A stretch of 36,456 nt of DNA from a virus. Under the pieces are notes generated by a model, which saw only the letters and a list, made by a program, of their open reading frames with translations, was not told the DNA's origin and searched no databases. A program made the position numbers and the translations under genes. The stretch spans positions 1-36,456 of IMG/VR virus record IMGVR_UViG_3300025087_000211; one strand, written 5' to 3'. The first letter of the stretch is position 1, and each line of letters opens with the position of its first letter. Shown here piece after piece: positions 1 through 36,456 of this stretch.

Positions 1-168
1 AGAACTCACATCGCCGCTAATAGAACTCACATCGCCGCTAATAGAACTCACATCGCCGCTAATAGAACTCACATCGCCGTTAATAGAACTCACATCGCCG
101 TTAATAAAACTCACATTGCCGCGAATAAAACTCACATCGCCGCGAATATAGTTCACAACGCCGTCACC
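1..168. repeat. 21-bp tandem repeats encoding heptapeptides
   Basis: Units of 21 bp start at 1, 22, 43, 64, 85, 106 and 127, and a degenerate one at 148. Units 1-3 are identical, units 4-5 identical to each other, and the later ones diverge progressively. The period equals seven codons, so gain or loss of a unit keeps the reading frame. The same array resumes at 36324-36456. The window ends therefore lie inside the array, and the true number of identical units cannot be fixed from this sequence. Confidence 0.95.
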
Positions 169-276
169 CAAATCAATCTCTAACTTATCATAATACTTTT
201 TCTCAATAACAATCTTTTCGCCATCTTTGTAGTAATACAATTCACTTGCTTGAATCCTTTTTAATGCTTTTTTCAT
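1..276 (-). CDS. Heptapeptide-repeat protein, N-terminal part (cut by window end)
   Basis: The ATG is at 276-274 and the frame stays open to base 1. It continues in frame into 36264-36456 once the molecule is closed into a circle. The N-terminus (about 42 residues, MKKALKRIQASELYYY...) is Lys/Tyr rich. A run of seven-residue units follows, of the form I-[S/N/R]-G-[D/N]-V-S-[S/F], each encoded by a 21-bp repeat. With the C-terminal part the protein is about 111 aa, depending on repeat number. Such GDVS heptads occur in phage proteins of unknown function, as far as I recall, and would suit a small beta-solenoid; that fold is inference. It is the last gene before the window junction in the recombination unit, 49 nt after the 79-aa gene. 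No Shine-Dalgarno sequence is visible. Function unknown. Confidence 0.8.
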   Translation of the reverse strand, partial: MKKALKRIQASELYYYKDGEKIVIEKKYYDKLEIDLGDGVVNYIRGDVSFIRGNVSFINGDVSSINGDVSSISGDVSSISGDVSSISGDVSS

Positions 277-325
277 AAATTTTATTCAATTAAATCATTG
301 TCTTTGTTTTCTTATAGTTAAATAA

Positions 326-565
326 TTAAATAGTTAAATTGTTTAATTGTTCAGCGATTTGTTTTATCGGCTCAATCATATCAATGGGAAGCCTGAATTG
401 TATGCTTTCGGAGTAATATGTTTGTGTTCTTAAACTAAAACTGCTTATTTTTTTATCACCACTAAATAGACCGATTGTCGCTGATACTTCTGGAATTTCA
501 GTATTAAGCTCCACTGAATAATTTAGAATCTTTGCATTGTCAATGCCAATGTTGATTTTTTTCAT
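326..565 (-). CDS. Hypothetical protein, 79 aa
   Basis: I do not recognise this protein. Its 79 residues alternate hydrophobic and polar positions in the first half (for example SATIGLFSGDKK and SSFSLRTQTYY), which suggests beta strands, and it ends in a predicted helix (IEPIKQIAEQLNNL). The start ATG overlaps the stop of the upstream 164-aa gene by 4 nt, so the two are probably translationally coupled. It is in the recombination unit between the RecT/nuclease pair and the heptapeptide-repeat gene. The start has the AATATG context typical of this genome. Confidence 0.7.
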   Translation of the reverse strand: MKKINIGIDNAKILNYSVELNTEIPEVSATIGLFSGDKKISSFSLRTQTYYSESIQFRLPIDMIEPIKQIAEQLNNLTI

Positions 566-1056
566 ATTGAATTGTCGTATAATTGAGAAGAAGATGACTT
601 CTCGTTTTGTTTTTGTTTTAAAACTGATTGAATAAAACTTATCATCTTTTCCGTTGCTCTTGTTATATGCTCAAAATTATTTTTATCTTGCTCGGCTTTT
701 ATGAGCTCAAATTCTAAATCTTTGACCGCTATTTTGGCTTCTGCTCGGGCTTCTGTAATTCCCAACCCTTGCGCTTTAAAATCTAACATTAACGTCTTTT
801 CATTCTCTTCAAGTTGTTGTTGCAATATGTCTCTTTTGGCTCTCAATTCAGCTGATTTTACTCCTAAATAGCAATGCGCGCCCACGGCTTTCCCTCCATA
901 ATTGATAAGCCATTCGCCACCAATCTGGTCTATCTTTTTGTCAAAAAGTTCCCTGCCCAGTTTAAAAATAAAGTCAACCATTTCATCTTCTTTTCTAAAT
1001 TTTTCAAGATTAGAAATCTGCTCTACGCGTTTTTTGTATTCTTCTTGAAATTGCAT
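562..1056 (-). CDS. Coiled-coil hypothetical protein, 164 aa
   Basis: The function is not recognised. Residues 1-35 (EEYKKRVEQISNLEKFRKED) and 68-145 (SAELRAKRDILQQQLEENEK and onward) are charged, Leu-rich and likely helical coiled coil. A short Gly-rich segment (IGGEWLINYGGKAVG) lies between them, and the tail is Ser/Asn rich. It begins 4 nt after the stop of the PD-(D/E)XK nuclease gene and overlaps the next gene by 4 nt, so it belongs to the recombination operon. An accessory role to the annealase/nuclease pair is only an inference from position. Confidence 0.75.
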   Translation of the reverse strand: MQFQEEYKKRVEQISNLEKFRKEDEMVDFIFKLGRELFDKKIDQIGGEWLINYGGKAVGAHCYLGVKSAELRAKRDILQQQLEENEKTLMLDFKAQGLGITEARAEAKIAVKDLEFELIKAEQDKNNFEHITRATEKMISFIQSVLKQKQNEKSSSSQLYDNSI

Positions 1057-1060
1057 ATTA

Positions 1061-1657
1061 TTATTTTCTCAAATCCCACCAACCAATACTTTTAATTTCT
1101 GAAACTGCTTTATCAAATCGTTCTATCATTGGCTCAAAATCCGACTCATCACGCTTGGTTGTGAACTTCTTTTCTTTACCATTGGAACTATTGAAGTCTA
1201 TGAGAATAATTTCAATAGGCAGATTTCCGTATTTTCTAAAAAATAAATAAGCATATATGGTAAGTTGAAGATTCTCATCTACTTGCTGTTGCGTCCAAAA
1301 AGAAGCCGAAGTTTTAATCTCTAAAAACGAAATTCTTGGGTCAACTTTATCCAAAATTCCCTTGATCCGATAACCAGCTGGCATATCAACGATAATTTCA
1401 GTTTCAGGCTGATAAAATAAAGGAAATTCGTAACTTAATATCTTTTTTCCAATTCTTATTTTATTCTCAGCAAATAACTGCTCTTTCGCTTCAAGTTCAA
1501 AATCAAATCCTTGCGTTTCAAAACCTTTATGAATTAAAGAACCAAACATCATAGCTTCCGTGGGTGGTATTCTAATTCCTAAAACCCATTCCCTAAAATA
1601 TTGCCCACGGTCTTTTTCAAAAGAACAAAGTTCGCTATAACTTATGTGATTTTTCAT
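1061..1657 (-). CDS. PD-(D/E)XK nuclease (Cas4/RecB-like), probable recombination exonuclease
   Basis: This 198-aa protein carries the core motifs of the PD-(D/E)XK nuclease superfamily. GSLIHKG at about 39-45 resembles the RecB/Cas4 N-terminal helix motif, with H43. ILDKVDP follows at 101-107 with the candidate metal-binding Asp, then LEIKT at 112-116 with the E-x-K pair, then a helix with Q131 and Y135 (QLTIYAYL), as in RecB-family enzymes. I see no cysteine cluster, so it is not an Fe-S type Cas4. Its start overlaps the RecT stop by 4 nt. By analogy with lambda exo/bet and recE/recT, it likely resects DNA ends to give single strands for the annealase. The fold is well supported; the polarity of resection cannot be read from sequence. 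Confidence 0.85.
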   Translation of the reverse strand: MKNHISYSELCSFEKDRGQYFREWVLGIRIPPTEAMMFGSLIHKGFETQGFDFELEAKEQLFAENKIRIGKKILSYEFPLFYQPETEIIVDMPAGYRIKGILDKVDPRISFLEIKTSASFWTQQQVDENLQLTIYAYLFFRKYGNLPIEIILIDFNSSNGKEKKFTTKRDESDFEPMIERFDKAVSEIKSIGWWDLRK

Positions 1658-2427
1658 AAAGATTCTAAAACTTTTTTAATTTCTAATTTTTGTTCTTGGT
1701 TCCAATTTTCAGCCTTTAACATTTTTTCAAGCAACAATTTTTTATTAGTTTTATTTTTTTCCGCCATAATTGCTTTCATTGTTTCTCTAAAAAAAGTATC
1801 ATCGCTCAACAGTTCTTTTTTTACTTCTTCGTTGGCTTCTTGTAAAGATTCAACTGTTTCTTTGCCCATTTCCTCAACACTTGTGATACCGATAATTCCG
1901 AATTGATTTTTTAACGCGCGAACTTCTGCAACTTTACGAATCATCATCGCTGGGTGAGATTTCCAAACATAAGATTTCTTATCAAATTCCGCAAAATCAA
2001 CCCAAGCGACCACTGGCGTCGTTCCTCTGCGATATGTGCAAGCCCAAGCACCGATAATCTTTTTAGTTTCTCGGTCTTTTAAGTTGTGTTTGTGATGAAC
2101 CTTCATTGTTGAATAATCCACTTCAAACTCATCGCCATCCCTTACTTCGCAACTAACCAATCCAGCATAATCAGGATGTCTTGTCGCTATTGAAAGAAAA
2201 CCGTCCCTGCTTGTCATTATGATATTGTTCCCTTTTGTGTCTTTGTAAAAATAAATTTCCTTCAAAAATGGATCTAATCCTTGCTTGTTTGCAATATGAA
2301 AAAACATCGTTAATTCGTCATTGTCAGCGCCTTTCGCAACTGTTCTGCGAACAAGTTCAATCTGCTGTTGCGTCAAATTCTTTCCGTTCACTCCCGCTAT
2401 TACAATCTGATTATTCTTGTTTGTCAT
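1654..2427 (-). CDS. Single-strand annealing protein, RecT/Red-beta family
   Basis: The 257-aa protein matches the RecT/Bet annealase family. After a short N-terminus come the family-typical stretch DELTMFFHIANKQGLDPF (about 37-54), IYFYKD, and the signature TSRDGFLSIATRHPDY (about 72-87). Later segments are VWKSHPAMMIRKVAEVRALK and the FGIIG region near residue 175. The C-terminal 80 residues are Lys/Glu rich and helical, as usual for the variable tail. The protein would anneal complementary single strands in phage recombination and replication restart. It overlaps the next gene, a PD-(D/E)XK nuclease, by 4 nt and the upstream gene by 17 nt, forming a two-component recombination module. The start uses AATATG without a Shine-Dalgarno sequence. 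Confidence 0.93.
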   Translation of the reverse strand: MTNKNNQIVIAGVNGKNLTQQQIELVRRTVAKGADNDELTMFFHIANKQGLDPFLKEIYFYKDTKGNNIIMTSRDGFLSIATRHPDYAGLVSCEVRDGDEFEVDYSTMKVHHKHNLKDRETKKIIGAWACTYRRGTTPVVAWVDFAEFDKKSYVWKSHPAMMIRKVAEVRALKNQFGIIGITSVEEMGKETVESLQEANEEVKKELLSDDTFFRETMKAIMAEKNKTNKKLLLEKMLKAENWNQEQKLEIKKVLESL

Positions 2428-2821
2428 ATTTTTTCTCCTTGATTACCGCCATTTTAGTTTGTAATTGTTCGCTAAAAGCTCGTTGTTTTGCTTCTCTTGA
2501 AATATCGCCAGATTTTACAGCTTCTTCAAAAAGTTTGCTGTCTATTATGAACCGCGCGGCTCCGATTTCTTTCAGCTTTGCTTTCTCCTTAGTGGTTAAA
2601 TTATCCCAATTATATTCCTTTTTCCATCGCTCTACATAACTGACTTTGAAAAAGGCATTTTCTTCATCTTTTCCGCTGGCAATTATCTCCTGTTTCAATA
2701 ATTCTCCGAGTTGTTTTTCGCCCTCTTCTAAAAGTTCAAGTTTTGAAAAAATCTCCGCATTCTGTTCTTTGAATTTCTTGATTGCTAAAACTAATTGTGT
2801 GTATTGTTCAATGGTATTCAT
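2411..2821 (-). CDS. Coiled-coil hypothetical protein, 136 aa, upstream of RecT
   Basis: No family is recognised with confidence. The N-terminal half (IKKFKEQNAEIFSKLELLEE and following) reads as a long helix or coiled coil, then KVSYVERWKKEYNWDNLT, then a Lys/Glu-rich C-terminus. Small coiled-coil proteins just upstream of RecT in other phages include Gam-type nuclease inhibitors and Gp157-like proteins, so such a role is possible but unproven. The ATG overlaps the TGA of the upstream 50-aa gene (ATGA junction), and the 3-prime end overlaps the RecT gene by 17 nt. Confidence 0.78.
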   Translation of the reverse strand: MNTIEQYTQLVLAIKKFKEQNAEIFSKLELLEEGEKQLGELLKQEIIASGKDEENAFFKVSYVERWKKEYNWDNLTTKEKAKLKEIGAARFIIDSKLFEEAVKSGDISREAKQRAFSEQLQTKMAVIKEKKYDKQE

Positions 2822-2970
2822 ATGTTATTAAGTTCCATTAAATTGTCATACTCCCGATTGATTTCATTCTCTTCCCATTCAAAAATATCTTCTACCGGAA
2901 TCTGTTGCAACTCGCTTATTACTTCCACTTTTTTGAGCATTGACAAGTTTGGTGTGTTTTGTGTGTTCAT
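2818..2970 (-). CDS. Small acidic hypothetical protein, 50 aa
   Basis: This short ORF starts at 2970-2968 (MNTQNTPNLSMLKKVEVISE...) and stops at 2820-2818, where TGA overlaps the ATG of the next gene. It fills the gap between the 117-aa and 136-aa genes with only 4 nt upstream spacing. The tail is acidic (EDIFEWEENEINREYDN). The start has the AATATG context and is followed by CA-rich codons (ACACAAAACACACC), as in the 117-aa gene upstream. No function is recognised. The tight packing and the coupled stop/start make it a real gene. Confidence 0.72.
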   Translation of the reverse strand: MNTQNTPNLSMLKKVEVISELQQIPVEDIFEWEENEINREYDNLMELNNI

Positions 2971-2974
2971 ATTA

Positions 2975-3328
2975 TTATAATAAATTTACTTGACGCATTT
3001 CAGGATTATATCCAAGGGCTTTACGCCATTCTTCTTCTTTCCAACCCCTTTTTATGGCGATTTCTTTTTCTGTCGGTAAAAATTGTCCTTTACTTTGAAA
3101 ATTAGCTCTTACTCTCTTAATATTGTCCTCTCTTGGTATAATGAATAAATAATTGAGTGGTATGCAGTGGACTCCGTTATCGTGTGTTATCAATATGCTT
3201 TCGGGATAAAATTCCTCCCACAATTTAATTGTCAGGCTTATGTCAGAATTTCTTGTATGCGGATAATTGATTAGACAATACTCTACTTGGTTTTTAAGAA
3301 CTTTTAAATCCTTGTGTGTGTGTTGCAT
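2975..3328 (-). CDS. Hypothetical phage protein, 117 aa, first full gene of recombination unit
   Basis: No domain is assigned. The C-terminal half has a pattern I associate with early phage proteins of unknown function: REDNIKRVRANFQSKGQFLP, then an Arg/Lys/Glu helix and the tail WRKALGY. This could be a small DNA-binding helical domain. The start at 3328 is preceded by AAAAGT and followed by a CA repeat (CAACACACACA). It lies 4 nt downstream of the 33-aa leader ORF and about 135 nt downstream of the promoter at 3464-3492. Confidence 0.75.
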   Translation of the reverse strand: MQHTHKDLKVLKNQVEYCLINYPHTRNSDISLTIKLWEEFYPESILITHDNGVHCIPLNYLFIIPREDNIKRVRANFQSKGQFLPTEKEIAIKRGWKEEEWRKALGYNPEMRQVNLL

Positions 3329-3332
3329 ACTT

Positions 3333-3434
3333 TTATAAGTAAAATAATCTTTTAAACATTCTTTTTGGTCTCCACCAAAAATAAAAAGACATCTTTGTCC
3401 AGAAGTCCTTTTTGAGTAGCGTGTTTTTTTTCAT
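3333..3434 (-). CDS. 33-aa leader ORF upstream of the recombination unit
   Basis: This ORF (MKKNTLLKKDFWTKM...) starts at 3434, about 30 nt after the -10 box, and stops 4 nt before the next gene. Its start context AAAAGTATG is the same as that of the following 117-aa gene. The composition is basic and aromatic, with three Trp in total, two of them adjacent (FYFWWRPKRMF). An 8-bp perfect hairpin and a GACA/TGTC-U5 element lie inside it. It could be a leader peptide that regulates the operon or simply a small basic protein. No homologue is recognised. Confidence 0.45.
   Translation of the reverse strand: MKKNTLLKKDFWTKMSFYFWWRPKRMFKRLFYL
3362..3381 (-). promoter_or_regulatory. 8-bp perfect hairpin with GGAG loop inside leader ORF
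   Basis: On the minus strand TTTTTGGT and ACCAAAAA form eight uninterrupted pairs around the tetraloop GGAG. The hairpin ends 33 nt before the AUG of the 117-aa gene. GGA in a hairpin loop is the kind of site bound by CsrA-type regulators, but that is inference. Just upstream (minus strand) a GACA-AAGA-TGTC stem is followed by five U residues and resembles a weak early terminator. Confidence 0.5.
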
Positions 3435-3463
3435 ACTTTTGTGTGTATTATGTGTATATTTTA

Positions 3464-3492
3464 ATTATAGTTCTTGCTTCAAAAAAAGTCAA
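3464..3492 (-). promoter_or_regulatory. Sigma70-type promoter of the recombination unit
   Basis: The -35 box TTGACT (3492-3487) and the -10 box TATAAT (3469-3464) are separated by exactly 17 bp. This is close to the sigma70 consensus and the best promoter seen in the window. Transcription would start near 3456 and run into the leader ORF and the recombination genes, through the window junction, towards 34261. Confidence 0.85.
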
Positions 3493-3498
3493 ATTCAT

Positions 3499-3511
3499 CG
3501 GTGGATAACTT
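3499..3511 (-). promoter_or_regulatory. 13-bp promoter-upstream motif, copy 1
   Basis: The minus-strand sequence AAGTTATCCACCG lies 6 bp upstream of the -35 box and directly after the stop of the PLP gene. It matches the copies at 7695-7707 and 34247-34259 under the pattern AAGTTRTCCACMG. It also resembles a DnaA box (TTATNCACA) with one mismatch. Confidence 0.6.
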
Positions 3512-4309
3512 TTAAACTCCTATATTCCAGAACAATATTGGATCAGTTAATTTTTCCAAATTCTCTAATAACCATCGCCAAGCTTTTTTATCATAATATT
3601 CAGAACAAGGAAACGGTGTTTCGATCTTTTCCTGATAATAATAATCTTCTTGTGATTTTATTATAGTCAAATTTTCAGGTATTTCAATAAAATTTTTAAT
3701 CCTTCTAAATTGTCGTTCTGGCGACATTCCTGCCGAAATTGCATAAATATTTTTTAATTTCTTGGATAATCCAGCCGCTATTCCAGAAGTAATCATTCCA
3801 CTTCCAATACAAACAACCAAACTTCCACCTAAAAAATCCTCTATCTTTTCGGCAATCTTTTTTGTTTCAAAAAATGTTTCTTCTATACACAATCCAAGTG
3901 GCATAATATAAATATTTTCTTGTTCCATTATTCTTTTTGCAAGAGCATAAAGCACGGCTGTTCTACCTCCCTCCATCGGGAATAATTTTCCTCCTAACTC
4001 CAAAACTTTTTGCTGATTATAAGGAGTTTCTTTATACTGTTTCAAATGAGGATAAAAATTAAAAACTTCCAACCCTCCCAATTCCTGAGCAATAGCAGAA
4101 ACTCCCCAACCAGCCTTGCTTATCCTTGTGTCAAAAACTCCAATCTTTTTATATCCCATTGCTCTCACTTTTTCCAATCTTTTATAAACTCCACGCAATT
4201 TTGATAAAAATGGGGCGGGATAATTGCAACTCAAATCTTCCCGTTTTACATAAATATCTCGGTCTTTTATGTGGTATTTTTCTATTGGAGTTTGTTCATT
4301 TATTATCAT
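3512..4309 (-). CDS. Fold-type II PLP-dependent enzyme (ACC deaminase/cysteine desulfhydrase-like)
   Basis: With the ATG at 4309 the protein has 265 residues. The opening DRDIYVKREDLS (about 16-27) followed by FLSKLRG (34-40) matches the entry to the PLP site of tryptophan-synthase-beta-type enzymes, with K37 as candidate Schiff-base lysine. TRISKAGWGVSA (61-72) occupies the place of the Ser-Asn substrate loop. VVCIGSGMITSGIAAG (about 155-170) is the glycine-rich phosphate-binding loop. It is shorter than the usual 320-340 aa of free-standing ACC deaminases, so the substrate is probably not a standard amino acid; that is inference. Its start overlaps the radical SAM gene by 14 nt. It is the last gene of the unit that also holds the ParB-like protein, suggesting a joint role in DNA base modification or repair. 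Confidence 0.8.
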   Translation of the reverse strand: MIINEQTPIEKYHIKDRDIYVKREDLSCNYPAPFLSKLRGVYKRLEKVRAMGYKKIGVFDTRISKAGWGVSAIAQELGGLEVFNFYPHLKQYKETPYNQQKVLELGGKLFPMEGGRTAVLYALAKRIMEQENIYIMPLGLCIEETFFETKKIAEKIEDFLGGSLVVCIGSGMITSGIAAGLSKKLKNIYAISAGMSPERQFRRIKNFIEIPENLTIIKSQEDYYYQEKIETPFPCSEYYDKKAWRWLLENLEKLTDPILFWNIGV

Positions 4310-5579
4310 ATTTTTTGTATTTATAAATAATATGACCTTCCTCGTCCATTCCGTCAGCAAATAAATCTACAAAAAATCTTGCTGGATTATTTGGATTTCT
4401 CGGATTATCCCATATAAACATCAACTTTTCTCTGAATGTTTTTTTTCCAAATTGTATATGTTTTTCAGAACTTCCCAAATTAAGCCAACTTCCAATCTCT
4501 GTCCCCAAAAATTCTTTCTCATATTCCGAATTATCATCGTTGACGATATCGCTAAATTTAACAAAACCTTTCTTCTTTGCGATGAATAATGCGTAAGAGG
4601 TTTGCGCTTTGTATGAATTTATTTCATAATCCGCTGGAATCCCGCAACATATACAACTATCGCCAAAACTTCTAAATGCGTTATCGGCGCAATAAAATTC
4701 CAAACCATATTTCTTGCAAAGTTCTTTAAATTCCATTATAACAGGAAATTTATATCTATTTTTGATTTCATAATCAGTTCCGCTAACTCTCCCCTTAAAT
4801 TTATAATATTTTATAATATCATAACCCAAAATTGTGCTTATTTCGTCAAAAACTTTTTTTCCTTTTTCATTTTGAAAAGAACTTAGTTTCAAAAATTCAA
4901 GAGTCATCGCCTTCGCTCCGTTTTCTGCGATAGTTTTAACAAATAATTCTTTTCCTTCTTTTCCATCCAACTCTGGAATATATGGCTGGCAACGAACGAT
5001 CACTCTATTCGTTTTGCTGAAAAGTTTTATTGAATCTAATCGCGCCTGTATACTTGTCCCAGATTCTAACTTCTCTAATTTATTATTCAATGAAATTAAA
5101 CTAATCTGCATTATTAAATTTCTATTTTGTGTTATATTTTCAATATATTCCTGCTCGTCTTTAATCCAAAAACTTTTAGTTGAAATAATAACTGGATATT
5201 GATGCTGTCTGAATAATTTTAGAATTTGCAAACTTGTTTTTTGTTGATTTAATCTCTCAATATTGCTAAAAGGATCAGTAATCCCGCCCCAATGGATTGC
5301 CATACGCTGGGACATCAGTTTTCTATACGTTTTTATAGCTATATTTTCCCCTGCAAGCGGTTTTTCAAACGATTTGGTAAGATTCTCTATGTTCATCTTT
5401 TTATAAACTATTTGAGAGCAAAATTCCTTCTTTTGCGTTGCGAAATTTACAAGATTATTAAAATAAGTGAAACAATACTTACAATTATGCGAACAAACAT
5501 CGTAGGTGTCCAACGAAAAAGGAAATGAACAAAATGGGAATTGTCCATTACACCTCGGGCTTAAATAGTATTTTTCCAT
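4296..5579 (-). CDS. SPL-family radical SAM protein
   Basis: ATG at 5579 gives 427 residues. The cluster-binding motif is CSHNCKYC (C29, C33, C36), the CX3CX2C of radical SAM enzymes, which bind a 4Fe-4S cluster and cleave S-adenosylmethionine. Other segments follow the spore photoproduct lyase/COG1533 layout: WGGITDPFSNIE (about 97-108), PVIISTKS (129-136), LESGTSIQARLDSIKLF (171-187) and VRCQPYIPELDG (195-206). A second Cys cluster lies near the C-terminus (C297, C309, C311, C312, in DSCICCG), as I recall in some phage members, and may bind a metal. Substrate is unknown; family members act on thymine photoproducts or other nucleic-acid bases. It overlaps the ParB-like gene by 32 nt and the PLP gene by 14 nt. 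Confidence 0.88.
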   Translation of the reverse strand: MEKYYLSPRCNGQFPFCSFPFSLDTYDVCSHNCKYCFTYFNNLVNFATQKKEFCSQIVYKKMNIENLTKSFEKPLAGENIAIKTYRKLMSQRMAIHWGGITDPFSNIERLNQQKTSLQILKLFRQHQYPVIISTKSFWIKDEQEYIENITQNRNLIMQISLISLNNKLEKLESGTSIQARLDSIKLFSKTNRVIVRCQPYIPELDGKEGKELFVKTIAENGAKAMTLEFLKLSSFQNEKGKKVFDEISTILGYDIIKYYKFKGRVSGTDYEIKNRYKFPVIMEFKELCKKYGLEFYCADNAFRSFGDSCICCGIPADYEINSYKAQTSYALFIAKKKGFVKFSDIVNDDNSEYEKEFLGTEIGSWLNLGSSEKHIQFGKKTFREKLMFIWDNPRNPNNPARFFVDLFADGMDEEGHIIYKYKKYDNK

Positions 5580-6390
5580 ATTGCGCAATATGTTGAATTA
5601 AATTTAACGATTTAACAAGTGCATTTCCTTTAAAATTTCCATAAGTATCTAAAATGCATTTAAACAAATTTCCGTCAATGTTGTCAGCAATTTTATATGC
5701 CTCTAATAATTTTTTATAAACTTCTTCGTTTTCTTCTGCAAAAATCAATTTCATTACGAAAAACTTTTTATCTTTATACATTTTTGCTCCACATCCGATT
5801 ATGTTTTCATTTTTAAATTCTTCAACATTGGAATATTCTGTCATATCTTTCACATCTTCAATAATATCTTCTTTAACGCCAGCTTCCTTCAAAATCTTTT
5901 CAATGTTTTGTAATTTTAATTGATTTTCTGTCAATGTCAAATTGTCTATAAATTTGTTTATTGATTGCTCATCCTGTATATTTATGTTATAATCTGCAAA
6001 TAAACTTTTCTGTTCAATAAATGGCGATAATATTTCTTGTAGCCGATCCCTGTGGTATTTTCCGATAGAATCATTGTCCGAAAGCGCATATTTTAGTCTA
6101 AGTTCATCGTTTCCTGCGTCAATTACGGAAATCCATACCCAGCGTCTTTTTTCTTTATCTTCTTCGGTCTTGGCTTTATTGAACATCGTTTGTAAAACTT
6201 TGAAACGCTGATTTCCTCCCAAAATTTCACCGTCATAGGTAACAAGCAATGGTTTATACAAACCGAGTTCGCAAATCTGTTGTTCAAGTCTGGTCAAGTC
6301 CTTTTCTTTCACAATACGCGGATTCTTTGGCCAAATTCGCATATTCTCAATTTTGCCGAATGTTTTGCCGTCAACGATTTTTGTTTGCAT
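5548..6390 (-). CDS. ParB-like (ParB/Srx N-terminal domain) protein
   Basis: The 280-aa protein has an N-terminal ParB-type domain. IWPKNPR at 19-25 is the usual first strand and loop. LTRLEQQICELGLYKPLLV (32-50) is the helix that leads to the central motif. GEILGGNQRFKVLQ (54-67) corresponds to the ParB GEHRxxA box, here as GGNQR. The rest (about residues 95-280) is helical and not recognised, with the segment IGKYHRDRLQEIL after the domain. In phages such proteins are often attached to DNA methylation or modification genes, or near terminase, rather than to segregation. Here it precedes and overlaps a radical SAM gene. CTP or ATP handling is possible from family knowledge, but not shown by this sequence. 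Confidence 0.85.
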   Translation of the reverse strand: MQTKIVDGKTFGKIENMRIWPKNPRIVKEKDLTRLEQQICELGLYKPLLVTYDGEILGGNQRFKVLQTMFNKAKTEEDKEKRRWVWISVIDAGNDELRLKYALSDNDSIGKYHRDRLQEILSPFIEQKSLFADYNINIQDEQSINKFIDNLTLTENQLKLQNIEKILKEAGVKEDIIEDVKDMTEYSNVEEFKNENIIGCGAKMYKDKKFFVMKLIFAEENEEVYKKLLEAYKIADNIDGNLFKCILDTYGNFKGNALVKSLNLIQHIAQYGKILFKPEV

Positions 6391-6395
6391 AATTT

Positions 6396-6716
6396 TTAAC
6401 TATTCAATGTTTTTTTAAATTCCATATAGTGAACATACTGGTCAATTCCTTCGGTCATCGTAGCTCCAGGTGAAGAATCTTTTGCCGCCTTAGCAGAGAG
6501 ATAACTTTTCCCCATATACAGAATATTATCTTTTTTGTCCCTTACGATATGAAAATTTGCCACTATTCCTTCTTCTGTAATTGCATTTAAGTCTTTCAAC
6601 ATTTGGAACTCCCAATAATGCATCAAACCCATAAATGTCCTGACTATTTTTTCAGTCCCATATTTTATACGAGCATCTTTTATTATTTGAGCCCAATTTT
6701 GTTTATTCTGAGCCAT
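6396..6716 (-). CDS. Hypothetical protein, 106 aa
   Basis: I do not recognise it. The N-terminus (WAQIIKDARIKYGTEKIVRT) reads as a helix, the middle (GIVANFHIVRDKKDNILYMG) as a beta hairpin, and the end (IDQYVHYMEFKKTL) as a helix. Its start overlaps the 3-prime end of the initiator gene by 14 nt, and it ends 5 nt before the ParB-like gene, so it is co-translated with both. It may be a replication partner or a helper of the modification triad; neither can be supported further. Confidence 0.72.
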   Translation of the reverse strand: MAQNKQNWAQIIKDARIKYGTEKIVRTFMGLMHYWEFQMLKDLNAITEEGIVANFHIVRDKKDNILYMGKSYLSAKAAKDSSPGATMTEGIDQYVHYMEFKKTLNS

Positions 6717-7518
6717 ATTTTTTTCTTATTTTTTCTGCTTGGATTTTTGCTTTCTCGTCTTCCGATAAATTTTTCAGGCTTAACTTTTCTAAATCCTCGT
6801 TTATGTATTTGAACACGGTTTCCAACGTCCACTTAAAATTAGCCTTCTGTTCCAGATATTCCATCGTAGCCTTTATCTTTTGGATGTTATAACCTTTCAG
6901 TATCTTTGAAGACCGCAATTCCCTTAAAAGCAATGCCTTAAATTGTTCCTCATTTTCTGCTATAATATTTTTCGTCTGCCAATAAGCAACAACAATGGGC
7001 ATTCTTGCGTCTTGTGATTTTAGCATCTTTTCTATTTTTTCTTGAAAGGAATATTTTCCGCAAGCATCTGCTTGCAATCCGTTAGGTTTAAGTTTAAGTT
7101 TAGGTTTAAGTTTAGGTTTAAGTATACCGAACCCTTCCGAACCCTTCCGAACCCTTCCGAACCCTTCATTTATTTTTGTAAATTTAGCTACAATTTCTTT
7201 GGGTATTCCCAGTTTGCTACGTTCTATCCCTTTTTTCATATTTTCATTCAGGCATTGATGTTTTTCAAAGTTTTTTATGAAAATCCAATTTTCGTGAAAA
7301 TAAATTTTACCATTTAATGCTTCCAAACCCTTCCGAACCCTTCCCTCTTCCAAACCAGTATCAAAGCAGATTCGGTTAATAGTTATCTCGTATATACCAG
7401 ATAATTCCGTCAATGGATTAGTGATGAAATATAAAAATAAAAGTCTATCGTTTGGCGACAGTGATTTGACGAAACTATCGTCCCAAAATTTTGTATCTAT
7501 ATACCGTTTTTTAGACAT
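6703..7518 (-). CDS. Replication initiator/replisome organiser (lambda O/DnaD-type)
   Basis: ATG at 7518 gives 271 residues. The N-terminus (KKRYIDTKFWDDSFVKSLSP, then LLFLYFITNP and SGIYEITINRICFDTG) has the winged-helix pattern of phage replisome organisers. A middle linker (about 119-146) is built of repeated Arg/Gly/Phe and Lys/Pro/Leu units, encoded by DNA repeats that look like an origin. The C-terminal part (ARMPIVVAYWQTKNI and following) is helical and may contact host replication proteins. As in lambda O, the origin seems to be inside the initiator gene. It is the first gene after the promoter at 7648-7676 and its AUG lies directly behind a long RNA hairpin, so its expression is probably controlled post-transcriptionally. 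Confidence 0.8.
   Translation of the reverse strand: MSKKRYIDTKFWDDSFVKSLSPNDRLLFLYFITNPLTELSGIYEITINRICFDTGLEEGRVRKGLEALNGKIYFHENWIFIKNFEKHQCLNENMKKGIERSKLGIPKEIVAKFTKINEGFGRVRKGSEGFGILKPKLKPKLKLKPNGLQADACGKYSFQEKIEKMLKSQDARMPIVVAYWQTKNIIAENEEQFKALLLRELRSSKILKGYNIQKIKATMEYLEQKANFKWTLETVFKYINEDLEKLSLKNLSEDEKAKIQAEKIRKKYGSE
7083..7342. other. Candidate replication origin: iterons inside the initiator gene
   Basis: Four perfect tandem copies of the 10-mer CCGAACCCTT (plus strand) occupy 7127-7166. Two more copies, CCAAACCCTT and CCGAACCCTT, lie at 7323-7342. Directly beside the first block, 7083-7124 is a run of 6-bp T/A-rich units (TAGGTT/TAAGTT/TAAGTA). Ten base pairs is about one helical turn, so bound initiators would sit on one DNA face. 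A 10-bp unit cannot keep the reading frame, so the repeats are unlikely to be selected for protein sequence. Iterons plus an AT-rich block within the initiator gene is the lambda ori arrangement. The origin role is inferred. Confidence 0.65.
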
Positions 7519-7621
7519 ATTAAAACACAAAAAGCCCCCAACTACTTACAAGGCTACACGGCTAAGTGCTACACCTTTTGGGTAGTTAAGGACTTTCTGT
7601 ATTCTAATTTTTAGCCGTGTA
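7519..7621 (-). promoter_or_regulatory. Structured RNA leader: 27-bp helix plus pseudoknot pairing, abutting the initiator AUG
   Basis: In the minus-strand RNA, 7608-7582 pairs with 7545-7519 in 27 consecutive pairs, six of them G-U, with no mismatch or bulge. The helix ends at the base before the AUG at 7518. The upstream segment TACACGGCTAA (7621-7611) is perfectly complementary over 11 nt to TTAGCCGTGTA (7565-7555) inside the 36-nt loop, giving the a-b-a'-b' order of a pseudoknot. The upper half of the helix followed by GC and U5 also resembles an intrinsic terminator. The G-U pairs would be mismatches in the opposite strand, so pairing is specific to the transcribed direction. No known riboswitch class is recognised. 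Confidence 0.75.
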
Positions 7622-7647
7622 ATTTGTAGCATATCTTTTGCAATTTA

Positions 7648-7676
7648 ATTATGCCTCGCTTTTTAAAAAAAGGCAA
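7648..7676 (-). promoter_or_regulatory. Sigma70-type promoter of the replication/modification unit
   Basis: A -35 box TTGCCT (7676-7671) and a -10 box CATAAT (7653-7648) are separated by 17 bp. The transcript would start near 7640 and carry a leader of about 120 nt containing the structured element before the initiator AUG at 7518. Confidence 0.7.
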
Positions 7677-7694
7677 CCAACTTGTGTGCAAAAA

Positions 7695-7707
7695 CGGTGG
7701 ACAACTT
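7695..7707 (-). promoter_or_regulatory. 13-bp promoter-upstream motif, copy 2
   Basis: The minus-strand sequence AAGTTGTCCACCG lies 18 bp upstream of the -35 box. It fits the shared pattern AAGTTRTCCACMG with one change from the copy at 3499-3511. It sits between the late-operon terminator and the promoter. Confidence 0.6.
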
Positions 7708-7739
7708 ATAGTTTGAGCTTAAAAATTCTGTTAATAACT

Positions 7740-7767
7740 AAAAAATGACCCTTTGGATTGAGCCACT
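7740..7767 (-). terminator. Intrinsic terminator of the late operon
   Basis: In the minus-strand RNA AGTGGCTC (7767-7760) pairs with GGGTCATT (7751-7744) around the loop AATCCAAA, followed by a U run (7745-7740). The stem extends to about 12 pairs if the flanking A and U runs are counted. It lies 18 nt after the stop of the 59-aa membrane protein, at the end of the late genes. Confidence 0.75.
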
Positions 7768-7784
7768 TTTTAGTATGACTGAAA

Positions 7785-7964
7785 CTATATCCGAACGCCA
7801 ACTTTTATTTTCAAAAAATTGACCAACATAACTAACAAGCCTCCGACTGTAATTTGTGCAATATCAGGGAACTCAAAAATAAAAGCATTTACTAACATTG
7901 GTAAAGCGAAAATTACGGCATATTTAACTCCTTTGACGAACATTGTTTTGATTGAGAAGTTCAT
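7785..7964 (-). CDS. Small two-helix membrane protein, holin candidate, 59 aa
   Basis: This ORF begins at 7964 (MNFSIKTMFVKG...) and ends with TAG at 7787-7785, just before the late terminator. It has a short basic N-terminus, a first hydrophobic helix VKYAVIFALPMLVNAFIF (about 13-30), a short acidic turn (EFPD) and a second helix ITVGGLLVMLVNFLKI (38-53). This is the size and layout of class II-type small holins, and the position at the end of the structural genes, after a peptidase, fits lysis. No sequence match to a named holin family is claimed. Confidence 0.65.
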   Translation of the reverse strand: MNFSIKTMFVKGVKYAVIFALPMLVNAFIFEFPDIAQITVGGLLVMLVNFLKIKVGVRI

Positions 7965-7969
7965 AAATT

Positions 7970-8074
7970 TTAATTATTTATAAGCCAAATGCAAAATAAA
8001 ACGAACCCAATAATTGCGCCCAAACATCCCCAAAAGCAACTTTTTATAAGTTTTCTTTTGGTAGCGTCTCCCAT
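7970..8074 (-). CDS. 34-aa single-helix membrane protein overlapping the peptidase gene
   Basis: The ORF starts at 8074 inside the 3-prime end of the peptidase gene in another frame and stops at 7972-7970, 5 nt before the 59-aa gene. The protein has a basic N-terminus (MGDATKRKLIKS) and one hydrophobic helix with several Cys and aromatic residues (CFWGCLGAIIGFVLFCIW). The gap between the peptidase and holin-like genes is otherwise empty, and overlaps of about 30 nt are common in this genome. It may be part of the lysis set (antiholin or spanin-like). It is short, so chance cannot be excluded. Confidence 0.45.
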   Translation of the reverse strand: MGDATKRKLIKSCFWGCLGAIIGFVLFCIWLINN

Positions 8075-9138
8075 AAAGATTTTTTAACTGGAACCCCTCC
8101 ACGTTTCATCTCCAAGGCGACAAGAATCTCAACAATTTTTTCTTTCGTGGGCGCAACAAGAACCTTTCCCCCCTTAATCAAACCAAGTGTTCCGCTCTCC
8201 TCTGTCTCCTGAATGATTTTTCCGTCATTCTGTTTTAGAAATTCCATATAATTAAAGTTAGGTTTATCAATCGCTGTCCAAAGAGAAAATGAGAACGAAC
8301 TTGTCATTAAACTTTCGGGCATCCATCCCCAACCATTCTTCCCCCAATATTCTCCCCAGCTATTTATAATTCCAAAATGTGGCTTGTCTTCTACCAACCC
8401 TAACTTGCCATAAAACATACAGTGTCCGCCCTCTTTGCGTTGCGGCATTTTTATAATCCCTTGTGAATTGACGCTCCATCCTTTTGTATAACATCCACCG
8501 ACAGCTCCAAAATTTAAAACCATCACGTTCGCTATCACATCTGGAACAGCGTTGTCCAAGGAGGCATAAGACAATGATTCAAACTTGGCGGCTCTTTCTC
8601 TAACCTCGGGAGTCATATTTGTTTGTCTAAACCAGCTCATCAATGCCTCCTTGTTAGATATTTCGTTCGTATAGGAAGGAACATCCGTCTCCAACGCAAT
8701 TCCGTAATTCAACCATTCGTCCATTCCGTCTCTAATATAAGCTCCGTAGCTGGTAGCAATGCGCGAAAACAAATCCTTTGCAGATAAATCAGTAAAAGCG
8801 CCCTCGTCTATAAATTGCAAAACCTCTGCGTATTTATGGACACCCTGTCCTACGCACGAATCACTTTGATATTGATTCTCCACTTTCAATTTTACTGGTT
8901 TAATTCCTTTGTTCTTGCAATAAACCATCAATTCTTGCGCTTTTTGAACCGACCAATCTTTTAAAAAGTCCTCACGAGATACAAGTTTTCTGTATCCCAA
9001 CAATAACTCAATATCAAAGCCAATTTCCCAGTTAAATTTTTGAATCACTGCGTCACCTAAAATCTGTTCAGCTTTGTAATCCCTGCCGTCTGGGATGTCT
9101 TTTAATGCACCAGTGCCAAATTTTTGTTCGTTTTGCAT
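8044..9138 (-). CDS. Papain-like (C1A) cysteine peptidase
   Basis: With the ATG at 9138 the protein has 364 residues. The catalytic triad of the C1A family is visible. Cys95 is in QYQSDSCVGQG, the place of the papain QGxCGSCW motif. His239 is in EGGHCMFYG, and Asn259 is in IINSWGEYWGKNGWGW, the hallmark NSWGxxWG box. The start DIPDGRDY is typical of bacterial and viral C1 peptidases. There is no signal peptide, and about 80 residues follow the catalytic domain. It sits after the tail-fibre genes and before two tiny membrane proteins, where an endolysin is expected. It could degrade host surface protein or act in lysis; both are inference. A GTG 33 nt further upstream would put a hairpin inside the coding region and is less likely. 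Confidence 0.87.
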   Translation of the reverse strand: MQNEQKFGTGALKDIPDGRDYKAEQILGDAVIQKFNWEIGFDIELLLGYRKLVSREDFLKDWSVQKAQELMVYCKNKGIKPVKLKVENQYQSDSCVGQGVHKYAEVLQFIDEGAFTDLSAKDLFSRIATSYGAYIRDGMDEWLNYGIALETDVPSYTNEISNKEALMSWFRQTNMTPEVRERAAKFESLSYASLDNAVPDVIANVMVLNFGAVGGCYTKGWSVNSQGIIKMPQRKEGGHCMFYGKLGLVEDKPHFGIINSWGEYWGKNGWGWMPESLMTSSFSFSLWTAIDKPNFNYMEFLKQNDGKIIQETEESGTLGLIKGGKVLVAPTKEKIVEILVALEMKRGGVPVKKSLWETLPKENL

Positions 9139-9147
9139 AAAAATTTC

Positions 9148-9172
9148 GGTGGTTTTTAGCGGTGAAACCACC
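9148..9172 (-). promoter_or_regulatory. 8-bp perfect hairpin before the peptidase gene
   Basis: GGTGGTTT and AAACCACC form eight perfect pairs with a 9-nt loop between the zinc-ribbon stop (9185) and the peptidase ATG (9138). There is no long U tract, so it may be a processing or translation-control hairpin rather than a terminator. Confidence 0.5.
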
Positions 9173-9184
9173 TAAACCGATTAC

Positions 9185-9394
9185 TTATTTACTTCTGACC
9201 ATACCCACTCCGTCGCAGGTTATCCCCGCCTTGTAGCAAGGAAGATTTGCACGATCGCAAAGAGTGATGATGTCCACGCATTCGCAGTCGGGACATTCCA
9301 ATTGCACCATACACTTATTCGTTGAAGAAAATCCCGCACAAGCACTTTTCGTGCATTCTTTTTCTTCTCCGCATTTCTCGCAGTAATGTTTCAT
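9185..9394 (-). CDS. Cysteine-rich zinc-ribbon protein, 69 aa (frame open further upstream)
   Basis: From the ATG at 9394 the product has 69 residues and eleven Cys, starting MKHYCEKCGEEKEC, with a later pair CPDCEC. These paired Cys suggest one or two treble-clef or zinc-ribbon folds. The start is preceded by AAGGGGG at 5 nt, one of only two Shine-Dalgarno-like sites in the window. The same frame is open upstream to about 9540 and contains another Cys set (ECSICGQRTWIPCC), so the true protein may be longer: see the ORF at 9502-9570. Function unknown; it lies in the late unit between tail fibre and peptidase. Confidence 0.6.
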   Translation of the reverse strand: MKHYCEKCGEEKECTKSACAGFSSTNKCMVQLECPDCECVDIITLCDRANLPCYKAGITCDGVGMVRSK

Positions 9395-9501
9395 CTTTTC
9401 CCCCTTGTGTTCTATTGGTGGACAGCACGGAATCCAAGTTCTCTGCCCACAGATTGAACATTCCAACTCATCTTCCCAAATTGCAAGAACAAATGGATGA
9501 C

Positions 9502-9570
9502 TCAATCTTTTTCCGACTGGGTATGAAATATGCCATCCTTTACATTTTCATACCACTGATAGCCACTCAT
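9502..9570 (-). CDS. 22-codon ORF, probably the frame-interrupted start of the zinc-ribbon gene
   Basis: ATG at 9570 has the Shine-Dalgarno-like AAGGGGG 5 nt upstream and reads MSGYQWYENVKDGIFHTQSE before TGA at 9504-9502. One extra A in the AAAA run at 9548-9545 would give MSGYQWYEKCKGWHI and run on in frame through PVGKRLSHPF and ECSICG into the zinc-ribbon ORF, a plausible Cys-rich protein of about 128 aa. The break may be a sequencing or assembly error, a real frameshift mutation, or a small coupled ORF. Confidence 0.4.
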   Translation of the reverse strand: MSGYQWYENVKDGIFHTQSEKD

Positions 9571-9583
9571 TTTTACCCCCTTT

Positions 9584-10528
9584 TTATTGAATGCAATCCA
9601 AAGAGGCGAATCCGTTAATCGCCACCAAACCCGTGCCAACGGCGCTGGAACTATTTTGAATAGTGATTGCTACGGTTAGATTTGTTGTGCTGTCTTCTGC
9701 GGCTGTGCCAGTCTCTACCTTCCATCCAGTTATAGGATTAGAAGAACTCATAATACCAGACTTCAATGCCGTAAAAATTAAATTTCCTTCCTGCGTATTT
9801 GTAGCCCCTGAACCCATAATAATAGCATCTATGTATCCTTCCAAATCGGAAATCGCAATCCCAGGTGCCAATGATATTGTGGCAATAGTTGTTCCCCCAT
9901 ATTTCAATTTTAGTGTTTGGTTATGACCAGAACCGCCATCACAGCCCCAATCCAATATATATATTTTTAATCTCAAAACATTTCCAATTCCCAATAATCC
10001 AGCATTAAGAGTGAAAGCGAATAATGTCTGTTCAGTAGCAGTTGAGTGCGTTTCTATATTGGCAGTGAATTTACTTACCAAAAACGAAGCATTATTATGC
10101 TTATGTAATGCCCCTGCATTGCTTCCATTAGTTAAAATCAATTTATTTGCAGAAGACAAGGAAGTTGCCACTGGCGATAGAAGTTGCAAATTAGTTCCGT
10201 CATAGATTACGGATACGATTTGCCCATTTTCAATATCATTTGCTTCTAAATCTTGGTCATTGAATTTTTTTATCGTCTTCGCACCGATGGCATTGACATT
10301 GAGAGTAGCCGCTCCTGTATTAGCTGCCCCTGCCTTAAATTTGAAAATCTGCCCTGCCGAATAAACCGCTATTTGTGCGTCAATAGAAAGTGTGATAACA
10401 TCACCAGTCCCGCCAGCATTAGCATAATCGCCAGCATTCTGTAAAATATCTTTTCTTGCGTTATTGTATTGGGCAGCTGTGGCGCTATCACCGCCTGCCA
10501 CTATTCCAGATAAAAAGTTTGTAGGCAT
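9584..10528 (-). CDS. Tail fibre/receptor-binding type protein, 314 aa
   Basis: The N-terminal half has the pattern of phage fibre shaft domains: ATAAQYNNARKDIL (about 17-30), then FKAGAANTGAATLNVNAIG, then IENGQIVSVIYDGTNLQLLS (about 101-120), which resembles the repeated G-A-T-L-N-V and YDG-T motifs of fibre proteins. The C-terminal half (LLGIGNVLRLKIYILDWGCD and onward) alternates hydrophobic and polar residues with Gly/Ser/Thr, consistent with a beta-sandwich head. It follows the hub and a second fibre-type protein. Host-surface binding is inferred from position and composition. Confidence 0.7.
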   Translation of the reverse strand: MPTNFLSGIVAGGDSATAAQYNNARKDILQNAGDYANAGGTGDVITLSIDAQIAVYSAGQIFKFKAGAANTGAATLNVNAIGAKTIKKFNDQDLEANDIENGQIVSVIYDGTNLQLLSPVATSLSSANKLILTNGSNAGALHKHNNASFLVSKFTANIETHSTATEQTLFAFTLNAGLLGIGNVLRLKIYILDWGCDGGSGHNQTLKLKYGGTTIATISLAPGIAISDLEGYIDAIIMGSGATNTQEGNLIFTALKSGIMSSSNPITGWKVETGTAAEDSTTNLTVAITIQNSSSAVGTGLVAINGFASLDCIQ

Positions 10529-10529
10529 A

Positions 10530-11135
10530 TTATGCGTCGTTAAAAGTTATTGTTGATTGAACATTCAAACTTTCGGTATTAGTTTTAACAATGGTCTGTA
10601 TAAATCTGTTAAATAATTGCCCTGAATTTGCCGCGCCTGTTCCATCTATAAAAAATCCATATTCTTCAAATGTTCCCGTTACTTCTGTCGCCGTAAAAAA
10701 GTTCTCCAAATAACAAATGTTATTGCTATCTGCTCCGCTTGAAAGTGCTTTGCGATAAGTTTCTGTTCCGAGTTGTGTATTTCCGACAACTGGTGCGGCA
10801 TTATTTGTTCCAAGCGCGCAATAATTTACATTCCCCGTATAAGTATTATCCCCACTCAATCTTTGCGCAAAAACAGCGCGTCCAACAGTGGTCGTTATAT
10901 TTTCAACAACAATTTGGTTAACCAAAAATTCTCTATGTAATTGTTGCAGATAATAATTATATTCTTGCCACAACTCGCATAAAAGTTCACGGCTTGCGCA
11001 ACCAAGTTTAAATAATTGCTGTCTTCTAATTTTCACATTTTCAAGCATTCTTTCAAGAAATTTAGCTTTATTATTCTTGATTTTACAAACGCTCAAAATG
11101 TGAGTGCCTTTAACTTTAATTTTATTGTGTTCCAT
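10530..11135 (-). CDS. Tail fibre/baseplate-associated protein, 201 aa
   Basis: The ATG at 11135 (MEHNKIKVKG), 1 nt after the hub stop, has the AATATG context; an upstream start inside the hub gene is less likely. Residues 1-85 are helical and basic. Residues about 85-201 show the layout of a widespread beta-rich phage tail domain: NYCALGTNNAAPVVG, TQLGTETYRKALSSG, FTATEVTGTFEEYGFF and a final TESLNVQSTITF. It probably sits at the tail tip between hub and fibre. The domain name is not certain. Confidence 0.68.
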   Translation of the reverse strand: MEHNKIKVKGTHILSVCKIKNNKAKFLERMLENVKIRRQQLFKLGCASRELLCELWQEYNYYLQQLHREFLVNQIVVENITTTVGRAVFAQRLSGDNTYTGNVNYCALGTNNAAPVVGNTQLGTETYRKALSSGADSNNICYLENFFTATEVTGTFEEYGFFIDGTGAANSGQLFNRFIQTIVKTNTESLNVQSTITFNDA

Positions 11136-11136
11136 A

Positions 11137-13542
11137 TTATCCCCATTCAAATAAACTCCAACGAGTTGCAACAGTCTGACCAACACTTGGCTCCCACTGC
11201 CAAGGGACTGTTGTTTCGTGTATGGTATTTGAATCATCACTTGTCACTGTTTCTGTTTGTGTAGCAGTTTTAAACCCACCTTTTTGCGATAAACTAACCT
11301 CGGAAGCTTCCACTGTTTCGTTAGAATCAACAAATGTCTCAACAATATCATCAACATTCAATTCAATTCCTTGCTTCTCTTTCAACAATTTCTGCATAAA
11401 CTCAATCCATCCGAATAACGTCGTTCCGAATGATACTTTATAAACTAAATTGTCCTTGAATTGACCATCTTTTTGCGATTTGCTTATTTTCTGAATAACA
11501 TAAGTATCATCAACGCTTCTTGTTGTCTCGGTTATTTGCAAAAGTTGACCAGCCCTTAATCCCTTAAAGTCGGTGATAAATGAACCGCTGATTATAGGAT
11601 TGCCAAATTCTCTAACTTTGGCTTCTGCTATGATAATTGCTTGGCTTAAATCTTTAATATTTCTATCAGTTATTGGATCTAAATCAAATACACCATCGCC
11701 TAATCCCATTGCTTTTAAAGAATTGGCAGAAGCTGGGTCTGTATATTGTATTTGTATCGGCACGCGTTCATTGTAAGAGAATCTGATAAATGTCCCAGTC
11801 GGCAAGGTTGGCTCAATACTTGTTGCCCTGATTGATTTTTCATTACTATTGGCAACATAATCTACCGTAGCTTCATCGGTTAAACCCTCAACGCCATCTG
11901 TCTTGGCGATTGAAAAATAACTTATCGTATCCCCATTCGTTTGACCTGTCACGGTCTCAACTGTGAAATTATCGTTATCAACTTTTGTTATCTGTCTGAC
12001 CGTATTTGACCTTGTTCTATTTGTTATGTGATCCCCTGTTGACAAACTATGACCTGTTATTTTTATATTCGTTGTAGTTGTTCCGACTTCTGCGGCGTGC
12101 GTTGTTGTGTTATTGTCTATGGTGATTGACAAATTATTAAATTTTGTCTTCATCAACCATTCACGGATGGCATTATCACCCTCAAATACTTGCGCATACA
12201 ATGAATCGGATGTTTTTTCTCCGCCTCGTATAATAATGCGATTTCCAAGATTGCTGGTATCAACTTCCATTTTCAAATCAAAAAAGTTATCGCTTGTAGT
12301 AGTTAAACTGAAAGGCGCAGGGTCATTTTCAGAATCAACGAAATGTATATCTTGTTCATAATCAATATACCATAAATACTCAAAATTTTTCGCAAGCTGG
12401 TCAATAAAATTTGTAGGCTTCAACTGCGGTGCGCGAATATCATCAATTGTAGGCGTTGGCTGAACATTGTTCAATGTAAAACTTTTTTCAGCATTGACTC
12501 TCAAACCATTCCATCTGACTGTTCCCGTCGCTGTTTCTGTAATTACGATTGCCGCATAATCAACTGCCGTCCAATTAGGATTCCCGACAATCGTAGCTTG
12601 ATTAAATCTTTTGCTATGATATTGCCAATCTGTTGAACTTGATAAACTTATCGTAAATTCCGCATAATTCGTAGAATCTGAACCCAATCTTATTTTTAAT
12701 GTTGTTATGGCGGCTTGGCTTGATGTCTTAAACCAGCTCATCAATAATCCTTGTGTTGGGCTTCCTGCGGATGCTCCGACAAATCCAGAAATATCTTTAC
12801 TCGTGGGAGTAGCGGCGAAAGTTGCAGTCCCGCCTGCATTAGTCCAACCAAATACTCCCGAACTTATTGACTCTATAAAACTGGATAAATCTATTGTCGG
12901 ATTATTGCCGTCTCCGCTCTCTATCCATTCAGCCTGAATCGCCCCATTATTAGCATAGCTTAAATTATCAATTGTAGTATTATAGTTTATTGTTGAGTTT
13001 ACAAAATCGTTAATGATATAGCGACAATCTACTTCCTGCCAACTATCTGATATGATTTTCTTGTCAAAAATCTTTGTAAAATCTACTCCTGTTATGGAAT
13101 ATTCTATATTATTAAGCGTATGGCGATTTGCATCAGATACCCTCGCCACTGTTCCACCAAAAATCAATTCCCCTATTTTTTCATCTGCCGCAAAAGTTCC
13201 AGTAGGCGCGGCAGTCAAAACTATTGTGCGAGTGCTTTCGGTATAAGATTGTATAATAGCGCGTTCTAAATCTCCGCCCAAGTCTAAAAATATTATTTGT
13301 CCAGCACGGAATGCAGAAATTTCCTCTTGATAGGATTCTTTTAAAACAATCGTAGCTCCAACCTGACTTTCAATCAAAGCACCATCATAGATTCTTAAAT
13401 TTTGGTTTTCGCTTGGCTTTGTATTCTGAAAAATTTTAAAAGAACAACTATCAGAACGACGTTGTATTTGATTTTCAATCTTCAACGTGTTATTAACAAC
13501 GTCCGATGTTCTTTCTATATTGTTGATGTAATAAAAAATCAT
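11137..13542 (-). CDS. Tail hub/tip protein with inserted carbohydrate-binding-like domain, 801 aa
   Basis: This is the first large gene after the tape measure, the place of the siphovirus tail hub (distal/tail-associated proteins). The N-terminus (MIFYYINNIERTSDVVNNTL, then SCSFKIFQN) resembles hub domain I strands. Residues about 210-340 hold a Gly/Ser/Thr-rich block (FGWTNAGGTATFAATPTSKD; WFKTSSQAAITTLKIRLGSD; STDWQYHSKRF) that looks like a jelly-roll carbohydrate-binding module. Residues 370-420 and 580-720 return to hub-like sequence, including LRAGQLLQITET and YVIQKISKSQKDGQF. No peptidase or lysozyme motif was seen. The start overlaps the tape-measure stop (ATGA). Confidence 0.72.
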   Translation of the reverse strand: MIFYYINNIERTSDVVNNTLKIENQIQRRSDSCSFKIFQNTKPSENQNLRIYDGALIESQVGATIVLKESYQEEISAFRAGQIIFLDLGGDLERAIIQSYTESTRTIVLTAAPTGTFAADEKIGELIFGGTVARVSDANRHTLNNIEYSITGVDFTKIFDKKIISDSWQEVDCRYIINDFVNSTINYNTTIDNLSYANNGAIQAEWIESGDGNNPTIDLSSFIESISSGVFGWTNAGGTATFAATPTSKDISGFVGASAGSPTQGLLMSWFKTSSQAAITTLKIRLGSDSTNYAEFTISLSSSTDWQYHSKRFNQATIVGNPNWTAVDYAAIVITETATGTVRWNGLRVNAEKSFTLNNVQPTPTIDDIRAPQLKPTNFIDQLAKNFEYLWYIDYEQDIHFVDSENDPAPFSLTTTSDNFFDLKMEVDTSNLGNRIIIRGGEKTSDSLYAQVFEGDNAIREWLMKTKFNNLSITIDNNTTTHAAEVGTTTTNIKITGHSLSTGDHITNRTRSNTVRQITKVDNDNFTVETVTGQTNGDTISYFSIAKTDGVEGLTDEATVDYVANSNEKSIRATSIEPTLPTGTFIRFSYNERVPIQIQYTDPASANSLKAMGLGDGVFDLDPITDRNIKDLSQAIIIAEAKVREFGNPIISGSFITDFKGLRAGQLLQITETTRSVDDTYVIQKISKSQKDGQFKDNLVYKVSFGTTLFGWIEFMQKLLKEKQGIELNVDDIVETFVDSNETVEASEVSLSQKGGFKTATQTETVTSDDSNTIHETTVPWQWEPSVGQTVATRWSLFEWG

Positions 13543-15125
13543 ACAATAGCTGTGCTTAATTGCAATCTTTTAGTTAAAGCATCTCCGACCTTTTCAATCA
13601 GATCCTCTCCGCTTATATCACCATTTACTATAATATTGATAATATTTCCACCCATTCCTTGGCGGTTAGCTTTATTTAACGGAATGACTGCTTCTGCACC
13701 ATTTTCGCCTATCATCGCCAAAGTTGGTCTCTTTACTATTCCTCCCTTTGCTAATCTTGGTATTTCGGGAATCATTGGAATTGATATTCCTACTGCCCCT
13801 GCGCCCTTACTTACAATTGCATTAGCTTTTTGGACGAACCAATTTATCTTATCAATTATCCAGTTAATAGCTCCTTTTATAGCGTCCTTTATGCCCTCAA
13901 ATGCCGCAATAGTCTTTTCCTTCACAATGTTCCAAATATTCCCAAAAGCATCTGTGATTGGCTTCGTAGCGTTTTTAATTGACTCCCAAACACTTGACAA
14001 TGCAGATGATAACGAATTCTTTATTGATTCCCAAACGTTGGCAAAAAATAATTTTATAGCACCCCATATCTCAATTGTTTTTGCTTTAATCATTTCCCAA
14101 TTTTTTACAATCCAAATTATTCCAGCAATTATTCCTGCGATAATTGCTCCTCCTAACATAAATGGAGCTAAGCTTATCAAAAATGTAGCAAATGTAATGG
14201 TGGCGGCTATGATTGCTGGAACTAACGCACCCAAAATTGCGCCTGCTATGATATAGAGGGTGCTCGGATGTTCTCGGAAAAACAAAAACAAGTTTGTCAC
14301 TTTTTCAAAAAATTTACCTGTCTCTTCTGTTAAAAATGACAGTGCGGTTTTTAAACCATCAAATATACCAGTCTGTTTTACAAAAGTTCCAAGACTTGTA
14401 TTGAGTGTATCCTTGAAGTTAGACCAAAGTTGTGTAAGAGTTCCTGTTTGATTTTTATAAGCGTCAAAAAATCTGCCTCCTACATTATTAGCTTCGTCAA
14501 ACATTTTGGTTAATAAGTCAAATGTCACTCCGCCTTCTGTAATAAAATCTCCCAGTGCTTCTCCTGCCAAACCTGTTTGGTCTTCTAACATTTCATAAAT
14601 CGGAATCCCAGCAAACGCGAATTGTTTTATATCTAATGAACTTGCCTTTCCAACTGCGGCTATCTGTTGTAAGTTGATAATTATGCGGTCAAGTTCATTT
14701 TGTCCTTTACCCATAGCCGCCAAGCCTTCTCCAACATTAAGAATCGTATCAATAGCTTTATCGCCATCTTTGGTGACGGACGAGATTAACTGGACAGCAG
14801 TAGACAAACCTTCAATTTCAAATGGAGTTCTTTTGGCTTCTTCTTTTATTCTCGCAATTGTCGTATCTGCTTTTTCTGCCGATCCAAGCAAGGTTATTAA
14901 ACCTTGCCTGACAGTTTCCATTTGAGCTTCAAATTTAATGCCAAAAAATGCCGCTCCGCCTATTGCGGCAATACTTGTCGTCAATCCCTTTGCGAATTTC
15001 TGCGATGCTTCTGCTTGTTCTGAAAAACCAGTCTTTATATCATTCAAATTATCTCTGACCTTTTTCAATCCAGCAGATATTCTATCTTGCAGATCTATTA
15101 TGACTTGTAGTCTTGCGTCTGCCAT
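13539..15125 (-). CDS. Tape measure protein, 528 aa
   Basis: The N-terminal 250 residues follow the tape-measure N-domain: LQDRISAGLKKVRDNLND, GGAAFFGIKFEAQMETVR, then LLGSAEKADTTIARIKEEAK and PFEIEGLSTAVQLISS. A strongly hydrophobic block (about 291-345, LYIIAGAILGALVPAIIAAT and onward) could cross the host membrane during DNA entry. Trp-rich helical repeats (VWESIKNSL, VWESIKNAT) follow, then a C-terminal region LAKGGIVKRPTLAMIGENGA usual for this family. At about 0.15 nm per residue it predicts a tail near 80 nm. It follows the chaperone pair and overlaps the hub gene by 4 nt. Confidence 0.93.
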   Translation of the reverse strand: MADARLQVIIDLQDRISAGLKKVRDNLNDIKTGFSEQAEASQKFAKGLTTSIAAIGGAAFFGIKFEAQMETVRQGLITLLGSAEKADTTIARIKEEAKRTPFEIEGLSTAVQLISSVTKDGDKAIDTILNVGEGLAAMGKGQNELDRIIINLQQIAAVGKASSLDIKQFAFAGIPIYEMLEDQTGLAGEALGDFITEGGVTFDLLTKMFDEANNVGGRFFDAYKNQTGTLTQLWSNFKDTLNTSLGTFVKQTGIFDGLKTALSFLTEETGKFFEKVTNLFLFFREHPSTLYIIAGAILGALVPAIIAATITFATFLISLAPFMLGGAIIAGIIAGIIWIVKNWEMIKAKTIEIWGAIKLFFANVWESIKNSLSSALSSVWESIKNATKPITDAFGNIWNIVKEKTIAAFEGIKDAIKGAINWIIDKINWFVQKANAIVSKGAGAVGISIPMIPEIPRLAKGGIVKRPTLAMIGENGAEAVIPLNKANRQGMGGNIINIIVNGDISGEDLIEKVGDALTKRLQLSTAIV

Positions 15126-15620
15126 ATTTATTTTCTTGGTTCTGTTTTTCGGCTTCTAATTTCATTATATTTATAAACTCAAACATTCTAAAATTGTCAT
15201 ATTCTCGCCAATCCAACCCAAACTTCTCGCTCATCCGATAATCTATTATTGAATCATATCCATATTTTTCTATTGCACTATCCGAGAATATTATCCTGCG
15301 GATGGCTCCAAGTTTTTTTTTGAAGGGAAATAATATCCCGACAAAGTGTCAATCAATTCAGTGATTGTTTCAAGATTCAATAACTTGATTTTGTCCTTAG
15401 AAAATTCGCAAAGATTGCCGTCAGAATCTTTTAAATTCCAATTCAAAATTGCAGTCTCTAACAAGGGCATCGCAATTTTAAACGTATCGGCTTGTTTTGT
15501 TCTGTCAAAATCCCCAATTACCAATTGAATTTCTTCGTAGGATAAAGCCTCTTTGACTTCAATCCATTCATCTTGTCCCATTTCAATTTTGCGAGTTTTT
15601 TGCGAAATTAGTCTTGACAT
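15082..15620 (-). CDS. Tail assembly chaperone, long form by -1 frameshift (G/GT-like)
   Basis: Reading from 15620 and shifting -1 at the A AAA AAC heptamer (15318-15312) gives a fusion of about 179 residues. The extension begins KLGAIRRIIFSDSAIEKYGY and continues through YRMSEKFGLDWREYDNF to TAG at 15084-15082, inside the start of the tape-measure gene. The extension fills the otherwise empty 165-nt gap between the chaperone and the tape measure, and has the YDSIIDYRMSEKFG pattern of GT-type domains. As in lambda G/GT, short and long forms would bind the tape measure and tail tube protein during assembly. The frame relation was checked by hand. Confidence 0.75.
15291..15620 (-). CDS. Tail assembly chaperone, short form, 109 aa
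   Basis: This protein lies between the tail tube and tape measure genes, the fixed position of the G-type chaperone. It contains EMGQDEWIEVKEALSYEEIQ near the start and ends FPSKKNLEPSAG just after the slippery run. Composition and size match G-type chaperones, which keep the tape measure soluble during tail assembly. It starts 1 nt after the tail tube stop with the AATATG context. The last codons read through nine consecutive A residues, where the -1 shift to the long form is expected. Confidence 0.8.
   Translation of the reverse strand: MSRLISQKTRKIEMGQDEWIEVKEALSYEEIQLVIGDFDRTKQADTFKIAMPLLETAILNWNLKDSDGNLCEFSKDKIKLLNLETITELIDTLSGYYFPSKKNLEPSAG
15312..15321 (-). promoter_or_regulatory. Programmed -1 frameshift slippery site
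   Basis: The minus strand reads TCA AAA AAA AAC TTG in the zero frame, so A AAA AAC (15318-15312), a canonical slippery heptamer, is in the right register. The nine-A run (15321-15313) also offers A AAA AAA and could cause transcriptional slippage. The -1 frame is then open for about 230 nt, to 15082. I did not identify a clear downstream stimulatory stem. Confidence 0.75.
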
Positions 15621-15621
15621 A

Positions 15622-17037
15622 TTAGTAAGTTGTTATATCGTTTATCAAAAGAACCTTTGCTAAAAATCCATCTGTTCCGCTGTAATACATTTCAAAATCA
15701 ATTTCCTGTTTTAGCAAATCATCCTCTGTCAATGAAGGATTAAATGGCGATAATTGCAAGTTCGGAATTCTCCAATCCAACTGGTAAGAAAAATCTGTAG
15801 AGCCGATAACATTCCCAGTGTGCACAACTTGTATTGCAGTTTCTCTGTTCTTTCGCAACCTATCAAGCAATTCCATATCGGTATAGGTTTTTGAGATTTT
15901 ACCGCTACCTGTCAATCCTTTAATATAAACTGCCGCAGGGAATCTATTCGCAACATTAACACCATTTGCTCCGTGTATTGGTTCAAGCTCATTTACGATA
16001 CTCAATTCAAAATCTTCAATGGAAGCTCCGCTATTATCAACGGTTGTATCAATCGTATTATCAAGTCTAACAACTGAACCGCCAATCCAAGTAAATTCTT
16101 CGTCTATCGTATAGCTCGGCGTTTGTGGAGCTAAAACAATTAAATCGCCAACGGCTGTTGCTGTTTCCAAATTCGTCACAGTTATAGTCAATTCCGTTGC
16201 TACTGTTCCGATTGTATGCGTTTTAACAGAAGTCGCGCTAAAATCCAAAAAACCTGTTCCAGGGCGATATAATTTAATTGTGTCAGCCGCCGCCAAACCT
16301 GTTGTCTGATCCATTGTCAAAGTCTTCGCCCCCGCTCCCGATGTCGTAATTGCAGTAATTCTTGCGTGTTTAAATTCTGACCGTGCAGTCATTCCAATCG
16401 CCGCTGTAATTATATTATCGTTCTGCGCAATAGGCTCAAATTTGTTGAATCTCACACCAGCATAACGATAAGCCTCGTTGTCAAAACCAATTTCAACTGT
16501 AAATGTAGGCAATGTCGCATAAGGCAAAACCCCCTGATGTCCATATACAGTTGAATCATATTTAGTTAGAACTGCGGTCTTCCCAGAAGTTGCACCCGTT
16601 AAAGTTTCTCCATCTGTAAATTCCCCTGATGGCGTAGAAATTAACAAGTAATCTCGTTCTGTGCTTGAAATAACGACAATGGCAGTCTTCGCCGAAAGTG
16701 AACCAGTGACAGTTTCTCCGACTGTAAAATCTCCATTAGCCCCAGTGATTGGCATAAAACGACCCGTAGATAAAGCACCAAAAACTGCTTTCAAAAAATA
16801 TCCAATCGTTTTTGGCTCAATCAAGACATTGACCGTTCCTTGCGGTGAAGGAATTGCTTTTGCTAATGCCCGTAAATTCATTGAACGATTGCCTGAAACT
16901 GGTGTCGCCACAACAGCACCCCAATCCGTGACAATGTCTTCCGACATCAACGGAACGAATACGTTAGGTTTGACTGCGATATTCTCGCTTATCTCGGCTT
17001 TGATTGCCAAATAAGCTGTTCTTGAATAAGATCCCAT
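15622..17037 (-). CDS. Major tail tube protein with inserted beta domains, 471 aa
   Basis: The start (GSYSRTAYLAIKAEISENIA; VFVPLMSEDIVTDWGAVVAT; then LIEPKTIGYFLKAVFG) matches the phage tail tube family found directly before G/GT chaperones. A duplicated motif follows: FTVGETVTGSLSAKTAIVV (about 104-122) and FTDGETLTGATSGKTAVL (about 138-155). More beta-rich sequence leads to a C-terminal tube-like part with SGASIEDFELSIVNELEP and LLKQEIDFEMYYSGTDGF. It is longer than simple tube proteins (about 150-300 aa), so extra domains probably decorate the tube surface. No tail sheath gene was found, which supports a siphovirus. Confidence 0.8.
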   Translation of the reverse strand: MGSYSRTAYLAIKAEISENIAVKPNVFVPLMSEDIVTDWGAVVATPVSGNRSMNLRALAKAIPSPQGTVNVLIEPKTIGYFLKAVFGALSTGRFMPITGANGDFTVGETVTGSLSAKTAIVVISSTERDYLLISTPSGEFTDGETLTGATSGKTAVLTKYDSTVYGHQGVLPYATLPTFTVEIGFDNEAYRYAGVRFNKFEPIAQNDNIITAAIGMTARSEFKHARITAITTSGAGAKTLTMDQTTGLAAADTIKLYRPGTGFLDFSATSVKTHTIGTVATELTITVTNLETATAVGDLIVLAPQTPSYTIDEEFTWIGGSVVRLDNTIDTTVDNSGASIEDFELSIVNELEPIHGANGVNVANRFPAAVYIKGLTGSGKISKTYTDMELLDRLRKNRETAIQVVHTGNVIGSTDFSYQLDWRIPNLQLSPFNPSLTEDDLLKQEIDFEMYYSGTDGFLAKVLLINDITTY

Positions 17038-17047
17038 ATTATTTTAA

Positions 17048-17212
17048 TTATTTCTTAATTTTTTTGGTCTCTTCTTTGTGTAAAACTTCTTCAACCATTT
17101 CGCGCGTTTTCATTGTCTCAAATAGGGCTTCGGTCATAATAACCTCGCTACCTTTGACAAATCTTTTCTCGCCCACGATTTCAAAATCTTGTAAAATTTT
17201 AGTTTTAATCAT
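17048..17212 (-). CDS. Small hypothetical protein, 54 aa
   Basis: The ORF begins at 17212 (MIKTKILQDFEIVGEKRF...) with AATATG context, directly after the stop of the tail terminator candidate at 17214, and ends 10 nt before the tail tube gene. It is basic and ends in a Lys/Glu-rich helix (EEVLHKEETKKIKK). It fills the whole gap, so it is probably real, but no function is recognised. It may be a tail completion or small chaperone protein. Confidence 0.65.
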   Translation of the reverse strand: MIKTKILQDFEIVGEKRFVKGSEVIMTEALFETMKTREMVEEVLHKEETKKIKK

Positions 17213-17213
17213 A

Positions 17214-17693
17214 TTATCTTGCTTTTAAATCTGTTGTTGCTTCAAGCCTGATTTCTGCTTTTGCATAAAACCATTCGCCCTCAGCGACTATATTATAATT
17301 TATTGTTAAATTATTGTTGAACATATAATCCGTGCCACGGATATGATCTCTCAAAATACCCAAAACTGTGTCATTCTTTAATGTCCCGTTTGCATTTCTT
17401 TCTTCCATTATGTTTATCAAATCTTGCTGAACTTTTATGACTTCGCCCGTCCCTGCTGTCTTTAACTGTTTTTTTATATCAGTGATAACTCTTATCGTTA
17501 TATCATATACAAATTGGTCTTCCGCCGTGGTTTTAGCAATAATTTCTGTGCTATTGCCAAATATCATCATCGCTGGTAAATAACTTTGCGGAACAGGCAT
17601 AACCTCACCTTGATAAAACGACTTTATTTTTGTCGTTGTAGTATTCATTCCTGCCTGCATCAAGATTTTGATTTCATCCAATACATCGTTCAT
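17214..17693 (-). CDS. Tail terminator/completion protein candidate, 159 aa
   Basis: ATG at 17693 overlaps the TGA of an 18-codon ORF (ATGA junction); a start further upstream would lie in that ORF. The protein is alpha/beta with MNDVLDEIKILMQAG at the N-terminus, a central strand block (FVYDITIRVITDIKKQ) and a C-terminal NNLTINYNIVAEGEWFYAKA. Position after the gpG-like gene and before the tail tube is that of tail terminators, and the size fits. I do not see a diagnostic motif, so the call rests mainly on gene order. Confidence 0.6.
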   Translation of the reverse strand: MNDVLDEIKILMQAGMNTTTTKIKSFYQGEVMPVPQSYLPAMMIFGNSTEIIAKTTAEDQFVYDITIRVITDIKKQLKTAGTGEVIKVQQDLINIMEERNANGTLKNDTVLGILRDHIRGTDYMFNNNLTINYNIVAEGEWFYAKAEIRLEATTDLKAR

Positions 17694-17746
17694 ATAAATA
17701 TAAAAATTATAAACAAGATGACGAAAATTAAACAACAACCTTTCAT
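17690..17746 (-). CDS. 18-aa hydrophobic micro-ORF
   Basis: The ORF reads MKGCCLIFVILFIIFIFI and stops at 17692-17690. It starts 1 nt after the gpG-like stop (TAATATG junction) and overlaps the next ATG in an ATGA junction, exactly like the confirmed gene borders of this genome. The product would be a single membrane helix with two Cys near the N-terminus. It may be a real micro-protein or a translated linker that couples its neighbours; size alone gives little proof. Confidence 0.4.
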   Translation of the reverse strand: MKGCCLIFVILFIIFIFI

Positions 17747-17747
17747 A

Positions 17748-18212
17748 TTATTTTAGTAAATTATTAGCGTAATCATTGAGTTTGGAAACAACTTTTTCAA
17801 TCACTTTTGATGTTATTCCCAACATTTTTCTTTGCGGTGGTCTCCCCGTGCTAACTTGGTGATATTTGAAATAAGGAACTTTATTGCCTATCTTCAAGGT
17901 CAATTTTGAAACTTCCTTAAAAAACCCTTTTTGTAATCTGCCTGTCCAAATCAATATCTTGTCTGTTCTAATTGGCATTTGCGCATAATATCCCCAACGA
18001 TTCAACCTTGCCCTAATTGTTCCGGCTGTCATTTTTCTATAAGGATCTCCAATCTCTACTCCTTGGCTTTCAATTACTGTATTGCCGTAAAATTCAAGCA
18101 ATTCATCGCCTATCTCGCTTAGAGGTTTTTGAAAATCTTTTATTCCCTGTTCCAGCGCAAATATTTTTTTTTTGACTTCCGTGTCATCTAATTTTATTGT
18201 AATTTCTGACAT
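17748..18212 (-). CDS. Mu gpG-like virion morphogenesis (tail completion) protein
   Basis: The 154-aa protein has the layout of the phage virion morphogenesis family: DDTEVKKKIFALEQGIKDFQ at the N-terminus, a middle block GDPYRKMTAGTIRARLNRWG, then ILIWTGRLQKGF (about 109-120), a characteristic W-T-G-x-L box, then PYFKYHQVSTGRPPQRKMLG (about 133-152 of the reading, with the HQ-RPPR-LG pattern of this family). It helps join head and tail. It begins 1 nt after the gp36-like gene. A run of ten A residues encodes the Lys triplet near residue 15. Confidence 0.85.
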   Translation of the reverse strand: MSEITIKLDDTEVKKKIFALEQGIKDFQKPLSEIGDELLEFYGNTVIESQGVEIGDPYRKMTAGTIRARLNRWGYYAQMPIRTDKILIWTGRLQKGFFKEVSKLTLKIGNKVPYFKYHQVSTGRPPQRKMLGITSKVIEKVVSKLNDYANNLLK

Positions 18213-18213
18213 A

Positions 18214-18654
18214 TTAAAACGTCTGTTTCATTGTGAAAAATGGCTCTGCATCTTCTCCGCTTGCGCTGTCTGTATCATTCGGAGCAAATAGTGGCGTGTT
18301 TAATGAACTGCGAGTCAATTCTGTGTTCCCCGTGCCGTATAATCTTAACTCACCCTTCTTAATGCTCTTTAAAATATCCAGCCAAAAATCCATTCTTTTT
18401 TTCCAACCTTTATCAAGGTTTTCGGTTTCTTCACCGTATTCATTAGCGTATAATAATCCGATAACAATGTTTCGGCTTATTGTCTCTATAATTTCAGGCG
18501 TTGAAGCTAACGGCAAAGTATAAATATCGGCAATTTCTGAATTGATAATACTATCCGCATCGGCAATATAGGCTGTAATAACAGCGTCGCTTATGTTCGT
18601 AGCGTTAGAAAATCCCGTAGATGATCTAACTTCTGCAATCGTTGTATATGCCAT
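18214..18654 (-). CDS. Mu gp36-like head-tail connector (DUF1320-type)
   Basis: The 146-aa protein has the hallmarks of the gp36/DUF1320 connector family. It opens with AYTTIAEVRSSTGF; a helix VITAYIADADSIINSEIADI follows at about 25-44; then comes LYTLPLA-type sequence (IYTLPLASTPEIIETISRNI) and a further helix with KKRMDFWLDILKSIKKGELR. Such proteins form the ring below the portal. It is located between a small membrane protein and the gpG-like gene, the usual order in Mu-type heads. Confidence 0.85.
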   Translation of the reverse strand: MAYTTIAEVRSSTGFSNATNISDAVITAYIADADSIINSEIADIYTLPLASTPEIIETISRNIVIGLLYANEYGEETENLDKGWKKRMDFWLDILKSIKKGELRLYGTGNTELTRSSLNTPLFAPNDTDSASGEDAEPFFTMKQTF

Positions 18655-18655
18655 A

Positions 18656-18904
18656 TTATTTTAATTTCCAATATAGTGTCAATAATGTTATTGCGCTTGA
18701 AATAGTCGCAGACACTCCGCTTGCAAATCCTATTGTCTTTATTCTCCAAACTCTGTTCTTATCTATTTTCTGCTCTAATCTTGATATTTGAACTGTCATA
18801 TCTTGCCATCTAATAATCATTGATGATTCAAGTTTGTCAACACGGTTGCAAATATCCTGTTTGAACTGGTCTAATTGCCCTAATTTATAGTCAGCATTAT
18901 TCAT
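18656..18904 (-). CDS. Coiled-coil protein with C-terminal membrane helix, 82 aa (XhlA-like)
   Basis: Residues 1-55 are helical with heptad-like spacing (LGQLDQFKQDICNRVDKLES; MTVQISRLEQKID). A basic stretch (KNRVWRIK) is followed by one membrane helix (about 59-79, TIGFASGVSATISSAITLLT). This plan matches XhlA/hemolysin-like phage membrane proteins, which cooperate with holins, and also small membrane-anchored virion proteins. Its place among head genes, far from the lysis end, makes a holin role uncertain. It starts 1 nt after the LamG-type gene. Confidence 0.6.
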   Translation of the reverse strand: MNNADYKLGQLDQFKQDICNRVDKLESSMIIRWQDMTVQISRLEQKIDKNRVWRIKTIGFASGVSATISSAITLLTLYWKLK

Positions 18905-18905
18905 A

Positions 18906-20237
18906 TCAAATCACGTAAGGTTTAAATACAAAATTTCTGATTAAATCTCCCGCGTCTGGGTCGATATTTATATAAGCACTTGTTGTGTGCGTATTTTCAG
19001 TAACTGGATTTGTGCCGCCAAGCGCAGCATCAAGTAAAACACCATCAATGTATAATGAAAATTCACCAGTAGGCGAACGAGTCATTTTAAACGTATGCCA
19101 AGCACTTGCTGTAAACGCAGAGTTACTACTAGACATCAATTGCGCTCCCACTACACCATTTGTAGTTATCCATAGTTGCACATTCTCGGCTGATGTTAGC
19201 ATCAATAAATATCCATTTTGACCAGTTGCGGTAGCACTACCAATTTCTTTGGCTATCATTATCACGTTTATAGCGCCAGCTGCGGTCTTGTTGAAATCAA
19301 ATTCCCACGTTCCATACGCTTGAGTATTTTTTTTGGAGATAATACCTGCGCCGATAGTGTTTATGTACTTACTAAGACCTAAACTATCAACTTGCCAAGT
19401 ACCTGTACTAATTCTGAATCCTGTATTGCTTAACTGACCAGCTGTTTCATTGGCAAAACTCTCATTCCACCCCTGTCCGTCTGTGATATAAACAGGCAAA
19501 GAATCTGCACCAGTAGCATCGTAAGCGTCATAGGTGTTATCGAGATGCGTGATATCAATCACATCGTAATTACCTTCTTGGTCTATTTCTTCGTACAACT
19601 GTGCGACTTCTGCACCCGTCAGGGCGGTATTAAAAACTAAAATCTGATTATAGTCGTTTTTACCAGTATTTGTTCCTTCTGGACCAGTTTCCCAATTAAA
19701 GTCATAAGCGGGGATGGTACTGTCTGTGAATGCGCCTGTTGCTACGGAAACACCGTTTTTATATATAACCATCGCTTTTGTTGCTCCAGTGAATGTTGCG
19801 GCGATGATGAGAGGTGTTCCATTAGTAACCTCACCGCCTCCTGTCTGGAGTACAGTAAATGCCGACAAACTATTTGCCAATAAAAATCGTATCCTGCCAG
19901 TATTAGGTATGTCAAGGTCAAGGCTTCCTGCCTGCGAACCACCTCCAGCGAACTTTTTTACGATTCTAGTATAAGACCCTGCCATTGACTTCAATTGCAT
20001 TTGGACAACAATTGTCATATTTGAAACTGCCGCTGTCGTACCTAAAATTTTACCAAGCGTTAGACCACTGGTATTGTTTTCAATAGCCACTGACCTGCCA
20101 AACTTATCTCTGCCCCAGCTTGGAGTTCCTACCGCTACAGCAGTAAAACCATTACCAGATTGGTCTAAAAGACTACCTCTCCTGAAATCCCAACAGCCTA
20201 TTATATTACTTGCATATTTTTCCTTAATTGTTGACAT
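18906..20237 (-). CDS. LamG/concanavalin-like virion protein A, 443 aa
   Basis: Two beta-sandwich domains are visible. The first (about 1-220) has GCWDFRRGSLLDQSGNGFTA, MTIVVQMQLKS, AATFTGATKAMVIYKNGVSV and a closing DYNQILVFNTALTGAEVAQL, the standard LamG layout. The second (about 270-443) has GTWEFDFNKTAAGAINVIMI, SAWHTFKMTRSPTGEFSLYI and DGVLLDAALGG, also concanavalin-like. LamG domains bind glycans or protein ligands. Situated between the capsid and connector genes, it may decorate the head. No catalytic residues are evident. Confidence 0.75.
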   Translation of the reverse strand: MSTIKEKYASNIIGCWDFRRGSLLDQSGNGFTAVAVGTPSWGRDKFGRSVAIENNTSGLTLGKILGTTAAVSNMTIVVQMQLKSMAGSYTRIVKKFAGGGSQAGSLDLDIPNTGRIRFLLANSLSAFTVLQTGGGEVTNGTPLIIAATFTGATKAMVIYKNGVSVATGAFTDSTIPAYDFNWETGPEGTNTGKNDYNQILVFNTALTGAEVAQLYEEIDQEGNYDVIDITHLDNTYDAYDATGADSLPVYITDGQGWNESFANETAGQLSNTGFRISTGTWQVDSLGLSKYINTIGAGIISKKNTQAYGTWEFDFNKTAAGAINVIMIAKEIGSATATGQNGYLLMLTSAENVQLWITTNGVVGAQLMSSSNSAFTASAWHTFKMTRSPTGEFSLYIDGVLLDAALGGTNPVTENTHTTSAYINIDPDAGDLIRNFVFKPYVI

Positions 20238-20240
20238 ATT

Positions 20241-21590
20241 TTACGAGTTAAATTGTCTGAATAAATTTTCATGCTGCCATCTCGCCTGTATAGGAGTTAA
20301 GAGAATACGCCACAAGAAAGGGAATTTAAGACTACCAACGAACTTATTAGCCGTATTGTAATCACAACCCATATAAAACTTTGAACCAACGGCTGTTGTA
20401 AAGCGAGTTGTGACATTAGTTACGTCTAATTCACCGTCAATATACATAATGTATGTCATGTCCCCTGCGATATTTGGAATTAATACACAAAATACCGAGT
20501 GCCAACATCCATCATTGCAATTCTTGACGCTGGTTGCTCCTTCCAATAGGCCGTCTCTAAATAATAATAAACCAGTAGTCTTGGCCTGCAAACCAACGCC
20601 CTCACCAGAGGCATTACGGAAGTCATAGAGTATAGTATCAGAGGCAGATGAGTATTTGAACAATCCACCAAAACAACCCATAAGCGCACTCGAGAAAGTT
20701 CCACCGGTTGAAGTCCCAATATACTGATTCCCATTTAAACTAACGCCGTTATTTGGAAGCAGTGCAGGAAAAGTCGCAACAACACTTCCATCCCCCCACT
20801 TTATAACATCGCCTCCAATAATACCCATATTATGGGTCAATTCCGAAACTCCGTTATTATAACGAGTCCTAAGAGGCAAGAAGTATTCGAGCTGTAAAAC
20901 ATCAACTTCTCTAAACGTAATCGCTGTCATAATATCTTGAATCTCGCCCTCGTCTAATTCTTTGTTATAAATGCTGATAAGTTTGATTATTCCATTGAAA
21001 TATAAAGCACCGTCGTAAACTCCAATTTCGAGGTCTGCACCAAGTCTATTCATCGCAACATAAGTGTCCGCACCTGTACTTGCGTCCGAGGTATCATCTA
21101 AACGAACTCCATTAACATAGATTGCCAAACCAGTCACTAAACCAGAACCATCATAAGTGGCGGTTATCCTTGCGTCAGTTCCTTCTAAAGAAGTTGAAGG
21201 CACGGAGCAATAACGCATAATAAAACCAGTAGTTCCAGGGACATTTTCATCATACAAAGCAAAAGTAATTTTGTCGCTTCCGTCAAACCATAGGGCATAT
21301 TCTCCTGTCGTTCCCCAAGAACCTTTATTTACTATGCAAGTATTTGTAACATCATTACTATTAACAATGGCATTTATAGAAAATGGAAGGTCACTTACTC
21401 CATCTCCAAAACTGTATCTAATTTGTCCCGCAGGTTTTGCGTATTGAGTCGTACCATTAAGGTATAACCCATTATTTACCGTTGGAGCACTAACCAGAGT
21501 TACCTGATTATCAGTAACATATTGTGCGTTTATGAATTGTTCTCTAAAAACACAACTCTCTGCTCTTATTTTTGGATAAGTTAGCCCCAT
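20241..21590 (-). CDS. LamG/concanavalin-like virion protein B, 449 aa
   Basis: This neighbour of protein A also has two LamG-type domains. The first (about 40-225) includes NNGLYLNGTTQYAKPAGQIR, RITATYDGSGLVTGLAIYVN, GVRLDD and YFNGIIKLISIYNKELDEGE. The second (about 280-445) includes NNGVSLNGNQYIGTST, DGCWHSVFCVLIPNIAGDMT, YIMYIDGELD and FVGSLKFPFLW. The two proteins share the architecture rather than close sequence. Its start is 6 nt after the 87-aa gene. A role as capsid-attached or fibre adhesin is likely but not proven. Confidence 0.75.
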   Translation of the reverse strand: MGLTYPKIRAESCVFREQFINAQYVTDNQVTLVSAPTVNNGLYLNGTTQYAKPAGQIRYSFGDGVSDLPFSINAIVNSNDVTNTCIVNKGSWGTTGEYALWFDGSDKITFALYDENVPGTTGFIMRYCSVPSTSLEGTDARITATYDGSGLVTGLAIYVNGVRLDDTSDASTGADTYVAMNRLGADLEIGVYDGALYFNGIIKLISIYNKELDEGEIQDIMTAITFREVDVLQLEYFLPLRTRYNNGVSELTHNMGIIGGDVIKWGDGSVVATFPALLPNNGVSLNGNQYIGTSTGGTFSSALMGCFGGLFKYSSASDTILYDFRNASGEGVGLQAKTTGLLLFRDGLLEGATSVKNCNDGCWHSVFCVLIPNIAGDMTYIMYIDGELDVTNVTTRFTTAVGSKFYMGCDYNTANKFVGSLKFPFLWRILLTPIQARWQHENLFRQFNS

Positions 21591-21596
21591 AGAATT

Positions 21597-21860
21597 TTAT
21601 TTAATTTCTACCCTATCTTTTATTTTTGGATTCCACTCAATGTCAACTTCTTTGATACAATTAAGAATTTCATCTGTTTTTAAGTGAATATTTTGTGCCA
21701 CAAAATCCTGTTCAATTGCATCAACAATTTCTTTATACAGTTTCTTGCCGTTCTCTGGCACCAATGCTTTTATTTTTGCTTTCACCTCTGCCACAGGGAA
21801 GGCATCCTTAACGGATACCTCCTCTACCTCCTCGATATATTTTGTTCCTTTTAAATACAT
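21597..21860 (-). CDS. Small hypothetical protein, 87 aa
   Basis: The protein is mainly helical and charged: YLKGTKYIEEVEEVSVKDAF, then EVKAKIKALVPENGKKLYKE, then a helix and the ending DIEWNPKIKDRVEIK. The opening YLKGTKYIEEV resembles the start of small phage head proteins of the KGxxY-xV type. It lies in the block of virion proteins between the 279-aa and LamG-type genes, with 10-nt and 6-nt spacing. No function is recognised. Confidence 0.68.
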   Translation of the reverse strand: MYLKGTKYIEEVEEVSVKDAFPVAEVKAKIKALVPENGKKLYKEIVDAIEQDFVAQNIHLKTDEILNCIKEVDIEWNPKIKDRVEIK

Positions 21861-21870
21861 ATAAATTGGA

Positions 21871-22710
21871 TTAAACTGTTGGTATTATTGTTGCACCTGT
21901 GGTCAATGGTGTGTATCTAACAAACCATTGCATATTAAGTTTGGTAGCTGCCGCTCCCGTAAACTCTACTTGAACGAAAGTGTCATTAGCAGTTCTTTGA
22001 ACAAGAACAAGTCCATATCCGCCACCCTCAAATGTCGTCTCAACTTTTGCGCACACACTTGCAGGCAAGAAAGTAAGCGGTTGTGCGGAACCATCTACTG
22101 CGGTTCTTATAAAGAACGAACCAGCTACCGCACCAGAACCATCTACTCCCACTCCAATATCAGTTATTTCCACCGTAGTTGGTGTTGCTTCATAGAGAAC
22201 CAAGCCAACTTTCTGGAAAACGGTAGTTTCAAAATCAGCTACGGTTTGCACCACTCCATAAATCTCATGCACCCTGACTGCACCTGTGACACTAAAAAGA
22301 CTAATTTTAGTATCTCCTGTTCCAGTGAGAGTTTTAATATTAGAAGCTACAAGAGCACCCGTGTTATTCAATATTGTTAAAATATTCGTGAGAATATTAA
22401 CAGTTTGCGAATAAAGCGAAGTCCCTATAAGCGTGTCGGTCTTGTTACCAATTACCTGACTCATAATGGCGTTTGTAGCCAAGTTTTGAGTCGGCACATC
22501 GTGCATACCATCAATAGTCGTCAAAGCAACGGTTGCTGCCTCGGTGTTCGTAACATTCTGTTTTGAGTAAGCCATCAAAGATTCTGTAGCACTCACCGCA
22601 CCTGCCGCAGCAGCATCCGTTTTGTTTCCGACAACATCCATCACAAAAGCATTTGTTGCTACATCAGCTGTTGGCACTACGAGTTCCTGTTTATTTAAGA
22701 AGTTTAACAT
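21871..22710 (-). CDS. Virion-associated protein with NKTD repeats, 279 aa
   Basis: The N-terminal third has two related segments, PTADVATNAFVMDVVGNKTD (about 13-32) and PTQNLATNAIMSQVIGNKTD (about 73-92), a duplication of a short motif I have seen in phage structural proteins. The remainder (about 125-279) is beta-rich, with TGAVRVHEIYGVVQTVADFE, VGLVLYEATPTTVEITDIGV and a C-terminal QVEFTGAAATKLNMQWFVRY. It probably belongs to the set of head-decorating or fibre proteins. No enzyme motif is seen. Confidence 0.65.
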   Translation of the reverse strand: MLNFLNKQELVVPTADVATNAFVMDVVGNKTDAAAAGAVSATESLMAYSKQNVTNTEAATVALTTIDGMHDVPTQNLATNAIMSQVIGNKTDTLIGTSLYSQTVNILTNILTILNNTGALVASNIKTLTGTGDTKISLFSVTGAVRVHEIYGVVQTVADFETTVFQKVGLVLYEATPTTVEITDIGVGVDGSGAVAGSFFIRTAVDGSAQPLTFLPASVCAKVETTFEGGGYGLVLVQRTANDTFVQVEFTGAAATKLNMQWFVRYTPLTTGATIIPTV

Positions 22711-22714
22711 ATAA

Positions 22715-24619
22715 TTAGAGTGCTTTTTTTCTTAATTTAACTATGGCCGTATTGGTGGCACTATCAGGAGTAACCACAATGCGGTAATACTTAAAGTTGA
22801 AGTTGTTAAAACTCCATGAATAGGTGACTGTTGCGTTGGTGGCTACAACGCTTGCAACCGTGGTGTTAGCGTCGTCTCTATAACCATAAACGGTAATCCA
22901 ATCACCAGAAGCCGTATCCTCATCATTCATACCCTGCACCAACATCGTTATGGTTTCTCCCACTCCTTCAATAAATTTTCCAGTGAATGAGAAATCTTTA
23001 TAAGCTCCGACTAACGCACCTGTTGAAGCAGGATAATATGCAGCAGCCGCCGCTAAATTGGTTGTGTCAACCAAACTTTCCTCAACATAATGTTGATCCA
23101 GCGGACTGACCTCAAACTGTTTCATTGAATCAGTGGCAGTGTCATAGCCATCGGCTCTCACTTTCAAATGGCCGGCTATTGTTGTTTGCAACACTGTGGC
23201 GTCTCCATCAGTATAAGCAGTATCTACTGAACGATATTCACCACCGACCGGCAACATTGTTGGCGTCGCGTCCATGGCCGCGTCATCAGATACTAAATAA
23301 AGCGGTTTTGCTCCACCCGCGCTCGCGCCCAATATGCCGATGACAGGAGTCGCGTCTGTACCGCCACTGGTGTCAAAATCCACAATTTCACCAGCGACAG
23401 AAAGCAAACCTGTGGAGGCTGTTCCTGCGGTTAATGGCAAAATGTCAAGCGCGGTTATTCCATCATTCAAATTTGCAAGCAATTGTCCACTTGCATTAAA
23501 ATGAAATGGAACTGCGTCATTATCATCATAAGTGTCAAAGGCGTTTTTATAAATACCTCCCGAAATTAAAACATTTGGCGTTGCAGAAACGCCTGCATTA
23601 TCTATCGCTACTTGCAAAGCTCTTAACTGCGAATTTGCGACGGCTTCCGTATCCATTCCATACATTACCGCTGTGCTAAATTCAGAATCGCTTGCTTCAT
23701 CTTCTATTTCTGCAAACGAAGCATTCTCATATTTACTCGTTCCAGTGGAAGTCACTTTTAAGTTTCCGTTAATATCAGTCTGCAATATTACGGCATCCCC
23801 GTCTGTATAAGTCGTTGCGGCGGCTCTATATTCGCCACCAATAGGTAATATCGTCGGCGTAGCGTCCATTTCCGAATCGTCAGAGACTAAATATAACGGC
23901 TTCGCTCCACCAGCAGAAGCACCTAAAATACCAATCACTGGCGTTGCGTCTGTTCCAGCTCCCGTATCAAAGTCAACGATCTCGCCTGCGACTGATAAAA
24001 GTCCTGTTGAAACTGTGCCAGCTGTTAATGGTAATACATCTACATTAGTTGAGCCATCCGTCAATTTTGCAAATGGAGCATTCGTTAACAACGAACCTGT
24101 TGGCGGAACTGTCCCATCTGCTCCGACCTCTTGAACCGCCAAAACCTTAGTCGTTATCGCTCTTACCGTGTTAGCCGCCTCAATACTTGCCCTTTCATCA
24201 GATGTTGCATTTTTCAATTCTACTGCACCAATCTCTATATCACCAGTCTCAATAGAAACATTTAAAATAGGAACATTATAAGTTGCTGTTAAGGCGACTG
24301 AATTGTCCGCCTTTTTTCCTCTACATTTACCAGTAATATAATCAATCCAATACTCTCCATTCGCCAAATCTGCATCCAATTTTTCGTGCGAGACTTCTGT
24401 TGTAAATGCTGTTGATGTTAAAACGACACTTGTATCACCGAAGCCTCCTATGTAATTCTTATGGCTGTCGTATATCGGTTTTCTTTCTAAATAGAAATTT
24501 ACTACCGTCCCTGCCGCTCCTGCTGGAACTGTAACTGCCTCTGCGGTTATAGTTTCAGGTATAGTAGAAGCTAACGGGATTGACACTAAACCTGCGCGTG
24601 GCTTAAAATTTTCATTCAT
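22715..24619 (-). CDS. Beta-rich virion protein with internal duplication, 634 aa
   Basis: The N-terminus (about 1-130) has a strand-rich start with PIYDSHKNYIGGFGDTSVVL and LANGEYWIDYITGKCRGKKA. Two copies of a 97-residue segment follow at 193-289 and 391-487, both with TGLLSVAGEIVDFDT and GTDATPVIGILGASAGG followed by AKPLYLVSDD. The C-terminal domain (about 500-634) has FSFTGKFIEGVGETITMLVQ and SWSFNNFNFKYYRIVV, a sandwich-like layout. It is co-located with the head-fibre candidate and LamG proteins. Residues and order fit a fibre or decoration protein; the exact role is unknown. Confidence 0.68.
   Translation of the reverse strand: MNENFKPRAGLVSIPLASTIPETITAEAVTVPAGAAGTVVNFYLERKPIYDSHKNYIGGFGDTSVVLTSTAFTTEVSHEKLDADLANGEYWIDYITGKCRGKKADNSVALTATYNVPILNVSIETGDIEIGAVELKNATSDERASIEAANTVRAITTKVLAVQEVGADGTVPPTGSLLTNAPFAKLTDGSTNVDVLPLTAGTVSTGLLSVAGEIVDFDTGAGTDATPVIGILGASAGGAKPLYLVSDDSEMDATPTILPIGGEYRAAATTYTDGDAVILQTDINGNLKVTSTGTSKYENASFAEIEDEASDSEFSTAVMYGMDTEAVANSQLRALQVAIDNAGVSATPNVLISGGIYKNAFDTYDDNDAVPFHFNASGQLLANLNDGITALDILPLTAGTASTGLLSVAGEIVDFDTSGGTDATPVIGILGASAGGAKPLYLVSDDAAMDATPTMLPVGGEYRSVDTAYTDGDATVLQTTIAGHLKVRADGYDTATDSMKQFEVSPLDQHYVEESLVDTTNLAAAAAYYPASTGALVGAYKDFSFTGKFIEGVGETITMLVQGMNDEDTASGDWITVYGYRDDANTTVASVVATNATVTYSWSFNNFNFKYYRIVVTPDSATNTAIVKLRKKAL
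23156..24043. repeat. Internal protein duplication with diverged codons
   Basis: Segment 24043-23753 (residues 193-289) is repeated at 23449-23159 (residues 391-487). About four fifths of residues are identical, and a 27-residue stretch (GTDATPVIG...LVSDD) is fully identical. Yet over those 78-81 bases I count about 24 differences, all synonymous. The downstream copy (lower coordinates) uses more G/C at third positions. Confidence 0.8.
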
Positions 24620-24624
24620 ATTCT

Positions 24625-24795
24625 TTAAATTACGTAATTATTGTGTATAAATAATTTTTCAATATTTTTATCTAAAAATCCTATTTGCTGACCTTTTTTA
24701 TATAATTCCCCCCTAAATTTTAAATTGCGGAGAATTTTATAACTGTGTTTGACTTCGGTTTCCCTCTTAAAAATTATATCCTTTTTTTTAGCCAT
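24625..24795 (-). CDS. Small head protein, 56 aa
   Basis: The ORF runs from ATG at 24795 (MAKKKDIIFKRETEV...) to TAA at 24627-24625, 5 nt before the 634-aa gene. Its pattern, with a strand followed by FRGELYKKGQQIGFLDKNIE and a hydrophobic end (KLFIHNNYVI), resembles small phage proteins of the K-x-G-x-x-Y-x-x-G-D type that sit among head genes. It fills most of the gap between the fibre candidate and the 634-aa gene. Function unknown. Confidence 0.7.
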   Translation of the reverse strand: MAKKKDIIFKRETEVKHSYKILRNLKFRGELYKKGQQIGFLDKNIEKLFIHNNYVI

Positions 24796-24810
24796 ATAGT
24801 TATCTCTATT

Positions 24811-24830
24811 GGAGGGTTATAAAGCCCCCC
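24811..24830 (-). terminator. GC-rich hairpin after the head-fibre gene
   Basis: In the minus-strand RNA GGGGGG pairs with CCCTCC (one G-U) around an 8-nt loop, 14 nt after the head-fibre stop. In such an AT-rich genome this block of G/C is conspicuous. No U tract follows, so it is more likely an attenuator or mRNA 3-prime stabiliser than a full terminator. Confidence 0.45.
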
Positions 24831-24844
24831 TAAGAATTAACTAT

Positions 24845-26701
24845 TTAGTCAACTCTCATACACTTAACAAAAAGCATACAATCCAAAGCTCCACCTCCAT
24901 CAGGAACGATTGACAAAGAACCATTTTGTGCAATCTCCCAAGCCGCGTCATTCAAATTTATTATTCTATCAATATCTGTATCAGATGCCGCAACCGTGAC
25001 TGGATTATGCAAATCTGTTCCTGCACCAAGCGCGCCATTGTTCAATTTCCAAGTCCCACCATCAGCAGAAGTTGAAACCGAATATACATCAATGACTCTG
25101 AACTTGAAAGGTGCATTAGCATTGAAAATATTTACTGCCGCCGCCTGATTAGACAAGTTGTAAGTGATAGTAAATTCAACGCCGTATGTGCTTGTTCCCA
25201 TTGTAATTGGGTCAAGTTCATTTGCATTTACATTCGTCAAAGCATTCCCTGCACCGTCGCAGTCGAACGACTTATTGGTCAAAGTGTCCGCTGTGTCACG
25301 TCCAATTACTGTATGCACAGCGTCTTGGAATGTGATAGCATTTCCTCCAACAGAATAAACGAACCCTGTCGCAACGTTTCCAGACAAAGTTTTATTAGTC
25401 AATGTTTGAAGATGTGCTTGAAATACGAACGTATCATCGCCTGTAAGTAGAGGCAATGTAATGTTTCTATCAGCCGCAAGCTCGCTTACCGCGAATACAT
25501 ATTGATGATCCGCAGAAGTGTCGTTAATCTGTGGCAATGTCAATGTCTTACCTGACAAGGTTTCGGTTCCAGCCAAAGTGGCAAGAGTTCCTGTTAGCGG
25601 TAAAGTGACATCCGTAATACCAGTCGTTGTCAATGTCAAAGCATTAGCATTGACTGTATTGAAGTTCGCCGCGATAGAAATATCGCCAGCCATTGTGATT
25701 GACCGTGCCGCATCGCCTGTGTTGAAAGTCAAAATTCTATCTGCTGTCAAATCCGAACCAGCTTTTACAATCAAATCGTGAGAAGCGTTTGTATCCAAGA
25801 TATGCAATCCCTCATTTGTAAATGTTTGTATAGCTGTGAATGTCTGCGCTTCGTCTATAAAAGCAAATGTTCTGCTCCCACCAACTGCCGGAACTGTCAA
25901 ATTGTAAGCTCCACCAGCCGCTCCAAAAATCAAAGTGTAATCATTCGCGCCCGCTTCACAAGTGACACTGTTAGTAAGAACGGAAGCTGTCGCAACGCTT
26001 GGCGCACCCCAGTAAGGATTTGAACCAGCGCCTGCTGTTACCAACGCTTGACCTGCTACTCCTGCCGCCAATCTTACCCAGTTTGTAGCGTTGCGATATA
26101 AAACATCGCCTTGCGCTTCACCTGTAATAGTAAGATCCGTGACAGTAGCTACTCCCAAATTGGTAATTGAAACATCCCCCGTGATTGATTGAGATGTAAT
26201 TGTGGTTCCATTTCCAATCAATATTTTTGCGTCGCCCTTTGCGTCCAAGGCTGAACCCAATCCTGCCACGTCTCCAACGATAATGCTTCCTTGTGCCAAA
26301 CTTCTAATTATCGTAGCGTCAGCTGTTGCAAATTCTACTGCGGTAGCTCCTGCGTTAACTCTTAGTAATTTATATGCTGAACCAACATAATTGGCTGGCG
26401 TGTCCGTCAAAGCCGTGAAAGTTGTAACTCCGCCTGCCGAAATCGCATTAAAATCGCAAGATGTGTTTGACCCTTCGTTAATATAGATTGTAGTTCCGAT
26501 ACCTCCGTCGGTTTGAACAAAATAACAACCTTTTGCATATCCAGCTTCCGCATCTGTCGGCACTGTTGCCCCTTTTGCGAAAGTAATCTTTCCCGACTCG
26601 TCCAAGTTCATAGCAGTCACTGTCGTTGAACCAGGGGTCATACTAACTCCAACTGGCTGGAACATCTTTGCTATTTCCTTGCTCCTAAATTTTCTATACA
26701 T
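24845..26701 (-). CDS. Head fibre/structural fibre protein, 618 aa
   Basis: The N-terminal 90 residues (FRSKEIAKMFQPVGVSMTPG; GATVPTDAEAGYAKGCYFVQ; GTTIYINEGSNTSCDFNAI) form a module I associate with phage proteins encoded directly after the capsid gene, probably the capsid anchor. The central part (about 95-500) is a low-complexity fibre shaft rich in Ala, Gly, Thr, with repeated LTNK elements (TLTNKTLSG; TLTNKSFDC). The C-terminal 110 residues (YGVEFTITYNLSNQAAAVNI; FRVIDVYSVSTSADGGTWKL; ALDCMLFVKCMRVD) form a beta-rich head. Attachment to the capsid is inferred from its position. Confidence 0.72.
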   Translation of the reverse strand: MYRKFRSKEIAKMFQPVGVSMTPGSTTVTAMNLDESGKITFAKGATVPTDAEAGYAKGCYFVQTDGGIGTTIYINEGSNTSCDFNAISAGGVTTFTALTDTPANYVGSAYKLLRVNAGATAVEFATADATIIRSLAQGSIIVGDVAGLGSALDAKGDAKILIGNGTTITSQSITGDVSITNLGVATVTDLTITGEAQGDVLYRNATNWVRLAAGVAGQALVTAGAGSNPYWGAPSVATASVLTNSVTCEAGANDYTLIFGAAGGAYNLTVPAVGGSRTFAFIDEAQTFTAIQTFTNEGLHILDTNASHDLIVKAGSDLTADRILTFNTGDAARSITMAGDISIAANFNTVNANALTLTTTGITDVTLPLTGTLATLAGTETLSGKTLTLPQINDTSADHQYVFAVSELAADRNITLPLLTGDDTFVFQAHLQTLTNKTLSGNVATGFVYSVGGNAITFQDAVHTVIGRDTADTLTNKSFDCDGAGNALTNVNANELDPITMGTSTYGVEFTITYNLSNQAAAVNIFNANAPFKFRVIDVYSVSTSADGGTWKLNNGALGAGTDLHNPVTVAASDTDIDRIINLNDAAWEIAQNGSLSIVPDGGGALDCMLFVKCMRVD

Positions 26702-26714
26702 ATTCGTAAATTAT

Positions 26715-26785
26715 TTATAATGCTAAGTTTCTTTTTTTACCCTACGGGACGGTGGGAAACTTTAAAAGCCACAACTGCATTATAA
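26715..26785 (-). promoter_or_regulatory. Nested inverted repeats directly after the capsid gene
   Basis: On the minus strand TTATAATGC (26785-26777) pairs with GCATTATAA (26723-26715), and inside it AAGTTTC (26762-26756) pairs with GAAACTT (26731-26725), giving 16 pairs in two helices with a one-sided internal loop. A CCC-GTA-GGG mini-stem and an A7 run lie in the centre. It begins on the base after the capsid stop codon. It could reduce read-through after the capsid gene or protect its mRNA end. Confidence 0.65.
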
Positions 26786-27724
26786 CTAAGCGATAGCGTT
26801 CTTGATGAGATAAGCCAAATTTTCATCCATAATATTCTGGTCATAGCTATATCTCAAACGAATAACATCCTGAACCTTTTCCTCTTCACGATAGCGTTCA
26901 ATAAGGCGAGGAGTGTCTTGCAATGTCATTCCAAAAGTTGCTTTCATCAAAGTTGGAGCTGGTGTGCGGTATAAAACCCACAAATGTTTGCCCCAAATAT
27001 CAGCCAAAGTATCTGACTGCCCAGAGTCTGTGGTATTTTTGATAGCATCACCAACCAAAACCTCTTCAATGCTGAAAAATTCTTTCAACAATTGCTTAAA
27101 AGCATCATCGCTCAATCTTCCATTACCCGTGTATTTAGCTTGCTCTCTAATATCAGGATGATATTTCAACTTTGAAAATACTGAATGACCCATAACCATT
27201 ACGTTTGGTTTCTGTCCAGTGGCAGTTCTCACCGCTTCAATCGCAGTCTCAATATTTCCGATAGGATCTGAATTAACATAGTCGCTCCATTGAGATGTCC
27301 CTGATAATGTTGTGTTAAGAGTCAAAATCCCTGTATCAGCCATTATCGTAGCCAATGCGGCTTCCTGATTAACCCACAAATTATCCATAATTACTGTCGT
27401 TGCATCTCTATATGGATCGTAAGGGTCATCGGTGTTGTTGATGAATTCATCTGGAACACCTTTTTCCAAAGAACGCTCCTTGCAGATATAAGAACCCTGA
27501 GAAACGCTATAATCTATTGAATGCGCTCTTGTTCCAGGAGCTCTGTAAATCTGGTCTGTGTATACTCTCAAATTTTCCTTACCATACTTCGCAAATTTAC
27601 CAGTCTTTTCCTTTACCTTCAAAGGTAAAAGAATCATCTCGGAAATGTAGTTGTTATTCCGATACATCTGGCTAAACTGCGAGAGTAGTTTATCTACTTT
27701 TGCATCACCTAATTTTGGTATCAT
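26786..27724 (-). CDS. Major capsid protein, 312 aa
   Basis: The gene follows the protease/scaffold and decoration genes. The sequence shows the E/P-loop style layout of HK97-fold capsid proteins of this group: N-terminal SQMYRNNNYISEMILLPLKV, a middle DATTVIMDNLWVNQEAALAT, the family-typical ETAIEAVRTATGQKPNVMVM followed by GHSVFSKLKYHPDIREQAKY (about 164-203), then IEEVLVGDA and HLWVLYRTPAPTLMKATFGM. Mu-type protease and decoration neighbours support it. There is no separate maturation signal that I can point to. It starts in the AATATG context after a 14-nt gap. Confidence 0.9.
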   Translation of the reverse strand: MIPKLGDAKVDKLLSQFSQMYRNNNYISEMILLPLKVKEKTGKFAKYGKENLRVYTDQIYRAPGTRAHSIDYSVSQGSYICKERSLEKGVPDEFINNTDDPYDPYRDATTVIMDNLWVNQEAALATIMADTGILTLNTTLSGTSQWSDYVNSDPIGNIETAIEAVRTATGQKPNVMVMGHSVFSKLKYHPDIREQAKYTGNGRLSDDAFKQLLKEFFSIEEVLVGDAIKNTTDSGQSDTLADIWGKHLWVLYRTPAPTLMKATFGMTLQDTPRLIERYREEEKVQDVIRLRYSYDQNIMDENLAYLIKNAIA

Positions 27725-27738
27725 ATTAGTTAGTTAAT

Positions 27739-28125
27739 TTAGTTCAATTGTCCGTGAACGATAAAAGCCAAAAACAAATCTGCGGAATCTGCGCTTGTCA
27801 ATGCAATTGCATTATAATGTTCTCCGCCATTCGCTTTTACTGCCGCGCCATTTCCGTCTGGTGTCAAATAATCACCAAACGCAATAGCTCCGCCCGCTTT
27901 AACCAATGTCAAACCTCCAACCCTGACCGTTCCAACCTTTTCCGTTACGGAACCGTCTGGAGCGTCTTGCAATACTCCAAGGGATATGTTTGCCGCTGTT
28001 GTGATAACAACTTTTTCGCTTGCATCGTGTTTGACGAAATAATATTGTTTCGTAGACAAGTTGGAAGCGACGGGTCTTGAAAGTTCAATTTTTCCCTCGT
28101 CATTTACTAATGTAATGTCGCTCAT
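27739..28125 (-). CDS. Capsid decoration (cement) protein, DUF2190-like, 128 aa
   Basis: The 128-aa protein is beta-rich and Gly/Ala rich: LSTKQYYFVKHDASEKVVIT at about 24-43, ANISLGVLQDAPDGSVTEKV (about 45-64), VRVGGLTLVKAGGAIAFGDY and LTPDGNGAAVKA. The VLQDAP and G-D-Y-L-T/V-D-x-x-G segments are characteristic of DUF2190-type decoration proteins, which stabilise the capsid lattice. It lies immediately upstream of the capsid gene and after the protease, the usual position. Confidence 0.88.
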   Translation of the reverse strand: MSDITLVNDEGKIELSRPVASNLSTKQYYFVKHDASEKVVITTAANISLGVLQDAPDGSVTEKVGTVRVGGLTLVKAGGAIAFGDYLTPDGNGAAVKANGGEHYNAIALTSADSADLFLAFIVHGQLN

Positions 28126-28134
28126 ATTGTGTTA

Positions 28135-29466
28135 TTATTTTTTAGATAGTTTTTCCACCGCCATTTTTTGGGCTTTTTCAATAGTCAAATCCTTGTTTTC
28201 TTTCATTAAATTCTCCGCCAACTCGGCGGCTTGTTCGTCCATTGGTTTGTCGCTTTGTTGATTATTCTCAGCGTCGGACGAACCCTTTTCTTCAAGGTCA
28301 ACGTGTTTGATTTGAGAAATTAAATCCTTGAACTCATTTCTCTGGTCAACCGTCAATCCCTTTAAGAAAGAAACAATTTTGACTGATTGTTCTCCCAAAA
28401 AACCTATATTTTTTTCCTTGTTGATAATAAACTGCTTTACAGTCTCATTCAAATTGATGTCTTCTAACTTTTCTTTAAGCGATTGATTTTCTTTTTCCAA
28501 TTCACTCATTTTTTCTACGTTCGCTTTTTCTTTCAGCTCTTCTTTATTCTCAGCCTCCTTTTTTTCCTCATTTTTAGCTTCTTTGTTTTTTTCCTTCTTT
28601 TCTTCTTCCTTTTTCTCCTCTTCTTTGACTTCTGGTTTGGCTTTTATTTCAGCAACAGTTTCATCGTATTGCTTTTTATCCTCATCGGATAAACCTGCCA
28701 ACATTTCGTCAAGCAGTTTTTTATCTTCTACTGATACTAATTCTCTTGTTTTTAAATTGTCCAATAATTTTTGCAACATAACTATATTTTTTAATAATTT
28801 ATCGGCTTCTTCGCTTAATGTTATTGGTTGTTGTAGTTTTAAGGCAGGTGTATTGGTCAAAGCGGCTCCCATTAACACGTTCTGAACTAATTTTCCTTCC
28901 TTTGCGTGCGGGAATTTAGGCGCTAATTCCGCTGAAATGAACTTAAATAACCCTTTTTTAATCTTTTCTATCCCAAGTTCAGTCCATTCAACCAATGCTT
29001 TTAACTTATCGTTTTCTAAAAATAAATCTTTAATCCAACCTGCCGCTTCGCCATCTCGGTCGTGTCCCAAATTAACTTGCACCATAGGCGCGCCGCTTGC
29101 ATCATTTGTTCCATAGGCATTATTTTTAAAATTATCTACAAAATCCGCTAACATTTTCGTTGTAATATTTAATCCCCTGTCCTGAATCATTCCAACCCTT
29201 AAAACTTCAATGATAGACTTAGTTTCTTTTAGTTCAACAACAGAAATGTAATTGAAAATCTCTTCCATCATCTCTTTTTTTATCTTTTCGCAAGGCATTT
29301 CGTTCATTCCCTTTGCCTTATCCATTGCGATTGCTATGGCTTTGCCATCTTCTATCCCTTCTTTTTTTAAGGCATTGAAAATATCCATAGCTTTGCTTTT
29401 CTGCTCTGGACTTAAATCCTTTGTCGCAGGAAAACTTTTAATAAACTGTGATATTTTATCAAACAT
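28135..29466 (-). CDS. Mu I-like prohead protease with C-terminal scaffold, 443 aa
   Basis: Residues about 83-215 match the Mu I protease domain: VLRVGMIQDRGLNITTKMLA, VQVNLGHD (about 129-136, candidate catalytic His135), AAGWIKDLF, FKFISAELAP (about 154-163, candidate Ser158) and the family-typical GAALTNTPALKL. A short helical domain precedes it (KKEGIEDGKAIAIAMDKAKG). The C-terminal 200 residues are extremely Lys/Glu rich (the EEKKEEEKKEKNKE region) and coiled coil, as in scaffolds. An internal Met near residue 316 (MSELEKENQSLKEKLED) could start a free scaffold, as Z does within Mu I; that is inference. Confidence 0.87.
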   Translation of the reverse strand: MFDKISQFIKSFPATKDLSPEQKSKAMDIFNALKKEGIEDGKAIAIAMDKAKGMNEMPCEKIKKEMMEEIFNYISVVELKETKSIIEVLRVGMIQDRGLNITTKMLADFVDNFKNNAYGTNDASGAPMVQVNLGHDRDGEAAGWIKDLFLENDKLKALVEWTELGIEKIKKGLFKFISAELAPKFPHAKEGKLVQNVLMGAALTNTPALKLQQPITLSEEADKLLKNIVMLQKLLDNLKTRELVSVEDKKLLDEMLAGLSDEDKKQYDETVAEIKAKPEVKEEEKKEEEKKEKNKEAKNEEKKEAENKEELKEKANVEKMSELEKENQSLKEKLEDINLNETVKQFIINKEKNIGFLGEQSVKIVSFLKGLTVDQRNEFKDLISQIKHVDLEEKGSSDAENNQQSDKPMDEQAAELAENLMKENKDLTIEKAQKMAVEKLSKK

Positions 29467-29470
29467 ATTC

Positions 29471-29767
29471 TTATATTCTTACTTCTTCAACAAATCCCCA
29501 TTCTTTAAACTTTTCTAATAATTCAGCAGGACAATCGCCCCCCTGCGCATATCTGACCTTATCGTGGTTTATATTCATTCTCATTATGTATTTAATTTTT
29601 ACAGTTTTTTCTGTCGTCATTTTTGTTTCCTCAACTTCTTCAACGCTGTCCGTAGGAAGTTTAGAATTATATAATTCTCTGAGTTTGTCTTCCCCTAAGC
29701 GTTTATCATAAACAACGCCCAATCCGTCTAACTTTTCCTTTAATTCGTCTTTTGTTAATTCTCCCAT
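29471..29767 (-). CDS. LEM/HeH-like small head protein, 98 aa
   Basis: The N-terminus TKDELKEKLDGLGVVYDKRL with LRELYNSK is a short helix-extended-helix (HeH/LEM) motif of the kind found in small phage head proteins. The C-terminal half reads RMNINHDKVRYAQGGDCPAE followed by LLEKFKEWGFVEEV, a compact beta-alpha pattern. It is between the portal and protease genes, 4 and 9 nt from its neighbours. HeH motifs often bind DNA, which could fit packaging, but this is inference. Confidence 0.75.
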   Translation of the reverse strand: MGELTKDELKEKLDGLGVVYDKRLGEDKLRELYNSKLPTDSVEEVEETKMTTEKTVKIKYIMRMNINHDKVRYAQGGDCPAELLEKFKEWGFVEEVRI

Positions 29768-29776
29768 AAATTAAGA

Positions 29777-32014
29777 TTATTTATTAAGTCGCTTTGAAAT
29801 TTCTTTTTGAGCCACTTCGTTTCCCTTAACATTTGTAGGCTTTTTTATTTGTTTGAATGAATTTACCGTAGGAATGCCACCAATTTTATCAAACTGCGAT
29901 TCTATTGTCTTGGGGATGCCTGTTATTTTGGGCTGTTCTGGATCGCTGACCATAATCGGCACCCAAACCCCTCGGCAATGCGAATGCACTAAATCCATTT
30001 TAGCCATAGGATCATCTGATCTTATCACTCTACCATCCAAAGATAGACAAATGTTGCAAGTCCTATCATCCAATACTTCTGAACGCTGGAATCCTACTAT
30101 TTTGTTGATATTATCTCCAAAAACCTGCCTTCGCCCTTGATTCATATACTTTCCCACAACAGTTCCACTTGTTCCCATAATCAATTTTGCCGCTTCTTCC
30201 TTTCCCCTTCTTATCGCTTCCGCCGTAGCCGCTTCCTTGCTCACTCCTGCTGAAATAGCCTCTTTTGCGACATTCTTTATTGAGCCTAAAACTGCCGCGC
30301 CATAGCCAATTGCTATGTCTGAGCCGTCAATTCCCATAATCTGAACAGAATCCTTTTTCGTGGACGGTATCGTTATACCCATCTCTTGACTCGCTGTTGT
30401 TTTACCTAAATCGTAGCTATTTTTCATCACTCGTTTCAATAATTTAGCTATTGCTAATATCCCAGCAAATTTCATCACGTCAAGTGCCGTTATATTCTTT
30501 TCCTCAACAATTCCCGAAACTTCTTTTTGTAGACGTTCAATCTCCTTCTCTGTTATATCAGCCATTTCCTCTTCAATCTCCCTTTCATTTTTGTTAAATG
30601 CTTCATTTAGCGATCTAAGATTCACTCTTTCCTCTTGTATACTTAATGCTCTAAATGGTTTGAACTCCCTTTCCGTAAAAGCTCCAAAATTGTCCTTTTT
30701 TTTTTCAACCATTGATTCTTCAATGGGTTTTTCGGGTTCAACCTCGTTATCAATTGCTTCTATTTGTTCCCTGGTAAGTTCTGGGAGCTTGAACATTTTA
30801 TGCGAAAATTGCTTCAATTTGCCGTCATTTATAATCAATCCCCCATCTGACAATGTCTTCAAAACTTCGCTCATTTCTCTAAAATCTATGTCTCCCAATG
30901 CGCTAAACTTCAATTTGGGATAAACTTCTCGCTTCCCAAAATTTATATCAACCAACCGCTTAATAACTTGCTTGTTAATCTGTTCCGTAAAATATCTCGC
31001 TTTATCTTCAACGTGTTTCAAGAAAAATGATGACTGGTCTTTACTCAATGCAAAACTTCCAACGCCATCCGTTCCAAGTCCCAAAAAGTTAGCTAAAACA
31101 CTTAACAATATTTGCTTATTGTGATGTTCAATCAAACTGTCAATCTGTGCGCCTTGCGGATTTCCATTTGGAGTTTTAATTTCAAAAACCCAATCGTCTT
31201 TCTTCCCCTTAAATAATACAAAGGATTTCTGATTGCTTCTCAAATTTTTAGCCATCTCTTCCGCTTCGCTTTTTTCAGCAGTTCCCGCGCTTTCAGGCAC
31301 CCAAACCACAGGAATTCCGACACCATAGCGTTCAGCGGCTATTGCGGAGATTCTATACAAGACATCTTTCATTTTGTAATGCTTATAAGCCGCTCTCAAA
31401 ACAGAACGCCCCGTTACATCATCACCCTCTTTTTCATTCGTCAGTATAAGCAATTTGTCTCCTGGTATCTCTGCATTAAAAATCGTTTTGTCATCTGTTC
31501 GTATCCACTGCACAATGCCGAATCTTCCATCCGTTAATTTCCAATTTTGAATTGAACGTGGTATACGTGGCGCTAAATCTTTCAAAATTATCTGTCCATC
31601 AACAACATCATAAACAATCTCAAAGACATAGTGCCCAAAATCTAAAAAGTTAAACGCTTCTCTCAAAAACTCATTCCAAGTTCTTCCCCCGTAGCTATCC
31701 CCCATTTCTAAAAGTTGCTTGTGAACAAACTCTGCAATCATTTGGTCTTCCTCTTCCTCGCTTTCAGTTTCTATTCTCCAATCAGTTGAAAATACAGGAG
31801 CTTTAATTGCGTTCAAAACAGCTATGACTGTTCCGTCCATTCGTCGCATTTCTTCTATGGTGTCAATCCTTGTTTCATCTCTAAAAAGAGAATTCGGCTC
31901 CTCAAAATAATAACCACCATAACGCTGAGTTCCACTATCTCCAAGTTCTTTTGTAAGAACATTTGCTACATTTTTAGCAACGCTCCTTATTTCAAGTGAT
32001 TTTACTTCGTCCAT
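29777..32014 (-). CDS. Portal protein (Mu gp29/DUF935-like) fused to Mu F-like domain, 745 aa
   Basis: Residues about 25-425 match DUF935-type portals: FEEPNSLFRDETRIDTIEEM, MRRMDGTVIAVLNAIKAPVF, WNEFLREAFNFLDFGHYVFE, then APRIPRSIQNW and HHNKQILLSVLANFLGLGTD (about 297-316). A charged linker (about 425-510) contains Lys triplet 438-440 encoded by ten A residues. The C-terminus (about 510-690) is a Mu F/SPP1 gp7-like minor head domain, with MNQGRRQVFGDNINKIVGFQ, then SEVLDDRTCNICLSLDGRVI and VHSHCRGVWVPI carrying the conserved Cys-Cys-His-Cys set. Mu encodes these as two genes (gp29, gp30), so the fusion is notable. Confidence 0.9.
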   Translation of the reverse strand: MDEVKSLEIRSVAKNVANVLTKELGDSGTQRYGGYYFEEPNSLFRDETRIDTIEEMRRMDGTVIAVLNAIKAPVFSTDWRIETESEEEEDQMIAEFVHKQLLEMGDSYGGRTWNEFLREAFNFLDFGHYVFEIVYDVVDGQIILKDLAPRIPRSIQNWKLTDGRFGIVQWIRTDDKTIFNAEIPGDKLLILTNEKEGDDVTGRSVLRAAYKHYKMKDVLYRISAIAAERYGVGIPVVWVPESAGTAEKSEAEEMAKNLRSNQKSFVLFKGKKDDWVFEIKTPNGNPQGAQIDSLIEHHNKQILLSVLANFLGLGTDGVGSFALSKDQSSFFLKHVEDKARYFTEQINKQVIKRLVDINFGKREVYPKLKFSALGDIDFREMSEVLKTLSDGGLIINDGKLKQFSHKMFKLPELTREQIEAIDNEVEPEKPIEESMVEKKKDNFGAFTEREFKPFRALSIQEERVNLRSLNEAFNKNEREIEEEMADITEKEIERLQKEVSGIVEEKNITALDVMKFAGILAIAKLLKRVMKNSYDLGKTTASQEMGITIPSTKKDSVQIMGIDGSDIAIGYGAAVLGSIKNVAKEAISAGVSKEAATAEAIRRGKEEAAKLIMGTSGTVVGKYMNQGRRQVFGDNINKIVGFQRSEVLDDRTCNICLSLDGRVIRSDDPMAKMDLVHSHCRGVWVPIMVSDPEQPKITGIPKTIESQFDKIGGIPTVNSFKQIKKPTNVKGNEVAQKEISKRLNK

Positions 32015-32016
32015 AT

Positions 32017-33576
32017 TTAAAACTTCTCTTTATAAATATTTCCTGCTACGGTCATTTTTGACTCTCTTTGGGTTTCTTCTGAACCTTTTATTATTTCTTC
32101 CTTAACATTCGCAAGGTCAAGCGCCATAATTAAACTGTCTGCCCTGTCATCGTGTTCTAAAACTTTTGTGCCCAAGAATAATATTTGGTCTCTTAGTTCT
32201 TTCATTTCGGGTCTTAAATGAATTTCCCCTCGCTCAAATTCAGGCTCGTGCATTTGCAATCTCGCAACCTTGTCTTTGCCCTCGGGCGTTATTGCTCTTA
32301 CTGGTATATTCCTGTCTTTAATATGTCTCAATCCGTCAATCTCTATTTTAAAACTCTTCCAATCCAACAAAGTCTGATATAAAGCTGTTTGATTCATCAC
32401 CTTTTCAACCCCCACGCATAACGTATGCAAAGGATCTTCAAGCCAGCATAATATAGTCTTTTTTGCTTGTTCAATAACACTCTCTCGCCCTGCTATCTGT
32501 TTTTCTACGTATCTATGCGTTGACCCTCGTTGGAATCTCAAATCTGTTATCGCAAATTCATCTGATAAGCTGGATTCGCCAGCCTGCGGATCTACTGTAA
32601 TCACCCTCCACCATAACGAATTGACTCTTGGCAATATTGTATAAATATTCTCATCAATCCATTCGGGCTTGAAGTTAGCAAGGTCGGAATCGGTAGGGTT
32701 ATTCATAAATTCCTGCGTAAACGCCCTCGTCCCAATTTTTTCTCGCTCTTTGTCTAAATCTTCCAATGACCAATAACTTTCCCAAATACTTTTCCCGTTT
32801 TCTATTGCTCGCTTAAAAATTCCACCGTGCCGTTCATAAAACAATACTATCTCCGAAGCCCTGTGAAGCACTGTTCCAATCATTTTTATCTTTCCAAGGT
32901 TTTTGTCTCTTGAAGGAAAAATGACGTTATACAGCCAATTGTGGAGCTTCTCACGGCGTTCTGCGCTACGAACCTGCTCGTCTTCCTCTATATCATCGCA
33001 AATAATTTTAGTCGGACGCTGATTTTTAATGTTCACCCCGCGTCCCTTGCAAGACCCTCTTGCTACTACGTTTATCCCATTCGTTGTCTCAAAGTGCGTA
33101 TTAGTCCATTTCTTTCCTGCGTTTATGTAGTCAGGAACGAGATTTCCATACACACTCCTTAAAAGCTCGTTGTTCTCAAATTCAGCTTTAATGCTCTCAA
33201 AATGAAATTGCGCATCCGTTATTGTCACTGATATGTAAAGTATAACCTGCTCTGATTTGTAAATAATGTCGTGAATCGTGTCAATCTTTTCCCAAGTTGA
33301 TTTTGCAAAACCGCGTGGAAAAATTATTGCGCTGTCTTTCTTTTTATTAAGCTCTTCAATCAATTCCTTATGACATTCTGGCACTTCATTTGTTCCTTGA
33401 ATAATGTGCGGAAAGAAATATCTCCCAAAAATATGCGAATGCGCTTTATTCCTCAACGATTCTATAATAAAATCTTTTCTGTCCTTTTCTTGCAAGCTCT
33501 CTAACTCCTCAACCCACTTTTCATAACTAAACTCCTGTCCCCCACTTTTTTGCTCGTTTTTTTCCTTCACTAACAT
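32017..33576 (-). CDS. Terminase large subunit
   Basis: With the ATG at 33576 the protein has 519 residues (numbering below counts two more). The ATPase has a Walker A variant in IFPRGFAKSTW (about 87-97), Walker B in TKIICDDIEEDE (about 191-202) and a coupling region MIGTVLHRASE. The nuclease domain shows VITVDPQAGESS (about 328-338, metal-binding Asp), GVEKVMNQ (391-398) and the final acidic site HDDRADSLIMAL (477-488). It translocates DNA into the prohead through the portal and cuts it. It overlaps the small subunit gene by 50 nt and sits 2 nt before the portal gene. Confidence 0.95.
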   Translation of the reverse strand: MLVKEKNEQKSGGQEFSYEKWVEELESLQEKDRKDFIIESLRNKAHSHIFGRYFFPHIIQGTNEVPECHKELIEELNKKKDSAIIFPRGFAKSTWEKIDTIHDIIYKSEQVILYISVTITDAQFHFESIKAEFENNELLRSVYGNLVPDYINAGKKWTNTHFETTNGINVVARGSCKGRGVNIKNQRPTKIICDDIEEDEQVRSAERREKLHNWLYNVIFPSRDKNLGKIKMIGTVLHRASEIVLFYERHGGIFKRAIENGKSIWESYWSLEDLDKEREKIGTRAFTQEFMNNPTDSDLANFKPEWIDENIYTILPRVNSLWWRVITVDPQAGESSLSDEFAITDLRFQRGSTHRYVEKQIAGRESVIEQAKKTILCWLEDPLHTLCVGVEKVMNQTALYQTLLDWKSFKIEIDGLRHIKDRNIPVRAITPEGKDKVARLQMHEPEFERGEIHLRPEMKELRDQILFLGTKVLEHDDRADSLIMALDLANVKEEIIKGSEETQRESKMTVAGNIYKEKF

Positions 33577-34114
33577 AATCAATTTTAATAGGATTATCTT
33601 CGTCGCCTGCTATGGTCTTTCGGTCAACCATATTGGAATAGTTAATTGCAACGAATTTAGCAAACAAAGGATTATAATTTCCGTTTAGAGTGTTTTCTAC
33701 AAGAAAATCTTTTTGAAGTTCCTTGGCCGTATCATTTGCCTTTGAGAAGTCTTTATGTTCTTTTATCCATTTATAATAGGTGAATACACAAATATTGATA
33801 AATCTACAAAACTTAGTGACTGTTGGAAATAAGTTAGCTTTGTATTGCTTATCAACCCAGTGAATTGCTCCATTTTTATAGTGTGGAACTTCAATTTCTT
33901 TCTCAAACGGCGCTGAAAAAAAACTTATAAGCAAGTCGGGATAAGATTCGTCATATTTAGTGGGTCTTCCTTCGTGTAGTCCTGTGGCGTATTGATTGCC
34001 TTTCAAAAGTTCTGATAAGTCTGGTCTCGGCTTTCCAACTAAATCAGGACGTTTGCTGGTTTTTTTTTTCTTAGCAATCTGTTCGGAAGTTAACTTATTA
34101 TTGTGAGTTGGCAT
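33527..34114 (-). CDS. Terminase small subunit, 195 aa
   Basis: The gene precedes and overlaps the large subunit. The N-terminus is Lys-rich (AKKKKTSKRPDLVGKPRPDL) and includes ten consecutive A residues in DNA. GRPTKYDESYPDLLISFF (about 49-66) and FCRFINICVFTYYKWIKEHK (about 101-120) form the helix-turn-helix typical of this family. LVENTLNGNYNPLFAKFVA (about 136-154) and NMVDRK complete the terminase small subunit pattern. It recognises phage DNA for packaging. It is the first gene of the late unit and its ATG lies 2 nt after a U7 tract of the structured leader. Confidence 0.88.
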   Translation of the reverse strand: MPTHNNKLTSEQIAKKKKTSKRPDLVGKPRPDLSELLKGNQYATGLHEGRPTKYDESYPDLLISFFSAPFEKEIEVPHYKNGAIHWVDKQYKANLFPTVTKFCRFINICVFTYYKWIKEHKDFSKANDTAKELQKDFLVENTLNGNYNPLFAKFVAINYSNMVDRKTIAGDEDNPIKIDYVSEGKKRAKKWGTGV

Positions 34115-34123
34115 ACAAAAAAA

Positions 34124-34190
34124 GACACGTTAATGTCGTAGCGATTTTATCCCTACACGGGTATCCCCGTTACCCCATCTTTCAAGATGG
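34124..34190 (-). promoter_or_regulatory. Structured leader of the late operon
   Basis: The minus-strand RNA can fold into CCATCT-TGAA-AGATGG, ACGGG-GATA-CCCGT and an enclosing TATCC/GGATA helix, a three-way junction. It is followed by GACA-TTAACG-TGTC and seven U residues (to about 34116) just before the terminase AUG. The last part resembles a weak intrinsic terminator and so an attenuator or antitermination target. Confidence 0.5.
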
Positions 34191-34206
34191 ATAGTATTTA
34201 TACTAT
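34191..34206. promoter_or_regulatory. Palindromic operator candidate at the late promoter
   Basis: ATAGTATAAATACTAT (minus strand) is a perfect inverted repeat with 7-bp arms and a 2-bp centre. It starts 1 bp downstream of the -10 box and covers the expected start of transcription, the typical place of a repressor operator. The binding protein is unknown and no repressor gene was recognised in the window. Confidence 0.6.
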
Positions 34207-34207
34207 A

Positions 34208-34236
34208 ATTATACAATGTTTTTAAAAATAAAACAA
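34208..34236 (-). promoter_or_regulatory. Sigma70-type promoter of the late unit
   Basis: The -10 box TATAAT (34213-34208) is perfect; the -35 box TTGTTT (34236-34231) is weak; the spacer is 17 bp. The weak -35 box suggests dependence on an activator, which could bind the shared motif at 34247-34259. Confidence 0.75.
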
Positions 34237-34246
34237 GTCCGAAATT

Positions 34247-34259
34247 CTGTGGATAACTT
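34247..34259 (-). promoter_or_regulatory. 13-bp promoter-upstream motif, copy 3 (perfect DnaA box)
   Basis: AAGTTATCCACAG on the minus strand contains TTATCCACA, an exact DnaA box. It lies 10 bp upstream of the -35 box and right after the stop of the 61-aa gene. It matches the two other promoter-associated copies. Confidence 0.65.
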
Positions 34260-34260
34260 T

Positions 34261-34446
34261 TTATTTTATGTTCTTGATTATATTCTCACACTTCACATAC
34301 AAAGAATTTATAATCAAATCCCTGTGTGTTATGTAATCAAGCCCGTATTTTTGCAATGATTCTATGCTTAATTCAATTAAATATAATCTTCTTAATTCTA
34401 TAAGTCCCAGAAGCTTTTCAAGTTTTTTTTTCTGACAATATGTCAT
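34261..34446 (-). CDS. Small helical hypothetical protein, 61 aa
   Basis: The protein is helical and Leu/Ile rich: KKKLEKLLGLIELRRLYLIE, then SIESLQKYGLDYITHRDLII. Its start overlaps the zinc-ribbon gene by 29 nt, across a run of nine A residues (34431-34423). It is the last gene of the recombination unit and its stop directly precedes the promoter region of the late unit. No function is recognised. Confidence 0.65.
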   Translation of the reverse strand: MTYCQKKKLEKLLGLIELRRLYLIELSIESLQKYGLDYITHRDLIINSLYVKCENIIKNIK

Positions 34447-34624
34447 AGATAATCGTAGTTATTCCTTTGCAATATTTACATATAATTTGCATTTTTCCTT
34501 TTAAAATCATTATCTTGACGCGATGCTTGTTGATTAAGTAATCATTTAGTTCAAAATTCTTATTTACTCTGATTATGATGTCCCGTTTGCATTTATCACA
34601 GATTATCCTCCTTTTGTCTGTCAT
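34418..34624 (-). CDS. Small zinc-ribbon protein, 68 aa
   Basis: Two Cys pairs, ICDKCKRD (about 8-15) and ICKYCKG (about 48-54), frame a basic core and make a likely four-Cys zinc ribbon. Such small ribbons in phages may bind nucleic acid or host RNA polymerase, but nothing here decides. It overlaps both neighbours by 29 nt, a sign of translational coupling. The last codons run into nine A residues and the sequence ends SEKKT. Confidence 0.72.
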   Translation of the reverse strand: MTDKRRIICDKCKRDIIIRVNKNFELNDYLINKHRVKIMILKGKMQIICKYCKGITTIIYDILSEKKT

Positions 34625-34913
34625 AGAACTTTTTTATTTGAAGCCAATTTTTTTTAGGATATTTGGTTATATCTGCCTCGGTCATAATACTTAAAGAATA
34701 TTGTTCACAAAACTGTTTTACTTCATTATTCCAACCGCTTCCCGTATGATGATATTCACACAATGCCACAATTGCCCAATTCTCGTTAATCTGTTTGCCT
34801 GCGTATATCCAAATGTGATGCCAATTTGGATTAAGTTTTCCGCATATAATACATCTTTTCATTCTTTCGTCCTTTTCCAAAGATTTTTTCAATTTTTCTG
34901 TTAAGGCTCGCAT
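34596..34913 (-). CDS. HNH-like zinc protein, 105 aa
   Basis: I place the start at 34913 (MRALTEKL), inside the end of the RusA gene (13-nt overlap, AATATG context), rather than further upstream. CIICG (21-25), WHHIWI (31-36) and ALCEYHH (50-56) resemble the C-C-HH-C-HH pattern of HNH-type nucleases or their structural zinc versions. It is next to the RusA resolvase, so a role in DNA processing is plausible. Typical HNH catalytic Asn is not obvious, so activity is uncertain. Confidence 0.7.
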   Translation of the reverse strand: MRALTEKLKKSLEKDERMKRCIICGKLNPNWHHIWIYAGKQINENWAIVALCEYHHTGSGWNNEVKQFCEQYSLSIMTEADITKYPKKNWLQIKKFYDRQKEDNL

Positions 34914-35269
34914 ATTAAAATTTCGCACCTTGGGTCTTGTCTGTCTACTCCCCCAAAAATAAGAGAAACATTTTTGCAAACAAACCAATTGTCGTCTGGT
35001 ATAACTCCGCAAGTTACAAGTAAATCCATTATGCTTTCAGCCTTATTTGTCAAGTCCGATTTTCTTTTGTCAGGAGCAAAAAACACCAATTCAATTTTAC
35101 ATTCTTCCCGCCTTGGAGGGCGCTGACATTTTATTTGCCAACGCCCTTGTTGCTCCCATTCTAAATAAGCATTTGAACTAATCAAACTAAAACCCCTCGC
35201 AGTTCTGATTATCTGCTTGCTGTTTTTTTTACTTGGTATTCTTCCCTTTATTAGGAGATGTGTTTTCAT
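34901..35269 (-). CDS. rusA: RusA-type Holliday junction resolvase, 122 aa
   Basis: The protein matches the RusA family in length and motifs. It opens with KGRIPSKKNSKQI (about 8-20), the P-x-x-KN element. RKSDLTNKAESIMDLLV (about 69-85) contains the catalytic Asp72 and Asp82, and GVIPDDNW (88-95) has the third Asp. It ends with a conserved strand (RCEILIC). RusA dimers cut four-way junctions, resolving recombination and branched DNA before packaging, which suits the linked RecT/nuclease module. It overlaps the upstream gene by 41 nt. Confidence 0.93.
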   Translation of the reverse strand: MKTHLLIKGRIPSKKNSKQIIRTARGFSLISSNAYLEWEQQGRWQIKCQRPPRREECKIELVFFAPDKRKSDLTNKAESIMDLLVTCGVIPDDNWFVCKNVSLIFGGVDRQDPRCEILICEP

Positions 35270-35765
35270 TTTGATTTTTTACAATCTCAACTTTATAACC
35301 AAGCGATTTGTAATATTCTTTCTGTGTCATTCCTTTGTTATTTTTTTCCTTGTTAAATATCTTTTCTGTTTTTTCTTCGTCTTGTTTTTCGGCTTCATCC
35401 AAAAATTCGTCAATGCGACAAAGCAAATGCGAAACTGCCGAAGTATAACCCTCAGCCTTAATATTATTTTTTATGAATTTAAACAAATCATTTCCTAACT
35501 CTAACCATTCTGAATCAGAATATAACAATCTTTCTTTTAGTTTAAACAACATTTTGTGTTCATCCATTGTTTTAAATTCTTTTGGAGAGAACGGAATCAT
35601 CGCTTTCATTTGAAGATTTTTTGTTGGCTCGCTTGAAACAAGATTGTAAATCGCTTGCGCGATAACATCTCTCAAAAGTCTTTCTGCATCCTGTTCATCC
35701 AATCTAATGACTTTTTTTCTTGGGTCTAAATCCAAGAGATTGACTTGTAGTTTTAGATACTTCAT
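35229..35765 (-). CDS. Hypothetical protein, 178 aa
   Basis: No family is recognised. Residues 1-25 (KYLKLQVNLLDLDPRKKVIR) are strand-like, residues 25-125 helical with EQDAERLLRDVIAQAIYNLV and ERLLYSDSEWLELGNDLFKF, and the last 50 residues (EKTEKIFNKEKNNKGMTQKE and on) charged and probably disordered. It ends 41 nt inside the RusA gene. It belongs to the recombination unit, and its location between two small unknowns and RusA gives no more specific hint. Confidence 0.72.
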   Translation of the reverse strand: MKYLKLQVNLLDLDPRKKVIRLDEQDAERLLRDVIAQAIYNLVSSEPTKNLQMKAMIPFSPKEFKTMDEHKMLFKLKERLLYSDSEWLELGNDLFKFIKNNIKAEGYTSAVSHLLCRIDEFLDEAEKQDEEKTEKIFNKEKNNKGMTQKEYYKSLGYKVEIVKNQNENTSPNKGKNTK

Positions 35766-35785
35766 AGTCTTTTTTTAGTTATTTA

Positions 35786-36259
35786 TTATTTAATATTTTC
35801 ATCATTGATCCCACAATTCTTGCACATTGGCATTCCGTTTTGTTTTTCACAATGTCGTAAACACTCTTCAACTTGCATCTTTAATTCAGTATATTGCTTT
35901 TCATATCTGTTCAGGAAATACTCGTAGAAGCCATACTTTTTGCCCATTTCTTTCCACGCAGACACACCTATGGGCAAATCCTTTTTAACATCGTCGCTAA
36001 TACGGCATAACTCCCATAATCTTTTTTTAATTTCACTCTTAATTTTTGGATAAGATATGGATGAAAAATCCCTTGTCATTTCATTTATTATTGTTTCTAA
36101 ATCAGATTTTCCGATGTGCGTTTGACTATCATCATACATTGCCCCCAACGCATTCAGAAACTTTATCCACTCACGAATCTCTTTGTTCGCCAATTGGATA
36201 TACTTTTTCTTTTCGGATTCGGTCATTTTGTCTGGCATTTTTAAGTCTTTTAGATTCAT
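35786..36259 (-). CDS. Hypothetical protein with C-terminal Cys cluster, 157 aa
   Basis: The ATG at 36259 (MNLKDLKMPDK) is chosen because it lies 4 nt after the stop of the heptapeptide-repeat gene; an upstream TTG would overlap it. The protein is helical and charged, with KKYIQLANKEIREWIKFLNA (about 18-37), and ends in a Cys-rich tail (CLRHCEKQNGMPMCKNCG), possibly a small zinc site. Function unknown; it is within the recombination unit. Confidence 0.75.
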   Translation of the reverse strand: MNLKDLKMPDKMTESEKKKYIQLANKEIREWIKFLNALGAMYDDSQTHIGKSDLETIINEMTRDFSSISYPKIKSEIKKRLWELCRISDDVKKDLPIGVSAWKEMGKKYGFYEYFLNRYEKQYTELKMQVEECLRHCEKQNGMPMCKNCGINDENIK

Positions 36260-36263
36260 AATT

Positions 36264-36456
36264 TTATTCAACCAAATCAATTATATCTATTCCCTTTTGC
36301 CGTTCTTCTTCTGTAATAGCACATTCGTCAACATCGCCGCTAATAGAACTCACATCGCCGCTAATAGAACTCACATCGCCGCTAATAGAACTCACATCGC
36401 CGTTAATAGAACTCACATCGCCGTTAATAAAACTCACATTGCCGCGAATAAAACTC
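36264..36456 (-). CDS. Heptapeptide-repeat protein, C-terminal part (cut by window end)
   Basis: The frame enters from the window end within the heptapeptide array and ends DECAITEEERQKGIDIIDLV plus E, with TAA at 36266-36264. This acidic tail after the last GDV unit completes the protein that starts at 276. The last unit (36324-36344) diverges where the array meets the tail. The protein lies between the 79-aa gene and the 157-aa gene on the closed circle. Confidence 0.8.
   Translation of the reverse strand, partial: SFIRGNVSFINGDVSSINGDVSSISGDVSSISGDVSSISGDVDECAITEEERQKGIDIIDLVE
36324..36456. repeat. 21-bp tandem repeats, end copy overlapping the window start
   Basis: Units start at 36324 (diverged), 36345, 36366, 36387, 36408, 36429 and 36450 (cut). 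Bases 36345-36456 equal 22-133, and the identity extends to 36331/8. The start carries one more identical unit than the end, so joining the ends leaves the count open by at least one unit. Confidence 0.95.

Follow-up and report, generated by a model that had tools for sequence, protein, structure and literature searches.

The window, by which we mean the whole 36,456-nucleotide viral DNA analyzed here (IMG/VR record IMGVR_UViG_3300025087_000211), encodes on its minus strand a leader RNA in which two pairings interlock directly ahead of the replication initiator gene: elements II and IV pair as the two arms of a hairpin, and element I pairs with element III inside the hairpin loop (Table 1). 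The element is real and very likely regulatory, heading phage replication operons, and we read it, at a probability of about 0.6, as a leader attenuator of the replication operon in which I:III serves as a transient antiterminator. The observations behind this reading comprise both pairings, their recurrence in related phages, covariation, the computed order of folding, and an excess of upstream ORFs.

Direct reading of the minus strand confirms the 27 consecutive pairs between II and IV, six of them G-U and without a bulge, that a sequence-only reading of this DNA had proposed, and the helix ends on the nucleotide adjoining the initiator AUG (7518-7516). The perfect 11-nt complementarity of I to III, also noted there, is present and gains a twelfth pair, U7622-G7554 (G-U). 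Its suggestion of a terminator-like option likewise holds, since a G+C-rich hairpin (GUAGUUGGGGGC) followed by the U5 tract is in place. The minimum free energy of the leader, a check that had been proposed, is -47.2 kcal/mol compared with -25.5 ± 3.3 in dinucleotide shuffles (z = -6.5; 0/200), and scans of both strands reveal the 27-bp hairpin as the longest uninterrupted one in the window, with a runner-up of 19 bp. The 11/12-nt loop match is equalled by about 0.5-0.8% of shuffled upstream stretches; it is modest taken singly and becomes decisive only in combination with the relatives. An Rfam search with the window leader matched nothing, even at E ≤ 1, nor did the leaders of 13 relatives match anything at gathering thresholds; the element is thus absent from Rfam.

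Table 1. Features of the replication leader and its surroundings in the window
Feature	Positions	Strand	Sequence	Basis
Element I, near the predicted leader 5' end, partner of III	7611..7621	-	TACACGGCTAA	Sequence; shuffles, p about 0.005-0.008
Element II, 5' arm of the 27-bp hairpin	7582..7608	-	ATTAGAATACAGAAAGTCCTTAACTAC	Sequence, folding, hairpin scan
Element III, hairpin loop, complement of I	7555..7565	-	TTAGCCGTGTA	Sequence; prefix folding
Element IV, hairpin 3' arm, reaching the initiator AUG	7519..7545	-	GTAGTTGGGGGCTTTTTGTGTTTTAAT	Sequence, folding
U5 tract behind the G+C-rich inner helix, terminator-like	7529..7533	-		Sequence; prefix folds
Predicted promoter	7648..7676	-	TTGCCT-17-CATAAT	Consensus scan, 9/12; weak by itself
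Upstream ORF, 28 codons, ATG7632-TAA7546, across I, II, and III	7546..7632	-	MLQITRLKIRIQKVLNYPKGVALSRVAL, then stop	Sequence
Replication initiator / DnaD-like helicase loader, first gene of the operon	6703..7518	-		PHROG 1701, E = 2.5e-18; PHROG 6251, E = 1.6e-12

To examine recurrence, we gathered homologous initiators from viral contigs, cultured phages, and one Bacteroidetes MAG, the only MAG locus found in scans of genome contigs. Where the initiator, or one small gene ahead of it, heads the operon, the relatives frequently show the four elements in the order seen in the window: I close to the promoter, then arm II, then III as the complement of I, and last arm IV, which pairs with II and closes with a U-tract, with T-rich tails after the hairpin as in intrinsic terminators. 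The I/III sequences of five such leaders (L141, ACACTTACGCTG/CAGCGTAAGTGT; L150, TGGACAAAATAGATA/TATCTATTTTGTCCA; L145, ATGGCGTtaGTTAAGGA/TCCTTAACggACGCCAT; L135, CACCTCATTAC/GTAATGAGGTG; L203, TGCAATGGTACC/GGTATCATTGCA) are unrelated to one another despite the common design. Searches of viral contigs with the element III 14-mer gave chance matches only, and a blastn comparison of the leader with phage records found no real match. Terminator-like hairpins lie within 450 nt at only about half of the non-redundant initiator loci (24/48), which counts against the attenuator reading. We then took a terminator-like hairpin as given and compared the strongest complementarity between its loop and the 70 nt before the hairpin with that in shuffles; p ≤ 0.01 was reached by 7 of 25 initiator-leader hairpins versus 3 of 117 other hairpins on the same contigs (Fisher p = 2e-4), and by 2.6% of 469 hairpins from 119 random viral contigs. 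The sequence-only reading had made its proposal depend on related phages with conserved initiators also conserving the pairing. This stood in part: many relatives keep the design through full turnover of its sequence, but only when the initiator gene comes first, or almost first, in its operon; it was not found at homologues inside an operon and is absent from all four cultured Firmicute-type homologues examined (E2, D6E, PVJ1, and EalM-137).

Two further results bear on the pairing. In a symmetric wobble test, the leader helices contain 112 G-U against 64 A-C appositions (p = 4e-4), an excess that indicates pairing read in the sense RNA, as had been supposed from the G-U pairs of the window, and that points to selection acting on that RNA. 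A pattern scan also found a subfamily with conserved I (GGUUUCGCAG) and III (UUGCGAA). Among 12 distinct members, all 8 tested II:IV pairs carry changes on both sides, and 97.7% of II:IV cells are paired, compared with 23-50% in slid controls; the count was made in equal-length segments, the MAFFT alignment of whole subfamily leaders having misaligned II and IV. The covariation supports the II:IV helix but is not proof alone, because the segments were picked for complementarity. Members of the GGUUUCGCAG subfamily stand before initiators and also before non-initiator genes (L340, L395, L343, and L297), two of which we named by eye as HNH-like (L340) and KilA-like (L395). Because these leaders precede initiators and other early-type genes alike, the element is a module rather than the property of one gene, and this subfamily is a mobile or widely reused leader module of Bacteroidota-type phages.

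The computed order of folding suggests how the two pairings could be used. Prefix folding of RNAs ending at III gives I:III as the dominant pairing in 12/12 leaders (P 0.73-0.99), reaching 0.95 in the window once III is transcribed; in the full-length leaders, II:IV replaces I:III, almost completely in most of the 12. The crossover in the window comes only at 7533, the first U of the U-tract. The several newest bases are still under the polymerase, so at the point where termination is decided I:III should remain in place unless I or III is occupied. We propose that the transcript starts directly 5' of element I and that III, on leaving the polymerase, would pair with I to form an early hairpin holding arm II in its loop. 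Once IV is made, the long II:IV hairpin could form, with the U-tract completing an intrinsic terminator and the outer pairs reaching the initiator start codon. Persistence of I:III with polymerase on the U-tract would let transcription run on into the initiator, whereas occupation of I or III (by a factor, a ribosome translating the upstream ORF, or another molecule of the terminated leader RNA) would allow II:IV to form and expression to stop; a free leader would thus mean readthrough and a blocked I or III termination. Translation of the upstream ORF may later reopen II:IV and bring ribosomes to the initiator AUG. We infer the transcription start, the terminated RNA, and the readthrough in this scheme, and with them actual termination, I:III as the "on" fold, and what tips the balance.

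The sequence-only reading had left the choice between a pseudoknot and a switch. The existence of two alternative folds is upheld, and the calculations favor a sequential switch, I:III first and then II:IV; the programs fold without pseudoknots, so the two pairings might coexist, and a permanently folded pseudoknot is possible. From its broader claim of a new cis-regulatory RNA, what survives is a cis element at the head of a replication operon, absent from Rfam and recurring in related phages. Two identities offered for it found no support: a metabolite riboswitch was dropped because the leaders have no common conserved unpaired core, and nothing pointed to a protein-binding autoregulatory site for the initiator. 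Other candidates were also set aside. The topology of HDV-like ribozymes has the same strand order but was rejected, the linkers being far too long and P1 unconstrained. Invertible DNA or integron-type repeats, CRISPR-repeat mimics, and retron msr/msd were dropped with no associated gene or feature present.

Cultured flavobacterial phages of five lineages carry the design, mostly behind a TAnnTTTG-type promoter. The I:III match has p = 0.003 in Tenacibaculum phage JQ, 0.006 in Olleya phage Harreka_1, 0.016 in Flavobacterium phage 11b, 0.004 in Cellulophaga phage phi19:3, 0.034 in elemoA, and 0.003-0.010 in filifjonk and its relatives; the Muumi group and phi13:2 likewise carry it. Whole-genome scans of JQ, 11b, Harreka_1, and the window show the replication leader as the sole intergenic sense-strand match at p ≤ 0.02 in each, with one further match apiece in 11b and the window that lies within or antisense to genes. 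Two phages of the same host strain, elemoA_1-9A and elemoA_13-1A, are 98-99% identical on both sides of the leader and 93.5% identical in the spacer between its two loops, yet the loop containing I and the terminator loop containing III have both been replaced, with the I:III pairing kept (GAGAGC/GCTCTC versus GAGATG/CATCTC). This replacement resembles, by analogy, the specificity-setting loops of plasmid antisense systems.

It is mainly because of these matched, swapped loops that we considered action in trans. Here the terminated leader would be a small regulatory RNA whose exposed loop III base-pairs with element I on freshly transcribed leaders of its own type, freeing II for IV and causing termination; replication would be limited, or superinfecting phages of the same type excluded, as in P4 immunity or plasmid incompatibility. 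Matched hypervariable loops are a signature of trans specificity, and a purely cis switch would not need its loops to change. In JQ, 11b, and elemoA, a 5' hairpin presents element I in its loop, and L203 carries a second copy of I (GCAATGATAC) over the initiator AUG, about 10 nt before the AUG, in an arrangement like that of seqC in phage P4; in a search of the window and relatives for such a downstream second site, it was the only one found. Against this stand the restriction of swapped loops to one close pair, a search of the window for extra sites complementary to III that gave none with clear significance, and the possibility that the loops diversified by drift under a cis pairing constraint together with recombination. 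We regard self-repression in trans as possible but doubtful. Its generalization, in which self-recognizing leader RNAs are widespread, chiefly in Bacteroidota phages, with I as target loop, III as anti-target in the terminator loop, type-specific trans repression by the terminated RNA, and loops diversifying between close relatives, is slightly more doubtful still.

The upstream ORF, which the sequence-only reading does not mention, raises the alternative that translation is what the leader controls. The stop codon of this ORF in the window adjoins IV. ATG frames spanning I to III occur in 11 of the 13 leaders whose hairpin directly precedes the initiator, with 3.1 expected (P = 2e-6); one of the 11, in L135, probably starts inside the promoter. 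The ORF stops at most 10 nt from the initiator AUG in L139, L143, L145, L147, L194, and L203, and phi19:3 and phi13:2 retain the same ORF by way of two compensating one-base indels. Under translational coupling, II:IV would hide the initiator start codon until a ribosome on the upstream ORF opened it, III would control the ORF through its start region (I), and termination would be secondary. The excess of spanning frames, the closeness of their stops to the AUG, and the compensated indels all favor such coupling, as does the hairpin itself, which in the window, L141, and L150 continues across the U-tract and reaches or enters the AUG region. The RNA design also occurs without a spanning ORF, however, in L151, JQ, and other leaders; the peptides show little sequence conservation between leaders; and the hairpins of JQ, 11b, Harreka_1, and the Muumi phages precede a small gene rather than the initiator AUG. 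Because leaders without an upstream ORF exist, the RNA design is primary and the ORF optional, although translation probably matters in many members. Coupling as the principal mechanism is accordingly rather unlikely, on a par with action in trans, and we continue to favor attenuation with I:III as the antiterminator.

The surroundings of the leader bear on whether it is simply a terminator. On the minus strand, its 5' side holds a papain-like protease gene (8044-9171), a small ORF, and a terminator-like hairpin at 7765-7740 recognized from sequence. The protease belongs to the papain family of cysteine proteases (PF00112), which is unusual in a phage lysis region, if the region is one. The predicted promoter of the window overlaps a TAAATTG sequence that comes close to the Bacteroidota -7 box of our motif list, and relatives have TAnnTTTG or TATAAT directly 5' of element I. 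A plain intrinsic terminator shielding the replication operon from upstream late transcription, with the loop complementarity arising by chance, would fit the terminator-like II:IV hairpin and U-tract and the late genes lying upstream on the same strand. It is nevertheless very unlikely: the hairpin at 7765-7740 already stands behind the upstream gene, the promoters of relatives sit between the upstream gene and the leader hairpin, and I:III is enriched over matched controls and kept through loop replacement. A function in the DNA, with the inverted repeats that adjoin the initiator gene acting as repressor operators or as a hairpin in the firing of a replication origin, is the least probable reading of all given the sense-strand excess of G-U over A-C, the fixed position of the U-tract, and the interleaving of two repeat pairs whose sequences are unrelated between phages.

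Downstream of the initiator, the minus strand encodes a ParB-like protein and, further on, RecT-like and exonuclease proteins; a PLP-dependent enzyme fold (threonine dehydratase-like, PHROG 7093) lies at 3512-4360 within this replication/recombination region. The host of the window phage is likely a member of the Bacteroidota, because a Shine-Dalgarno-like sequence was seen in only 1 of the 29 genes examined and the top homologue among cultured phages is in Tenacibaculum phage JQ. The initiator gene contains short tandem repeats at 7082-7168 and 7313-7344, in GAACCCTTCC units and TTTAGGTTTAAG units, possibly an origin-type iteron array inside the gene. The initiator is also modular: its product and that of L009:2545-3345 have a common C-terminal domain (44% identity) and different N-terminal domains. 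The L009 leader has a 22-bp hairpin too, spanned by a short ORF (beginning MLKLKIKKYTSFNYK), and upstream of that leader, at L009:2092-2225, is an inverted repeat of 21-22 bp (ATTATTTAAGAGCTAGAATGG) with arms about 92 nt apart.

The timing of early genes in Bacteroidota phages is poorly understood. Cultured phages whose hosts are marine and freshwater bacteria (Flavobacterium 11b, elemoA, Muumi, Cellulophaga phi19:3, Tenacibaculum JQ, and Olleya Harreka_1) carry the design at the head of the replication module, and its role is directly testable in these laboratory-tractable carriers. Because topology alone is conserved, and not sequence, homology searches of the Rfam type miss it, which suggests that further sequence-free RNA designs are being overlooked. 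If the loops do act in trans, they would provide RNA-only control of superinfection or copy number, with no protein repressor; phages would then have their own equivalent of plasmid incompatibility, and the leaders would be a natural supply of orthogonal RNA switches.

Among known systems, the leader of phage P4 is one of the closest: a CI RNA derived from the leader pairs with seqA and seqC, leading to premature termination of the replication operon (PMC4825925). Both systems control a replication operon through its leader, by a pairing that governs premature termination and involves an upstream complement in the same transcript, the site complementary to the leader loop corresponding to I:III in the window, relatives, and cultured phages. 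They differ in having no sequence relation, in residing in different phages (here probably of Bacteroidota), in the placement of the complement, here within the loop of an intrinsic-terminator hairpin, and in the processed RNA, known in P4 only. In plasmid pT181, a kissing interaction between an antisense RNA and a 5' hairpin frees a terminator that stands before the initiator gene (PMC4878617). The likeness lies in the succession of 5' hairpin, antiterminator, and intrinsic terminator upstream of the gene for a replication initiator, and in specificity set by kissing loops (PMC4878617). The ligand of pT181, in contrast, is an antisense RNA from the opposite strand, whereas here the complementary loop lies within the same RNA, and I pairs with the terminator loop (III) rather than with arm II or IV. 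In the window, the opposite strand carries only a weak consensus promoter (7376-7405, +) near the leader.

The RepY-RepZ plasmids (IncI-alpha/IncB/IncL-M) combine a leader peptide with a pseudoknot (references in PMC10724649). As in those plasmids, a short ORF and an RNA whose pairings interleave come before the initiator here, and the ORF spans the RNA and stops near the initiator start in the 11/13 leaders counted above, the window included. The RepY-RepZ pseudoknot activates translation, an antisense RNA represses, and there is no terminator U-tract; here every leader of the design has a U-tract terminator, but the short ORF is found in some only. Amino-acid and pyrBI attenuators likewise have a short leader ORF overlapping the terminator hairpin, but the present leaders have no regulatory codon run, their peptides are unconserved, and the genes controlled are those of phage replication. 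Nothing like the design was described for Bacteroidota phages in the literature searched, which included few subscription papers; the design is probably a so far unreported way of controlling phage replication by RNA, and apparently a class of RNA element new to the literature. Because it has no regular seqC site, because I pairs with a loop and not with a terminator arm, and because its leader ORF is optional, we have not filed the design with P4 CI, pT181, or RepY-RepZ, although it works like them.
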